DNA of 64,000 nucleotides from Chitinophaga pinensis (GTDB lineage Bacteria; Bacteroidota; Bacteroidia; UBA4408): NCBI GenBank assembly GCA_945861665.1, contig CAMAVS010000001.1, positions 1 through 64,000 on the forward strand, read 5' to 3'. This document shows, piece after piece, positions 1 to 64,000 of the stretch. Every line of letters begins with the position of its first letter. The stretch's first letter is position 1. Made by a program: the position numbers and the translations under genes. Under the pieces are notes generated by a model. That model was not told where the DNA came from, searched no databases, and was given only the letters and a program-made list of their open reading frames with translations.

Positions 1-150
1 AGCAGAAGCAGCAGCAGCCTCAGCCTCAACAGCAGCAGCAGTTGAATCAGCTGTAGCTTGGGCAGCAGCAGCTGTTTCTTCTGCACTTGGCCCACAAGCT
101 ACTAATGTTGTCATTGCAGCGATTGCGATAATTGATAATACTTTTTTCAT
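1..150 (-). CDS. Ala-rich lipoprotein, partial (runs off the window start); paralog of 277..597
   Basis: Minus-strand ATG at 150; reads MKKVLSIIAIAAMTTLVACGPSAEETAAA..., almost identical to the N-terminus of the 277..597 product; lipobox LVAC. Confidence 0.75.
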   Translation of the reverse strand, partial: MKKVLSIIAIAAMTTLVACGPSAEETAAAAQATADSTAAAVEAEAAAASA

Positions 151-221
151 TTTTTGTTTTATTGGTTATAAGTTAATTTTTGACAAATGTATATTATTTT
201 ATTTAAAAAGCCCGTTTTTTT

Positions 222-258
222 ACAAAAAAAAAGGAGTGGTTATTAACAACCACTCCTT
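222..258 (-). terminator. Intrinsic terminator downstream of 277..597
   Basis: Perfect 11-bp inverted repeat AAGGAGTGGTT (231-241)/AACCACTCCTT (248-258); A-run at 224-230 gives a T-tract on the minus strand. Confidence 0.8.
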
Positions 259-276
259 AATAAGAAAAACTAATGC

Positions 277-597
277 TTATCTTCTACCTCCACCAACTTT
301 AACTTCCTTCTCCTTAGGCTCTGCCTTTTTAGCAGGCTTTCCAGCAGGCTTTTTAGCAGCAGCTTCAGCGGCAGCTTCAGCGGCAGCTTCAGCGGCAGCT
401 TCAGCAGCAGTAGCAGCAGCAGTTGAATCAGCTATAGCTTGAGCTTTTGAAGCTTCAGCTTCAGCAGCAGCGGCTTGAGCAGAAGTTATTGAATCTTGTT
501 TTAATTTTTCAGCGGCAGCTGTTTCTTCTGCGCTTGGCCCACAAGCTACCAATGTTGTCATTGCAGCGATTGCGATAAGTGATAATACTTTTTTCAT
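277..597 (-). CDS. Ala-rich lipoprotein with (EAAA)n helical repeat and basic C-terminus
   Basis: ORF with lipoprotein signal (LVACG) and EAAAEAAAEAAAEAAA repeat. Confidence 0.8.
   Translation of the reverse strand: MKKVLSLIAIAAMTTLVACGPSAEETAAAEKLKQDSITSAQAAAAEAEASKAQAIADSTAAATAAEAAAEAAAEAAAEAAAKKPAGKPAKKAEPKEKEVKVGGGRR
359..406. repeat. Four tandem 12-bp units GCAGCTTCAGCG encoding AAAE repeats
   Basis: Read directly: gcagcttcagcg x3 followed by gcagcttcagca. Confidence 0.9.
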
Positions 598-819
598 TTT
601 TTTAAGTTTGTTTTATATTGTTTAACAGAGTACAAAGATATTATTTTAAAAATAAAAAAAAATACAATATAATATTCTTATCTTCAAGCACTTAAATATT
701 TATTAAATAAAAAATATAATGCCGTTAAGTATAATTTTGTACTTTTAGGGAGATATTATGATTGCATATAACATTACATATATAAAACAATAAATAATTA
801 ATCTAAAACAAAAAACAAA

Positions 820-1476
820 ATGAAAAAACAAATCTTGTCAATTGCAACAATAGCATTGGTTGCTGGTGCATTAGTTATGAGTGGTTGTAAAAAAGACGAT
901 ATTACTTCGCCAACCATAACTTTAGTAGGAGATAATGAAGTTACAATTACCCTTGGTACAGCATATACTGATGCCGGAGCAACTGCAAATGACGATCGTG
1001 ATGGCGATTTAACAACTAAAGTTACAGTTGATGCTAGTGCTGTTAAAGTAGATAAAGCAGGAGTTTATATAGTAACTTATTCTGTTACTGACGAAGCTGG
1101 TAATGCAGGAAGTGCAGAAAGAACTGTAGTTGTTAAAATTATCAATTCTTCATTGGCTGGAACTTACAATGCAACAGAAACTTGTAGTCCTCCACCAAGC
1201 CCAACGCCATATACTATTACAGTAAATGCAGCAGGTGGTGATCAAGTAACCGTTTCTTTGGTTGATTTTGGAAAATTTGCAAATCCATTAACTGTAAATG
1301 CTATACTTTCTGGTCAGACTGGATTAACTTTCACAATTCCATCACAAACTGTTGGTGCTGTTTTGTTCGCTGGTTCAGGTTCTGTTCAAGATGACGGTAA
1401 AAAAATAACTTACAATTATACTGCTACAGATGCAAATGGAACACAAACGTGTAAAGCAACTTTAATCAAACAATAA
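820..1476 (+). CDS. Lipoprotein with DUF5011-type Ig-like domain
   Basis: Lipobox VMSGC; 'TITLGTAYTDAGATANDDRDGDLT..V...VDKAGVYIVTYSVTDEAGN' is the DUF5011/Cry22-type Ig-like signature. Confidence 0.85.
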   Translation: MKKQILSIATIALVAGALVMSGCKKDDITSPTITLVGDNEVTITLGTAYTDAGATANDDRDGDLTTKVTVDASAVKVDKAGVYIVTYSVTDEAGNAGSAERTVVVKIINSSLAGTYNATETCSPPPSPTPYTITVNAAGGDQVTVSLVDFGKFANPLTVNAILSGQTGLTFTIPSQTVGAVLFAGSGSVQDDGKKITYNYTATDANGTQTCKATLIKQ

Positions 1477-1493
1477 TCTATTGTTATAATACT

Positions 1494-1535
1494 AAAGGGG
1501 CTGCTAGAAATGGTAGCCCCTTTTATTTTTATTTA
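1494..1535 (+). terminator. Intrinsic terminator after 820..1476
   Basis: AAAGGGGCT (1494-1502)/AGCCCCTTT (1515-1523) hairpin followed by a T-rich tract. Confidence 0.8.
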
Positions 1536-1541
1536 AAGAAA

Positions 1542-2225
1542 ATGAGAAAATTAACTCCCCTCCTATTTGTTCTTTTTATTATACTGATAAGTAGTTGTAG
1601 GAAGGATGATGTTACTTCGCCTGAAATAATATTAATTGGTAATGCCAGCGATACGATTTCATTAAACACTGCTTATGTTGACCCAGGGGTAAGTGCTACA
1701 GATGACAGAGACGGTGACTTAACCGCAAAAGTAAATGTGGATGCTACCACTTTAAACAAAGACTTTACAGGAACTTATACTATAACGTATACCGTTACCG
1801 ATGATGCTGGAAATACTTTCACTGCCACAAGAAAAGTGACAGTAAAAAATGATGCCGATAAATTATGGTCGGGAAGCTACTATGCGAATGAAACGGATCA
1901 AGTTGGTCCTTATACTTATCTTCTGCCAACTGAAGTGACAGCTTCAAAAACTGTGAACAACAGAATAATAATGATACGCTTGGGAGACTATTTAAACAAT
2001 ACTGTTTATATGAATATCAGCGGAAATAATACGATTGACTTACCTTCTCAAATGGTAAGTAATGTTGGGTACGGTGTGGCGCTATGTGAAGTTCACAATC
2101 GTATGTCGAATGGAACGGGAGTTAGAAACGCGAGTGGTTTTACTTTGAACTACAATGATTCGAAAGTTGCACCATGCAGCGGAAGTAGAACAAATGTGGC
2201 GGCTACTTTTACTAAAATAAATTAA
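1542..2225 (+). CDS. Lipoprotein with DUF5011-type Ig-like domain (paralog of 820..1476)
   Basis: Lipobox ISSC; same SCRKDDVTSPEI..DTISLNTAYVDPGVSATDDRDGDLT..YTITYTVTDDAGN domain. Confidence 0.85.
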   Translation: MRKLTPLLFVLFIILISSCRKDDVTSPEIILIGNASDTISLNTAYVDPGVSATDDRDGDLTAKVNVDATTLNKDFTGTYTITYTVTDDAGNTFTATRKVTVKNDADKLWSGSYYANETDQVGPYTYLLPTEVTASKTVNNRIIMIRLGDYLNNTVYMNISGNNTIDLPSQMVSNVGYGVALCEVHNRMSNGTGVRNASGFTLNYNDSKVAPCSGSRTNVAATFTKIN

Positions 2226-2329
2226 TTTTTTTGGGGAAATTGATTCCAGTAATAATCATTGGAATTATTTTTTTGATTTTCTAAAATCCAATATATAGCA
2301 TTTCGTTTTTTCGCTCTGTGCCGCTGGGC

Positions 2330-2480
2330 ATTTTTCTTTGTCTTGACACAAAGGAAACAAAAAGTCAAGAGCAAACGCGATTTTCAGGTATTCGTTTTTC
2401 GCACAAGCCACTGCTATCTATTGCCACGAAACCTGAAATTCGCACCGTTTGCTCGTTGGCTCCCCGCCTTTCTAACAATA
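2330..2480. repeat. Structured intergenic repeat, copy A
   Basis: 5' module TTTCTTTGT-CTTGAC-ACAAAGGAAA...GTCAAG, then long imperfect inverted repeat GAGCAAACG(2369-2377)/CGTTTGCTC(2446-2454) and TTTCAGGT(2382-2389)/ACCTGAAA(2431-2438). Confidence 0.8.
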
Positions 2481-2544
2481 CTCTCCAATTCATTATTAAT
2501 TTTGAGATTGAATATGTGAGGTTGTGAGGCTTTGCCTCACGCTC

Positions 2545-2700
2545 CAATTACTTTTTTTCTTGATAAAAAAAGTAATCAAAAAAATCAAGACCAAACGCCA
2601 TTTACAGTTATTCATTTGTCTCACAAGCCCACGCTTTCGGGGCTATGAAAACTGCAAATCGCACCGTTTGCTCAGTGGCTCCAAACCTTTCTAACAATAT
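2545..2700. repeat. Structured intergenic repeat, copy B
   Basis: Same layout as copy A: TTACTTTTTTT-CTTGAT-AAAAAAAGTAA...ATCAAG, then TTTACAGTT/AACTGCAAA and CAAACG/CGTTTG arms, ending in the shared CCTTTCTAACAATA. Confidence 0.8.
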
Positions 2701-2784
2701 TAAGTATAACCTTTTAATGTATTACAAAAAAAACGCCTGTAACATTTACGAAACAGGCATTCTTGTAAATTATATATTAATATA

Positions 2785-3168
2785 CTATTCTGTTACTTGA
2801 GCCATTTTGAATGGCACATTAATTATTGCTTGGTAATCTTCACCAGCTTCCAACATATCCTCGTCATCCGCTTCGTAATACCAGTTGATTACAACTTGGC
2901 TAGCACCACCTTTTTGAATAGATTCTAACTTCTTAAATACATCTAAAATACATTTTGAAGAACTTGTATTGAAATACTCCAACTGAATGTTCACGTTTGT
3001 ATTTGTTTTTGGAGCTGAAGAATACTTGTCCAACCAATCAACCAATGGTTTATAAAATTCAATAGAATTTTCAGGAATTGACCTTCCTTTTATTTCCAAC
3101 AATGCATTGTGGTAATCAAATTTAATGCTTGGTGTTTTTGGTGTTCCTTCAATTTGTAAAGTTTCCAT
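2785..3168 (-). CDS. SiaC-family (DUF1987) regulatory phosphoprotein
   Basis: METLQIEGTPKTPSIKFD...G.S.PENS..FY.PL..WL..Y...P...., characteristic DUF1987/SiaC layout. Confidence 0.85.
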   Translation of the reverse strand: METLQIEGTPKTPSIKFDYHNALLEIKGRSIPENSIEFYKPLVDWLDKYSSAPKTNTNVNIQLEYFNTSSSKCILDVFKKLESIQKGGASQVVINWYYEADDEDMLEAGEDYQAIINVPFKMAQVTE

Positions 3169-3197
3169 TAAGATGAGGTGTATTAAATTAATATGTA

Positions 3198-3749
3198 TTA
3201 TGAAATTTTTATATTTAAACTAAAAAAAGAATATATGTTCTCTACCGCTAAAAAGTTGTAATTTAATTTCTGTCCTGATTTGCGAGCAATATCAATCATT
3301 CCTAATCCTCCTCCGCCTTTTTCTGAAAATTCATCGTTGCTCAATGTCTCTTTGTAATATTCCTTTAATTGCTCTTTATCCATTAAGTTAATTTTATCTA
3401 ACTTATCTTTTAATTTTCCTACGTTTTCTGTAAGAATATAATTTCCTGTTAGAATTGTATACTCTGGTCCTGTTTTACCAATCATAAATATTGCAGATCG
3501 AGGGGCAATATTATCCATAGCAATAGCAGTTTGTGCAACTTCATCCGTGTGATGGTATAAGTTCTGCAAACACTCAACCAGGACGTTATAAACTTTCTTC
3601 TTAATTTTTGGCTCTTCTTGAAGGTTATCCAATTTAGATTCCATGATTTTAAGAATTGATGTAATTAATTCGGAAGTTATATCTCCTTTAAAAGAGAGCA
3701 CAATTTTGTTACGCTCCATTTTATCATAAAAATCATATATGTCTAACAT
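3198..3749 (-). CDS. SiaB-family protein kinase (DUF6272)
   Basis: 183 aa, histidine-kinase-like ATPase fold features (VLVECLQNLYHHTD, GGGGLGMIDIARKSG); immediately upstream of the SiaC gene. Confidence 0.8.
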   Translation of the reverse strand: MLDIYDFYDKMERNKIVLSFKGDITSELITSILKIMESKLDNLQEEPKIKKKVYNVLVECLQNLYHHTDEVAQTAIAMDNIAPRSAIFMIGKTGPEYTILTGNYILTENVGKLKDKLDKINLMDKEQLKEYYKETLSNDEFSEKGGGGLGMIDIARKSGQKLNYNFLAVENIYSFFSLNIKIS

Positions 3750-3882
3750 CCAATTATTTTATTGGCAACAAATATAAATAAAACCTTTGTAAATAAAAAA
3801 AGCTTTATAAAAGTATACTTTAACCATACATAAAACAGGCTCAATCCTTTGTTTATCAACATAGAAGGATAAAACTCAACCA

Positions 3883-4232
3883 CTATGCACTGAAAGTGCA
3901 TAGATTAAAGGAAAAAAAATGAAATTCTTTCTACGATACCTATAAACAGCAACATTATCTTTCTGTACTGTAAAACAAACAAAGATATAATGTACACAGA
4001 GTTTATGGGCTTACAGTACATATAGTTTGGGTTACAAAATATCGTTACAAAGTATTAGAAGGTGATATAAAAATAAAGTGCAGAACATTGATAAAGCAAA
4101 TATGTGATTCGGAAGATATTTCCAATATTGTCGGGAGTTGCGAGCACCATATAAAACCTGGGAGTATGGATACTGATACAATTATACTAGAATAAAAATT
4201 TGCAGAAACTGAAAGTGCATAGTTTCAACTAA
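3883..4232 (+). mobile_element. Decayed IS200/IS605-family element
   Basis: TnpA-like peptide fragment flanked by hairpins: CTATGCAC-tgaaa-GTGCATAG (3883-3903) and GAAACT-N10-AGTTTC (4205-4226); 15-bp direct repeat ACTGAAAGTGCATAG at 3889-3903 and 4208-4222. Confidence 0.6.
3974..4195 (+). pseudogene. tnpA (IS200/IS605 Y1 transposase) remnant
   Basis: Frame reads ...HRVYGLTVHIVWVTKYRYKVLEGDIKIKCRTLIKQICDSEDISNIVGSCEHHI..., resembling the TnpA N-terminus (H-[LI]-V-W-x-T-K-Y-R-x-x-V-L); no HxH-containing 'SPDHVHL' block and no C-terminal half. Confidence 0.6.
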
Positions 4233-4268
4233 ACGAACTGATACAATGAAGCTGCTTATCAATACCTA

Positions 4269-5762
4269 CTAATTTGATTTGCACTCAAAAACTTTAGGGA
4301 AGAGCTTATTTAAAAAGGAAATAGCCGCAATAAGCAATATGGGGTATGCTGTTATAAAGTATCGTGATTCCTGTAAGTCGGAAAAAAAAATAATTGTACA
4401 AATAAGATTCGCTATAAAAAATATCATAAACGTTGTTATTGTTTTTTGATCTTTATACTGTACTAACAAACCGATAGCGCCTATTATTAAAAGGAAATAG
4501 TACAATGCAGAGTAAACTATTTTTATTCCTTTTTGAAACAAATTCATGGATGAAAAAGCAGGTAGTGTTAGGTAGCCTGAGCCCGATTTTAAAATTAATC
4601 GCTTAAAGGCATTTTTGAATTTGTAAAAAAGATAGGTGGGCGAATTTCCACTTATAAACTGATTGGTGTAGCGATTTGCCACATCAACTACTTGCTTATC
4701 TAATAGCTGCATTTCGGGATTATTAGCCGATAAGGAGGACGCATTTTTGCGGTAAGTTTGATATATGTTTCGAAGCGCTACTAATGAGTCGCGGTTATAA
4801 GATACATTGACAAATAAACGTTTTGAAAAAGAATAATTCTTTATGGTTTCGGTATCTAATTTTTCTCGAAACCAAGCAGCCTCAGAGTTTGGCTCGAAAT
4901 AAGCACATTCGCCTCCGCTGTTAAAAATAAACTTTCGGATAGCCAACCAACCGGGCGAATAAATTGTGCCATAGACTCCGCTTGAACTTTGCTCAAGAGG
5001 AATGAACTGCTTGATTCTTATATAATTGTTTATTATCCAACAAGAATCCGCGAATACAAATGGGAAGATGAAAATAGAACAATTCACAACTACTGTTTTA
5101 AAATGCAATTGTTTGTATTTAAATAGTAACAAAATAATTGGAACTATGGCAATGAGCAAGCCAAGAAAAGGACGTAAAAAAATAGCCCAAGCCAGAAAAC
5201 ATCCTGAAATAAATATATCTTTCGCAGAATTATGTATTAGATATTTTACTAAAAAATAGAAAAAGAGAATAAATGCAGACACAGAGAAACTTTCGGAGAG
5301 GCCAACCATAAAGTCGAATATGCCGGTAAAAGTGCTTATAGAAAACAACAAGAATGTATACAAAAACATTTTTTTATTATCAACAATTAATTGTGCAGTG
5401 CGTGCTAAGATATAGACAGAAAAGGAAGCCAATAAAAACTGCAAGATAGCGAGCAGCAACAAGGCATTTTCCTTTTCAAAAGCAAAACGCAACAACATAT
5501 ACGGAAGACTTAAACCCGGCATTCGCCCTGCAAAATACTCTCCGGTTCCCGGTTCAAGTGTGTAGGTTCCGGCTGTGAAATAATTATCGACAGGGCGTAA
5601 TATATAATTGTAATCGTTGCTAATAATTGCAATGTGATGCACCATATTGCTGCTATGCAAGACATTGCTTTGAAAAACAAAATAAGACAGAATAATACCT
5701 TTGATAGCAACCGCTAAGAGTGTCCAGAAAAGCCAGCTTCTGTTTTCTAGCTTAATTTGCAT
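4269..5762 (-). CDS. Multi-pass membrane glycosyltransferase (GT-C/GT39-like)
   Basis: 497 aa, many TM segments; N-terminal loop with acidic and Arg residues typical of the PMT/ArnT superfamily. Confidence 0.6.
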   Translation of the reverse strand: MQIKLENRSWLFWTLLAVAIKGIILSYFVFQSNVLHSSNMVHHIAIISNDYNYILRPVDNYFTAGTYTLEPGTGEYFAGRMPGLSLPYMLLRFAFEKENALLLLAILQFLLASFSVYILARTAQLIVDNKKMFLYTFLLFSISTFTGIFDFMVGLSESFSVSAFILFFYFLVKYLIHNSAKDIFISGCFLAWAIFLRPFLGLLIAIVPIILLLFKYKQLHFKTVVVNCSIFIFPFVFADSCWIINNYIRIKQFIPLEQSSSGVYGTIYSPGWLAIRKFIFNSGGECAYFEPNSEAAWFREKLDTETIKNYSFSKRLFVNVSYNRDSLVALRNIYQTYRKNASSLSANNPEMQLLDKQVVDVANRYTNQFISGNSPTYLFYKFKNAFKRLILKSGSGYLTLPAFSSMNLFQKGIKIVYSALYYFLLIIGAIGLLVQYKDQKTITTFMIFFIANLICTIIFFSDLQESRYFITAYPILLIAAISFLNKLFPKVFECKSN

Positions 5763-6901
5763 ATTCTTTTTATATCCAAAATGATTTTGTCAATGACTAT
5801 TTCCCACATAAATTTCGTTTTTATTACTTTTATGGCATTCTCTTTTTTTGCATTCAATACTTCATTTGTAGCATTAATAGCATCCATCAAAGCATTTTTT
5901 AATTGCGGCTCAGAACCCGGCTCAATAAGCCATCCTGTTTTTTCAGAAACTAAACTTTGTATCCCACCTGTATCTGTAGCAATAACAGCTAAACCACTTG
6001 CCATTGCCTCTATAATAACGGTTGGCATTCCTTCGGCTAAACTAGGACAAACGAGTACATCTACACTGCGGATTATTTTTTTTATTGCTTCAAAATCGAT
6101 TACGCTACCGTGATAGATTATGTTTGGATGGATTATTTTCACTTCATCGGGAATGGGTCCCACAAAATGGAATTCGAAGCCGATACCTATCGGGATTAAT
6201 TGTTTTAACACGGAAGAAAGTTCTTGAACGCCCTTTCTTCTTTCGTAACGACCGATAAATAAAAATTTACTTACAGAGTTGGTTGTTGTTGCACTTTGCT
6301 CCAACCACTTTATTTCAGTAGCATTCTGACTGGTAATTAATTGTTGTTTTTCACAACCAAGACTCAATAATAGTTCCTCAATTTTACCACCGTAATTGAT
6401 TACATAATCGGCATTGAGCAAATTAAAACGAGTGCTGCTTCGCAAGAGCAATTGCCGCAAACGGGCTTTTAATGATAGTGTTAGTTTAAACATTTCAAGT
6501 CCATGAAAGTTAACAGCAATGGGCGGTAAAATTGTTCCCCCCTTTTTTTCTTTGATTGATTTCCAAGCACAAAAACCTTGTGCATATATAAAATCAGGTA
6601 AAGGGTTTTGCATTAATCGTTGGCAAATAGATTTGGAATATTTATATGACTCTCTTAAATAATGTCCTGGATAATAGCATTTGGCAGGAAAATCAATGAC
6701 GATGGAGTGTATGTATTTTTTTTCTTCTTCGCTAAACACTTCAAGTTTTTGAATATTATAATTTGTTTGCGAAGAGTTGCAATGGTATAAATCGATATAT
6801 ATTTTTTGTTGGGCGAAATACTTTGCTAGGTTGTAGGAATGTTTTTGCATACCACCAACCACATAGGGATAAATACCATCTGTGAGCAAGGCTATTCTCA
6901 T
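5747..6901 (-). CDS. Glycosyltransferase family 4
   Basis: MRIALLTDGIYPYVVGGMQKHSYNLAKYF...; EGMPTVIIEAMASGLAVIATDTGG GT4 motif; preferred start at 6901. Confidence 0.9.
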   Translation of the reverse strand: MRIALLTDGIYPYVVGGMQKHSYNLAKYFAQQKIYIDLYHCNSSQTNYNIQKLEVFSEEEKKYIHSIVIDFPAKCYYPGHYLRESYKYSKSICQRLMQNPLPDFIYAQGFCAWKSIKEKKGGTILPPIAVNFHGLEMFKLTLSLKARLRQLLLRSSTRFNLLNADYVINYGGKIEELLLSLGCEKQQLITSQNATEIKWLEQSATTTNSVSKFLFIGRYERRKGVQELSSVLKQLIPIGIGFEFHFVGPIPDEVKIIHPNIIYHGSVIDFEAIKKIIRSVDVLVCPSLAEGMPTVIIEAMASGLAVIATDTGGIQSLVSEKTGWLIEPGSEPQLKNALMDAINATNEVLNAKKENAIKVIKTKFMWEIVIDKIILDIKRICKLS

Positions 6902-6903
6902 TG

Positions 6904-7836
6904 TTAAACCTTTTTTGGGTGGTTGTCCCACATTTGTTTTATCCCCACTTCAATCGAGGTTGTGGACTTCCAGCCAATTTGTTTGTTGACTTTTTGAATA
7001 TCGAGTATTATTTTCTCCACATCGAAATGCCTTGCAGGGGCAATTTTGATATTTGCTTTTTTACCTGTTATATTTGTAATGTATTCAATAATTTGGGTTA
7101 CTGAGTACCCTACTCCACTGCCTGCATTGAAAATGCCTTCGGTATTTTTATCCAAAGCTATACAAAGTAGTTTTACTAAATCGCCAATAAAAATATAATC
7201 CCGTACATTGTTCCCGTCCCCGTAAATAGTTACTTCCTCTTTGTATGCAATTTTTTCGAGCAATGTATTGATTAGCCCTTGCACACCGCTCTGTCCTTGG
7301 CGATTACCATATAAATTTGCCGGCCTAATAATAAGCGATTGCATACCATACAGTTTACTGTACATTATTATATAATTTTCGATAGCCGCTTTTACAATGC
7401 CGTACGATGAAATGGGTTGCAAGATTGTATCTTCTGGCGTAGGAATAAGAGCGGCATTTCCATAAATGGCACCACCCGATGAAAGGTAAATTATTTTTTT
7501 GCAATTATTCTCGCGCATAGCATCCAATAATTTAACGGTAGGAATTAAGTTAGTTTCAATATCATAGGTACAATTGTTATTTGAATTTGCAGGCACAGTA
7601 GTACTCACCAAATGCACCACAGTATCAATGTCCTCAATGGTAGAAGACATAAAAGTAGCATCTAAAAAATCGCCCAATCGGTAATCCACATTGGGATTGG
7701 GTGAACGAAACTTTTCGGGACAAATATCCACTACTCTCACCAAAAAACCCTTTTGCAGGAAAGCATCCAGCAAGTGCGAACCTACAAATCCGTTTCCTCC
7801 GAGAATTAAAATGTTCTTTTTACCTAAATCCGCCAT
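6904..7836 (-). CDS. NAD-dependent epimerase/dehydratase (extended SDR)
   Basis: ILGGNGFVGSHL nucleotide-binding motif and YGIVKAAIE (YxxxK). Confidence 0.9.
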   Translation of the reverse strand: MADLGKKNILILGGNGFVGSHLLDAFLQKGFLVRVVDICPEKFRSPNPNVDYRLGDFLDATFMSSTIEDIDTVVHLVSTTVPANSNNNCTYDIETNLIPTVKLLDAMRENNCKKIIYLSSGGAIYGNAALIPTPEDTILQPISSYGIVKAAIENYIIMYSKLYGMQSLIIRPANLYGNRQGQSGVQGLINTLLEKIAYKEEVTIYGDGNNVRDYIFIGDLVKLLCIALDKNTEGIFNAGSGVGYSVTQIIEYITNITGKKANIKIAPARHFDVEKIILDIQKVNKQIGWKSTTSIEVGIKQMWDNHPKKV

Positions 7837-8134
7837 ATTGAAAAAACAAATTTAAGCTATTATTTGAATTGATACTATGTGAATACAAATCCCATACGAA
7901 AAGAATGTTGGTAAACGAATCATGAACATTAAAAAATAAATGCGGATACTTTACAACCATTTTTTGTTATTTTGGTATTGTGTTCCATTTTTTATTAGCA
8001 GTACTTGGCGACAAACAAATAGAATATTAAATTATTGATATAATTAGTTTTAAAATTTTTCTTGCAATAACTATAAAGCTCTGCTTACTTGGAAAGTACA
8101 GCAGCACACGCAGCTAAAATAAGATGGAAATAAT

Positions 8135-9250
8135 TTATTGAAGTGCATTGTATACTTCCATCAATATTTTCTCTTCATTTTCCCAGCAAAGCACTTCAGC
8201 AGCATTGAGTGAATTTTGCTTGTAGCGTAACAAATTATTTTCATTTGCAAGCATGTTGTTTAATTGCTCGGCAATGTGTTTAGGGTTGTGTGAGTTAACA
8301 AGTTCTCCGACTTGGTATTCTATAACTATTCGCTTTACTTCGACTAATGGAGATGCTAAAATGGCAATGCCAGCCGAAATATAGTCAAATAACTTATTGG
8401 GTAAACTGTAACGATAGTTTATGTTGGAATCTTTATCGAGAGTGAGTCCTATGTTGGCTACACGGGTATAGTCCATTAAATTTTGATAATGCATTTTGGG
8501 TTTAAAAATAATTTTATTTTTCAGTTTCCCCTCTTGTGCTTTTTCTTTTAAAAACTCAAGTACATCACCGTTTCCAATTATCAATAAAACAGCATCGTTC
8601 ACCCACTCCATTGCAGCAAGTGCTTCCTCAGCTCCCCTATCGATATTTATTCCGGCTCCTTGCAAAATAATAATTTTCTTGTCTGCAGGTAATCCCAGTT
8701 CCTCTTTACTAAACTGCTTAAAAGTTGAGGTATTGATGCGAGGAACATTTCTAAGAACATTCACCTTTACCTTGTATTCAGTTTCGTAAAGATTGGCAAT
8801 GGAATCGTTCACGGTAAAAACATTTTTTAGTTTCGGAAAAATAAAATTCTCGACACTTTTCCATATTCGCTTTTTAACCGGATTACGTTGCAATTCTGGC
8901 ACCTCTGTAAAATACTCGTGTGTATCGTACACTAGTTTAACACCTTTTAATTTACTTACTAGATAGTTGGGCAGCAAGGTATCCAAATCATTCGATACCA
9001 ATACATCCGCTTTTCGGAACACTAAAAACAAGAACAATCGAAACATAAACTCTGCATAAAAAAGCGGACCTGTTTTAAACAAGAGGGACATTCGTTTGGT
9101 TCGATATTTTCTATTTAGGGCTAAACTATTCGGTAATTTCCTTCCCACCAATAGTACCTCATAACCCATATTGTGGAGACTTGTGCATACCTTGCCCACA
9201 CGCTGATCGCTTACAAGGTCGTTGCTTACAGATACAATTGCTTTTTTCAT
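8135..9250 (-). CDS. Glycosyltransferase family 4
   Basis: MKKAIVSVSNDLVSDQRVGKVC..., LVYDTHEYFTEVPELQRNPVKK; preferred start at 9250 rather than 9283. Confidence 0.85.
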   Translation of the reverse strand: MKKAIVSVSNDLVSDQRVGKVCTSLHNMGYEVLLVGRKLPNSLALNRKYRTKRMSLLFKTGPLFYAEFMFRLFLFLVFRKADVLVSNDLDTLLPNYLVSKLKGVKLVYDTHEYFTEVPELQRNPVKKRIWKSVENFIFPKLKNVFTVNDSIANLYETEYKVKVNVLRNVPRINTSTFKQFSKEELGLPADKKIIILQGAGINIDRGAEEALAAMEWVNDAVLLIIGNGDVLEFLKEKAQEGKLKNKIIFKPKMHYQNLMDYTRVANIGLTLDKDSNINYRYSLPNKLFDYISAGIAILASPLVEVKRIVIEYQVGELVNSHNPKHIAEQLNNMLANENNLLRYKQNSLNAAEVLCWENEEKILMEVYNALQ

Positions 9251-9276
9251 ACTAAATATGAATGCAAATATAGTAA

Positions 9277-9307
9277 TTTGCACTAGCTCTATTTTCTATT
9301 AACTTTG
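9277..9307 (+). promoter_or_regulatory. Bacteroidota-type promoter upstream of murB
   Basis: TTTG (9277-9280)-N19-TAACTTTG (9300-9307), matching the -33 TTTG / -7 TAnnTTTG consensus. Confidence 0.65.
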
Positions 9308-9324
9308 AGCCGCATGCTATAACG

Positions 9325-10341
9325 ATGGAAATAAGGGAAAATTATTCACTTAAAAAATTAAATACATTTGGCATCGATGCCTCAGCTGAATATTACACAG
9401 AAGTATTTAGTGTAGCTGACCTACAGGAACTTTTATCGGAGAAAAAATTCGAATCAATCCCAAACCTAATCTTAGGTGGTGGTAGTAATATACTTTTTAC
9501 TAAAAACTTTGCCGGGTTGGTAATAAAAAATAATCTAAACGGAATTAGCCTTATAAAAGAAGATGCCAACTATTTTTATGTAAAAGCACAGTCAGGAGAA
9601 GTGTGGCATAATTTCGTAATGTATTGCATTGCTAATAACTATGCTGGCGTTGAAAACTTATCCCTGATACCAGGAAATGTTGGGGCTTCTCCTATGCAAA
9701 ACATTGGTGCTTACGGTGTAGAAATAAAAGATGTTTTTTATGAATTGGAAGCATTAAACATTAAAAAAAACACTGTTGAAACATTTAATTACAGCAATTG
9801 TAAATTTGGCTATAGGGAAAGTGTATTTAAAAGTGAATTAAAAAACAAATACATTATACTTTCAGTAAGTTTTAAACTCTATAAAACACCAATATTTAAC
9901 ACCAGTTATGGAGCTATAGAAAAGGAATTAGAAGCAATGAAAGTATCAGATATTAGCATTGCAGCTATCAGCAAAGCGGTATGTAACATACGCAACAGCA
10001 AGTTGCCAAATCCGACTGAGATTGGTAATGCCGGAAGCTTTTTTAAAAACCCTGAAATAGAAAAGGGACAATATATACTCTTAAAAGAAAAATACCCCGC
10101 ACTTGTTGCGTACTTACTTGAAAATAAAAACTACAAACTCGCAGCAGGTTGGCTCATTGAACAATGTGGTTGGAAAGGAAAAAAAGTTGGTGATGCGGGA
10201 GTGCATAAGAACCAAGCCTTGGTATTAGTTAATTACGGGAAAGCAAAAGGGGATGAAATATATGCTCTTTCGCAACAGATACTTGACTCGGTGAAGGAAA
10301 AATTTGGGATAGCTTTAGAAAGAGAAGTGAATATTATTTGA
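9325..10341 (+). CDS. murB: UDP-N-acetylmuramate dehydrogenase
   Basis: LGGGSNILF, PGNVGASPMQNIGAYGVE, GSFFKNP, AGWLIEQCGWKG. Confidence 0.95.
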   Translation: MEIRENYSLKKLNTFGIDASAEYYTEVFSVADLQELLSEKKFESIPNLILGGGSNILFTKNFAGLVIKNNLNGISLIKEDANYFYVKAQSGEVWHNFVMYCIANNYAGVENLSLIPGNVGASPMQNIGAYGVEIKDVFYELEALNIKKNTVETFNYSNCKFGYRESVFKSELKNKYIILSVSFKLYKTPIFNTSYGAIEKELEAMKVSDISIAAISKAVCNIRNSKLPNPTEIGNAGSFFKNPEIEKGQYILLKEKYPALVAYLLENKNYKLAAGWLIEQCGWKGKKVGDAGVHKNQALVLVNYGKAKGDEIYALSQQILDSVKEKFGIALEREVNII

Positions 10342-10390
10342 ATTAAAATCTTTTTACTTTTGTTGCAAAATTCATTCAAAAAAAATCAAA

Positions 10391-10756
10391 ATGGGATTTG
10401 TAAAAGAATTTAAAGAATTTGCCGTAAAGGGCAACGCTATCGACTTGGCAATTGCTACTGTATTAGGTAGCGCATTTAACTCTATCGTAGGGTCGATTGT
10501 AGACAGTATTTTAATACCTATAGTTGGTATCATAACGGGTGGTGTTAATTTTGACGAATTAGTCTTTAGAGTAGGCGATGCACAATTAAAATATGGTATT
10601 GCTATAGCTGCTATTGTTAAATTTATTATTATTGCACTGTTCCTTTTTATGGTAATTAAAGGTTTAAACTCCATAAAAAAGAAAGAAGTTGTAATACCTG
10701 AAGGGCCAACGCAAGTAGAGTTATTAGCAGAAATCAGGGATTTATTGAAAAAATAA
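10391..10756 (+). CDS. mscL: Large-conductance mechanosensitive channel
   Basis: KEFKEFAVKGNAIDLAIATVLGSAFNSIVGSIVDSILIP. Confidence 0.95.
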   Translation: MGFVKEFKEFAVKGNAIDLAIATVLGSAFNSIVGSIVDSILIPIVGIITGGVNFDELVFRVGDAQLKYGIAIAAIVKFIIIALFLFMVIKGLNSIKKKEVVIPEGPTQVELLAEIRDLLKK

Positions 10757-10834
10757 TTTTGATTTGTTTTAATTTGCATTTGATATTTAATGAAATTTTT
10801 GGCATATATTTAGCTAACCAAATTATAAAATAAC

Positions 10835-11182
10835 ATGAAAATAATAATCACAGTAAGCACCCTTGTTCTACTTTTGGCAGCTAGTTCATTGCATGCACAA
10901 ACTTCAACATCAGCTACCAAAACTGCATCTACTAATACGGCACTCCAAAAAGCGACTGTGCAAACGGGGCCCCCCTCTACTCAAAATCCTAAACAAGAAT
11001 CGACTCCCGCTAAAGCACTTGCAAGTACCTCTAACGAAAAGTCGACACAAACATCTACATTAACGCCTCCACAGACGACCAATAGACAACAAGAAACAAC
11101 AACTACACCTGCAAAATCAAAAAGAAATTTAACTGTTTCAAAAACAAGCACACCTGTAAAGGCAACCGAAGTCAGTAAATAG
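10835..11182 (+). CDS. Secreted Thr/Ser-rich low-complexity protein
   Basis: Signal peptide MKIIITVSTLVLLLAASSLHAQ followed by Thr/Ser/Gln/Lys-rich sequence. Confidence 0.6.
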   Translation: MKIIITVSTLVLLLAASSLHAQTSTSATKTASTNTALQKATVQTGPPSTQNPKQESTPAKALASTSNEKSTQTSTLTPPQTTNRQQETTTTPAKSKRNLTVSKTSTPVKATEVSK

Positions 11183-11344
11183 GCTAAAAATGAGGGGCAA
11201 AAAGTTTCTCTTTATGCCCTATTTGAATAAAAAATATAACTAAACATACTTTAAGTTGTTGATTAATGGATTCTTGTTACCAGATTTTGCATAATAAAAA
11301 ATGGCTAAAGCAGATTGGTAGAGTGGGAATAAATTAGGATTCCT

Positions 11345-11440
11345 ATTTTCATGTATTCGTTTTTAGCAGAAGCCATCAACTTCCACGAAACCTAAAACTT
11401 GCATCAATTGCTCATTTGTTTACCCTCTTTCTAATAATAG
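11345..11440. repeat. Degenerate third copy of the 2330-2700 structured repeat
   Basis: Shares TTTTCAtGTATTCGTTTTT...CCACGAAACCT.AAA.TTGCA...TTGCTC...CTTTCTAAtAATA with copy A. Confidence 0.65.
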
Positions 11441-11491
11441 GCACAAATCATTTGGAGTACCACGTAAGCAAAAATGAATTAATAAAATTGA

Positions 11492-12820
11492 CTAAGCCAA
11501 TTCCCTCCAATTTCCTTTTCTTAAATACAAATAAGCAAGTCCGCCCATAAAAGTAAAATATACATACTCTACCGCCCATACCATTTCAATACTTGATTTT
11601 AAACTAACCGCCATAATGTAGGAAGCCCACAAATAAAAAACGATGGTAATAAATTCAATTACTAGTGATGCCATAGTATTACCGGTTCCTGATACTGAAC
11701 TAAGAATAATGGTGGTAAAAGAAAAAAGAATCAGAGAGCCTGATATAATGTAAATACAAGGCAAGGTATCTTTAATTAAACTAATATCATTCGTAAATAT
11801 AGCAAGCACTTCACTTGCCAACACTAAATTTACAGCCATTAAAATGGCAGTAGCAACTATGCTCATGATACATATTCGATACATCGTTAAGAATACTTCA
11901 TTTTGTTTTTTCTGTCCAATTAAATTACTGATAATGGTATTGGTTGCGGAACTAAAACCAATCAATGGTATCATTAAAATAATGTAAGCGTTGCGCACTA
12001 AATTAGAAATCGCCAACTCGCGTTCACCAATTTTTTCAACTATCATAAAAAACACAAACCAGGAAAAAACTGCGAGAAAAAGTTGAAACATAACAGGAGC
12101 GGCAACCACAAAAATGCTTTTCACCCGTTCCAATTTTATTCGAAGTGAATCGAATTTAAACAAGGAGTATTGATTCCTATCGACTGTTTTAAAAGTGTAT
12201 ATAAGTGCATAAATACAGGCAATGGCTTCCGACAAATTACTTGCCAAAGCACTGCCTGCAATACCCATTGGTGCGTATCCGAATTTGCCGAAAACAAAAA
12301 CATAATTAAGCACTATGTTTAATACTGCTGACAAAATAGTGCTGTAACTTACAATTTTTGTATCGGCAATGCCTACAAAAAAAGCACGCAAGCCAACAAT
12401 AATGAAAGTGAAAAATATGCCCCAACTGCGCATTTGTATAAAGGCTTCACTCGAGTCGTAAATTGCATTTGAATTAACAAAGGATCGCAAAGTATAAGGA
12501 GCAATAAAATACAGGAATAAAAAACTTATCAAGCCCAACAGTATCAAAAAACACATAGTGTGGTGAAACACTTCGCCAATTTCTTTTGGCTTTTTTTCAC
12601 CATCCAAACGCGCAATAATAATTTGAGCACCCACACCAAAACCAAAACCCAGCATAAAAATGGTAACGTAAAAAAGTCCGCCAATAGCTGCTGCACCCAA
12701 AGCCACTTCACTCACCCTGCCCATAAAAGCTGAATCAGTAATATTAATGATAGCTTGCGCCAAGCCACCCATTATGATCGGGTAACTAATTTGCCATATA
12801 CGTTTGTACGAATACTCCAC
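11492..12820 (-). CDS. MATE family efflux transporter
   Basis: 12-TM protein; SYPIIMGGLAQAIINITDSAFMGRVSEVALGAAAIG. Confidence 0.9.
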   Translation of the reverse strand: MEYSYKRIWQISYPIIMGGLAQAIINITDSAFMGRVSEVALGAAAIGGLFYVTIFMLGFGFGVGAQIIIARLDGEKKPKEIGEVFHHTMCFLILLGLISFLFLYFIAPYTLRSFVNSNAIYDSSEAFIQMRSWGIFFTFIIVGLRAFFVGIADTKIVSYSTILSAVLNIVLNYVFVFGKFGYAPMGIAGSALASNLSEAIACIYALIYTFKTVDRNQYSLFKFDSLRIKLERVKSIFVVAAPVMFQLFLAVFSWFVFFMIVEKIGERELAISNLVRNAYIILMIPLIGFSSATNTIISNLIGQKKQNEVFLTMYRICIMSIVATAILMAVNLVLASEVLAIFTNDISLIKDTLPCIYIISGSLILFSFTTIILSSVSGTGNTMASLVIEFITIVFYLWASYIMAVSLKSSIEMVWAVEYVYFTFMGGLAYLYLRKGNWRELA

Positions 12821-12828
12821 CTATAAAT

Positions 12829-14019
12829 TTATTCAATTTTAAGTACCAATCCTTTTAAATATTGTCCTTCAGGATGAAAAATACTCGGAGCGTGATCGGC
12901 AGGTTGCGATAAATGATGTAATACCCTTACCCTACGACCCGCTTGTATGGCTGCCGACATTATGGTACTGTTAAACAAATCGGTATCTACTACCTGTGAG
13001 CAGGAAAAAGTAAAAAGTATTCCACCAGGTTTTATTTTACGAATTGTTTCGGCATTTAATCTTTTGTAACCTTGAACCGCATTGTGCTTTACGTGTTGGT
13101 GTTTGGCAAATGCAGGAGGGTCAAGTATAATAACATCGTATTCTTCTTTTGTACTTTCCAAAAATGCAAACGTGTCAATAGCAAATGATTCGTGAGCAGC
13201 TCCTTTCGGAAAATTTAGTGCTACGTTCCCCTCCGTAAGCTCTATCGCCTTTTTTGAACTGTCGACCGAATGCACCAAGCTTGCTCCTGCTTGTAAGGCA
13301 TACACCGAAAACCCACCCGAATAACAAAAAGTATTGAGCACTTTTTTTCCGTTACAGTAATGAGCAAGTAATAATCTGTTGTCGCGCTGATCAATAAAGA
13401 AGCCTGTTTTTTGTCCTTTTTCCCAATCAATGTTAAACTTAAACCCATTCTCCATTACTTCGTTTGTAAGGGTTTTCCCCCACAGTAAGCCATTAGTTGA
13501 AGGCAATTCTAAATTTTTTGGTAAGGTCTCATCGCTTTTATCGTAAATGGCTTTTAAACGATGTTGTAATACATTTTTTAATGCTTCGGAAATATCCATA
13601 CTAGAACGGTACATTCCCACTGAATGGCTTTGTAACACAGCTGTTCCATTATAAAAGTCAATAATCAAACCTGGCATACCATCCCCTTCTCCAAACAACA
13701 AACGATATACGTTCGTTTGCTCGTTATCAATTAAACCAATAGCTGTTCGAGTATCAAAAGCATCTTGTATTTTGCTTGTCCAAAAGGCTACATCGGGAGT
13801 AACTGCCTCATAGGCAAAAACGCGTACAGCAATTGAACCCGATTGGTAATGGCCCATTGCCAACAATTCATCGTGATTGGAATATACTTCCACTACATCG
13901 CCTTCCTGCACTTCACCTTTTATCTTTTTTATTGCGCCAGAAAATATCCAAGGGTGAGACCTTCTTACTGATTGATCTTTACCTGAACCCAATATTACTT
14001 TTGCGTAGTTACTTTCCAT
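12829..14019 (-). CDS. rlmI: Class I SAM-dependent rRNA (cytosine-C5) methyltransferase, RlmI-like with PUA domain
   Basis: LGSGKDQSVRRSHPWIFSGAI (PUA), GQKTGFFIDQRDNR, VLNTFCYSGGFSVYAL, DPPAFAK; preferred start 14019. Confidence 0.85.
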   Translation of the reverse strand: MESNYAKVILGSGKDQSVRRSHPWIFSGAIKKIKGEVQEGDVVEVYSNHDELLAMGHYQSGSIAVRVFAYEAVTPDVAFWTSKIQDAFDTRTAIGLIDNEQTNVYRLLFGEGDGMPGLIIDFYNGTAVLQSHSVGMYRSSMDISEALKNVLQHRLKAIYDKSDETLPKNLELPSTNGLLWGKTLTNEVMENGFKFNIDWEKGQKTGFFIDQRDNRLLLAHYCNGKKVLNTFCYSGGFSVYALQAGASLVHSVDSSKKAIELTEGNVALNFPKGAAHESFAIDTFAFLESTKEEYDVIILDPPAFAKHQHVKHNAVQGYKRLNAETIRKIKPGGILFTFSCSQVVDTDLFNSTIMSAAIQAGRRVRVLHHLSQPADHAPSIFHPEGQYLKGLVLKIE

Positions 14020-14080
14020 ATTTTTTTTGTATAAAGCGCAAAGGTAGTACTTTATAGTTGTTGAGTGATGTAATAATTGG

Positions 14081-14172
14081 ACGTCATTGCGAGGGAGGAA
14101 CGACCAAAGCAATCTTAACTCAACAAAATAAAGATTGCCACGCCCTAAAAAAACAAACCCTCGCAATGACGT
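14081..14172. repeat. Palindromic intergenic repeat
   Basis: Perfect 15-bp terminal inverted repeat ACGTCATTGCGAGGG (14081-14095)/CCCTCGCAATGACGT (14158-14172), inner GCAATCTT (14109-14116)/AAGATTGC (14131-14138). Confidence 0.9.
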
Positions 14173-14213
14173 GAAAAATTAGTGCCACACAATATTTCGC
14201 CATTTTATTTGTT

Positions 14214-14221
14214 TACTTTTG
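14214..14221 (+). promoter_or_regulatory. Possible -7 element TACTTTTG upstream of the TonB-dependent receptor gene
   Basis: Matches TAnnTTTG; no well-spaced -33 TTTG seen. Confidence 0.35.
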
Positions 14222-14232
14222 GTACCACAATT

Positions 14233-16728
14233 ATGCGAAGCAGTATCAGTCCGTTTTTATTTCTTTTTTTTACCCTATTTTTTGTTGTTCAAACCGAAGC
14301 ACAAAACAAAGCTACTGTTTATGGAACCATAAAAGACAGTGAAACAAAAAACGCTATTGAATTTGCTACCATATCCTTATCGGGTGAAGCCGGTGGAGTG
14401 AATACCGACAAAGATGGCAAGTATGAACTGATAGTTCCTGCAGGAAAGGAAATAACAATTGTTATTTCCCATTTAAGCTACGGCAATACCTTCATAAAAA
14501 TGAAGTTGGCAGCAGGTGAAAAAAAGGAAATAAGTCCGAACATTAAAATAAACAGCATAAGCTTTACACAAGTAGAGATAGAAGATATTCAAGGACGCAG
14601 AGGTACTATGAGACGTATCGACCCCAAACTTATTTCTGTTTTTCCAACGGCTGGAAGCGGTGTAGAAGCCTTGCTTAAAACCCTACCTGGTGTTGTATCT
14701 AACAACGAGCTTAGTTCACAATATTCGGTGCGCGGTGGTAATTACGATGAGAACCTTATTTATGTGAACGACATTGAAGTATACCGACCATTTTTAGTGC
14801 GCTCGGGTCAGCAAGAAGGACTTAGTTTTATTAATTCCGATATGGTTTCTTCTATCCTTTTTTCATCGGGCGGATTTGATGCGAGGTACGGTGATAAAAT
14901 GTCATCGGTATTAGATGTTCAATATCGCAAGCCGAGAGAATTTGGCGGAACCGTTACGGGTAGTGTATTGGGTGGCGCATTACATTTAGAAGGAATCTCA
15001 AAAAGTGCTCGATTAACTTATCAATTGGGCTTAAGACAGCGTTCCAACAAATATATATTGAGCGCCCTTGATACAAAAGGTGAATACAAACCTAGCTTTG
15101 TAGACGGGCAATTTTTTGTTACCTACGATTTCACTCCCGAATTCGAAATAAATATATTAGGAAATTATGCCCGAAACAAATATCAACTTATACCCGAAAA
15201 CCGCGAAACAGACTTTGGTACTGTAAATGAGGCACTGCGTTTAAAAGTATATTTTGATGGAAAAGAAGTGGACGATTACGAAACATACACAGGAGCTATA
15301 TCTGCTATCTATCGTCCAAATAAGGATTTAAAATTAAAATTTATTACTTCCGCTTACCAATCAAAAGAGTTTGAAACATATGATATACAAGGTCAGTATT
15401 ATATTTACCAATTGGAAAACGACTTTGCAAAAGACAATTTTGGAGATATAAAATTCAGTCGCGGTGTAGGAACATTTTTTAATCACGCACGCGATTATTT
15501 AACGGCAACTGTTTACAATGCTGAGCATAAAGGCTATTACAAAGACTGGCGTTGGGGTACTAAATACCAACACGAACAGATTAACGATCAATTGAGTGAA
15601 TGGAAAATGGTGGACAGTGCAGGATACTCCTTGCCCTTAAATCCATCTAGCAGCATTGACTTGCAAGATGTAGTAAAACAAAAAATAAGTATTGGTTCAA
15701 ACCGTTTCACTTCCTATTTACAAAACACTTGGAGTTGGGGCAATAGCAAGGACTACTCCCTCACTGCAGGTGTAAGAACCAATTATTGGGATTTAAACAA
15801 TCAGTTTTTGGTGAGTCCTCGCGCTACCTTTTCAATAAAACCAAACTGGAAAAAAGATTTTTTATTTCGTGCCTCCAGCGGTTATTATTACCAACCCCCT
15901 TTTTACAGGGAGCTTCGCGACTTCCAAGGCAATATCAATTACAACTTAAAAGCACAAACCTCCATTCACTTTGTGTTGGGCAGCGACTACAATTTCAAAG
16001 CGTGGAACAGGCCTTTCAAATTTGTTTCGGAACTTTATTATAAACATTTAGACAACCTTGTGCCTTATGAAATAGACAATGTACGCATACGCTATTATGC
16101 AAAAAACAATGCTCGGGGATACGCCACAGGCATTGATATGAAGGTGAATGGGGAATTTGTAAACGGCATTGAATCGTGGTTTAGTTTATCCGTTATGCAA
16201 ACCAAAGAAGATTTGAAAGACGATTTTTATTACCAATACTTAAATAGCGATGGTGTGGTTATAATACCGGGATACACCACCAACAATGTTAAAACAGACA
16301 GTGTACGCAAAGAGCCTGGCTATATCCCGCGTCCAACTGACCAGCGCGTGAACGTAGGAATATTTTTCCAAGATTATATTCCGCGCCTTCCTGCTTTTAA
16401 AATGCACCTTAACTTTTTATTGGGAACCGGTATGCCTTTTGGTCCGCCTAGCTTTCAACGTTACAAAGACACGCTCCGTATGCCTCCTTACCGCAGAGTC
16501 GACATTGGTTTTAGTTACCAAATAAAAAGCGAAGAGAAGGAATTGAAGAAAAAAAACCCATTGCATTATATAAAATCGATGTGGATAAGTTTGGAAGTTT
16601 TTAATTTACTTCAAGTAAATAATACCATTTCCTATTTGTGGATAAAGGATGTTACAAACCGTGAATACGCCATTCCTAATTACCTTACAGCAAGGCAGCT
16701 CAATTTGAAGTTGATAACGAAGTTTTAG
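14233..16728 (+). CDS. TonB-dependent receptor with carboxypeptidase-regulatory-like N-terminal domain
   Basis: Signal peptide, ATVYGTIKDSETKNAIEFATISL (CarboxypepD_reg), plug-like GVEALLKTLPGVVSNNELSSQYSVRGGNYDENLIYVNDIEVY; preferred start 14233. Confidence 0.9.
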   Translation: MRSSISPFLFLFFTLFFVVQTEAQNKATVYGTIKDSETKNAIEFATISLSGEAGGVNTDKDGKYELIVPAGKEITIVISHLSYGNTFIKMKLAAGEKKEISPNIKINSISFTQVEIEDIQGRRGTMRRIDPKLISVFPTAGSGVEALLKTLPGVVSNNELSSQYSVRGGNYDENLIYVNDIEVYRPFLVRSGQQEGLSFINSDMVSSILFSSGGFDARYGDKMSSVLDVQYRKPREFGGTVTGSVLGGALHLEGISKSARLTYQLGLRQRSNKYILSALDTKGEYKPSFVDGQFFVTYDFTPEFEINILGNYARNKYQLIPENRETDFGTVNEALRLKVYFDGKEVDDYETYTGAISAIYRPNKDLKLKFITSAYQSKEFETYDIQGQYYIYQLENDFAKDNFGDIKFSRGVGTFFNHARDYLTATVYNAEHKGYYKDWRWGTKYQHEQINDQLSEWKMVDSAGYSLPLNPSSSIDLQDVVKQKISIGSNRFTSYLQNTWSWGNSKDYSLTAGVRTNYWDLNNQFLVSPRATFSIKPNWKKDFLFRASSGYYYQPPFYRELRDFQGNINYNLKAQTSIHFVLGSDYNFKAWNRPFKFVSELYYKHLDNLVPYEIDNVRIRYYAKNNARGYATGIDMKVNGEFVNGIESWFSLSVMQTKEDLKDDFYYQYLNSDGVVIIPGYTTNNVKTDSVRKEPGYIPRPTDQRVNVGIFFQDYIPRLPAFKMHLNFLLGTGMPFGPPSFQRYKDTLRMPPYRRVDIGFSYQIKSEEKELKKKNPLHYIKSMWISLEVFNLLQVNNTISYLWIKDVTNREYAIPNYLTARQLNLKLITKF

Positions 16729-16772
16729 GTTTTCAAGACTACAATTTAAAACCAAATTACAATACAGGCAAT

Positions 16773-17249
16773 ATGGAATATAAATTCAACTCAAAACATT
16801 TAAATATTATTAATGTTTTGATATTTGATGGAAGCATAGATTATGAAAACATTTCAGACTTAAAATTAGAAAATGGTAAATTGGTATTTGAGATTGAGAG
16901 AAGGGCTTTTGAAAACTCAACGAGAAAATGAGTAAAAAATAACATCACGACCTATTATGGTGGAAAAAAAAGTATTTTAACATTTAATGATGTTTTATCA
17001 TTTAGTGTTCTAGAAAGTGGCAAATATCAATACAACCATTTTATTGATATGATAGAATTCGTTGATAAAAATCAAATAGTTCTTTACACTACTTTTGCTA
17101 AGATTATACTAAATGTGAAAGAATACTTTACGATAACATTAAAAGATATAGAAGATAGTGACTTTGGTAAAGGTAGTTTATCAGGTATTAAATTCTTTAC
17201 AAATGAAGAATGGCTGGAATATTTAAAAAAGGAAGATTACCCATCCTAA
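16773..17249 (+). pseudogene. Small conserved-looking protein gene interrupted by one in-frame TGA
   Basis: ATG at 16773 (MEYKFNSKHLNIINVLIFDGSIDYENISDLKLENGKLVFEIERRAFENSTRK), TGA at 16929-16931, then open in the same frame to 17249 (VKNNITTYYGGKKSILTFNDVLSF...KEDYPS). Confidence 0.7.
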
Positions 17250-17308
17250 GCAAAGTCTTAACTATGCTTAAATATTTACTCGATGCAACTTATCAAAATA
17301 TAATATTA

Positions 17309-17330
17309 CAGCGTAGTGAATACTACGCTG
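17309..17330. repeat. Perfect 9-bp hairpin
   Basis: CAGCGTAGT-gaat-ACTACGCTG; no T-tract follows. Confidence 0.6.
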
Positions 17331-17461
17331 AGGTTATAGTAATTTAAAAGACTCCTTTATCATAATCCTCGGAGTGACGACAATACTTTACTATCTGCTT
17401 CCCAACCTTATTACATTCTTAAACAAATTTGTACCTTTATGCTTGAATTACACCCTACTCT

Positions 17462-18481
17462 ATGATAAAAGCCAACGATATTAAAAAGCTTAAGGAACTT
17501 TTAAGTAAAAAAAAGAACATCGTTATTACTACTCACCTAAACCCCGATGGTGATGCAATGGGTTCATCGCTGGGTTTGTACAATTTTTTAGTAAAACTAA
17601 AACACAATGTAACGGTAGTAACACCCAACGATTGGCCCGATTTTTTAGCTTGGTTACCGGGTGCGAACAAAGCAGTTGATGCAAAAGCATTTCCTAAAAA
17701 AGCACATACTTTGATACAAAAAGCAGATATTGTATTCTGTTTGGATTTTAATGTTCTTTACCGCATTGACCAATTGGAAACAATTGTGGAAAATTCGAAA
17801 GCATTTAAAATACTCATCGACCACCATTTGCAACCAGGATCTTTTCCAGATATAACTTACTCCGATACTTCTGCATCATCTACCTGTCAAATGGTTTTTG
17901 AATTTATTGAAGCCATTGGTCAAAAAAAATTGGTTGACAAAAAAATAGCGACTTGTTTATATACAGGAATAATGACCGATACGGCTTCCTTGCGTTTTGA
18001 GTCGGCAACATCAATTACTTACCGCATTGCAGCAGAATTGATTGAAGCAGGCGCCCCAAAAACAAGCATACAAGAAAATGTGTACGATACTTTCAGTGAA
18101 AATAAAATGAAATTATTGGGCTATAGCATCAGCAGCAAACTATCGGCATTACACGAATTTAAAACAGCTTTTATTAGTTTAAGTGCCGATGAACTAACTC
18201 ATTACAACTACCAAAAGGGCGATACAGAAGGCATTGTAAATTATGCACTGTCTATCAAAGGAATAAAATTTGCTGCCATTTTCATTGAACGTGATAATGA
18301 AGTAAAAATGTCGTTCCGTTCAAAAGGCACCTTTGATGTAAATACATTTGCCCGAAAACACTTTGGAGGAGGCGGACATAAAAATGCAGCAGGAGCTCAA
18401 TCCGATTTAACATTGGATGAAACTATCAGCAAATTTATTGCCTTGTTAGGAGATTATAAAGCTGAGCTTAGCAAAAAATAA
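17462..18481 (+). CDS. nrnA: DHH-family phosphoesterase, NrnA-like (oligoribonuclease/pAp phosphatase)
   Basis: TTHLNPDGDAMGSSLGL, DHH motif (ILIDHHLQP), FGGGGHKNAAGA. Confidence 0.85.
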   Translation: MIKANDIKKLKELLSKKKNIVITTHLNPDGDAMGSSLGLYNFLVKLKHNVTVVTPNDWPDFLAWLPGANKAVDAKAFPKKAHTLIQKADIVFCLDFNVLYRIDQLETIVENSKAFKILIDHHLQPGSFPDITYSDTSASSTCQMVFEFIEAIGQKKLVDKKIATCLYTGIMTDTASLRFESATSITYRIAAELIEAGAPKTSIQENVYDTFSENKMKLLGYSISSKLSALHEFKTAFISLSADELTHYNYQKGDTEGIVNYALSIKGIKFAAIFIERDNEVKMSFRSKGTFDVNTFARKHFGGGGHKNAAGAQSDLTLDETISKFIALLGDYKAELSKK

Positions 18482-18482
18482 A

Positions 18483-18998
18483 ATGCGCAACTGTTTTTTA
18501 TTCATTTCCTTGCTATTCATTTTTGGCTGTGGTAACGACCAACACCGAGAGGTTATCATCACCAACAAACAATTGGAGAAACCCTTGATAAACCAAAATA
18601 AGCGTTTGGTAAAAAAGGAAAAGGAAGCCATTGAAGCCTTTATTGCTCGTCATAATTGGAAAATGGATACCACAGGAACAGGCTTACGTTATATGATTTA
18701 CGAACACGGAACAGGACCTTTGGTAAAAATAGGACAAAAAGCCAAAGTGAATTTTAACATTAGTTTATTGGACGGAACAGAATGTTACAGCAGCAAAAAA
18801 AAGGGTGCCGAAGTATTTACGGTATGGGAAGATCACGTTGAAAGTGGTTTGCATGAAGGCATTATATTGATGCACGTTGGCGACAAAGCAAAATTCATTT
18901 TACCCCCTCACCTTGCTCACGGATTATTGGGCGATGACGATAAAATCCCACCCTTATCAACCATTGTTTACGATATTGAATTACTTGAGATAAAATAA
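18483..18998 (+). CDS. FKBP-type peptidyl-prolyl isomerase lipoprotein (GldI-like)
   Basis: Lipobox IFGCG; GLRYMIYEHGTGPLVKIGQKAKVNFNISLLDGTECYSS..., C-terminal PPLSTIVYDIELLEI. Confidence 0.8.
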   Translation: MRNCFLFISLLFIFGCGNDQHREVIITNKQLEKPLINQNKRLVKKEKEAIEAFIARHNWKMDTTGTGLRYMIYEHGTGPLVKIGQKAKVNFNISLLDGTECYSSKKKGAEVFTVWEDHVESGLHEGIILMHVGDKAKFILPPHLAHGLLGDDDKIPPLSTIVYDIELLEIK

Positions 18999-19034
18999 GA
19001 AGCAATTCTTTCACAATACACCTTTTCTTGTTTT

Positions 19035-19212
19035 CCATTTTTCAAATCGGCTGTGATTCATATACCACCAAAAGAAAATATATCACGAGGGTGATATGGC
19101 CACTATCATTTTTCCTCCGCAACCAGCATTTGGTCAAAAAGGTTATTCAAATGTTGTTGTTAGTCCGTTTAAAACTGTTAACTTTGACCTCGAATTAAAA
19201 ACCATACAATAA
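19035..19212 (+). pseudogene. Frameshifted remnant of an FKBP-type PPIase C-terminus
   Basis: Frame-joined reading SAVIHIPPKENISRG / (E)GDMATIIFPPQPAFGQKGYSNVVVSPFKTVNFDLELKTIQ* resembles VGDKATFIIPANLAYG...STLKFDVELIE of the neighbouring FKBPs. Confidence 0.55.
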
Positions 19213-19228
19213 ATCTTTAAAAAACGTT

Positions 19229-20137
19229 ATGAAATTAACCTTTAAATTGACATTGACCGTAACAACTTTATTAGTTATATCACTATCAGGAGCTTGTAAA
19301 AAATCAAAATATCCAGGATACAAAGAAACTGAAACAGGTTTAGCTTATAAATTTATCAAAGAAAAAAGCAGTAACAGAATGCCAAAAGAAGGCGACATTA
19401 TGTCGATTTCAATGATTTACAAAAACAGTAAAGACTCTATTATATTTGATACGAACCAAAAAGGTGGCCCAATAAAAATTCCGCTTCAAAAAGCAACTTT
19501 CAAAGGTTGTTTGGAGGAAGGTTTTGCAATGATGAGCGTTGGTGATAGTGCTAGCTTTATAATTAGTGCAGATTCTTTGTTTATAAAAACATTTAAAGGT
19601 CAATTACCTCCATTTATTGAAAAAGGAAGTGTACTTACTTTTTATGTTAAGTTAACTGACATTGAACTAAAAGCAGATTCAGAGAAAAAAATGAAAGAAG
19701 CAGCTGACCGTGAGCAAGCTGAACTTGAAGCTCAAAAAACTGCCGAACAACCAATGATTGACAAATATATTGTTGAAAATAAAATAGCTGTACAACCTAC
19801 AGCCAGTGGTTTATACTTTATTGAAACACAAAAAGGAAACAATAATAAAGTTTTGAAAGGCGATACTATTACTGTAAAATACACAGGGAAATTTCTTGAC
19901 GGAAAAGTGTTTGACAGTTCCGATAGAAGTCCGGTTCCTGTTAAATTTCAAATAGGTGTAGGACAAGTAATACCAGGATGGGATGAAGCATTGGTAATGA
20001 TGAGTGTTGGACAAAAGGCAACAGTACTTATTCCTTCAAAAATAGGATACGGTGATCAAGGTATGCAAGGAGCTATTCCTCCATACACACCATTGGTATT
20101 TGATGTTGAAGTAGTAGCAACCAAACACAATAAATAA
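19229..20137 (+). CDS. FKBP-type peptidyl-prolyl isomerase lipoprotein, two FKBP domains
   Basis: Lipobox LSGAC; second domain GDTITVKYTGKFLDGKVFDSSDRSPVPVKFQIGVGQVIPGWDEAL. Confidence 0.9.
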   Translation: MKLTFKLTLTVTTLLVISLSGACKKSKYPGYKETETGLAYKFIKEKSSNRMPKEGDIMSISMIYKNSKDSIIFDTNQKGGPIKIPLQKATFKGCLEEGFAMMSVGDSASFIISADSLFIKTFKGQLPPFIEKGSVLTFYVKLTDIELKADSEKKMKEAADREQAELEAQKTAEQPMIDKYIVENKIAVQPTASGLYFIETQKGNNNKVLKGDTITVKYTGKFLDGKVFDSSDRSPVPVKFQIGVGQVIPGWDEALVMMSVGQKATVLIPSKIGYGDQGMQGAIPPYTPLVFDVEVVATKHNK

Positions 20138-20138
20138 T

Positions 20139-20951
20139 ATGAAAAAAGTAGCAATACTTTCACTCTCTTTTATACTGATTGCATTTGCTGGCTATGCACA
20201 AAAGAAAAAAAAAGTTACAAAAATGACCGTTGATACCATCACAACTGCATCGGGTTTGAGATATTTTATTACTCAAAAAGGAACAGGTGTTCAAGCAAAA
20301 AAAGGTGATAATGTTCTTGTGCACTACACAGGTAAACTTATGAACGATACCGTATTTGACAGTTCATACAAAAGAAACCAACCTTTTAAATTTAAGTTAG
20401 GACAAGGAATGGTTATTAAAGGTTGGGATGAAGGTATTGCCTTATTGAAAGTTGGCGACAAAGCTACTTTTATTATTCCTGCTAATTTAGCTTATGGTCC
20501 AAGAGCCAACGGAAACATTCCTGCAAACTCAACCTTAAAATTTGATGTTGAACTTATAGAAGTTAAAGAGCCAATTTGTGTAAAACCTTTTGATGTAAAT
20601 GGAATTGATACATTAACTACTCCTTCTGGTTTAAAATACATCAAGGTAAAATCACTTCAGGAAGGTGTTCAAGCATCATCAGGTAAAATGGTAGCCGTGC
20701 ATTACACCGGTTATTTATTAGACGGCACAAAATTCGACTCATCGATTGAAAGAGAGACTCCACATAATTTCCAATTGGGAGTTGGGCAAGTAATACCAGG
20801 TTGGGATGAAGGCATTGCACTTTTAAAAGTGGGTGAAAAAGCTCGTTTAATAATCCCTGCAAATCTTGCTTATGGGGCGCAAGGTGCAGGAGGCATCATT
20901 CCTCCAAATGCTACCATTGTGTTTGATGTTGAATTAATGAAGGTTCAATAA
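20139..20951 (+). CDS. FKBP-type peptidyl-prolyl isomerase, two FKBP domains
   Basis: Two copies of VHYTGKL..T.FDSS...P..F.LG.G.VI.GWDEGIALLKVG. Confidence 0.95.
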   Translation: MKKVAILSLSFILIAFAGYAQKKKKVTKMTVDTITTASGLRYFITQKGTGVQAKKGDNVLVHYTGKLMNDTVFDSSYKRNQPFKFKLGQGMVIKGWDEGIALLKVGDKATFIIPANLAYGPRANGNIPANSTLKFDVELIEVKEPICVKPFDVNGIDTLTTPSGLKYIKVKSLQEGVQASSGKMVAVHYTGYLLDGTKFDSSIERETPHNFQLGVGQVIPGWDEGIALLKVGEKARLIIPANLAYGAQGAGGIIPPNATIVFDVELMKVQ

Positions 20952-20963
20952 TTAAAATTTATA

Positions 20964-21019
20964 AAAAAGCGAAAGGGGAGAGGCGAGGTTTACACTCGAC
21001 TTCTCCCCTTTCGCTTTTT
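20964..21019. terminator. Bidirectional intrinsic terminator between convergent genes
   Basis: Perfect 18-bp arms AAAAAGCGAAAGGGGAGA (20964-20981)/TCTCCCCTTTCGCTTTTT (21002-21019). Confidence 0.9.
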
Positions 21020-21031
21020 AAAAATTAACCA

Positions 21032-21925
21032 CTACATTATTACCAGCTTTCCATACTTCAACAATGTATTCCCGTTCCATAAACGGTAAACGTATGTCCC
21101 GTCAGCCAAACCATTCCTATCAATAAGCAATCTATTGGTATTGTTACCCACAATGGTTTTAACAATTTTGCCATTTATATCAACTAATTCAACACATACT
21201 TCATCCATAGAATTCGATACTGTTAAAACAGTTGTATTCGAAAATGGATTGGGGTAAATTTTCACCTCGTTTTTGGTTTCGTTTTCTGATACAGTCATAG
21301 GTATTTCACGTTCAAAACTCACTTCATCAATATATAGTGATGCTGTATTAAAATTAACACTATCCATTGTAAAGCAATTGTATTTACTACTTTCAAATCT
21401 TACTATTACAGAATCTGGTCGAATACCAGGTTGCATATCTGTAATATTTACCTGAAATGCAGTATAATTTGTAACATGGGCTAAAACTTGTTGACCATAA
21501 CCAATTGTATCTATTTTATTATAAATAACATTGTACTTTTTAAAGATGATAGTTATTATCGAGGAATCGCTTTCACAAAAATTTGCGTTTTTATAATATC
21601 CATTAAACGAATTGAATTTTGTACTAATTGGAGTTCCACCAGCAAGAGGAGCACTCCAAAAATTTGAAGGAGCAATTCCATTAACCATAATCCCAGGAGC
21701 AATTCCACACATTGGTACACCCTTTACTAATGCAGCATATTTCCCCGAATAACTATCTGTTGATTTAAAAGTAAGCCCCCACCAATCATCCGGTATTGTA
21801 TCCAGATTTGAATCGAGTGTCCAATTCTCGAAACCTCCATTGTTTATGTTTTGAGCATTTGCCTTAACCAATACGGCTAGCAATACTACAATCATTACTA
21901 TTGCTACTTTTATACTTGTTTTCAT
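21032..21925 (-). CDS. Secreted protein with type IX secretion (type A) C-terminal sorting domain
   Basis: Signal peptide; C-terminus VKIYPNPFSNTTVLTVSNS...VELVDINGKIVKTI...GLADGTYVYRLWNGNTLLKYGKLVIM. Confidence 0.9.
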   Translation of the reverse strand: MKTSIKVAIVMIVVLLAVLVKANAQNINNGGFENWTLDSNLDTIPDDWWGLTFKSTDSYSGKYAALVKGVPMCGIAPGIMVNGIAPSNFWSAPLAGGTPISTKFNSFNGYYKNANFCESDSSIITIIFKKYNVIYNKIDTIGYGQQVLAHVTNYTAFQVNITDMQPGIRPDSVIVRFESSKYNCFTMDSVNFNTASLYIDEVSFEREIPMTVSENETKNEVKIYPNPFSNTTVLTVSNSMDEVCVELVDINGKIVKTIVGNNTNRLLIDRNGLADGTYVYRLWNGNTLLKYGKLVIM

Positions 21926-21997
21926 AGGATGTTATTTTAATTATTACAAGACAAAGGTAGCTTGTACATCACATCACAAATAGGACAAAAAATGGCA

Positions 21998-22879
21998 CTA
22001 TTGGTATTTTTCACGGATAGTTTGTCTGAACTCCTTTGGCGAAATACCTGTATGGTTCTTAAAAAAACGTGCAAAGTAAGACGGGTCTTCAAAATTAAGC
22101 ATCTGAGCAATTTCATTTACACTTTCGGAGGAATGCAATAACATACGCTTAATTTCAAGCAATAAACGTTCATTGATAATATCGCTGGAAGAAACACCCA
22201 ACAGCTCTTTTACTACATCGTTTAAATGACCCGATGATACAAATAAAATATCTGCATACTCACCCGGCTTGTGCATATGAACAAAATTTTTCTCGATGGC
22301 AATTCTAAATCTTCGTATTAAATCGTTTTTAGGATTCGGTTTGTTTGCTACATCATCTGTTTGCTGCAAAAACAATCGCTTTGCATCCAACATCAACAAA
22401 TTAAGGTTTGCTCTCAGTACTTCTTCTTTGTCTTTATTATCGCTTGCAAACTCTGCTTTCATTCGTTCAAATAACTGCACGATGTCTTGTCTATTTTTTT
22501 CGGTAATGCTTACAATAGGTCTTGAAGTATTATTATTTAAAAATGGAAGCTCGTACAAAGTATCAATATTTTGTAGTTCTAACTGATAAAACTCTCTTGA
22601 AAAAAGTATAATGTAGCCATTGGAATTTAACTCCCTCTGTAGCATATGTATTTGTCCGGGCGAAACAAAATGAATGCTGTAATCACCAACTGTAAATGTA
22701 TCAAAGTCAATATCGTGACGACCACCACCCTTTATGAAAAAGAATATTTCGTAATAAGCATGTCGGTGATAGTTCAGTGAATCATAATTGCTCTTCTCGG
22801 ATAAAGAAATAAAATCGAAAGGAATGTTCTGTTCCAAACGATCATAAAACTCGTGAGTAGGTATTATCTGTTTTTTCAT
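21998..22879 (-). CDS. AraC family transcriptional regulator
   Basis: Cupin-like N-terminus and AraC HTH (VNEIAQMLNFEDPSYFARFFKNHTGISPKEFRQ). Confidence 0.95.
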   Translation of the reverse strand: MKKQIIPTHEFYDRLEQNIPFDFISLSEKSNYDSLNYHRHAYYEIFFFIKGGGRHDIDFDTFTVGDYSIHFVSPGQIHMLQRELNSNGYIILFSREFYQLELQNIDTLYELPFLNNNTSRPIVSITEKNRQDIVQLFERMKAEFASDNKDKEEVLRANLNLLMLDAKRLFLQQTDDVANKPNPKNDLIRRFRIAIEKNFVHMHKPGEYADILFVSSGHLNDVVKELLGVSSSDIINERLLLEIKRMLLHSSESVNEIAQMLNFEDPSYFARFFKNHTGISPKEFRQTIREKYQ

Positions 22880-23001
22880 TTAAATTTAAAATTACACAAA
22901 TTATGCCAAACTCACTATTAATTTTAAGCATTGTTAAATCAAATAGTGCCAAAGTAATATCCATTTATTTAGCTTAAATTTGTTTTGAAAAGCAACTCTC
23001 T

Positions 23002-24606
23002 ATGAAGCATTCTAAATCACTCTTACTCGCCACTGTAATATTTTTTATCTGTAATTCATCAAAAGCACAGGTATCTGAAATAAGTCCAGCAATGGATAAA
23101 ATTGCGGCCGTAATGCAGTACATTAATTATTATTATGTTGATTCTGTAAAACAGGAAAAGCTAACAGAGGATGCCATCAATGGAGTATTAAAAGAACTAG
23201 ACCCCCACTCTGTATACATTTCAAAAAAAGAATTGAATGCCATGAATGAACCTTTGCAAGGAAATTTTGATGGCATAGGTGTTCAATTTAATATTCTGCA
23301 CGACACTATAACAGTTGTAGCAGCTATACCTGGGGGACCTTCCGAAAAACTGGGAATACAAGGAGGTGATAAAATAATATTGATTGAAACAGAAAACGTA
23401 GCAGGTAAAAAAGTTAAGAATGAGGATGTGATGAAAAAACTGCGTGGTCCAAAAGGCACAAAAGTAAAAGTGAGTATTAAGCGTTCTGGAATAAAGGACT
23501 TAATTGATTTTACCATTACGCGTGATAAAATTCCATTGTACAGCATTGATGCTACATATATGGCAACACCTACAATTGGTTATATAAAACTCAGTCGTTT
23601 TGCACGTACCTCTATGGATGAGTTTAGGGAATCATTAAAGACATTGAAAGATAAAGGAGCAAAAGATTTAATTCTTGACCTTACAGACAATGGTGGTGGT
23701 TATTTGGATATAGCTTTTGAACTTTCAGACCAATTTTTAGAGGATAAAAAGTTGATTGTTTATACGCAAGGAGTTAAATCACCACGCAAAGAATATGTTG
23801 CAACCAACAAAGGCGAATTTGAAAAAGGACGTGTAGTAGTGATGATAAATGAAGGTTCGGCATCGGCAAGCGAAATTTTATCGGGTGCCATACAGGATTG
23901 GGACAGAGGATTGGTAATTGGTCGCAGATCTTTTGGAAAAGGATTGGTACAAAATCAATTCCCTTTGCCTGATGGTGCAGCTATGCGATTAACCATTGCA
24001 AGGTATTATACACCTGTGGGAAGAAACATACAAAAAGCATATTCAGGTGGTGAAGATGGAGACGATGCTTATGATAAGGATTTAGCAAACAGATACAAGC
24101 ACGGTGAATTTTTTAGTGCCGACAGTATAAAGTTTCCCGATTCATTAAAATTTTTTACTCCCAATAAACGATTGGTATATGGTGGTGGTGGTATAATGCC
24201 CGATTTGTTTGTACCCCTAGATACTTCTCATACTTCAGCCTATTACTCAAAAATAATACGCAAAGGAATTCTGAACCAATTTTGCTTATCATATGTAGAC
24301 AGGAATAGAAAAAAAATAAATACTACCTACCCTACTTTTGAATACTATAAAAAGAATTTTAATGTTGACGTAGTATTGATTAATGAATTGATGAAAGAAG
24401 CCGAAAAGCAAGGAATAAAAAGAGATGAAACTGATTTTGAAAAGGTAAAAGACATTGCTAAAGTTCAAATTAGAGCAATTATTGCAGGTGATTTATACAA
24501 GCGTGATAATTCTACAGAAATATTTAATGAACTTAACGATATTTACACAAAAGCCATTCAGGTATTGCAAGATGACACCTTTAAAAAAATGAAGATTAAT
24601 AATTAA
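23002..24606 (+). CDS. S41 family C-terminal processing peptidase
   Basis: PDZ domain; LDLTDNGGGYLDIA; NEGSASASEILSGAIQDWDRGLVIGRRSFGKGLVQ. Confidence 0.95.
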   Translation: MKHSKSLLLATVIFFICNSSKAQVSEISPAMDKIAAVMQYINYYYVDSVKQEKLTEDAINGVLKELDPHSVYISKKELNAMNEPLQGNFDGIGVQFNILHDTITVVAAIPGGPSEKLGIQGGDKIILIETENVAGKKVKNEDVMKKLRGPKGTKVKVSIKRSGIKDLIDFTITRDKIPLYSIDATYMATPTIGYIKLSRFARTSMDEFRESLKTLKDKGAKDLILDLTDNGGGYLDIAFELSDQFLEDKKLIVYTQGVKSPRKEYVATNKGEFEKGRVVVMINEGSASASEILSGAIQDWDRGLVIGRRSFGKGLVQNQFPLPDGAAMRLTIARYYTPVGRNIQKAYSGGEDGDDAYDKDLANRYKHGEFFSADSIKFPDSLKFFTPNKRLVYGGGGIMPDLFVPLDTSHTSAYYSKIIRKGILNQFCLSYVDRNRKKINTTYPTFEYYKKNFNVDVVLINELMKEAEKQGIKRDETDFEKVKDIAKVQIRAIIAGDLYKRDNSTEIFNELNDIYTKAIQVLQDDTFKKMKINN

Positions 24607-25353
24607 ATGGCACTTTTCGGCAACTTATTTACCAATTCCAAAACAAACGAAGCAGCCGATTTGTCTGTTTTAAAAACAGATATTCATTCGCATTTAATTC
24701 CCGGGATTGACGATGGTGCTAAGTCGATTGAAGACAGTATGGCGATGATAACAGAATTTTACAACTTGGGTTATCGAAAATTAATTACTTCACCGCACAT
24801 AATGAGTGATTTTTACCGAAATAAAAATGAAACTATATTAAACGGTTTAGAAATAGTTCGTAATGCGATTAAAGAAGCTAAAATTGATATTACTATTGAC
24901 GCTGTTGCTGAATATTACCTAGATGCTGATTTTGAATACAAATTAGACAGCGAAAAATTACTCACTTTTGGTAATAATTATTTATTATTCGAAATATCCT
25001 ACATGAATCCACCGGATAACTTAAATGCAATAGTATTTAAAATGCAAACAATGGGTTACAAGCCCGTTATGGCACACCCAGAACGATACAATTTTTGGCA
25101 TAAAGATTTTGACAAGTACTTGGATTTGCACGACAAAGGCATACTACTGCAAATGAACATTAATTCTTTAACTGGCTATTATTCTATACCCACTAAAAAA
25201 ATTGCGGAGCAAATGATAAAAAAAGGAATTATAGCTTTGCTGGGAAGCGATTGTCATCACTTAGGACATATAAAATCATTGCAAAATGTTGTGTATGAAA
25301 AATCGCTGCACACACTTTTAGAATCAGGGAAATTACTAAACAACACACTTTAA
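24607..25353 (+). CDS. PHP-domain tyrosine-protein phosphatase, CpsB/YwqE-like
   Basis: TDIHSHLIPGIDDGAKSIEDSMAMI; MAHPERY; LGSDCHHLGH. Confidence 0.9.
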   Translation: MALFGNLFTNSKTNEAADLSVLKTDIHSHLIPGIDDGAKSIEDSMAMITEFYNLGYRKLITSPHIMSDFYRNKNETILNGLEIVRNAIKEAKIDITIDAVAEYYLDADFEYKLDSEKLLTFGNNYLLFEISYMNPPDNLNAIVFKMQTMGYKPVMAHPERYNFWHKDFDKYLDLHDKGILLQMNINSLTGYYSIPTKKIAEQMIKKGIIALLGSDCHHLGHIKSLQNVVYEKSLHTLLESGKLLNNTL

Positions 25354-25401
25354 ATTATGACATATATATATTTAAACAGCGGTTTACAATGCAACTCTGA
25401 A

Positions 25402-25614
25402 TTATGTTGCGAGCATTGCGTTTTCGCATCCACATCCGTTTAGTTTCCAACTTGCAAATCCTGTTAAGATTCCAGATTCAGTAATACCATTAATTAAGGT
25501 TGAATTTGCGGTCGGATAATCAATTGTTGTCAATATATCTTTTTGTAGGTCAAATAAAAAGCCATGCCCATATAATCCTTTATTACCAAATGGTTCTGTT
25601 TCATAAACCCACAC
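25402..25614 (-). pseudogene. HAF-repeat-like protein fragment
   Basis: GHGFLFDLQKDILTTIDYPTANSTLINGITESGILTGFA resembles the HAF repeat; short, no convincing ATG or signal peptide, stop just upstream. Confidence 0.45.
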
Positions 25615-25704
25615 AATTAATCCAGACTGCTTTACCTGCAGTTAACACTAAAATAAAAGTCATAATTTTTTGAAGGGCAGTTTACAACAATGATTATTAT
25701 AAAG

Positions 25705-26436
25705 CTACCTGCTTTTTTCCTTTTTCTTATCTTCTGCTTGTAAATCAATAGTACCTCCTTGATAGCCCATTTGTTTTAAAATCCACTGCTGCTTTTTCTT
25801 TATGTAGACGGTTGGATTTGCAGGTGACCATTTTCTTGGGTTAGGTAATACTGCAGCAATTAAGGCAGCTTGTGAAGCACTAAGTTTAGCTGCACTTTTT
25901 TGAAAATATTCTTGCGCAGCAGCCTCCGTACCATAAATACCATCGCCCATTTCAATAACATTTAAATAAACTTCCATAATACGCTCTTTGCCCCATATTA
26001 CTTCAATAAGCAAGGTAAAATAAGCTTCCAGCCCTTTTCTTAGCCAACTTCGCCCCTGCCACAAAAACACATTTTTTGCTGTTTGCTGACTTATGGTACT
26101 TCCTCCCCGCATTTTTTTTCCTTTCTTTTTATCATTATACTCCAACGCCTTTTCAATAGCTTTCATATCAAAACCGTTGTGTTCCATAAATAATTGGTCT
26201 TCAGAACAAAGTACCGCAAGTGGCATATTGTTAGATACTTTATCAATTGAAACCCAACCCTTTGAGCATTTAATGCTTTTACCATCTCCCAACTGCTCAG
26301 CCATACGAGTAATCATAAGAGGGGTAAATGGAACAGGAATAAAACGAAAAATAATAACTGAAACAATGCTAAGAAAAAACAACGCAAGTGTTGATTTCCA
26401 AACTATTCTCCATACTTGCTTAAAAAAATCTTTCAT
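25705..26436 (-). CDS. mtgA: Monofunctional peptidoglycan glycosyltransferase
   Basis: GT51: AVLCSEDQLFMEHNGFD, RGGSTISQQTAKNVFLWQGRSWLRKGLEAYFT. Confidence 0.95.
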   Translation of the reverse strand: MKDFFKQVWRIVWKSTLALFFLSIVSVIIFRFIPVPFTPLMITRMAEQLGDGKSIKCSKGWVSIDKVSNNMPLAVLCSEDQLFMEHNGFDMKAIEKALEYNDKKKGKKMRGGSTISQQTAKNVFLWQGRSWLRKGLEAYFTLLIEVIWGKERIMEVYLNVIEMGDGIYGTEAAAQEYFQKSAAKLSASQAALIAAVLPNPRKWSPANPTVYIKKKQQWILKQMGYQGGTIDLQAEDKKKEKSR

Positions 26437-26580
26437 ACAAAAGGTTACAAATCCTTAATTGCAAAAGTAAAAAGCATCCAGCATAAATTGCAATTTTTAT
26501 TGCTAAAAAATCCTGGTTTGGCTAAATTTCCTTAATTTGGTATCTTTAATTGTAAAGATTTTATGTAGAGTCCTGTTTTC

Positions 26581-28233
26581 ATGTTAAAAACTAATTTAAA
26601 AATTACATTCATTATTCTGTTTATTTCGCAGCTTACTATTAGTAATTGCTATGGTCAGTTGGATAAAGCAATGAATGATTATTACACAAAGAAAAATTAC
26701 GATGCTTGTATTCCTTTATTAGAGAAATTACTTAAAACTCAGTCGCGCAATTTAGAATATCAAGAAAAGCTCGCCATTTGCTTTTTAAATACCAACGGTG
26801 ACCGTTCACGGGCTATTTCAAACTTGGATTACTTATCAAAAAACATTTCTACACCAAGTTTGCTTTTCGATTTAGGTCGTGCTTACCAATATGGCAATAA
26901 GTTTGACGAAGCTATTGTTGCCTATACAAAATATAAATCAAAAGTATCGGGAAAAGAAGCTGCAAAAGCTGAAAGAGCTATTGAAACTTGCAATAATGGC
27001 AAGGAACTTATAAAAAAACCAGTGAATGTTACCTTTAAAAATCTAGGAAAAAATATAAATTCTGAATTTCCCGATTATTACCCATTTATTCCGGCTGATG
27101 AATCGTATATAGTGCTTACAACTCGCAGAAAAGGTGCCGGTTCTATTCAAGACCCAGACGGTTATTTTACTTCCGATATATATTTATCCTCTGTAAAAAA
27201 TGGAGAGTGGGAAAAATGTAAATCTGCAGGTTCTAACATTAACACTGCTGAGGACGAGCAATGTGTAGGTATAACATCGGATGGAAAACAAATTATGATT
27301 TACATTGATCACCAAGAATCATTTGGAGATATTTATTATTCAGTGAAAGGCCCTAAAAGTTTAGGAAATACTGAACCTTACGGGTACAATATCAATTCTA
27401 CCAGTTTAGAAACTTCGGGATCCATTACTTCTGATGGAAACAGCATTGTGTTTGCTAGCAAGAAACCAGGAGGATTTGGAGGTAACGATCTGTATATGTG
27501 TAAAAAACTACCCGATAATGAATGGAGCCTCCCCTTGAATTTAGGATCAAATATCAACACAAAATATGATGAAGACTTTCCACATTTATCAGAAGATAAT
27601 TTAACGCTCTATTTTTCATCACAAGGGCATAACAGTATGGGGGGGTTTGATTTATTTAAATCGAAATACGATACCAATAGTACTATATGGAACAAGCCAC
27701 TAAATATGGGATATCCAATAAATACAGCTTACGATGAGATGACATTTTGTGTATCTAGATCAAATCGTTACGGATATATAAGTGCCTATAAACCTGGTGG
27801 AATTGGTGATTTGGATATTTACAAAGTAATTTTTAATGATATAGAATACAAAAAAACACTTTTTACAGGAAAAATAATTGTTGGTGATTCTTTAAAGCCA
27901 AATGTAGTTGCATTAATAAAAGTAAAAGACGCTGTAACCAATAAGTTAATTGGCTCTTATAAACCTAAAGCAAGTGGAAAATATATAATTATATTACCAG
28001 AAGGAGAATACAATATAAGCATCGAAGCAGAAGAGTATGACACATATAATGATAAATTAAATGTGATGGGTAAAAGTGATTTCAAAGAAATGGTACAACG
28101 CAATTATCGATTAGCAAAAAAAGGAAGTACAGCCCCTTCTGCCTCTACTCCGATTATAAACAATACAAAAGTAGCACACAAAACAAGCGAAAAACAGCAA
28201 CCGATTAAAACTATAGCTATTCCAAAAAAATAA
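26581..28233 (+). CDS. TPR + PD40 beta-propeller + carboxypeptidase-regulatory-like protein (no OmpA domain)
   Basis: TPR-like N-terminus; repeated [24 protein letters not shown] / [21 protein letters not shown]-terminal regulatory-like domain. Confidence 0.8.
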
Positions 28234-28243
28234 ATTATTATTA

Positions 28244-29812
28244 ATGGGAGATATAAAATTACGCCAAGATAAATTTGAGACCGACTCCGGAATTGAAATA
28301 AAATCTACCTATCCCCAACAAACTACTGAAGAAAAGCCTGGAGAATTCCCTTATACTAGAGGTGTTCAGTCGACAATGTACCGAAGTCAACTTTGGACAA
28401 TGCGGCAATATGCAGGGTTTTCTACTGCCGAAGAATCTAATAAACGATACCATTATTTACTCAACAATGGAACAACCGGATTGTCGGTTGCTTTTGATTT
28501 ACCTACTCAAATTGGATACGACAGCGACAATAAATTTTCGGACGGTGAGGTAGGAAAAGCTGGTGTTGCTATTGATTCATTAAAGGATATGGAAATATTG
28601 TTTGATGGCATAAAATTAGAGAATATAACTACTTCAATGACCATTAACTCTACAGCTTCTATACTATTGGCTATGTATATTGCATTAGCAAAAAAACAAG
28701 GAGCCGACTTAAATAAAATATCTGGCACTATACAAAACGATATATTGAAAGAGTATGCCGCAAGAGGAACATACATTTATCCTCCCAATCCATCGATGCG
28801 CATTATTACCGATATTTTCGAATATTGCAGCAAAGAAGTTCCAAAATGGAATACTATTTCTATTTCAGGATACCATATTCGAGAAGCAGGAGCAACAGCC
28901 GTTCAAGAATTAGCATTTACCTTGTCGAATGGAAAATCGTACTTAAAAGCAGCAATAGAAAAAGGATTGGATATAAATGTATTTGCAAAACGATTGTCAT
29001 TTTTTTTTAATGCACATAACAATTTGTTTGAAGAAGTTGCAAAATTTCGAGCTGCAAGAAGAATGTGGGCGAACATTACCAAAGAACTTGGCGCCACTGA
29101 CCCGAAAGCAATGATGCTGCGCTTTCATACTCAAACAGGTGGTTCAACACTTACAGCACAACAACCACAAAATAATATTATTCGAGTAACAACACAAGCC
29201 CTTTCAGCAGTTTTAGGTGGCACACAATCATTACACACAAACGGTTTTGATGAGGCTATTGCATTGCCTACAGAAGAAGCTGCGCGTATTGCTATACGTA
29301 CACAACAAATAATTGCATTCGAAAGTGGTACAGCAGATACAGTTGATCCATTAGCGGGCTCTTACTTTGTAGAAGCGCTTACAGATGAAGTTGAACAAAA
29401 AGCTTGGGAATACATTGGTATTATTGATTCAATGGGAGGCTCAGTAAGAGCTATTGAAGAGGGATATATTCAGGAAGAGATTGCTCGCTCGGCATACACC
29501 TACCAAAACGATATTGAGAAAGGAAAAAAAATAATAGTAGGTGTAAATAAATTTACTGCCGAAGAAAAACCCATACAGGATATTTTTACAGTAGACGACT
29601 CTATCCGAAAAGTACAAATAGATAAAATAACACAAGTAAAAGCAGAACGTAATAACGATAAAATAAAAAGTATATTGAGCAAACTCGATGCGGATGCAAG
29701 GGGCAATACAAACTTGATGCCCACCATATTAGAAGCCTGCGAAAACTATGCTACACTTGGAGAAATAGCCGATACACTTAGAAATGTATTTGGTGAATAC
29801 AAAGCACAATAA
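28244..29812 (+). CDS. Methylmalonyl-CoA mutase family protein, stand-alone catalytic (large) subunit
   Basis: [79 protein letters not shown]; ends at 522 aa without a B12-binding domain. Confidence 0.95.
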
Positions 29813-29817
29813 TATTA

Positions 29818-30729
29818 ATGACTTCACTAGCCGTTAAAAAAAGAGCCGATTTAAAAGGTCATAACGGATCAATTTACACATTAGAAAAATCGGAAAGCGA
29901 CACCTTAATTTTTTCGGGTAGCAGCGATAAGTATGTTACTTGTTGGTCCATTGAAAAAAATAAGGCAGATAACTTTGCTGCTCAATTTCCACACATTGTT
30001 TATTCCTTAAAACTCATTAATGAAAAAAAATTATTGTTGGCAGGCACTTCTAGCGGCACCTTACATATTATCGACTTAATTCAAAAAAAAGAAATAAAGC
30101 TTTTACAGCTACATACTCAAGCCATTTTTAGCATTTGCTATTCTAAGCTGAATAAGCTTTTTTATTGCGCTTCGGCAGACGGCAGTATATCGATGATTTC
30201 TATTGAAGATTTTTCAATACTAAAAATTAAAAAACTCTGTAATGAAAAAGTTCGCTCCATTGCTATCAATTCAACCCAAACAGAACTTGCCATTGCTTCT
30301 GGCGATGGAAAAATAAGAATACTACATACCAATTCTTTTGAGGAAATCAAAGTCATTGACGCACACCAACTCTCTGTCAATTGTGTTGTGTATCATCCAA
30401 ATGGAAAGCAATTGTTAAGTGGCGGAAGAGATGCACATTTAAATATCTGGGATACTACTTTTTATCAATTAATAAAAAGCATACCCGCTCATAACTATGC
30501 TATCTATGATATTGTATTTAGTCCAAATAACAAGTATTTTGCTACTGCAAGCAGAGACAAAACGATTAAAATTTGGAATGCGGAAGATGCAAATTTATTA
30601 CTGAGAATAGACAAAAAAAAATACGATGGGCATAGTAATTCTGTAAATAAAATCCTTTGGAGTAATTACAAGAATTACTTAATTAGTGCCGGTGATGATA
30701 GAGTAATTATTGTTTGGGAGATTGGCTGA
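29818..30729 (+). CDS. WD40 repeat protein
   Basis: Repeated WD40 blades, e.g. SGGRDAHLNIWDTTFYQLIKSIPAHNYAIYDIVFSPNNKYFATASRDKTIKIWNAED. Confidence 0.95.
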   Translation: MTSLAVKKRADLKGHNGSIYTLEKSESDTLIFSGSSDKYVTCWSIEKNKADNFAAQFPHIVYSLKLINEKKLLLAGTSSGTLHIIDLIQKKEIKLLQLHTQAIFSICYSKLNKLFYCASADGSISMISIEDFSILKIKKLCNEKVRSIAINSTQTELAIASGDGKIRILHTNSFEEIKVIDAHQLSVNCVVYHPNGKQLLSGGRDAHLNIWDTTFYQLIKSIPAHNYAIYDIVFSPNNKYFATASRDKTIKIWNAEDANLLLRIDKKKYDGHSNSVNKILWSNYKNYLISAGDDRVIIVWEIG

Positions 30730-30812
30730 AATTAGAAATAGTGTAGAGTGCTTTTCTAAAAACAACCAGGAAGTTGAATTTCCAATTTGTGACCTCAAGC
30801 TGAAGTATAAGA

Positions 30813-31433
30813 CTAGCGCTTTAGTATCCTTGTCGCTTTTAACTCAACATCACAGAAAGTAAATTCTGCTACATCTTTACCGGCTAACCAATCGTTTTCA
30901 TTGTCAGGAGTTAAAATCACCGGCATTCGTTTTTTACTGTTGTTTATTTCAGCCATAAGTGGATTCGCTTCGGTTGTTACAATACTATAGCTACTTATTT
31001 TTTCACCTGTATTTTTGTGTCTCCATTCGCTCCAAAGACCTGCAAAGGAAAATAATTCTTCACTTGGCAATGTAATTAAATGCTGTCTTTTCTTTTTCCC
31101 CTTTGTATCGATCCACTGCCATTCCATAAATCCGTCAGCCAGTACCAAACACCTTTTAGTAATGCTTGATTCAAAAGCTGGTTTTTCCGATAAAGATTCT
31201 ATTTTCGCATTCAATGTATAGGTTTGTATGCTTTTATCTCTTGCCCATTCAGGTATTAAGCCCCAAGTAAAAACTTGTATTTTATCTTTTACTATATCCG
31301 TAATTACGGGTGTATAAGGATGGATTGAACCATTATAATGATTTGACACAATATTAGAACCTTCTACTATCTTAGCGTTAAATCTTTTCTCTAACAACTC
31401 TGGCTCTTTGCTTTGCTTTAAATGAAAACACAT
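30813..31433 (-). CDS. yedK: SOS response-associated peptidase (SRAP/YedK/HMCES family)
   Basis: Starts MC (catalytic Cys2); WGLIPEWA, NAKIESLSEKPAF, CLVLADGFMEWQ, MPVIL. Confidence 0.95.
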   Translation of the reverse strand: MCFHLKQSKEPELLEKRFNAKIVEGSNIVSNHYNGSIHPYTPVITDIVKDKIQVFTWGLIPEWARDKSIQTYTLNAKIESLSEKPAFESSITKRCLVLADGFMEWQWIDTKGKKKRQHLITLPSEELFSFAGLWSEWRHKNTGEKISSYSIVTTEANPLMAEINNSKKRMPVILTPDNENDWLAGKDVAEFTFCDVELKATRILKR

Positions 31434-31586
31434 TGAATTATAAATTTACTGAATTACTTAGTCAAACTTATTAGCTTTTAACAAGGCGCAAAGTTAGTTA
31501 AATATATTAGGGTTTGGTTATTAGATGTTAGTTGAAGTAATTAATACAATTCCTTCTCAGCAAAAAAAGTTGATCTCAATAACGCA

Positions 31587-32399
31587 CTAGATTAACATCA
31601 AATACGCCACCACAAAAGGCACCGAAAATAAAAAGCTATCAAAGCGGTCGAGAATGCCACCGTGCCCGGGAATAATATTACCTGAATCTTTAATGTTAAC
31701 ACTACGCTTTAACATTGATTCAACTAAATCGCCCAATGAACCTGTAAAGACAATAATGAAAGCTAAAACTAACCAATTGTAAAAAGTAATGTCTATAAAA
31801 TTACGTGATATAAAAAAGGCAGCTACCATTGCAAAAACAAAACCACCCATGCTTCCTTCCCACGTTTTTTTAGGTGAAATACGTTCAAATAACTTAGTGC
31901 GCCCAAATTTCAGACCGGCTAAATATGCCCCCGTATCGTTGCTCCAAATAATAATAAAAACACCCAAAATAACGTGAAAATTATAGTTTAAAGTAATTGA
32001 ATCAAACACCAAAAAATGCAATAAAGCAAAAGGAACGGATACATAAAAAACACCCAATACAGTATATGCAATATTTTCAATAGGATACTTTTTATTTCGA
32101 AATAATTCAGCAATAAAAACAAATAGAAGTAGTGGGATAAACAAAAACAAAAAATGCGGATTCAAATAACCCTTAATGCTGCAATAGGTTGCCGAATACA
32201 TCAGAACAGTGATTATAACCCCTATCCACTTTTGCGGACTCAAACCACCCTTGTGGGCTACATTATAAAACTCAATAGTGCCAATTGTGCTTAAAAATAA
32301 GAACAGTACAAAAAAAGAATATTCGCACCACACAATAGAGCCTATTAATACAATTAAAAAAACAATACCCGCAAAGGTGCGTGTCCAAAAATTACTCAA
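31587..32399 (-). CDS. cdsA: Phosphatidate cytidylyltransferase
   Basis: Multi-TM; SPKKTWEGSMGGF and GDLVESMLKRSVNIKDSGNIIPGHGGILDRFDS signature. Confidence 0.95.
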   Translation of the reverse strand: MSNFWTRTFAGIVFLIVLIGSIVWCEYSFFVLFLFLSTIGTIEFYNVAHKGGLSPQKWIGVIITVLMYSATYCSIKGYLNPHFLFLFIPLLLFVFIAELFRNKKYPIENIAYTVLGVFYVSVPFALLHFLVFDSITLNYNFHVILGVFIIIWSNDTGAYLAGLKFGRTKLFERISPKKTWEGSMGGFVFAMVAAFFISRNFIDITFYNWLVLAFIIVFTGSLGDLVESMLKRSVNIKDSGNIIPGHGGILDRFDSFLFSVPFVVAYLMLI

Positions 32400-32625
32400 T
32401 GTGTAGGGTTTTAATTATTTTTAATGCTTTCATTACATCATCAACGTGTACATACAATTTTCTCTCTCCAAAAACAGGATAGGATGTGTCTTGATGGTTT
32501 AATTCAACAACTTTAACATTATTTTCTTCGAGCATCGATATCAACAAGTATGTTTCCTGTATGTTCATTGACGTAAATACTTTTTCCCAATCCTTTTCCA
32601 TTTTACGCTTCTTTGATATCGTCAA
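32392..32625 (-). CDS. DUF2007 domain-containing protein
   Basis: WEKVFTSMNIQETYLLISMLEENNVKVVELNHQDTSYPVFGERKLYVHVDD. Confidence 0.8.
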   Translation of the reverse strand: MTISKKRKMEKDWEKVFTSMNIQETYLLISMLEENNVKVVELNHQDTSYPVFGERKLYVHVDDVMKALKIIKTLHIE

Positions 32626-33250
32626 TTAAAAACATATATAATTCTTTTGGTCCGTGCGCACCAATGATTAATGTTTTCTCTATGTCGGCAGTTCGACTTG
32701 GTCCGGTAATAAAAGAAATAAAAGATGGCAAATTGTTATCGTACTTTTGCTTAATATTTCTGAGAGCGTCTTTTATGTCGGGCACCAATTGCGAAGCATA
32801 AGCAATAACCATATGAACAGGTGGGCGAATAATGGTCTTGCGTCCTGAGTTTTTAGAAGAAACCAAAATACTTCCGGTACGAGCAACTAAGTACTCGCAA
32901 GAGGTAACTGAAATGGTCGTATTTAACAAATCATCAGGTGTAGAAGTATAGGTAATACCCGACTTGGTCAATAAATGTTGTAAAATAGGTTCGTTGCAGT
33001 AAACCTCTTGCCAGTTATTATCGGCCATCAAATAGTTTATATTTTCGGCAAAATCAACTGAGTCGACACAAAAAATAAACTTACCCGAAACATCGGTAAA
33101 GGCTTCCGCAAAAGCAATCTCCAATGACTCACTTGGCTGAACAAATATTTCACTTTCAAGGTCAATAGCAGTATATTGTTTGGGCGACTTATTAATAAGT
33201 GCTTTTCGAATCTTCTTCAGTATTTTTTCCTTCGAAGTGCTGTCTTCCAT
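32603..33250 (-). CDS. LUD domain-containing protein (LutC-like)
   Basis: VTSCEYLVARTGSILVSS...RP..H.VIA...QLVPDI; FITGPSRTADIEKTLIIGAHGP. Confidence 0.9.
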   Translation of the reverse strand: MEDSTSKEKILKKIRKALINKSPKQYTAIDLESEIFVQPSESLEIAFAEAFTDVSGKFIFCVDSVDFAENINYLMADNNWQEVYCNEPILQHLLTKSGITYTSTPDDLLNTTISVTSCEYLVARTGSILVSSKNSGRKTIIRPPVHMVIAYASQLVPDIKDALRNIKQKYDNNLPSFISFITGPSRTADIEKTLIIGAHGPKELYMFLIDDIKEA

Positions 33251-33265
33251 TGCTTAGATTACATA

Positions 33266-35359
33266 TTATGATTCGCTTGGCTTTTCAGTTGGCGGTGGAA
33301 TGATTGCTGAAGTCTCAATTGTAGGAGTTTCCGTTGCCGTTACTTCAATAGAATTTTGCACGAGTTCGGTTATAGGATCGGGAGTTACATTATGATTGTG
33401 ACTCTTTGCAAATGGACGTTTTCCTATTAGGCGTTCCAAATCTGCTTCAAACAACACTTCCTTCAATAATAATTCTTGAGCAACGGCTTCTAGCTGAGCA
33501 CTTTTCCCCACTAGTATTTTTTTTGTCACAACGTATGCATCTTCAATGATGGTACGTGCTTCATCATCAATTATTTTAGCAGTAGCTTCGGAATAAGGTT
33601 TGGTAAAACTTCCTTCACGTTGTGGATCATAAAAAGATATATTGCCCACCTTTTTATTCATTCCATAAACACTTACCATACTGTAAGCCATTTTGGTTAT
33701 TCGTTCCAAGTCACTCAATGCACCTGTGGAAACACGGCCAAAAACAAGCTCTTCTGCTGCCCTACCACCTAATGCCATACACATAGAATCGGTAAGCTGT
33801 TCGGTGGTATATAAAAATTGTTCTTTGGGCAAATACTGAGCATAGCCCAATGCAGCTATTCCACGCGGCACAATGCTCACCTTCACCAATGGGTCTGAGT
33901 GTTCCAAAAACCAACCTGTTACAGCGTGACCTGCTTCGTGATAGGCCACAATTTTTTTCTCGTCCGGTGATATTAATTTATTCTTTTTTTCCAAGCCACC
34001 AATAACACGGTCAATTGCATCTTGAAAATCCTGCATATCTACAGCAGTTTTATTTCTTCGAGCAGCAATTAAAGCTGCTTCATTACAAACATTTGCAATC
34101 TCAGCTCCTGCAAAACCAGGAGTTTGTGATGCCAATTGCAATGGATTCACATCGGCAGCTAACTTGGTAAGCGGTTTTAAATGCACTTTAAAAATAGCTT
34201 CACGGCCAATAATGTCCGGTTTATCAATGCTTATCTGACGGTCAAACCTGCCGGGACGTAACAATGCCGAATCGAGTACATCGGGACGGTTGGTGGCTGC
34301 CAAAATGATTACTCCCGAATTGGTACCAAATCCATCCATCTCAACCAACAAAGAGTTTAGCGTGTTTTCACGCTCATCGTTTGCACCGGTAAATTGTCCC
34401 TTACCTCTTGAACGACCTACAGCATCAATCTCATCAATAAAAATAATTGAAGGTGCTTTTAATTTTGCTTGGTTAAATAAGTCACGCACACGTGCTGCAC
34501 CCACTCCCACAAACATCTCTACAAAGTCGGAACCCGATAAAGAGAAAAACGGAACGCCTGCCTCACCTGCAACGGCTTTAGCCAACAATGTTTTACCTGT
34601 TCCCGGAGGACCAACCAATAAAGCACCTTTCGGAATTTTACCGCCTAAGTTTGTAAACTTGGCAGGAGTTTTCAAAAACTCTACTATCTCTTTTATTTCT
34701 TCTTTTGCTTCTTCTAATCCTGCAACATCGGCAAAAGTAATTTTCACTTTGTTGTCAGCGTCAAACAAGGCAGCCTTCGACTTTCCAATATTGAATATTT
34801 GTCCGGGACCGCCTCCACCACTACCCATTTTGCGCATAATGAACACCCAAATACCAATCATAAGTGCAATAGGTAACAGCCATCCCAGCATATCACCACC
34901 CCAATTTTTGCGTGTTTCATAAATAACATTTACGTGATGCGATGAATCGGTATTCACTTGAGCGGCATCCAACTTTTTTTCAAAAGCATCAATAGAGCCT
35001 ATGTTAAAAACAAAGTGCGGACCAAGGTTTCGAGAACTACTTACCGACTTTTTAGCTATGTTTTGGTAATAAGCTTTGGTAAGCGACTCTTGTTTGATAA
35101 ACACTTCAGCCTCTTCCTTGTTTACTACCACAATCTTCTCAACATCATTGCTATCAAGCATTCTGGTTTCAAATTCTTGCCAAGTTATTTCCTTGGTTCC
35201 CGAATTAAAATCGAATAAGCTAATGGCAATAAAAACAACCAAGATAATGCCATATATCCAATAAAAGTTAAATGAACTTTTTGGCAATTGAGGTTTCTTG
35301 CTTCCATTATCCTTATTTGGTTTAGTAGGTTCTTCTGATTTTTTATTTGTACCTGACAT
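33266..35359 (-). CDS. ftsH: ATP-dependent zinc metalloprotease FtsH
   Basis: [51 protein letters not shown]. Confidence 0.98.
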
Positions 35360-35371
35360 ACGTTAAATTAT

Positions 35372-35743
35372 CTATTTAATTACTTTAATTTCGGCATCTG
35401 CCCACAATTTTTCGAGATTATAAAAACTTCTAGTCTCTGTTTGAAAAATGTGAACTACCACGGTCACATAATCAAGCAAAATCCATTCCGCATTCTCAAA
35501 ACCTTCCTTGTGCCAAGCATCTTCTTTCAGCTTTTTCTTCACGTCATCATCCACAGAACCGGCTATTGCCTTAACCTGCGTATTCGAGTCGGCACTACAT
35601 ATTACAAAGTATTTACACACTGCATCGGGTATTTTTGTTAGGTCTAATAAAACTATTTCGCTGCCCTTTTTTTCCTGAATTGCCTCAATTATAGTGTCTG
35701 CCAATATTGCAGAATCGTCAGTATTTTTTTTCTTTCTTGCCAT
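35372..35743 (-). CDS. rsfS: Ribosome silencing factor
   Basis: ADSNTQVKAIAGSVDDDVKK...EGFENAEWILLDYVTVVVHIFQTETRSFYNLEKLWADA. Confidence 0.95.
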   Translation of the reverse strand: MARKKKNTDDSAILADTIIEAIQEKKGSEIVLLDLTKIPDAVCKYFVICSADSNTQVKAIAGSVDDDVKKKLKEDAWHKEGFENAEWILLDYVTVVVHIFQTETRSFYNLEKLWADAEIKVIK

Positions 35744-35852
35744 TCCTTAATTTATCTTTATTTAAAAGGCAAAAGTACTATTTTTTATCCATAATTACAC
35801 CCAATTGCCGATATATAAATACCTTTACAGAACTATTTAATAGGAAACAAAT

Positions 35853-36608
35853 ATGCATTCGCCTTTGTTCATCGGTTCGCACATTATAAGCTTGGAAAGT
35901 GTTGATTCTACGAATAAATACACATTAGAGCTGCTGAAGGAGAATCAAGTATTTGAGGGTACTGTAATAATGGCACAAAATCAGTTTGATGGAAAAGGGC
36001 AACGAAACAATCATTGGCAAAGCGAAGTAGGTAAAAACATTACGCTGAGCATTGTATTATTCCCTAAAAATTTAAAAGCTGAGAATCAATTTTACTTAAC
36101 CCAATTTGTTTCCCTTGCATTGAATGAGTTAATTGAAACGAGTTTAGGTGATACTGAGAATTGCCGTATTAAATGGCCCAATGATATATATTATGGAGAC
36201 AAAAAATTGGCAGGTGTTTTAATTGAAAACACACTTAGGAATAATTTCATACACAATACTGTTGTTGGAATTGGCTTAAATGTAAACCAAGTAAATTTTG
36301 ACAGCAGTCTTTTAAATGCAACATCCTTGACAAACATCAATGGCAAAACAATTGACATTGAAGCGTTGTGCAACAACTTATTTTCCTTGCTTGAGAAGTA
36401 CTATTTAATGATGAAAAAGGGAATATCTTTGAAAGAAATGTATTTACAAAAACTCTATAAACTAAATACCATTGCCAACTATATATACAAGGGTGAAGCC
36501 ATTGAAGCCATTATTAAAGATGTTGCCGAAGATGGAAAACTAATATTACAAGAAACAAAGGGAGACACTTTGATTAAGGCAGATTTAAAGGAGATTGTTT
36601 TTGGTTAA
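35853..36608 (+). CDS. birA: Biotin--[acetyl-CoA-carboxylase] ligase
   Basis: DSTNKYT, FDGKGQRNNHWQSEVGKNIT, KWPNDIYYGDKKLAGVLIE. Confidence 0.95.
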   Translation: MHSPLFIGSHIISLESVDSTNKYTLELLKENQVFEGTVIMAQNQFDGKGQRNNHWQSEVGKNITLSIVLFPKNLKAENQFYLTQFVSLALNELIETSLGDTENCRIKWPNDIYYGDKKLAGVLIENTLRNNFIHNTVVGIGLNVNQVNFDSSLLNATSLTNINGKTIDIEALCNNLFSLLEKYYLMMKKGISLKEMYLQKLYKLNTIANYIYKGEAIEAIIKDVAEDGKLILQETKGDTLIKADLKEIVFG

Positions 36609-36614
36609 TCTTCC

Positions 36615-39167
36615 CTAAAAACTCCACCTATTCGAATACCTATCATAATTACTAATGGAGAAGCGAATGCTTGACTGAAAAGGAGCTTTATTGGATTGAG
36701 AATTTACCCAAAATAGACCAAACCTATACATTTCACCAAGGAAACGAAAATGCCTTTCAATACCTACAAAAACTTCAAAATAGTTTAAGTCATTTTCGGG
36801 AGAGAATAAAAATCCACAACCGGCCGATTCACTTAAACCCAAGACTTTAAAATAGGGAATTTTGTTTATCAAGGCTCCATTAAAACGGTGAAAATAATGT
36901 CCTGAATAAAAACGCTTCAAACTGATGTAACTTTTATCTAAACTTTGAAAAGAGCTTAAAGGGTCGGCAAAGAAAGGAAAACCAACTTGTGCTTGGTATT
37001 TATAATCGACTATTTTTATACTGGTTTTATTGTAAAATTTACCGGTACTTAGATTGTACTTTGAGATTCCAAAAAACCCAAAATCAATTTGCTGCGAAAT
37101 TCTATACTCCAAATAATCATAGTCGATTGAACTGTTAAATACACCCGGCATACCTTTTCGGTAAGTAGCCGAGAAACGAGGGAACTTAGAACCCAGTATT
37201 ATTTTTTCTTTTGGTTCACGGAGATACTTTTGAAAAGGTGTATAGCTCAAGGTATTCTCAACGTAAAAAGCTTCGTATCCTTGAAAATCAACTGGAGCGT
37301 ACATATAATTATTAAAAAGCAAACTGGTGAGTGTATCGTTTTTTATTCCGCTTATTGACTTGCGTGTTGCATATTCTACTTCAGCAGTCCAAAAAAATCC
37401 GTTAAATAATTCAATGGTGTGCCCCAATGAGATATGCTGACTTGAATAAAAATTCGAGGTTCTTAAACGACTTAAATAAGAACTATTTTCATTGATGATA
37501 TCGTAATTTTTCCCCACATCGGTATAGAGCAAAGCTCTTTTATAGGTATTGTACAAATAGCTTACATTTAATGAGCCTGTAACATCTTTGTTTAAGATTC
37601 CATAACTGGCTTCAGTTGAAAAATTTAAGTATTTCTTATTTTCAAACACTTTTGTAAGTCCACCACCATAACGTATTCGTGCCCCTCCAACTCCTACGGG
37701 CTGGTATGCAAAGAGCAGGGGATTTAAATACAGGTATCTTTTATTGGTTCTATCGTAGTTTGTAATCCCGAAAAAAAGCACTTTTTGAATAGTAATTTTA
37801 TTGGTTACAATATCAATTGAATCAAAATATTGTTTCGACTGATGAGCTGTTTTAATACTATCGGCAATGTGAATAAATTTAATCTCATTCTGCTTTAAAG
37901 GCTCCCTCCTAACCTGCTGCCAAAAAGCTGAATCCTTTTTATAGGCATCTTCCAAAGTCGCACTTAACTCGTTTCCAAAATATCTTTTCGAAAAGCCTTT
38001 CTCATATTTAAAGTCATCAAAATACACTACCGTTTTACCGGTCATACCATTTTTTTTACTTCCCTGTTTGTAATTAAATTCGAACTTCGATGGTCGATAA
38101 ATGGTATCGTTGTAAGGGATGTAAGTAGCATTCATTGTAAACTGATTGTACTCTGCTATTTGATTTTTCGCAAATGACAAAGAAAAACTTCGAATGCAAA
38201 ATAGCGTATCAATTATTTCCATTTCACCCGAAACAACTGAATTAGCAATGGCGGTTGGTTCAATTTTTATACGGTATATATGTTGACCATTTTCATTGTA
38301 CACCTTAATTGTTTTGTATTTATACATCATCAATCCACTTACACTTAATGGAGAGAGGAATGGCATGTCGGACAAAGTAGGACAATAAACTGCATTGTTA
38401 TAAAAATTAAACTCTCCCTCTGTTCCGCTCAAATAAAATAAACTTTCGGTGCCTCCGTATTCACGGTAACCAATCTTTTCTTCCTTTATTTTATTGGGAA
38501 ATTCGTAACTTTTTTTAATCAATGCTTCGGCCATAATTAATTGATCAAACGATACATTCTTCTTCTTTACATTAACAGAATCCTTATTTTCCGATTTTTT
38601 TTGTTCTTCCAGTTTCTTTTTATCACGCAAACTATCCTTTTCACTTTTTACACTTTTGGAACGCAAACTGTCTTTCGCACTTTTTACATTTTCCATTGAA
38701 TCGCGCATGGCTTTTGTTAGTGAGCTCGACTGCACTGCCTTAATATACAATTCGCATTGATAGGCAACTTGTATATACTTATTTTTTTGTTTAATTACTT
38801 TTTGAATAAGTCCTCTAGCAGGGTCAACGTATTTTGAACTTATCTCCACTTCCCTTAACAATTGCTGATCTTCCTCTAAAATAATGTTAGTGGATACATC
38901 TCCATTATTAACTATTATTTCTTTTTTTACTGATTTATAACCGATAAAACTAAATACAAAATTGTATGTACCGTTCTCTAATTTTAGTTTAAAGTCCCCC
39001 TTTTCGTTGGTATTTGTTCTGTTTACTTGGTCTTCAACAAACACACTAACATAGGGTAATGGCTCAATGGAAACACCTGTTACTTTACCTGTAACAGTAT
39101 GCATTTGAGCATAGGAATACAGTGATGAAAACAAACAAAAAAGAAAAAGCAATTTACTTTTCATCAA
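36615..39167 (-). CDS. DUF5686 and carboxypeptidase-regulatory-like domain protein
   Basis: TVTGKVTGVSIEPLPYVSVFVE N-terminal domain; long DUF5686-like beta-barrel region (RKGMPGVFNSSIDYDYLEYRISQQIDFG). Confidence 0.85.
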   Translation of the reverse strand: MMKSKLLFLFCLFSSLYSYAQMHTVTGKVTGVSIEPLPYVSVFVEDQVNRTNTNEKGDFKLKLENGTYNFVFSFIGYKSVKKEIIVNNGDVSTNIILEEDQQLLREVEISSKYVDPARGLIQKVIKQKNKYIQVAYQCELYIKAVQSSSLTKAMRDSMENVKSAKDSLRSKSVKSEKDSLRDKKKLEEQKKSENKDSVNVKKKNVSFDQLIMAEALIKKSYEFPNKIKEEKIGYREYGGTESLFYLSGTEGEFNFYNNAVYCPTLSDMPFLSPLSVSGLMMYKYKTIKVYNENGQHIYRIKIEPTAIANSVVSGEMEIIDTLFCIRSFSLSFAKNQIAEYNQFTMNATYIPYNDTIYRPSKFEFNYKQGSKKNGMTGKTVVYFDDFKYEKGFSKRYFGNELSATLEDAYKKDSAFWQQVRREPLKQNEIKFIHIADSIKTAHQSKQYFDSIDIVTNKITIQKVLFFGITNYDRTNKRYLYLNPLLFAYQPVGVGGARIRYGGGLTKVFENKKYLNFSTEASYGILNKDVTGSLNVSYLYNTYKRALLYTDVGKNYDIINENSSYLSRLRTSNFYSSQHISLGHTIELFNGFFWTAEVEYATRKSISGIKNDTLTSLLFNNYMYAPVDFQGYEAFYVENTLSYTPFQKYLREPKEKIILGSKFPRFSATYRKGMPGVFNSSIDYDYLEYRISQQIDFGFFGISKYNLSTGKFYNKTSIKIVDYKYQAQVGFPFFADPLSSFQSLDKSYISLKRFYSGHYFHRFNGALINKIPYFKVLGLSESAGCGFLFSPENDLNYFEVFVGIERHFRFLGEMYRFGLFWVNSQSNKAPFQSSIRFSISNYDRYSNRWSF

Positions 39168-39373
39168 GATTTATTCAAATTAAATACAAGTCGATTTAAA
39201 CTTGCGCGTATTTTTAACGCCAATTGATTAATACAGGTGCTCATCACTTCATTTTTTTAGTTTTCGATTATTATTTGTCTGCAAAACGTAGATATATGAG
39301 GCCTTTGTCACTTGCAATTATTTACAACTCACCAATTAGTGATTTATAATATGACTTTATAAATCATTTTCAT

Positions 39374-40561
39374 TTAATGGTAAAAGAACTTTTTTTCTTT
39401 TACCATTCGCTTCAGTAATACACAAGGACGATAACGATCTTCACCATATTCAGCATATAAATTTTCGAGTATAGTCAATACATTTGCCAATCCTAATTCA
39501 TCTGCCCATTTCAATAACCCTTTTGGATAATTCACTCCTTTTGTCATTGCTAAATCAATATCCTGAATACTTGCCAATTGTAAATAGAAAGAATCCACTG
39601 CCTCGTTTATGAGCATGGCAATTACACGATTAAAAATAATTTTACCTAACATATCATCTTGCTTAGGACTTGGCATCACTGTATTTTCAGAATAATTATA
39701 ATAACCTCTTCCCGATTTACGACCAAACAATTTAGCTTCGTATAAACGTTTTTGAGTTAAAGAAGGTTTGAAACGAGGTTCATAAAAGAACTGTTCCCAG
39801 ACACTTTCAGTTACTTTAAAATTAATATCGTTACCAATAAAATCCATTAATTCAAAAGGCCCCATTTTAAAACCACCATATGTTTTTAGCGCCCAATCGA
39901 TGGTTGCAAAATCGGCCATTCCCTCCTCGTAAATCCTTATTGATTCACCATAATACGAGCGAGCAACTCTATTTACAATAAAGCCTGGAGTATCTTTTGT
40001 AAGTACCGTTATTTTACCCCAAGCATCAATTATCTTTTTTACAGATTGTGTTACATTTTCATCGGTAGTTATAGCTGGAATTATTTCCACCAAAGGCATT
40101 ATAGGTGCCGGATTAAAGAAGTGAATTCCAATAACACGTTCTGATTTTTTACAGGCAGATGCTATAGATGCAATTGATAAAGAGGATGTGTTGGAAGCCA
40201 ATATACAATCAGAAGAAACAATGCTTTCGAGTTCAACAAATAATTTTTGTTTTACTTCCAAATTTTCTACGATAGCTTCAATTACTGCAGCGCAATTTTT
40301 CAAGTCGTGTAAGTTGCTTATGTAATGTATTCTTGCAGAAATTCCTTTTGCATTTTCTTTAGTTAATTTTTGTCTCTCAACCTGTTTCTTAATAGTAGTC
40401 CATAAATTATTTTTTGCTTTATCGATTGCAGTTTGGTTTGTATCGTATACTAAAACAGTATGTCCTGCCGTTGCTGCCACTTGTGCTATTCCTGCGCCCA
40501 TAGCTCCTGCGCCTATTACTCCTATTTGGATATTGGATATTGGATGTTGGATGTTGGTCAT
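39374..40561 (-). CDS. 3-hydroxyacyl-CoA dehydrogenase (PaaH/HBD-like)
   Basis: IGVIGAGAMGAGIAQVAATAGHTVLVYD; ASNTSSLSIASIA; GIHFFNPAPIMPLVEII. Confidence 0.95.
   Translation of the reverse strand: MTNIQHPISNIQIGVIGAGAMGAGIAQVAATAGHTVLVYDTNQTAIDKAKNNLWTTIKKQVERQKLTKENAKGISARIHYISNLHDLKNCAAVIEAIVENLEVKQKLFVELESIVSSDCILASNTSSLSIASIASACKKSERVIGIHFFNPAPIMPLVEIIPAITTDENVTQSVKKIIDAWGKITVLTKDTPGFIVNRVARSYYGESIRIYEEGMADFATIDWALKTYGGFKMGPFELMDFIGNDINFKVTESVWEQFFYEPRFKPSLTQKRLYEAKLFGRKSGRGYYNYSENTVMPSPKQDDMLGKIIFNRVIAMLINEAVDSFYLQLASIQDIDLAMTKGVNYPKGLLKWADELGLANVLTILENLYAEYGEDRYRPCVLLKRMVKEKKFFYH
40526..40557. repeat. Heptanucleotide repeat (GGATATT/GGATGTT) x4 overlapping the 5' end of 39374..40561
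   Basis: ttggatattggatattggatgttggatgttgg. Confidence 0.85.
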
Positions 40562-40584
40562 AGATTGTTTTGCTGATTGTTAAT

Positions 40585-40625
40585 TCTTTGCTCTTGATTC
40601 TTGATTCTATGCTCTTGACTCTTAG
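40585..40625. repeat. Second, imperfect heptanucleotide repeat (TCTTGAT-like)
   Basis: tcttTGCTCTTGATTCTTGATTCTATGCTCTTGACTCTTAG. Confidence 0.7.
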
Positions 40626-40642
40626 TTAAACTAGCAACCAAG

Positions 40643-41425
40643 TTAATTTCCATTAAAATTCGCTTTCCTTTTTTCTAAAAATGCCATTATTCCTTCTTTG
40701 TGATCATTGCTTGTAGCAGCCAGTACCTGAATTTTTGCCTCTATAATTAATTGTTGCTCTAAAGTATTGTTCATAGATTGATTTAATAAACGTTTGGTTA
40801 AACCAATTCCGATAGTTGGCATTTGAGCCAGTGTTGTTACTACAGACATTGCTTCTGTTTGCAAGTTAGCATCTTCTGTTACTTTGTATATCATTCCCAT
40901 TTTCTCAGCATTTGCCGCCATTACTTTATCTCCTAACATCATAAGTGCCGATGCTTTTCCGAAACCAATTAAACGGGGTAAGAAGAAAGTTCCACCACTA
41001 TCAGGAATCAAACCAATTTTACTGAATGCCTGAATAAATGCAGCGGATGCAGCGGCAATGACAATATCACAAGCCAGTACTATATTTGCACCTGCTCCCG
41101 CAGCAACACCATTTACGGCACATACAATGGGCTTTTCAATACTGCGTAATTTTTGAATGATGGGATTGTAATGTTCCGTAACTATTCTTTCAAGTCCAGG
41201 ACCACTTGGGTCAACCGCTTCACTTAAATCCTGACCGGCACAAAAGGCCTTTCCTTCGGCAGTAATATAAATTGCTCTTACGTTTTTATCTGATGCAGCA
41301 TTGTCCAATGCATCTTGCAATTGCAAAGCCATTTCGCGATTAAAACTATTAAATTTTTCGGGTCGATTAAGGGTTATTCGAGCCACAGCATTTTCTACAG
41401 AAAAAAGAATAAAAGTATTCGCCAT
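40643..41425 (-). CDS. Enoyl-CoA hydratase/isomerase (PaaG-like)
   Basis: LNRPEKFNSFN, AFCAGQDLSE, AVNGVAAGAGANIVLACD; preferred start 41425. Confidence 0.9.
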   Translation of the reverse strand: MANTFILFSVENAVARITLNRPEKFNSFNREMALQLQDALDNAASDKNVRAIYITAEGKAFCAGQDLSEAVDPSGPGLERIVTEHYNPIIQKLRSIEKPIVCAVNGVAAGAGANIVLACDIVIAAASAAFIQAFSKIGLIPDSGGTFFLPRLIGFGKASALMMLGDKVMAANAEKMGMIYKVTEDANLQTEAMSVVTTLAQMPTIGIGLTKRLLNQSMNNTLEQQLIIEAKIQVLAATSNDHKEGIMAFLEKRKANFNGN

Positions 41426-41483
41426 TTTTGGTACTTTAGATTTTTTAAAACAATACCTACAAATATAATTCAAACTTACGGAT

Positions 41484-41906
41484 ATGGAAAATATAACATT
41501 GGCTCAAAAAGTAGTAAATAAAATGTATGACAATGATGCATTTAGCAAATGGCTTGGAATTGAGCGATTAGTAGTGGAAGAAGGCAAGTGCACATTGCGT
41601 ATGACCATAACTAAAGAAATGTTAAACGGCTTTGCGATTGCACACGGGGGTATAACTTATTCCTTGGCAGACAGCGCCTTGGCATTTGCATCTAACTCCT
41701 ACGGTAAAATGAGTGTTTCTATTGAAACATCTATTTCACATATTGAATCCTGTAAAGAAGGGGATGTAATAACAGCTGTTGCCGAAGAAGTATCGCTATC
41801 AAACAAAATAGGCATTTACACCATTAACCTTCACAACCAAGAGAACAAAAAGGTAGGTTATTTTAAAGGTACAGTGTATAGGACGGGGAAGGATTGGGAG
41901 ATGTAA
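41484..41906 (+). CDS. paaI: PaaI-type hotdog thioesterase
   Basis: KEMLNGFAIAHGGITYSLADSALAFASN. Confidence 0.85.
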   Translation: MENITLAQKVVNKMYDNDAFSKWLGIERLVVEEGKCTLRMTITKEMLNGFAIAHGGITYSLADSALAFASNSYGKMSVSIETSISHIESCKEGDVITAVAEEVSLSNKIGIYTINLHNQENKKVGYFKGTVYRTGKDWEM

Positions 41907-41912
41907 GGTATA

Positions 41913-42638
41913 TTAAAAAGCCAAATAATAATCCTTGGTCAGCTCCTTGTAATCATCGGTATATGAATGGCGTTCATCTTTTTCAATAATGATAACATTT
42001 TCGAAAAAACTCTTTGGTTTTTTTTCAAACTGCATTAACAAGCGCTTTTCTTGCTTATCGGAAGTTGTTTTAACACGAGTAAGTTTTGATAGGTGTAAAT
42101 TTTTTGCCTCGGCTAATTCTCGGAACAATTCACTTTCTTTTAGCGGGAGAATTACACATAAGGCACCCTTTTCTGAAAGCAATTTTGCTGCACTGTTTAT
42201 TAGCTGATCATAAGGTAACATATCGGTATGTCTTGCTTTTGTTCTTTCGGAACCTGTTGCCTTGGACGAATCAATAAAATAAGGCGGATTGCTAACAATT
42301 AAATCGTATTTCACATTAACAGAACCTGCAAAAATCTGTAAAGAAGTGTGGTGAATTTTTATTCTCTCCTTCCATTTACTTGCTAAACAATTTTCGTTTG
42401 CTTGTATGTGCGAGGCTTCATCAATTTCAATAGCATCAATATTTGCGCTGCTCTTTTGTGCCAACATTAAGGCTATCACTCCTGTACCTGTACCTATATC
42501 GAGTATGGATGTTGCACATTTGCAATTTACCCAAGCCCCCAATAATACCGCATCAGTACCAACCTTCATTGCACACTGGTCCTGCTTAATGGCAAACTCC
42601 TTAAATTCAAAAATTTGACTTGACATACTCTTTAGCAA
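41913..42638 (-). CDS. tRNA1(Val) (adenine(37)-N6)-methyltransferase-like
   Basis: FKEFAIKQDQCAMKVGTDAVLLGAWV; LDIGTGTGVIALMLAQ; VSNPPYF. Confidence 0.9.
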   Translation of the reverse strand: MLKSMSSQIFEFKEFAIKQDQCAMKVGTDAVLLGAWVNCKCATSILDIGTGTGVIALMLAQKSSANIDAIEIDEASHIQANENCLASKWKERIKIHHTSLQIFAGSVNVKYDLIVSNPPYFIDSSKATGSERTKARHTDMLPYDQLINSAAKLLSEKGALCVILPLKESELFRELAEAKNLHLSKLTRVKTTSDKQEKRLLMQFEKKPKSFFENVIIIEKDERHSYTDDYKELTKDYYLAF

Positions 42639-42673
42639 ATAATAACTAAAGATAGTAAAAATTGAAAAATATC

Positions 42674-43216
42674 CTATGCCTCTTCTTGAGAATTAGTAAC
42701 AAGATATAAATCCACTAAACCTTCGGGAGTTTTAACATAAATAGTACGACTGGTATGGTCTATTTTGATAATAAAATCGGCAACAGCAGGAATGAGTATC
42801 TCTTTAAATCCTTTTTTAACTTGGAAAATACGTTGCTGAGGAAATTGCAATACATCGTCAACAGAACCCAATTCTCCATGCACAGTATCGTGCAAAATAT
42901 AGCCTTTTATTTGAGCAGTGTAAAAATCGGTTCCAATTGTTTCAGGCGATGCTTTGTCGAATGGATGATAAATTTCCGACCCAATCAACTCTTCTGCTTT
43001 TTCAATCGTTTTTATGTCTTTCAATTGAATGGCGGTTATTCCATTTGAGCGAGGACTTGTTTTGTTTATTGGAAACGACTGCAATTGATTGTTAATTTTC
43101 AAGATTAAAATAGCAGTTGGAATGGGTTCGCCTTTTTGTATTTTAACACCTATTTCGCCTTTTAAACCAATGGTTTTAGAAACGTAACCCAATACAAAAT
43201 AATCTTCTACATTCAT
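42674..43216 (-). CDS. rimM: Ribosome maturation factor RimM
   Basis: LGYVSKTIGLKGEIGVK; PAVADFIIKID; two-domain layout. Confidence 0.95.
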   Translation of the reverse strand: MNVEDYFVLGYVSKTIGLKGEIGVKIQKGEPIPTAILILKINNQLQSFPINKTSPRSNGITAIQLKDIKTIEKAEELIGSEIYHPFDKASPETIGTDFYTAQIKGYILHDTVHGELGSVDDVLQFPQQRIFQVKKGFKEILIPAVADFIIKIDHTSRTIYVKTPEGLVDLYLVTNSQEEA

Positions 43217-43233
43217 TTTTTGCGATATGTTTC

Positions 43234-43265
43234 AAAAAAAAGCCCTGCTAAGCAGGGCTTTTTTT
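43234..43265 (-). terminator. Intrinsic terminator/attenuator between rpsP and rimM
   Basis: AGCCCTGCT-a-AGCAGGGCT flanked by an A-run and a T-run (43234-43265). Confidence 0.85.
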
Positions 43266-43300
43266 GTTATTCTATAAATTTAATGTTTCATTAATTTAAC

Positions 43301-43855
43301 TTATTCTGCAGCCGCTTCAGTAACCGTTACATCCGTTGCAGGATCTGCTTCATCAACAACATCTGCAACTACAGGAGCTGTAACTTCTTCGGCAAGAGGA
43401 ACAGCTTTTGCAGCTATTTTCTCAGCTTTTGCATTTTTTACAGCAGTTTCAGCAGCTAAACGCTTTTTGCTATCATCTTGTTTCTTGTTAGCAAGTCCGG
43501 ATGTTTTATTACTCACTTTCGCTTCCTTTTCAGCAATCCAATTATCGAATTTTGCATCGGCAGCAGCTTGTGTTAAGGCACCTTTTGTAATTCCTTTTGC
43601 TAAGTGATTTTTGTACATCACTCCTTTGTATGAAAGGATAGCTTTACAGGTATCAGTAGGTTGTGCTCCTTTTTGAAGCCAATCAAGTGCTTTGTCGGTA
43701 TCAATTGTAATTGAAGCCGGGTTTGTAGTTGGGTTGTACGTACCTATTTTCTCAATGAACTTACCATCTCGAGGTGCACGACCATCCGCAATTACAATGT
43801 GGAAATAAGCGTTTGCTTTTTTTCCATGTCTTTGTAATCTAATCTTTACAGGCAT
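43301..43855 (-). CDS. rpsP: 30S ribosomal protein S16 with Ala-rich C-terminal extension
   Basis: MPVKIRLQRHGKKANAYFHIVIADGRAPRDGKFIEKIGTYNP. Confidence 0.98.
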   Translation of the reverse strand: MPVKIRLQRHGKKANAYFHIVIADGRAPRDGKFIEKIGTYNPTTNPASITIDTDKALDWLQKGAQPTDTCKAILSYKGVMYKNHLAKGITKGALTQAAADAKFDNWIAEKEAKVSNKTSGLANKKQDDSKKRLAAETAVKNAKAEKIAAKAVPLAEEVTAPVVADVVDEADPATDVTVTEAAAE

Positions 43856-44009
43856 TGTGTTTATTTTTGTTTGTTAATTATATGCAACATAGCATAACCC
43901 AAACTTTTTGGGGCTGCGAATGTAGCAAAAAAAAAATAATCTACCAATTTTTAGTCTATTTAAGCAGAACACAAAAATAACATCTACTTAAATAACAGCG
44001 AGTTATAAA

Positions 44010-44852
44010 TTACTCTACTACTATTACCAAATACTTGGATACACTCCAAAACTCTTTGGAATCAATAATTTCTAGTTTATCAACCTTTCCTTCGCCAACA
44101 AACCTATAACTACTAGCAGGATGACTAGTAATTAACTTCGCTTTTTTAGCCAATATTGAAATTAATAAAACTTTGGTTACATCTACTTTTGTAAAATAAC
44201 TTTTATTAAAATCGTCTTTCAATTTAGCAGCCTTACCAATACCGATAAACCCGCCTTCCTTAGTCAAGACACCTTGCCTTACCAATTCTTTTGACGTACC
44301 AAAAGCATAAAAAGCAGTATTCAGCTCATCTGTTTTTTTGGTACTTTCCTCTACCACTGTTGTGTAATTGGTGTTCAAATCGCTCAATTCTATGTTTAAT
44401 TTATCCAACTCCGTTTTTAAGTTATTTATTTGTACATCCTTATCTTCCAACTGCATTGTTAAGCGAGTAATCATACGTTGTAATTCTTCATTTTCACCTT
44501 TCGATTTTTTTAACTTACTACCCATTGACGCTAATCGCTGTTTGTTTTTAGCCATCAAATCATAAATCGCTTGAATATCTTCTAATATTTGCCCTTCCTT
44601 ACTTTTAACCTCTCCATTTGCTGTAGTTACGGCAATAACTTTTTCTTTCGATTTAATTTCGTCCAAATTATCTTGAATATCATTAAATGACTTTATAAAC
44701 GATTGTATGGAAGAGTCTTGTTTGATAACTGTTCCTTGCAAACCACTGTTTACAGCTTCTAAACTATCGGCTAATGGATTAACTTCTTTTTCATTTTCGA
44801 CACCACAAGAAATTAATAAAGGGAGAACTAGCAGTAAAAGATATTTTTTCAT
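44010..44852 (-). CDS. Coiled-coil lipoprotein of unknown function
   Basis: MKKYLLLLVLPLLISCG lipobox then long coiled coil; preferred start 44852. Confidence 0.75.
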   Translation of the reverse strand: MKKYLLLLVLPLLISCGVENEKEVNPLADSLEAVNSGLQGTVIKQDSSIQSFIKSFNDIQDNLDEIKSKEKVIAVTTANGEVKSKEGQILEDIQAIYDLMAKNKQRLASMGSKLKKSKGENEELQRMITRLTMQLEDKDVQINNLKTELDKLNIELSDLNTNYTTVVEESTKKTDELNTAFYAFGTSKELVRQGVLTKEGGFIGIGKAAKLKDDFNKSYFTKVDVTKVLLISILAKKAKLITSHPASSYRFVGEGKVDKLEIIDSKEFWSVSKYLVIVVE

Positions 44853-44918
44853 AGTATTTATTTTTACACAAAGGTACAGTAGTTTAGTATACAATAAACA
44901 CTTTTTATATTTAAAACT

Positions 44919-45353
44919 TTATTGAACTCCTGTATGCCCAAAGCCTCCGTCAGCTCGGGCTGTTTCATTCAACTCTTTTACAATCTCCCACTCCACCCTT
45001 TCGTGCTTTGCAATAACCATTTGCGCAATTCGCTCCCCTGTATGTACTGTAAAGTCGTTCTTGGAAAAATTTATAAGCAGTACCTTTATTTCCCCTCTAT
45101 AGTCTGCATCGATAGTACCCGGTGAATTTAATACCGTTACACCATTCTTAAAAGCCATACCACTTCTTGATCTAATTTGAGCTTCATAACCAATTGGTAA
45201 TTCAATAAACAATCCAGTAGCAATAAGTTTTCGCTCCATTGGTTGAAGAATAAAAGGGTGTTCTATAAAAGCCCGTAAGTCCATTCCTGCCGATGCAATG
45301 GTTGCATAATCGGGCAATTCATTATTGGATTTGTTGATAATATTAATTTTCAT
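44919..45353 (-). CDS. dut: dUTP diphosphatase
   Basis: [50 protein letters not shown]; preferred start 45353. Confidence 0.98.
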
Positions 45354-46806
45354 TGCTGATTTTAAAAATTTTATTTTTTTCAGATACAATGGCTATTACT
45401 ATAAAAACTATTAATAATAGGTTGTTCAACACCAATCGAAATCCTTCCTTTTCATTTTTCATTAACTTGCTGCCAAAATACAATGCTAAAGCTAAACTCA
45501 AATAAAGAAACATACTTTTTAAGTCATACTCTATTGGGTATTTTATTTGTCCGATAATGTATGATAATACTGTAATTAAAAAATAACATACCAATGTTGC
45601 CCATGCAGCACCCGTGTAACCAAAAATAGGTATCCACCAAATATTCAACACAATTGTAATTATAGCACCAATTATGGTGAGCAAAGCACCGTAGCCTGTG
45701 TTTCCACTTAGCTTGTACCAAATGGACAAATTCATAAATACACCGAGAAACAAATTGGCAAGCAATAATATAGGGGCAATGTGTAAACCTTCTCTATACG
45801 CAGGACCAACAAACGCCTTTACTATATCCATATTCAACATAGTTGCCAAAAAAATAAAAGAACAAACTATCACAAAATACTTCATCACGTTTGCATAGGT
45901 TGATTTTGCATTATCTTTTTTTGCGTGTGAAAAGAAAAATGGTTCGGCAGCATAACGAAAGGTTTGAATAAAAATAGTCATTATAACGGCTATCTTATAG
46001 CAAGCTCCATAAATCCCTATCTGCGAAAGCTTATTTACGCCATCGGGTAAAAAATATTTCAGTAATATCCTATCGAACGTTTCGTTCACCATACCAGCTA
46101 AACCAGCTACCAATAAAGGAAGTGCATACACCAACATTTCTCTAAAAAGCACCATATTAAAGGTCCATTTTATTTTTATGACATTTGGAATTAACATTAA
46201 AGCGGTAATTAAACTTGCAATTAACAGAGAGATAAAAATATAACCTACCCCTATTGAAGGGCTATAGATTAAATTTGCTTCCGTACCAAACAAACGTGGG
46301 CAAACAAGTATAAAGAACAGATTTAATCCGATGTTAATTCCTATGTTCACTAATTTAATAAAGACAAAACGCTTAGCATTATTCTGTTGTCGCAATCGAG
46401 CAAAAGGGATAGCGGTTAATGTATCGAAGGTAATAATGAACACAAACCATTTTACATATTCCGGATGCCTGTAATATTCAATTAAATTTGCTATTTTGCC
46501 AGATAGAAAACAACCAACAACAAGAAATAAAATGCTGCTTACCGTTAATGAAATTAAGGATATTGAATAGACGGCATCTTTATCAACTTTCTTTTCTGAA
46601 AAACGAAAAAATGCAGTTTCCATACCGTAAGTAAGTAAAACAGAAAGAAAAGTTACATAGGCAAATAATTCAGTTACAACACCATACTCAGCAGTACTAA
46701 ATCGATAAGTATATAAGGGAACCAATAAGTAATTTAAAAACCTTCCTACGATGGTGCTTAATCCGTAAACAGCTGTTTGCCCTAAAAGTTTTTTTAGTGG
46801 ATTCAA
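45343..46806 (-). CDS. Oligosaccharide flippase family protein (Wzx-like)
   Basis: [27 protein letters not shown]; about 14 TM segments. Confidence 0.9.
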
Positions 46807-46842
46807 ATTACAGCGAGTTGAATTTCAAGAGATATCTATTTA

Positions 46843-47628
46843 TTATTTACCTAAAAAAATAGGTTTCCTTTTTTCCATAAATGCACTTATTCCTTCTTTA
46901 AAATCATAGGTATTGAAACACTTTCCGAACTCACTTATTTCAACTTCAAAACCATTTTTATCAGAATCAAAACCTGCATTTATAGCAAGTATTGCTGAAG
47001 CAATTGCTGCAGGCGAGGCCCGCTTCATTATTTTATCGGCTATCTCTACACACTTTTTTAAAAGTCCTTCAGGCGGAGTAACGTAATTTACAAGCCCCCA
47101 CTTAAAGGCATCGTCTGCAGTAATCATATCTGTAGTCATAATCATTTCAAATGCCTTTCCTTTTCCAACCAATTGTGCCAAACGCTGTGTACCGCCATAA
47201 CCGGGTATTACACCCAATGAAACTTCGGGCAAACCCATTTTAGCAGTATCACTTGCAACACGCATGTGACAAGCCATCGCCAATTCTAATCCACCACCTA
47301 AAGCAAAACCATTTACTGCAGCAATGATGGGTTTTGAATAATCCTGAATCTTACTAAACAATAACATTTGCCCTTCTGAAGCCAATAAAGCACCTTCATC
47401 TATGGTAAAATGAGCAAATTCTGAAATATCAGCACCCGCTACAAAGGATTTTCCACCTGCACCTGTAAGTATAAGGACTTTAACATTTGTATCGTTTGCT
47501 GCTTTATCTAAGGCATTACTAAGTTCATGAATAGTTAGCTTATTTAAAGCATTCAGTTTATCGGGACGATTAATGGTAAGGCTTAGTATACCATTTTCAG
47601 TATGTTCAAGGATATTTTGAAACGACAT
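46843..47628 (-). CDS. Enoyl-CoA hydratase/crotonase
   Basis: LTINRPDKLNALN, KSFVAGADISEF, AVNGFALGGGLELAMACHMRVAS. Confidence 0.95.
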   Translation of the reverse strand: MSFQNILEHTENGILSLTINRPDKLNALNKLTIHELSNALDKAANDTNVKVLILTGAGGKSFVAGADISEFAHFTIDEGALLASEGQMLLFSKIQDYSKPIIAAVNGFALGGGLELAMACHMRVASDTAKMGLPEVSLGVIPGYGGTQRLAQLVGKGKAFEMIMTTDMITADDAFKWGLVNYVTPPEGLLKKCVEIADKIMKRASPAAIASAILAINAGFDSDKNGFEVEISEFGKCFNTYDFKEGISAFMEKRKPIFLGK

Positions 47629-47649
47629 AAAAATTACGATTTAAATAAA

Positions 47650-48057
47650 TTAAAAATTACGATTTTCCTTTACCCAATTGGTAATATAACCAATAATAAG
47701 AGATGTATCAGTACCTGGAGAAAACAATTTACCTACACCTAATTGCTGCAATTTCCCCATATCCTTCTCAGGTATAACCCCCCCCCCTGTAAGCAATACA
47801 TCACTCAACCCTTTTTCCTTCATCAGTGTAACTATTTTAGGAAAAACAGTGTTGTGTGCTCCAGAAAGGATACTAATGCCTATTACGTCCACATCTTCCT
47901 GCATTGCAGCAGCCACAACCATTTCTGGGGTTTGACGCAAGCCCGTATATATAACTTCCATTCCTGCATCACGCAAAAAAGAAGCAATTACTTTTGCTCC
48001 TCGATCATGACCATCTAAGCCAACTTTTGCTATTAAAACTCGTATAGGTCTATTCAT
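47650..48057 (-). CDS. Stand-alone cobalamin (B12)-binding protein, methylmalonyl-CoA mutase small-subunit type
   Basis: [46 protein letters not shown] (DxHxxG) ... LTGGGVIP. Confidence 0.95.
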
Positions 48058-48149
48058 AATAAACTGTGCTATGGTACAAAGTTAAAATTATTTGTATTGC
48101 TAAGTTCAAATAGGATTAAATAGATTTTTGTACCTTGGTAAAACAATTT

Positions 48150-48560
48150 ATGAAGAACCTAATCCTGTTTTTGACGCTCGCTTTTTTCCTAGGCTTCACT
48201 ATAAGCAAAGCACAAGAAACAAAAAGCATTCAGGGGAAATTAGTTATTAACAAATACTATAAAACAGTTTCACAACCCAAATACAATATTGATAGTGTAT
48301 CGATTAAAAACGATACACTTACCCTTTTTATAAAATATTTAGGCGGTTGCAAGACACCTGTTTTTAATTTAGTAACCAATGGAGGAGTTACATACACCTC
48401 ACCACCTATGATGATATTGTATTTAGAACAAGTTGAAATAAATGAACATTGTAAAAAAATAACAAACATCGTGCTTCACATTCCAATTCTTACAATTAGA
48501 AAAATTAACACTTCGACATTAAAACTGAATATAGATAACAGAAGTTATATCTTGTATTAG
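48150..48560 (+). CDS. Secreted hypothetical protein
   Basis: Signal peptide MKNLILFLTLAFFLGFTISKAQ; no recognised domain. Confidence 0.6.
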   Translation: MKNLILFLTLAFFLGFTISKAQETKSIQGKLVINKYYKTVSQPKYNIDSVSIKNDTLTLFIKYLGGCKTPVFNLVTNGGVTYTSPPMMILYLEQVEINEHCKKITNIVLHIPILTIRKINTSTLKLNIDNRSYILY

Positions 48561-48587
48561 AAAACAGAATCTAAAATTAATTACTTA

Positions 48588-50708
48588 ATGAAAAAATATT
48601 ACCTCATTAGTTTCATATTATTACTTTTTACATCTACGCTGTTCGCACAGAAGAACCCTGTTCATTGGAAATATTCCACAAAAAAAATTAACAATTGTGA
48701 ATACGACCTTATTTTTTTTGCAAACATCGATGAACCTTGGCACATATACTCTATTGCTAAACCAGAGAAAGGGGCTCCTAATCCAACATTAATTTCGTTG
48801 GATAAAAATGGCAATTATGAACTTGTTGGAGAGATTAAGGAAACCCCCCCAATGAAAGAATTTGATGTAATATTTAAAGTAAACATTACATATCATAAAA
48901 ACAATGCCACATTTACGCAACGAATAAAAATATTAACGGGGAACACTTTTAAAATAACCGGAAAGCAAGACTTTCAAGCATGTACAGATGAAATGTGTAT
49001 TTTCCCTCCTTCGGATGATTTTTCTTTTGATATAACAGGAAATGGGGCCTGTATTGCAAAGAAGGCAGTTGATGAACCTAAAATAGCAGCGATTAAAATC
49101 TTAACGGATACGGCTACAAAGTTACAAACAAACGAGATAGATAAAAATAATGAGCTCGAAGAAAAAAAAGACACTATTGTCCCTACGAATGAAACAACAT
49201 TATCTGAAAGAAAAACTGCTGTAAAAGTAATTGCTGATGAAGATTGTAATCCCTGGAAAACAATATTAATAGGATTGCTGTTCGGATTAGGCGCTGTGTT
49301 AATGCCTTGTATTTACAGTTTAATCCCTTTAACCGTTTCCTTCTTTTTAAAACAAAGCAAAACAAAAATATCGGGTGTAAAAAATTCCTTAATTTATGGT
49401 TTCTTCATCATTCTTATTTTTGTGGTGCTTACAATGGGAATAACGGTGCTATTTGGTCCTACTGCATTAAGTAACATTGCAACCAATACTTGGCTTAACT
49501 TATTTTTCTTCGCGTTGTTTGTAGTTTTTGCTCTTTCATTTTTCGGACTATTTGAAATTACTTTACCCAGTTCGTGGGCAAATAAAATAGATGCAAAATC
49601 AGACAAAGGTGGCGTTATCGGCATTTTCTTTATGGCATTAACACTTGTAATTGTTTCGTTCTCTTGTACGGTTGGTTTTATGGGAAGCCTGCTAACAGCA
49701 GTTGCCAGTGGCGATAGTTATTTATGTCCATTAATGGGTTTTACTGGCTTCGGAGCAGGCATTGCACTGCCATTTATGTTGTTTGCCTTTTTCCCTTCTT
49801 GGTTAGGCACATTGCCAAAATCGGGTGGATGGATGACCACCTTTAAAGTTACGGTTGCGTTTTTAGAATTAGCATTGGCTGTTAAGTTTTTAGCAAATGC
49901 CGACAATGTAAACGAATGGGGATTTATTACACGCGAAGTGTTTATTGCTTTGTGGATAGGAATATTCGCAATGCTTTTCCTTTACTTAATAGGTGTATTC
50001 AGAACTTCACACGATGATAACAAATCGCATTTATCAATTGGTAGAATTATCTGGGCAACCTTCTTTTTAGCCTTTACCATTTATTTAATTCCAGGAATGT
50101 GGGGAGCACCCTTAAAATTAATTTCGTCCTTTCCTCCTCCTCCACATTATGCTGAATCACCCGATGGATTTGGTGGCTCAAGAAATTCGCCAAACAATAC
50201 ATGGGCTGAAAATTCAATCAACCCTGAATTGACAGCCTTGGAAAATAAAAGAATAAGCGGTCCTGAAGGACTAAGAATATTCAAAGACGATTATGAAAGT
50301 GCTTTGAAATATGCACGACTGGTAAATAAACCTCTGTTTGTAGATTTCACAGGATTGGCTTGTGTTAACTGTCGTTTAATGGAATCGCACGTATGGGTAA
50401 AACCTGAAGTATTGAAATTATTACAAAACGAGGTAGTAATTGTTTCTTTGTATGTCGATAGTAAAGTAGACTTGCCACAAAGCGAACAAAAAGAAGTTTT
50501 TTGGTACGGCAAAAACAGAACACTAACCAGTATTGGCGATAAATGGGCTTATTTGCAAACTACCAAATACAAGTCCAGTTCTCAACCCTTATATGTATTG
50601 TTAGATAGCAATGAGAAAACCATTACCAATGGAACAAAAGGAACCGAATTGGACGAAAAGGTTTTTGCTGGTTGGTTGAGTGAGGGGGTTGCTAAGTTTG
50701 AGAAATAG
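48588..50708 (+). CDS. DsbD-family thiol:disulfide interchange protein
   Basis: N-terminal DsbD-like domain, multi-TM CcdA-like region (LMPCIYSLIPLTVSFF), thioredoxin-like CVNC. Confidence 0.9.
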   Translation: MKKYYLISFILLLFTSTLFAQKNPVHWKYSTKKINNCEYDLIFFANIDEPWHIYSIAKPEKGAPNPTLISLDKNGNYELVGEIKETPPMKEFDVIFKVNITYHKNNATFTQRIKILTGNTFKITGKQDFQACTDEMCIFPPSDDFSFDITGNGACIAKKAVDEPKIAAIKILTDTATKLQTNEIDKNNELEEKKDTIVPTNETTLSERKTAVKVIADEDCNPWKTILIGLLFGLGAVLMPCIYSLIPLTVSFFLKQSKTKISGVKNSLIYGFFIILIFVVLTMGITVLFGPTALSNIATNTWLNLFFFALFVVFALSFFGLFEITLPSSWANKIDAKSDKGGVIGIFFMALTLVIVSFSCTVGFMGSLLTAVASGDSYLCPLMGFTGFGAGIALPFMLFAFFPSWLGTLPKSGGWMTTFKVTVAFLELALAVKFLANADNVNEWGFITREVFIALWIGIFAMLFLYLIGVFRTSHDDNKSHLSIGRIIWATFFLAFTIYLIPGMWGAPLKLISSFPPPPHYAESPDGFGGSRNSPNNTWAENSINPELTALENKRISGPEGLRIFKDDYESALKYARLVNKPLFVDFTGLACVNCRLMESHVWVKPEVLKLLQNEVVIVSLYVDSKVDLPQSEQKEVFWYGKNRTLTSIGDKWAYLQTTKYKSSSQPLYVLLDSNEKTITNGTKGTELDEKVFAGWLSEGVAKFEK

Positions 50709-50755
50709 ATTTTAATTGCACTAAAACTGCATATCCCTTTTATAATAAATACTTT

Positions 50756-52870
50756 TTATTGTTTAATAAATTTTTCACTTACAACACCATTATTAGATTT
50801 TATTTGCAAGAAGTAAATCCCACTTGTAAATGAATTTAAATCAATTATGGTGTTTGCATCTTTCAGCTTTCCTTTTGTTATTTCATTTCCTGTTACATCT
50901 TTTATAGAATAATCAGAACTGATATAACTTTTCTTTACCAAAACAGTTATATTATCCTTACTAGGATTAGGGAAAATGACAATCCGTTTTTCCTGCTTAA
51001 TGGATACAATTCCTGCAGTACCTTGCGATTCATAAGCACCAATATCAAAACCATTACCAATTGGTCTCATGTTCCCAATAAAATCATCATTTATGGGAAC
51101 AACAATACCTGAATCAATGCAAGGGGATAATAATGAAAGCGAGTAATCTCCCGAATTTGCATTTGTAAATAACGGATTCATATTAACAATACAATTTGAG
51201 AAAGTCCCAGCTACATTATTTGAAAAACCTTGAACTAAAGGCCATTGACCTAACGGAGGAAAACTTCCATTAGCAGGAACAAATGGATCAAAACCATTAT
51301 CGTAGAACAAACAATTTGTATATTCAAAATTAGTGGGAATTATTCCGTGTTTAGCAACTACAACAGGAGTTATATTTGAAGTAAATGACCTACTTTCATA
51401 ATTTTTAAATCCCGAAACAATACAATTTATCAATTTATTTTGTGCGTTACCTCTCATTGCCTCAAACAATATATCAACGGTATCCGCCCTCCCAATAAAT
51501 GTGCAATTTATAAATTCATTCCCTACTACTCTTTTACGATTTATTCTATCAGTAGCCTGGCCAGCTAATTGATGATAAGCCGGATATTCATATTCTGCAT
51601 AAGAATGCAAACTTATTGCAGTTGCAACATTTTCGAAAAGGCAATTTGTAAAGGTATTATGGTTACCAACCAAATTTTGCTCCCAAGGAAATGAATTTGA
51701 TTCTGGACTAGGACAATTTAATGCGGTAGAATCTCCATAATAACTTCCAAAAAACTGTACTGCACCAAGCCGTAGTATGCTTGAAGATACAGCATCTTTC
51801 CAATAATAAGTGTTTTTAATATAACATTTATTAAAAGTGTTGTTTCTAGCACTATTTTGAATTACCAAACCACCATATGAAAGTGAAGTAACATTTTCAA
51901 TATAATTATTTCTTACTTTATCTCCACGAAGCATTACACATTCATAAATGTTTTTTGAAGTGGAATTAGAAATCACATTATCGGTAACAATCATATTTTT
52001 TTGAGTGCTATCATAGCAAAATCCGCCTCCAACTGCACAAGGTTTATGGTTATAAGATATTGTAAGGCAAAACCCATGGCCACCATGACCAACATGAGCC
52101 AATTGATGTCCACGTTTCTCAATATAACAACTATCTATTTTATTATATTTACCTTGTTTGGTAGCACTATTCGCACCGATATAAATATAGTAATCTGTTA
52201 AAGAGTTTACTGTCGAAGTATCATTGGAATATACCTTTGAATTGCATATTAAATTTGAATCACCTTTTGCGTTAATTCCTTCAGCAGCACCGTTTAAAAC
52301 AAAGCAGTGATTAATTTTATTTTTATGCCCATAAGTAGATATACCAGTTCCCATATAAAATACGTTTACATCCCCAAAACCAGAAGCAATAATATTTTCT
52401 AAAGTATGATTAACTCCAACAACTGAAACACCATATTGATAATTCAACACTTGTATATTTTTCACTACAACGTTTGATTTCCAATTGGCAAAATCAATCC
52501 CCCAGCCACCCGTTATTCTATCATTTTTATTTATTGTAGGATAAATATTTGTATAATTATTTGCCAAATAAGTATCCAATGAATCAGGTTGGTTAATCCA
52601 AGATAAGTCACCTGGAAAATTGGTATAACCAATAAAAGTTGTGTTACCATTTTGAACCACTAAGTTAACTGCTCCATAATTTCCAGCTTTTATATAAACA
52701 GTATCACCAGGAGCTGCGGTGTTAAATGCAAAAGAAATTGACCATGGTAATGCTAATGTTCCAGGATTACCATTGGTACCATTAGTAGCAGCATAATAAA
52801 TTGTTGCATTAATATTGCTGCCAACAAGGAAAAAAAATAAAGTAATAAGAATTAGCTTTTTCATTCTCAA
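50756..52870 (-). CDS. Right-handed parallel beta-helix protein with type IX secretion sorting domain
   Basis: Signal peptide, repeated N..F.NC.I-type beta-helix coils, C-terminal VIFPNPSKDNITV...GIYFLQIKSNNGVVSEKFIKQ. Confidence 0.9.
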   Translation of the reverse strand: MRMKKLILITLFFFLVGSNINATIYYAATNGTNGNPGTLALPWSISFAFNTAAPGDTVYIKAGNYGAVNLVVQNGNTTFIGYTNFPGDLSWINQPDSLDTYLANNYTNIYPTINKNDRITGGWGIDFANWKSNVVVKNIQVLNYQYGVSVVGVNHTLENIIASGFGDVNVFYMGTGISTYGHKNKINHCFVLNGAAEGINAKGDSNLICNSKVYSNDTSTVNSLTDYYIYIGANSATKQGKYNKIDSCYIEKRGHQLAHVGHGGHGFCLTISYNHKPCAVGGGFCYDSTQKNMIVTDNVISNSTSKNIYECVMLRGDKVRNNYIENVTSLSYGGLVIQNSARNNTFNKCYIKNTYYWKDAVSSSILRLGAVQFFGSYYGDSTALNCPSPESNSFPWEQNLVGNHNTFTNCLFENVATAISLHSYAEYEYPAYHQLAGQATDRINRKRVVGNEFINCTFIGRADTVDILFEAMRGNAQNKLINCIVSGFKNYESRSFTSNITPVVVAKHGIIPTNFEYTNCLFYDNGFDPFVPANGSFPPLGQWPLVQGFSNNVAGTFSNCIVNMNPLFTNANSGDYSLSLLSPCIDSGIVVPINDDFIGNMRPIGNGFDIGAYESQGTAGIVSIKQEKRIVIFPNPSKDNITVLVKKSYISSDYSIKDVTGNEITKGKLKDANTIIDLNSFTSGIYFLQIKSNNGVVSEKFIKQ

Positions 52871-52881
52871 TTGGTTTTATA

Positions 52882-52909
52882 AGTAAAAGTAAAGTAAAGT
52901 AAAGTAAAA
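52882..52909. repeat. Pentanucleotide repeat (AGTAA/GTAAA)n
   Basis: agtaaaagtaaagtaaagtaaagtaaaa, immediately upstream of the minus-strand gene 50756..52870. Confidence 0.85.
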
Positions 52910-52917
52910 AATCAACA

Positions 52918-53673
52918 TTAAAGCGAACTCTCGAACTTCTTCAACTCCATTTGCTGCCCGTCAAAAACTCCGTAAGTATTATAATTAATCCACTCCCCAA
53001 GGTTTATATAACGGCTGTTGTTTTTCAAATCTATCTCAAGTGGTAGGTGTCTGTGACCAAATACAAAATAATCAATATGTCTGTTAGCGATAATTTCTTT
53101 GCAATACACTACCAGCCATTCATTCTCCTCTCCCAAAAATTTTTCATCACTTTTTCCAGTGGCTATTCTGCTTTTGCGCGAAAAATAATGAGCCAGTCCA
53201 AAGGCTAAATTAGGATGTAGCCTAGCAAACAACCACTGACAAAGCTTATTGGCAAATACTTTTTTTATGAATTTATAACCGTGGTCGGCCGGTCCTAGTC
53301 CATCTCCATGTCCGATCATGAATTTTTTTCCACTTAATTCCAGTTCAATGGGTTCGCGATACATCTTTACTCCTATCTCCTCTGTCAAATAAGTAAAGGC
53401 CCACATATCATGGTTACCGGTAAAGAAATGAATTTTTATTCCAGCATCATTCAATTCGCCCAACTTGCCAAGTAAACGAACAAAACCCTTAGGAACGGTG
53501 CTTTTGTATTCGAACCAAAAATCGAACACATCCCCTACAAGGTAAAGTTCAGAAGCGTCCTGTTTGATATTGTCCAACCATTTAACGATGCGCTTTTCAC
53601 GAACAAGACTGCTTTTATGGTCGGGAACACCCAAATGAAAGTCGGATGCAAAATATATTTTTTTTTCTGCCAA
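52918..53673 (-). CDS. lpxH: UDP-2,3-diacylglucosamine diphosphatase
   Basis: SDFHLG, VGDVFDFWFEY, TGNHDMW, GHGDGLGP, FGHRHLPLE. Confidence 0.9.
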   Translation of the reverse strand: MAEKKIYFASDFHLGVPDHKSSLVREKRIVKWLDNIKQDASELYLVGDVFDFWFEYKSTVPKGFVRLLGKLGELNDAGIKIHFFTGNHDMWAFTYLTEEIGVKMYREPIELELSGKKFMIGHGDGLGPADHGYKFIKKVFANKLCQWLFARLHPNLAFGLAHYFSRKSRIATGKSDEKFLGEENEWLVVYCKEIIANRHIDYFVFGHRHLPLEIDLKNNSRYINLGEWINYNTYGVFDGQQMELKKFESSL

Positions 53674-53772
53674 TTGTATTACTATAACGCAAAGGTAGCC
53701 AAAGATATTTTGACTGCCGATTTCTATTCCCTTTTTTTATATTTTTGCCTCTTAACAAACAAAACACACAAA

Positions 53773-54336
53773 ATGAAAGTATTAAAAAAAATAGGCATCG
53801 TATTACTTGTAATAATTGTACTTGTATGTGTTGTCTCCTTATTTCTTCCTTCTAATGTAAAAGTAGAAAGGTCATTGGTCATTAATGCTCCAACAGAGAT
53901 TGTTTTTGAACAAATAAACAACCTTAAAAATTGGGATAAATGGGCTGTTTGGAATCAAATAGACCCCAATATGACAAAGGTATATTTTGGGCCGGAAAAA
54001 GGCAGTGGGTCGGGATATAGCTGGAAAAGTGAAAACGAAAATGTTGGTCACGGTAAATTAACCATTTCCGAAAGCAAGGCAAATGAATTAATTAATACTG
54101 ATCTTGAATTTGCCGACCAAGGTATTTCAAAAGGAGGCTTCACATTCTCTCCCGAAGGTGCCGGTGTAAAAGTTAACTGGTATATGGACATGGATATGGG
54201 AATGAATCCGATTGGTAAATTTTTCGGACTTGCGATGGATAAAATGCTTGGTCCTGATTTTGAAAAAGGATTGACACAATTAAAACAAGTTAGCGAATCT
54301 ATGCCAAAAGAAACAATTGCTACTGAAACGGTATAG
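53773..54336 (+). CDS. SRPBCC family protein
   Basis: TM anchor then VKVERSLVINAPTEIVFEQINNLKNWDKWAVWNQIDP; preferred start 53773. Confidence 0.85.
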   Translation: MKVLKKIGIVLLVIIVLVCVVSLFLPSNVKVERSLVINAPTEIVFEQINNLKNWDKWAVWNQIDPNMTKVYFGPEKGSGSGYSWKSENENVGHGKLTISESKANELINTDLEFADQGISKGGFTFSPEGAGVKVNWYMDMDMGMNPIGKFFGLAMDKMLGPDFEKGLTQLKQVSESMPKETIATETV

Positions 54337-54426
54337 AATGTTCCCGCAACAGATAGCACTGCAAGAAAATAATATATACGTTGATATTCTGTTAAAAATC
54401 GTATTCCTTTATTGGAGTGCGATTTT

Positions 54427-54434
54427 TACATTTG
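54427..54434 (+). promoter_or_regulatory. Possible -7 element TACATTTG upstream of cinA
   Basis: Exact TAnnTTTG match; -33 element not clear. Confidence 0.35.
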
Positions 54435-54450
54435 TAACCTAAACAAAAAT

Positions 54451-55713
54451 ATGCTTGCTGAAATAATAACCATTGGTGATGAAATACTGATCGGGCAAAT
54501 TGTTGATACCAATTCTGCTTGGATAGCCCAACAACTGAATCAAATAGGAGTTAAGGTAAAACAAATATCTTCTGTTTCTGATAGCAAGGAGCATATTCTA
54601 AAAGCACTAAGCGAAGCAGAGGGACGCGCATCACTCATACTTATTACAGGCGGACTTGGTCCAACCAAGGATGACATTACAAAACATACCTTGTGCGAAT
54701 ACTTTAATACGCAATTGGTATTTAACCAAGAGGTATACAACAATGTCGAAAAAATATTTTCGCTAAGGGGAAAAATAGTAAGCAAAACAAACCGACATCA
54801 GGCCGAATTGCCTTCTAATTGTATCGCTATTGAAAATAAATTAGGTACGGCAGCGGGAATGTGGTTCGAAAAAAATGGGAAAATATTTATTTCGATGCCC
54901 GGTGTTCCTTATGAAATGAAGGGTATGATGGAAAATGTTTTGTTGGATAAAATCAAATCGCATTTTACAACCCCTACTATTATTCACCTTACTATACTCA
55001 CACAAGGCATAGGTGAATCGTATTTGGCCGATATGATAAATGAATGGGAAGAGGCACTTCCAAGCAATATGAAATTAGCTTACCTGCCCTCTTTAAGTAT
55101 GGTAAGATTGCGTATTTCGGCAAGTGGAGAAAACAAATTGGTATTAGAAGAAGAAGTAAACAAGCAAGCCAATGCACTTCAAAGCATTATCAAAGAATAT
55201 GTTTTTGGTTTTGAGACCGACACACTTGAAGGTGTTATTGGAAAGTTACTCTTTGAAAAAAAGCAAAGTTTGGCTACTGCCGAAAGTTGTACAGGGGGCT
55301 ACATTGCTCACCTCATAACAAAAGTGGCGGGCTGCTCCGAATATTACAAAGGCTCGGTAATAGCCTATTCCAACGAAATAAAAACAATGGAACTAAATTT
55401 AAGTCAGACAGATTTACAACAATACGGTGCTGTTAGTCGAGAAGTAGTTGAACAAATGGCGAAAGGTGTAAAAGAAAAATTCGGCAGTAATTATGCCATT
55501 GCAACATCAGGTATTGCTGGTCCAACCGGAGGAAGTATTGAAAAACCGATTGGTACAGTTTGGATAGCCATAGCAACACCCATAGGTATAGTTTCTGAAA
55601 AGTATTTATTCGGTGATAACCGTGTTGGGACTATACAGAGGGCAGCATTAACGGCTTTGCATTTGTTGTATAAAGAGATAATGAAAAGTAAACAAAGTGG
55701 ATACTTAGCCTAG
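54451..55713 (+). CDS. cinA: CinA-like competence/damage-inducible protein (nicotinamide-nucleotide amidase)
   Basis: MLAEIITIGDEILIGQIVDTNSAWIAQQL; ITGGLGPTKDDITK; TAESCTGGYIAHLIT; TSGIAGPTGG. Confidence 0.95.
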   Translation: MLAEIITIGDEILIGQIVDTNSAWIAQQLNQIGVKVKQISSVSDSKEHILKALSEAEGRASLILITGGLGPTKDDITKHTLCEYFNTQLVFNQEVYNNVEKIFSLRGKIVSKTNRHQAELPSNCIAIENKLGTAAGMWFEKNGKIFISMPGVPYEMKGMMENVLLDKIKSHFTTPTIIHLTILTQGIGESYLADMINEWEEALPSNMKLAYLPSLSMVRLRISASGENKLVLEEEVNKQANALQSIIKEYVFGFETDTLEGVIGKLLFEKKQSLATAESCTGGYIAHLITKVAGCSEYYKGSVIAYSNEIKTMELNLSQTDLQQYGAVSREVVEQMAKGVKEKFGSNYAIATSGIAGPTGGSIEKPIGTVWIAIATPIGIVSEKYLFGDNRVGTIQRAALTALHLLYKEIMKSKQSGYLA

Positions 55714-55747
55714 TTTGAGTCTTTCAACCCAAGTAGTTTTTAGATTT

Positions 55748-55909
55748 TTAATTCTCTGTTATTCCCTTTATCAATAAATATACTGCAAGAAGGAAAAAAC
55801 CTATTTGTGATAAATGCGCATCAACCACCCAATTAAATATGCCATTTAATGAACTAAAAATTAATACTGATACTGTTGTAAATAATAAAATTTTCTTTAT
55901 AATTTTCAT
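55748..55909 (-). CDS. Small (53 aa) predicted membrane protein
   Basis: Below the ORF-track length cutoff; reads MKIIKKILLFTTVSVLIFSSLNGIFNWVVDAHLSQIGFFLLAVYLLIKGITEN*, two hydrophobic segments. Confidence 0.5.
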   Translation of the reverse strand: MKIIKKILLFTTVSVLIFSSLNGIFNWVVDAHLSQIGFFLLAVYLLIKGITEN

Positions 55910-55972
55910 TTAAAATATTTTAAGTTTGCAAATATAACAACTATTTAATGTTAAATATTTTATAAAAAAAAC

Positions 55973-57568
55973 CTAAGCCGGTAAAGCCACTTTTATTTTT
56001 TGGCCAATGTGAAGATTGGTATTCCTCATATTATTCCATTTTTTTAAATCGGCAACCGTAACACCTTTGTATTTGTTGGCAATTATCCATAAAGAGTCGC
56101 CTGCCTGAACTGTATGGTAAACAATTTTTGTACTACCATTAGAAGTTTCTTTGGATGGGCTCTTTTTAGCATCAGCTTTTGATAAAACAGATGCAGTACT
56201 TTTACCATCATTTTCAGCCGAAACAATCGGAGAATCGGCTATTACAATTAGCTTTTCATTTCCAATGCTTCCTTTATTTTTTTCAGCCACTAAAGCGTTG
56301 TTGGGGTTATTAGGCTTCACATACACCACCAAAATTTTACCCGGTTTGACTGTTTTCGATTTTAAATTATTCCATTCCCTTAACTCAGCAACGGAACAAG
56401 CATATTTGCGAGAAATAGAACTGAGTGTTTCACCACTTTTCACTTTGTGATTTTTTTGTACCGGTCGGTAACAATTAATCTGCGTATTCAATGAATCTAA
56501 CACTGCTCCACCATAAGCATAAATGGTTTTTTCGTTGTTTAAAAAAGCACCCACTTTATTTGTCGGCAAAGACAGGTAATTCGCTTCTCCCGTAAAAGGA
56601 ATAATTCCCTTTTTGTACATTGGATTCAAATACTTTATGTCCTCAACAAGCATATCAATAACGGCTGCTATTTGAGCAAAAGACACTTCTTGTTTTGTGC
56701 GAACTGTATCGGTATGGAAATAACATTGTTTGGGTGATACCGGGTATAAATTGTGCTCTACTGTATAATTCATAATGTAATTAACAGCTATAAAAGCCGG
56801 AACATAGCCTTGAGTTTCCAAAGGTAAATAAGGACGAATTTCCCAATACCTTTTTTTTCCTCCAGAACGCCTGATGGCTTTATTTACATTACCCGGTCCA
56901 CCGTTGTAGGCAGCCAATACCAATTGCCAATCGCCAAACATTTTATAAAGGTAAGTAAAGTACTTGCAAGCCGCTTCGGTTTCTTTTATGGGATCTCTTC
57001 TATCGTCAACAAAAGATGTAACATTGAGTCCAAACATTTTACCTGTACCGTACATAAATTGCCACAAACCTGTTGCGCCAGATCGCGATACAGCATTAGG
57101 GTTTAATGCCGACTCAACAATAGCCAGATACTTAAGTTCTAGCGGCAAATCATACTTATCCAATGCTTGTTCAAAAAGCGGAAAATATACTTGGGACAAG
57201 CCTAGCATTCTGGAAACTATTCCGCGTTTTCGGTTGGCATATAAGTCAATGTATGCTCTTACAGCATCGTTATAATCCAATTTAAATGGAGATTTAGCAC
57301 TTAGCTTAGCCATTCGCGCCTCGTATATTAAATCATCAAAATAAGGAACGTAATCAGAAGCATATTTATGAACGTTTAACTTTTGAGTATCTGTAAAAAA
57401 ATTGATGCTCTCAAAATACTTTGAAAGCATTAAGCTATCAAGCATAGCAGCAATTGGGTCGTCTTTTATAATTACAAAGGTTGAATCTTTCTCAGGCAAT
57501 GCTTTTGCAGATGAAAAACCCGTAAAAAAAGATACAGCAAACACAAATGCTAAATTTTTTATCTTCAT
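55973..57568 (-). CDS. Membrane-bound lytic transglycosylase (MltD-like) with two LysM domains
   Basis: LAIVESALNPNAVSRSGATGLWQFMYGTGKMFGL; LVLAAYNGGPGNVNKAIRR; two LysM motifs. Confidence 0.95.
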   Translation of the reverse strand: MKIKNLAFVFAVSFFTGFSSAKALPEKDSTFVIIKDDPIAAMLDSLMLSKYFESINFFTDTQKLNVHKYASDYVPYFDDLIYEARMAKLSAKSPFKLDYNDAVRAYIDLYANRKRGIVSRMLGLSQVYFPLFEQALDKYDLPLELKYLAIVESALNPNAVSRSGATGLWQFMYGTGKMFGLNVTSFVDDRRDPIKETEAACKYFTYLYKMFGDWQLVLAAYNGGPGNVNKAIRRSGGKKRYWEIRPYLPLETQGYVPAFIAVNYIMNYTVEHNLYPVSPKQCYFHTDTVRTKQEVSFAQIAAVIDMLVEDIKYLNPMYKKGIIPFTGEANYLSLPTNKVGAFLNNEKTIYAYGGAVLDSLNTQINCYRPVQKNHKVKSGETLSSISRKYACSVAELREWNNLKSKTVKPGKILVVYVKPNNPNNALVAEKNKGSIGNEKLIVIADSPIVSAENDGKSTASVLSKADAKKSPSKETSNGSTKIVYHTVQAGDSLWIIANKYKGVTVADLKKWNNMRNTNLHIGQKIKVALPA

Positions 57569-57667
57569 AATAACATTAAACAGTATTAAACTAAAAAGGT
57601 TATCGACCCTTTTACAAAGAACTAAAATTAACCATAAAATATTAAAAATAGTGACTTTACTTATTAA

Positions 57668-59092
57668 CTAACTTTTGTTCATCAGGTAATTTGAAAAGGC
57701 AAGCAATCTTGATTCATCAAAAGCCTTACCCATTAACTGAATACCAAAAGGTAAGCCATCTGTTTTTTTACCCAAGGGCAATGAAATGGCAGGCAACCCG
57801 GTAATGTTTGCTTGTACAGTAAAAATATCTTCCAAATACATTGCTATCGGATCGGCATCATTTTGACCAAATTTAAAGGCGCTATTTGGAGTTGACGGAA
57901 GTAATATAAAATCGTATTTATTGAGTATTTCTTGGGTTTTATTTTTGATGATACGCCTAACTTTTTGCCCCTTTGAATAATAAGCATCGTAATATCCTGC
58001 ACTTAACACAAATGTTCCCAACATAATTCTGCGTTTCACTTCTGTCCCAAAACCTTCTGTACGAGATAGTTTATAAGTAGATTCTAAATCAACAGCATTT
58101 TTACTTCTATAACCGTAATGTATACCATCGTAACGCGACAAATTTGAAGAAGCCTCAGCAGTTGTCAATACATAATAAGTTGGAACCAAATAATCTATGT
58201 AAGGAAAATCAACTATCTCAACCGAATGTCCTTCGCTTTTCAATAATTCAATAGTTTGGATTAACTTTTCTTTTACCTCAGTGTTTAAACCTTTGTGTTC
58301 GATACAGTCCTTGAAAACTGCCACATTCACTTTTTCTGTAAAATCAAGCTTTTTAGAGTACTCTTCCACCGACTTTGATGAAAGCGTACTATCAAATTCA
58401 TCTTTACCAGATATTACTTCCAGAATAAGCGCGGCATCTTCGACCGATTGTGTTATAGGTCCTACTTGATCAAAAGAAGAGGCGTAAGCAATTACACCAT
58501 ATCTAGAAACTCTTCCATATGTGGGTTTCAACCCTACAACACCTGCAAATGAAGCAGGTTGACGAATTGAACCACCTGTATCGGTACCAATTGCGGCCAA
58601 ACATAAATTTGCAGCTACAGCCGTAACGCATCCTCCCGATGAACCACCTGGAACACGTTTATTATCAATAGGGTTTAATACTTTTCCAAAGGCCGACTTT
58701 TCATTGGAACTGCCCATTGCAAATTCATCGCAATTTAAACGTCCTATAATAATGGCATCTTCTTTTAATAAACGCGCTACAACTGTTGAGGTGTATAATG
58801 AAACAAAACCTTCGAGAATTTTTGACGATGCAGATACTTTGTGGTCTTTATAGCAAATAACATCTTTAATGCCAATAACCATTCCTGCTAGTTTTCCTGC
58901 TGTTTTTGCTTTTATTTTTTCATCAATAAGTTCTGCAGCCCTAATGGCCTCACCACTAAATACTTCTAGAAAAGCATTAAGGTGTTTATTGATTTCAATT
59001 TGTTTCAAGTAATAGGAAACAAGTGACGAACAACTTGTTTCATTGCTCAATAAATCGAGCTTAATAGAAGATAAAGTAGTGTAGTTCTTCAC
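57668..59092 (-). CDS. gatA: Asp-tRNA(Asn)/Glu-tRNA(Gln) amidotransferase subunit A
   Basis: GIKDVICYKDHKVSASSKILEGF; GGSSGGCVTAVAANLCLAAIGTDTGGSIRQPASFAGVVGLKPTYGRVSRYG. Confidence 0.97.
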   Translation of the reverse strand: MKNYTTLSSIKLDLLSNETSCSSLVSYYLKQIEINKHLNAFLEVFSGEAIRAAELIDEKIKAKTAGKLAGMVIGIKDVICYKDHKVSASSKILEGFVSLYTSTVVARLLKEDAIIIGRLNCDEFAMGSSNEKSAFGKVLNPIDNKRVPGGSSGGCVTAVAANLCLAAIGTDTGGSIRQPASFAGVVGLKPTYGRVSRYGVIAYASSFDQVGPITQSVEDAALILEVISGKDEFDSTLSSKSVEEYSKKLDFTEKVNVAVFKDCIEHKGLNTEVKEKLIQTIELLKSEGHSVEIVDFPYIDYLVPTYYVLTTAEASSNLSRYDGIHYGYRSKNAVDLESTYKLSRTEGFGTEVKRRIMLGTFVLSAGYYDAYYSKGQKVRRIIKNKTQEILNKYDFILLPSTPNSAFKFGQNDADPIAMYLEDIFTVQANITGLPAISLPLGKKTDGLPFGIQLMGKAFDESRLLAFSNYLMNKS

Positions 59093-59116
59093 AAAAATTA
59101 CCTCAAAAAAAGAATG

Positions 59117-59326
59117 TTATTTATTCTCGTTAGAAGTTGTTGGAGTACTTGAATCAGAGTCCTTACCCTTAGAAGCATCTTTAAAATCTTTAACGCCTTT
59201 ACCTAGACCTTTCATTAATTCAGGCAACTTTTTCCCACCAAACATAAGCAACAAAATTAAACCTATCAGAATTAATTCCGGAGCTCCAATTCCTCCTAAA
59301 AAACCAAGTATAATGTATAGTGTCAT
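59117..59326 (-). CDS. tatA: Twin-arginine translocase subunit TatA/TatE
   Basis: GAPELILIGLILLLMFGGKKLPELMKGLGKGVKDFKDA. Confidence 0.95.
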   Translation of the reverse strand: MTLYIILGFLGGIGAPELILIGLILLLMFGGKKLPELMKGLGKGVKDFKDASKGKDSDSSTPTTSNENK

Positions 59327-59360
59327 TGTTTTTTTTTACAAAGTTAGTATTTTTTTATAA

Positions 59361-60542
59361 TCAATTGTATTCAAAAATTCCGTAATCGGACTTTACAGTA
59401 AGTTTTTTAACCAAAGACTCTTCTACTCTTCCAATAATTTTGGCAGACACATTAAATTCTTTTGATAGTTCAATGATTGAATTGGCAATTTTTTCGGAAA
59501 CATATAATTCCATTCGGTGCCCCATATTGAATACTTTGTACATTTCCTCCCAACTTGTTCCACTTTGGACTTGTATTAATTTGAACAAGGGAGGAATTTG
59601 GAACAAATTATCTTTAATGATATGTAAATTATCTACAAAATGAAGCGCTTTTGTTTGCCCACCACCACTGCAATGAACCATCCCGTTTATTCCTGAACGA
59701 TTCATATCCAGTATTTTTTTTATTATTGGAGCGTACGTTCTGGTAGGTGATAAAACCAACTTTCCGGCATTCATTTCAACTCCCGACTCAACCTCAATTT
59801 TATCGGTTAATTTTAGATTTCCACAATAAACAAGGTCTTTAGGCAAGCCAACATCGTAACTCTCAGGGTACTTTTCTGCTAAATAATGTGCAAAAACATC
59901 GTGCCGTGCCGAAGTTAATCCATTACTTCCCATACCCCCATTGTATTCAGCTTCGTAGGTAGCCTTACCGTATGATGCCAAGCCAACTATAACATTACCT
60001 GCCTTTATGTTTGCATTATCAATAACATCGATCCGTTTCATTCTACACACAACTGTGGAGTCAACAATAATTGTACGTACCAAATCGCCCACATCGGCTG
60101 TTTCGCCACCAGTGGAATAGATGCCTATTCCGTAACCCCTCATTTGTTCCAAGGTTTCTTCAGTACCATTTATGATTGCAGCAATTATTTCTCCCGAAAT
60201 ATTGCTTTTGTTTCGCCCAATAGTAGAAGACAATAGTATATTATCGATAGCGCCCACACACAATAGATCATCGGTATTCATAACAATAGCATCCTTGGCT
60301 ATACCTTTCCATACTGACATGTCCCCTGTTTCTTTCCAATAAGTATATGCCAATGACGATTTAGTACCAGCACCATCAGCATGCATTACTAAACAATAAT
60401 TTTCATCTCCGCTTAAATAATCAGGAATAATTTTACAAAAGGCCTTTGGAAAAAGTCCTTTATCAATATTTTTTATGGCATTATGAACATCCTCTTTTGA
60501 AGCTGAAACTCCTCGCTGATTGTATCTTTTATCGATTGGCAT
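59361..60542 (-). CDS. purM: AIR synthase (phosphoribosylformylglycinamidine cyclo-ligase)
   Basis: HADGAGTKSSLAY; GIAKDAIVMNTDDLLCVGA; GGETADVGDLVRTI; MVHCSGGGQTK. Confidence 0.9.
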   Translation of the reverse strand: MPIDKRYNQRGVSASKEDVHNAIKNIDKGLFPKAFCKIIPDYLSGDENYCLVMHADGAGTKSSLAYTYWKETGDMSVWKGIAKDAIVMNTDDLLCVGAIDNILLSSTIGRNKSNISGEIIAAIINGTEETLEQMRGYGIGIYSTGGETADVGDLVRTIIVDSTVVCRMKRIDVIDNANIKAGNVIVGLASYGKATYEAEYNGGMGSNGLTSARHDVFAHYLAEKYPESYDVGLPKDLVYCGNLKLTDKIEVESGVEMNAGKLVLSPTRTYAPIIKKILDMNRSGINGMVHCSGGGQTKALHFVDNLHIIKDNLFQIPPLFKLIQVQSGTSWEEMYKVFNMGHRMELYVSEKIANSIIELSKEFNVSAKIIGRVEESLVKKLTVKSDYGIFEYN

Positions 60543-60556
60543 AGACTTAAAAATAA

Positions 60557-60586
60557 AGCGTCCCGAACATTTTGGTTCGGGACGCT
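60557..60586 (-). terminator. Intrinsic terminator downstream of 60610..62634
   Basis: Perfect 12-bp stem AGCGTCCCGAAC/GTTCGGGACGCT with 6-nt loop; T-rich on the minus strand. Confidence 0.85.
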
Positions 60587-60609
60587 AATATACTTATTTA
60601 ATTTTATTC

Positions 60610-62634
60610 TTATTCGCCTTCTTCATCAGTTCCTTCATTTGAAGAATCTTGAATTTTAACAGGCGCAGCCGGTGGAGCATTAGGATCCGTTTTAGGAACA
60701 TAATCTTCTCTTAATACCTTAAAAGTAGTTCTTCTGTTTTTAGAGTGCAATGCTTCCTTCTCATCTGTTGTTTTCAATACGTTTATTTCAGTATCTTTAA
60801 TCAGCAACATATCCTCACCGTAGCCTTTTGCAACTAGTCTGTCAGCTGCAACTCCTTTTGCAATTAAATATTCAACCACGGATTGTGCTCTTTTCAAAGC
60901 CAATTTAGCATTTGATTTATTATCACCACGGGAGTCAGTATGAGAACCTAATTCAACAACTAGTGTTGGGTTATCATTTAATGTTTGAAGTAAGCCATTT
61001 AATGAATCCTGATATTGTGGTTTTAAATCCCATTTGGCAAGATCGTACAATATTTCGGGAAGCTTAATAACTGTTTTAGTAGTTTTAAGAGCAATGTCTT
61101 TGGTAAAGTCAGTAGCAACTTCAACACCTACAGTAGTAAAACTTGATTTGTTACCAAAATACTTATCCATTGTAGCATTAATAGTATATGAAGTTTTCTC
61201 ATTTACATATCTTTTACCTTCTGGAGTAACATCAAATTTATAATAACCATTGGCGTCAGACGTTGTTTCAACAGAAGCCCCATCGCTACCAACTAATTTA
61301 ACAACAGCTCCTACTAACTTAGCTTTTGTATCAACATCGGTAATTGTTCCATTTAAAGAGAACAAAATTGGAGGTAAGCGGAAAGAGTATATATCATCAC
61401 TTCCTTTTCCACCAGGACGGTTTGAAGTAAAATAACCTTGTTGTTTAGATCCTTGAAAAACAATACCGAAGTCGTCTCCAGCTGAATTCAAAGGGGATTT
61501 CATATTTTGAACATTCGTAAAAGAACTTCCGCTTTTTTCTGCTTTAAAAATATCTAATCCACCCATTCCCGCTTGACCATTTGACGAAAAGTACAATGTT
61601 CCATCAGTAGCAATATAAGGATACATTTCATCACCAGCAGTATTTATTGTTGGACCTAAGTTAACAGGTTTACCCCAAGCTTTTGTTTTTTTATCAAATT
61701 CAATAGTCCAAATGTCTCTTCCTCCCATACCGCCAGGTAAATCAGTACCACAAAAATAAATAACTGTTTCGTCATCATTTATAGAAGGGTGCCCAACACG
61801 ACCAGTATCAGTCGCTAAGTTTAAGTTTATTGCATCACCCCAAGAAGTACCTTTTTTATCAGAATAAAAAACAGCACAACCCAATGTCTTTTTCTCAACA
61901 TCACAACGAGTAAAATAAATTCTAGAACCTTTCTTGTTTACTGAAGAAGCTCCTTCATTATCACTTGAGTTAAGTCCGCCTACAATAATAACGGGAGTAC
62001 TGTAAGCACCTTTCTTATCAATTTTAGTTTCGTAAATATCTGTAAAACTTTGACCTGTAGTTCCATCAGCCGAATTTCCGGTTGCACCTTCACGCGCTGA
62101 AGTAAAGTATAGGGTTAAGTATTTTCTGTCTGCAAATGTTGGCGAAAAATCTTGGAATTTACCATTTATTTGAGCAGCGTTGTTAACTTCATAACGAGTC
62201 GGATTGTCTTTCCACTTTTGAGCCATTTCACAAGACTTAGCTCCTTCAGTTCCTCTAACATCAGAAGGTACAGCTTTAGCATATTCATTGTAATCAACAA
62301 TTGCCTCACTGTATTTTTCATTTATCTTTTTAGCATCTGCTAAATATAAGGTTGCAATTGGATTAGGGTATTTTGCTTTAATAGCTTTTGCAAACCAAAC
62401 TTCAGCTTGTTTAGGATCGTTCACTAAACGATAGCAATCAGCTGTTTTGAAAGTCATCTCAGCCTTTTTAGTCTTATTCTTTTCTTTAGTAGCTGCTTTT
62501 TTGTACAATTCAATAGCATTGAAATACTGATTAGAATTATACATTTTATCTGCCTCTTTATTCTGAGCACTTAGTGTGGTAAAACCACTAGCAAAAAATA
62601 AAGCAACAACAGTAAACAATTTGACAATTTTCAT
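60610..62634 (-). CDS. OmpA-family protein with TPR, PD40 propeller and carboxypeptidase-regulatory-like domains (PorE-like architecture)
   Basis: TPR-like N-terminus, PD40 repeats, CRD, OmpA-like LVVELGSHTDSRGDNKSNAKLALKRAQSVVEYLIAKGVAADRLVAKGYGE; preferred start 62634. Confidence 0.9.
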   Translation of the reverse strand: MKIVKLFTVVALFFASGFTTLSAQNKEADKMYNSNQYFNAIELYKKAATKEKNKTKKAEMTFKTADCYRLVNDPKQAEVWFAKAIKAKYPNPIATLYLADAKKINEKYSEAIVDYNEYAKAVPSDVRGTEGAKSCEMAQKWKDNPTRYEVNNAAQINGKFQDFSPTFADRKYLTLYFTSAREGATGNSADGTTGQSFTDIYETKIDKKGAYSTPVIIVGGLNSSDNEGASSVNKKGSRIYFTRCDVEKKTLGCAVFYSDKKGTSWGDAINLNLATDTGRVGHPSINDDETVIYFCGTDLPGGMGGRDIWTIEFDKKTKAWGKPVNLGPTINTAGDEMYPYIATDGTLYFSSNGQAGMGGLDIFKAEKSGSSFTNVQNMKSPLNSAGDDFGIVFQGSKQQGYFTSNRPGGKGSDDIYSFRLPPILFSLNGTITDVDTKAKLVGAVVKLVGSDGASVETTSDANGYYKFDVTPEGKRYVNEKTSYTINATMDKYFGNKSSFTTVGVEVATDFTKDIALKTTKTVIKLPEILYDLAKWDLKPQYQDSLNGLLQTLNDNPTLVVELGSHTDSRGDNKSNAKLALKRAQSVVEYLIAKGVAADRLVAKGYGEDMLLIKDTEINVLKTTDEKEALHSKNRRTTFKVLREDYVPKTDPNAPPAAPVKIQDSSNEGTDEEGE

Positions 62635-62810
62635 AATTTCTTTTTTTTTGGTTATACAATTTCGCGGTGCTAAGATAAACAAATTATTTAAGCAAACAAA
62701 TAAATACTGTTTATTTTTTATCAAATAAGTTATTTATTTATTAAATTAAAACTAATTAATAGTTAATAGCATTTAATGATAAATGCATATTAATTTCAGT
62801 ATGGAAACGG

Positions 62811-63089
62811 CTATAATAAATTTAATTTTTCAATGAAATTAATTGTCATTTCGCTTAATTCCTCTTTTACCTCCGCATAACACTTTTTTACCTCAGATCT
62901 TGTCGTTAATTTTTGAGCAGCATTAATTTTACCTATTAACGAGTCAGCGACTTCCACCACTTCATCTATAATAGCTTCAACTTCCTTCTCATTTTGACCT
63001 TTATTACGGTACAGTGATTCGTAACATTCATAAATTACGTCAGCGAGTAATTCATTGATATCCTTTTTTATTTGTCTTCGATTTGCCAT
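62811..63089 (-). CDS. Hypothetical helical protein
   Basis: 92 aa ORF directly downstream of valS on the same strand. Confidence 0.65.
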   Translation of the reverse strand: MANRRQIKKDINELLADVIYECYESLYRNKGQNEKEVEAIIDEVVEVADSLIGKINAAQKLTTRSEVKKCYAEVKEELSEMTINFIEKLNLL

Positions 63090-63116
63090 TTTTTATGATA
63101 TTTGTTACAGTTTATA

Positions 63117-64000
63117 TTATTTTAATGTACTTAATTGCTCCTCTATAACCTTTATTTTAGCCAATGCATCTGTTTGCTTTTTACGTTCATTGCCTAACAA
63201 TTCGGGTTTTGCATTTGATACAAATTTTTCATTTGTTAATTTTTTCAAAACACTTTCTAAAAAACCTTTATTGTATTGTAATTCTTTTAATAAGCGATCT
63301 CTCTCAACAATTGTATCAATATTTTGAGATATAGGAACATAAAACTCGGCATTATTTACTAAAAAGGAGTTTGCCCCATCAACCTTTTCATTTACATATT
63401 TAAAACTTTTTAAGTTGCACAATTTCAAAATAATTACATCATATATATTAATAATTTCACTTTGATTTACTTTTTTAAACACTTCTAACTTTTCTTTTGG
63501 AGAAATATTTTTTTGTTTACGAATGTTTCTAATATTCGTAATAACCTCCGTAACTATCTCAAAATCTTTTAAAATTATTCTATTTTTATTGCTAGTTGCG
63601 GGCCATTCTTCAACAATTAGACACTCTTTCTCATTACGTTCTGATATTAAATGCCATATTTCTTCTGTAATAAAAGGCATAAAAGGATGCAACACTTTTA
63701 ATATTTTTTCAAAAAAAGCAATCGTTGTATCATATGTTTCTTTATCTACAGACAATGACTTACCATCTACAAATTCCGGTTTAATCATTTCCAAATACCA
63801 AGCACAGAAGTCGTCCCAAACCAATTTGTAAGTCGCCATCAAAGCTTCGCTCATTCTGTATTTCGAATACAAATCATTGATAATATCCAACTGTGCATTG
63901 AATTTTGCATCAAACCATTGAATTGCAATCTTATTTATTTCATTTTGTTGAGTATCAACAGCATGCTCCCATCCGTTAATCAACCTAAAAGCATTCCAAA
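63117..64000 (-). CDS. valS: Valine--tRNA ligase, C-terminal part (continues past window end)
   Basis: Frame stays open to the window edge (..WNAFRLINGWEH); anticodon-binding domain YRMSEALMATYKLVWDDFCAWYLEMIKP, FMPFITEEIWHLI, C-terminal coiled coil. Confidence 0.95.
   Translation of the reverse strand, partial: WNAFRLINGWEHAVDTQQNEINKIAIQWFDAKFNAQLDIINDLYSKYRMSEALMATYKLVWDDFCAWYLEMIKPEFVDGKSLSVDKETYDTTIAFFEKILKVLHPFMPFITEEIWHLISERNEKECLIVEEWPATSNKNRIILKDFEIVTEVITNIRNIRKQKNISPKEKLEVFKKVNQSEIINIYDVIILKLCNLKSFKYVNEKVDGANSFLVNNAEFYVPISQNIDTIVERDRLLKELQYNKGFLESVLKKLTNEKFVSNAKPELLGNERKKQTDALAKIKVIEEQLSTLK

Follow-up and report, generated by a model that had tools for sequence, protein, structure and literature searches.

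The window, that is, the whole stretch of 64,000 nucleotides of Chitinophaga pinensis DNA that was analyzed, contains two related structured repeats, copy A (2313-2480) and copy B (2524-2699), which occupy the + strand of the interval between two converging genes, one for an Ig-like surface protein (1542-2225, +) and one for a SiaC-family protein (2785-3168, -). Just upstream of the repeats, a pair of neighboring lipoprotein-like genes spans 820-2225, and both encode a Bact_surface_Ig-like domain (PF16403); downstream, at 2785-3749 on the - strand, the gene of the SiaC-family regulatory phosphoprotein (PF09345) adjoins a DUF6272 gene. A decayed IS200-like element occupies 3874-4222; of its Y1 transposase, a fragment remains at 4001-4123 (PF01797, E=1e-8), with a small hairpin to each side of it, CTATGCACTGAAAGTGCATAG near 3882 and ACTGAAAGTGCATAGT near 4208. 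The features of the two repeats, and of a third copy located elsewhere in the window, are as follows.

2313-2329, + strand: copy A, 5' outer hairpin of the F2 type, GCTCTGTGCCGCTGGGC; the same segment is found at the F2 ends of loci L002, L006, L008, and L011
2333-2369, + strand: copy A, pseudoknot-like module, comprising stem S1 TTTCTTTGT/ACAAAGGAA (one T.G wobble), loop CTTGAC, A-rich linker, and GTCAAG
2370-2454, + strand: copy A, long imperfect hairpin with arms GAGCAAACG/CGTTTGCTC
2465-2480, + strand: copy A, conserved tail CGCCTTTCTAACAATA
2524-2540, + strand: copy B, 5' outer hairpin of the F1 type, GTGAGGCTTTGCCTCAC; also found in the F1 copies L002-L005
2547-2589, + strand: copy B, pseudoknot-like module, comprising stem S1 ATTACTTTTTTT/AAAAAAAGTAAT, loop CTTGAT, linker, and ATCAAG
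2590-2673, + strand: copy B, long imperfect hairpin with arms CAAACG/CGTTTG
2686-2699, + strand: copy B, conserved tail CCTTTCTAACAATA
11345-11469, + strand: third, decayed copy (L009), body only, ~74% identical, with the 5' module lost

The original prediction had placed two diverged copies of one repeat at about these coordinates, and this was borne out: A and B are 77% identical overall and share direct repeats at 2359-2418/2579-2638 (80% identical) and at 2423-2480/2642-2699 (83% identical). The predicted extent was about right as well, except that each unit starts further 5' than proposed, at the small outer hairpin. The 5' module also has the proposed architecture, in that the six-base loop of each copy is complementary to a segment 16 to 20 nt downstream. 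In copy A, S1 starts at 2333, the loop CTTGAC at 2342, and its partner GTCAAG at 2364; in copy B, S1 starts at 2547 and the loop CTTGAT finds its partner ATCAAG at 2584. The long imperfect hairpin described after this module is present in both copies (2370-2454 and 2590-2673). When compared with dinucleotide shuffles, the + strands of A and B fold better than expected (z of -6.2 and -3.9, with 0 of 200 shuffles as good), and R1, a covariance model of the 5' module, matches copy A at 2335-2373 (E=3.8e-10) and copy B at 2552-2593 (E=1.0e-10). A search for intrinsic terminators returned one weak consensus match, in the outer hairpin of copy A, which is near chance.

The genome to which the window belongs (G000, 2.49 Mb in 13 contigs) holds about ten copies of subfamily F1 (11 F1 matches) and yields 22 matches to a composite F1/F2 query. 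In the composite loci L002, L006, and L008, one F1 unit is joined to one F2 unit in a tail-to-tail arrangement, so that complete composites carry the knotted module in inverted orientation at both outer ends. Copy A is a hybrid of the two subfamilies, with its first ~55 nt derived from F2 and the rest from B-type F1, and its outer hairpin is reminiscent of the outer end seen in elements from Mucilaginibacter, ATCGCTCATAGCCGCTAAGGCC. Both matched variants of the loop-to-flank helix, here called S2, coexist in this genome. For the window copies, neither a clear TIR nor a target duplication was established, and a search of the genome for an IS1595 transposase found none. Because no partner transposase was found in their own genome, copies A and B look like relics.

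Distribution of the module and constraint on its pairing

Among 148 Bacteroidota genomes searched with R1 (cut-off of E <= 0.05), 66 contained matches, with up to 44 copies per genome. A degenerate exact pattern was then compared with one genome per species (84,980 species), and 80 of 80 loci among the matches listed belonged to Bacteroidota; represented among them were Flavobacterium, Chryseobacterium, Mucilaginibacter, Chitinophaga, Saprospiraceae, Bacteroides luti, and a Prevotellaceae MAG. The part that stays constant across lineages consists of S1, the loop CTTGAN, the A-rich linker, and NTCAAG (closing S2), followed by the long imperfect hairpin, while the bodies of the elements diverge strongly between lineages. 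Nine of 149 modules lie inside ORFs and the rest outside, without a recurrent neighbor gene, and copies in antisense orientation to genes are no rarer than copies in sense orientation. Many copies form same-strand tandem arrays in intergenic DNA, and several lineages have inverted modules at both ends of a 330- to 480-bp element. The core sequence was not found quoted in the papers searched, and with neither Rfam nor the literature searched containing it, this repeat superfamily is apparently undescribed.

Several further observations concern the arrangement of the copies. Two to four copies of ~300-390 bp are arrayed within one intergenic region each at loci L142, L144, L145, and L147. Same-strand clusters at a spacing of 300-450 nt had suggested integron attC arrays; L142 and L144, however, are tandem noncoding copies between ordinary genes, without cassette ORFs, and this candidate was rejected. 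In Chryseobacterium-like genomes, some copies are located upstream of apparently the same gene across species (L144/L212 and L209/L213). An asymmetric internal loop, TA opposite CTTAAC, recurs in the long hairpin of several lineages (L142, L144, L154, L233, and L299-L312), sometimes twice per element. A search for a plasmid or phage origin gave no match, and no clear bias relative to the direction of replication was seen (about 21 with versus 13, in a hand tally that assumes complete records to start at the origin).

The matched changes between the two window copies had been read in the original prediction as a sign of selection on structure, and both the changes and the constraint on pairing are supported in a wider sample. 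Across 49 distinct 5' modules, 94.7% of the cells are paired compared with 83.2% after shuffling, two-sided changes number 73 compared with 19.5 +/- 3.4, and the covariation score reaches 0.326 compared with at most 0.085 for slid partners, in a set gathered with a model that favors the consensus and with covariation statistics that ignore kinship. Both S1 and S2 covary far above the controls; the most variable pair of S2 is T-A in 21, A-T in 10, and C-G in 10 of the 49 modules.

One way to account for this pattern is a structured RNA, the first of the three options that the original prediction had offered. In that case, the repeats would be copies of a regulatory or catalytic RNA family, with an H-type pseudoknot stacked on the long hairpin, that has spread as a repeat. 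The H-type topology with its A-rich linker, the basal arm that directly follows S2 in every family read, the strong covariation, and the recurrence of the asymmetric internal loop in several lineages all speak for such an RNA. However, comparison with Rfam 15 gave no match, neither at the gathering score for the whole window nor at a relaxed threshold for its copies and related ones. Moreover, within the knot, G-T cells are not more common than A-C cells (7 and 7 in S1; 2 and 9 in S2), folding measured against shuffles is no stronger on one strand than on the other (z of -3.48 forward and -3.42 reverse over 69 copies), and the antisense placement noted above counts against an RNA as well. In the long hairpin, the stems chosen by RNAalifold, which favors G-U, do show an excess of G-U over A-C in some families, so that the argument from wobble pairs is suggestive rather than final. 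Taken together, the RNA option fared poorly, and we judge it to be improbable. A role as a DNA cruciform target, which had also been put forward, or as a single-strand target is possible.

Alternatively, the matched arm changes might be a product of mutation alone, if template switching at imperfect palindromes copied one arm onto the other without any selection. Near-perfect Watson-Crick pairing with few wobbles is what template switching would give, and the elements are indeed rich in palindromes and decaying. Yet S2 is a non-nested pair. In addition, between Bacteroidales and Chitinophagales the bodies diverge completely but the CTTGAN loop and the A-rich linker are retained, which calls for either constraint or a recent common spread. 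We give this explanation a similarly small chance of being correct.

Mobility and candidate transposases

The clearest indication of mobility comes from genome G081, which was taken as Edaphocola flava HME-24. Fourteen dispersed copies in this genome align as a ~480-bp element with the ends ACTGAGTATCCGC ... GCGGATAGTCAGT and the module within. The elements have 13-bp TIRs, and the end motif has 75 matches compared with 2 for a reversed control pattern. A target duplication score of at least 7 was obtained for 70% of the 23 two-ended elements and for 1.3% of mismatched flank pairs; these duplications, mostly of 8 bp, were shown in this genome only. At a further locus, L324, the same ends enclose 4.7 kb with a 363-amino-acid ORF for a DDE transposase of the IS1595 family (PF12762, E=3e-41; NF033547, E=6e-56). 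Its left end (60 bp) and right end (422 bp) are ~85-91% identical to the short element, module included, and L324 is likely the parent transposon of the Edaphocola MITEs; its flanks show no clear target duplication. The forms of 101-128 bp that also occur in Edaphocola arose by internal deletion, which left a single fused hairpin between the ends. Since such short forms also bear target duplications without having the full knot, the knot is dispensable for transposition in this lineage.

Elements with inverted ends are found in other lineages as well. Mucilaginibacter sp. X5P1 has 46 module ends, which face each other in pairs about 8 times to form elements of ~390-450 bp whose ends are long and inverted; no clear target duplication was found at these elements, and no autonomous partner was seen among the wider-spaced end pairs. 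A family in a Chitinophaga MAG consists of 239- to 240-bp units with inverted ends (TIRs of 12 bp or more), often in tandem, again with no clear target duplication. IS1595 transposases are absent from most of the module-rich genomes tested, and IS1595 loci other than L324 have no module within about 1.5 kb. On these grounds IS1595 was rejected as the universal partner, and the module may be a passenger captured by IS1595. Mobilization by IS1595 is therefore proposed for one lineage only.

The original prediction had also considered a REP/MITE-like mobile repeat. In its MITE form, this is the best of the three options, given the TIRs, the duplications, and the likely IS1595 parent in Edaphocola, whereas the REP-transposase form did not hold. 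A published survey describes atypical secondary structures in the flanks of the REP-associated tyrosine transposases (RAYTs) of subclass 2.6 in Bacteroidetes (PMC6006769), and modules and such RAYTs co-occur in the 148 genomes (28/34 versus 38/114; Fisher p=4e-7, kinship ignored). A REP-like repeat moved by such RAYTs (subclass 2.6/group 5) is nonetheless highly improbable and largely refuted, for a search of 24 RAYT loci with the model gave a convincing module at one, ~900 bp away, the RAYTs read carry short palindromes of their own in their flanks, modules are numerous but RAYTs absent in genomes G276 and G283, and the search of the window's own genome for a RAYT found none and just the IS200 fragment. 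As a separate observation, the palindromes at the subclass 2.6 genes L092-L094, L102, L104, and L287-L290 are short and gene specific, e.g., GGTGTAGTTTGCAACTACACC, and differ between genomes.

Interpretation and comparison with known systems

In our view, A and B probably belong, in decayed form, to a MITE-like, nonautonomous family of mobile repeats that extends across Bacteroidota and has a conserved knotted hairpin acting at the DNA level. In Edaphocola, the IS1595 transposase would act in trans on the short elements and move them by a DDE mechanism. In other lineages, and in the genome of the window, other or now-lost enzymes may have spread the repeats. The knot would be kept as folded DNA, as a hairpin or cruciform and perhaps while the DNA is single stranded during replication or transposition, rather than as RNA. 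It is tempting to go one step further and to speculate that the pseudoknot is a phylum-wide DNA-level signal for transposition or recombination, recognized by a putative Bacteroidota enzyme and repeatedly captured by unrelated transposons such as the Edaphocola IS1595; we regard this more specific proposal as rather unlikely, if less so than an RNA or template switching.

The analysis points to a superfamily of repeats, present in many genomes of Bacteroidota, that together with its pairing seems to be undescribed; it provides a sequence model with which to find them and ties one lineage, that of Edaphocola, to a specific transposase, IS1595. The kind of element is already known, and its phylum-wide reach is what is surprising. 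This raises the question of why pairing between loop and flank, to which we would ascribe a function, stays at the DNA level throughout the phylum while the remainder of the element turns over.

The pistol ribozyme likewise has a hairpin loop that pairs downstream across an A-rich linker, followed by a stem. The likeness is one of topology and does not imply function: the module has no match to pistol or another Rfam family and lacks the strand signature of an RNA. Within Bacteroidota, the BrickBuilt MITE of Porphyromonas gingivalis is also intergenic and has small inverted-repeat ends, and is reported to differ in being built of a 23-nt tandem minisatellite (PMC4596501). REP/BIME sequences with their RAYTs (TnpA-REP subclass 2.6; PMC6006769) are similarly intergenic, palindromic, and multicopy, with tandem and inverted pairs, and occur in Bacteroidota. 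In contrast, the module elements are longer, show no GTAG foot in the sequences read, and have a module unlike the palindromes flanking the RAYTs examined. MITEs derived from insertion sequences of the IS1595 family (ISXO2-like) come closest for Edaphocola flava, whose elements are short and noncoding and have TIRs, 8-bp duplications, and ends in common with an IS1595 transposon, whereas other lineages with the module have different ends, no duplication that was found, and mostly no IS1595 transposase. More broadly, the family is short, noncoding, multicopy, and dispersed, as MITEs are, and has TIRs in Edaphocola (13 bp) and the Chitinophaga MAG (12 bp or more) and long inverted ends in Mucilaginibacter, to which it adds a loop-pairing knot module by which, to our knowledge, MITEs in general are not defined.
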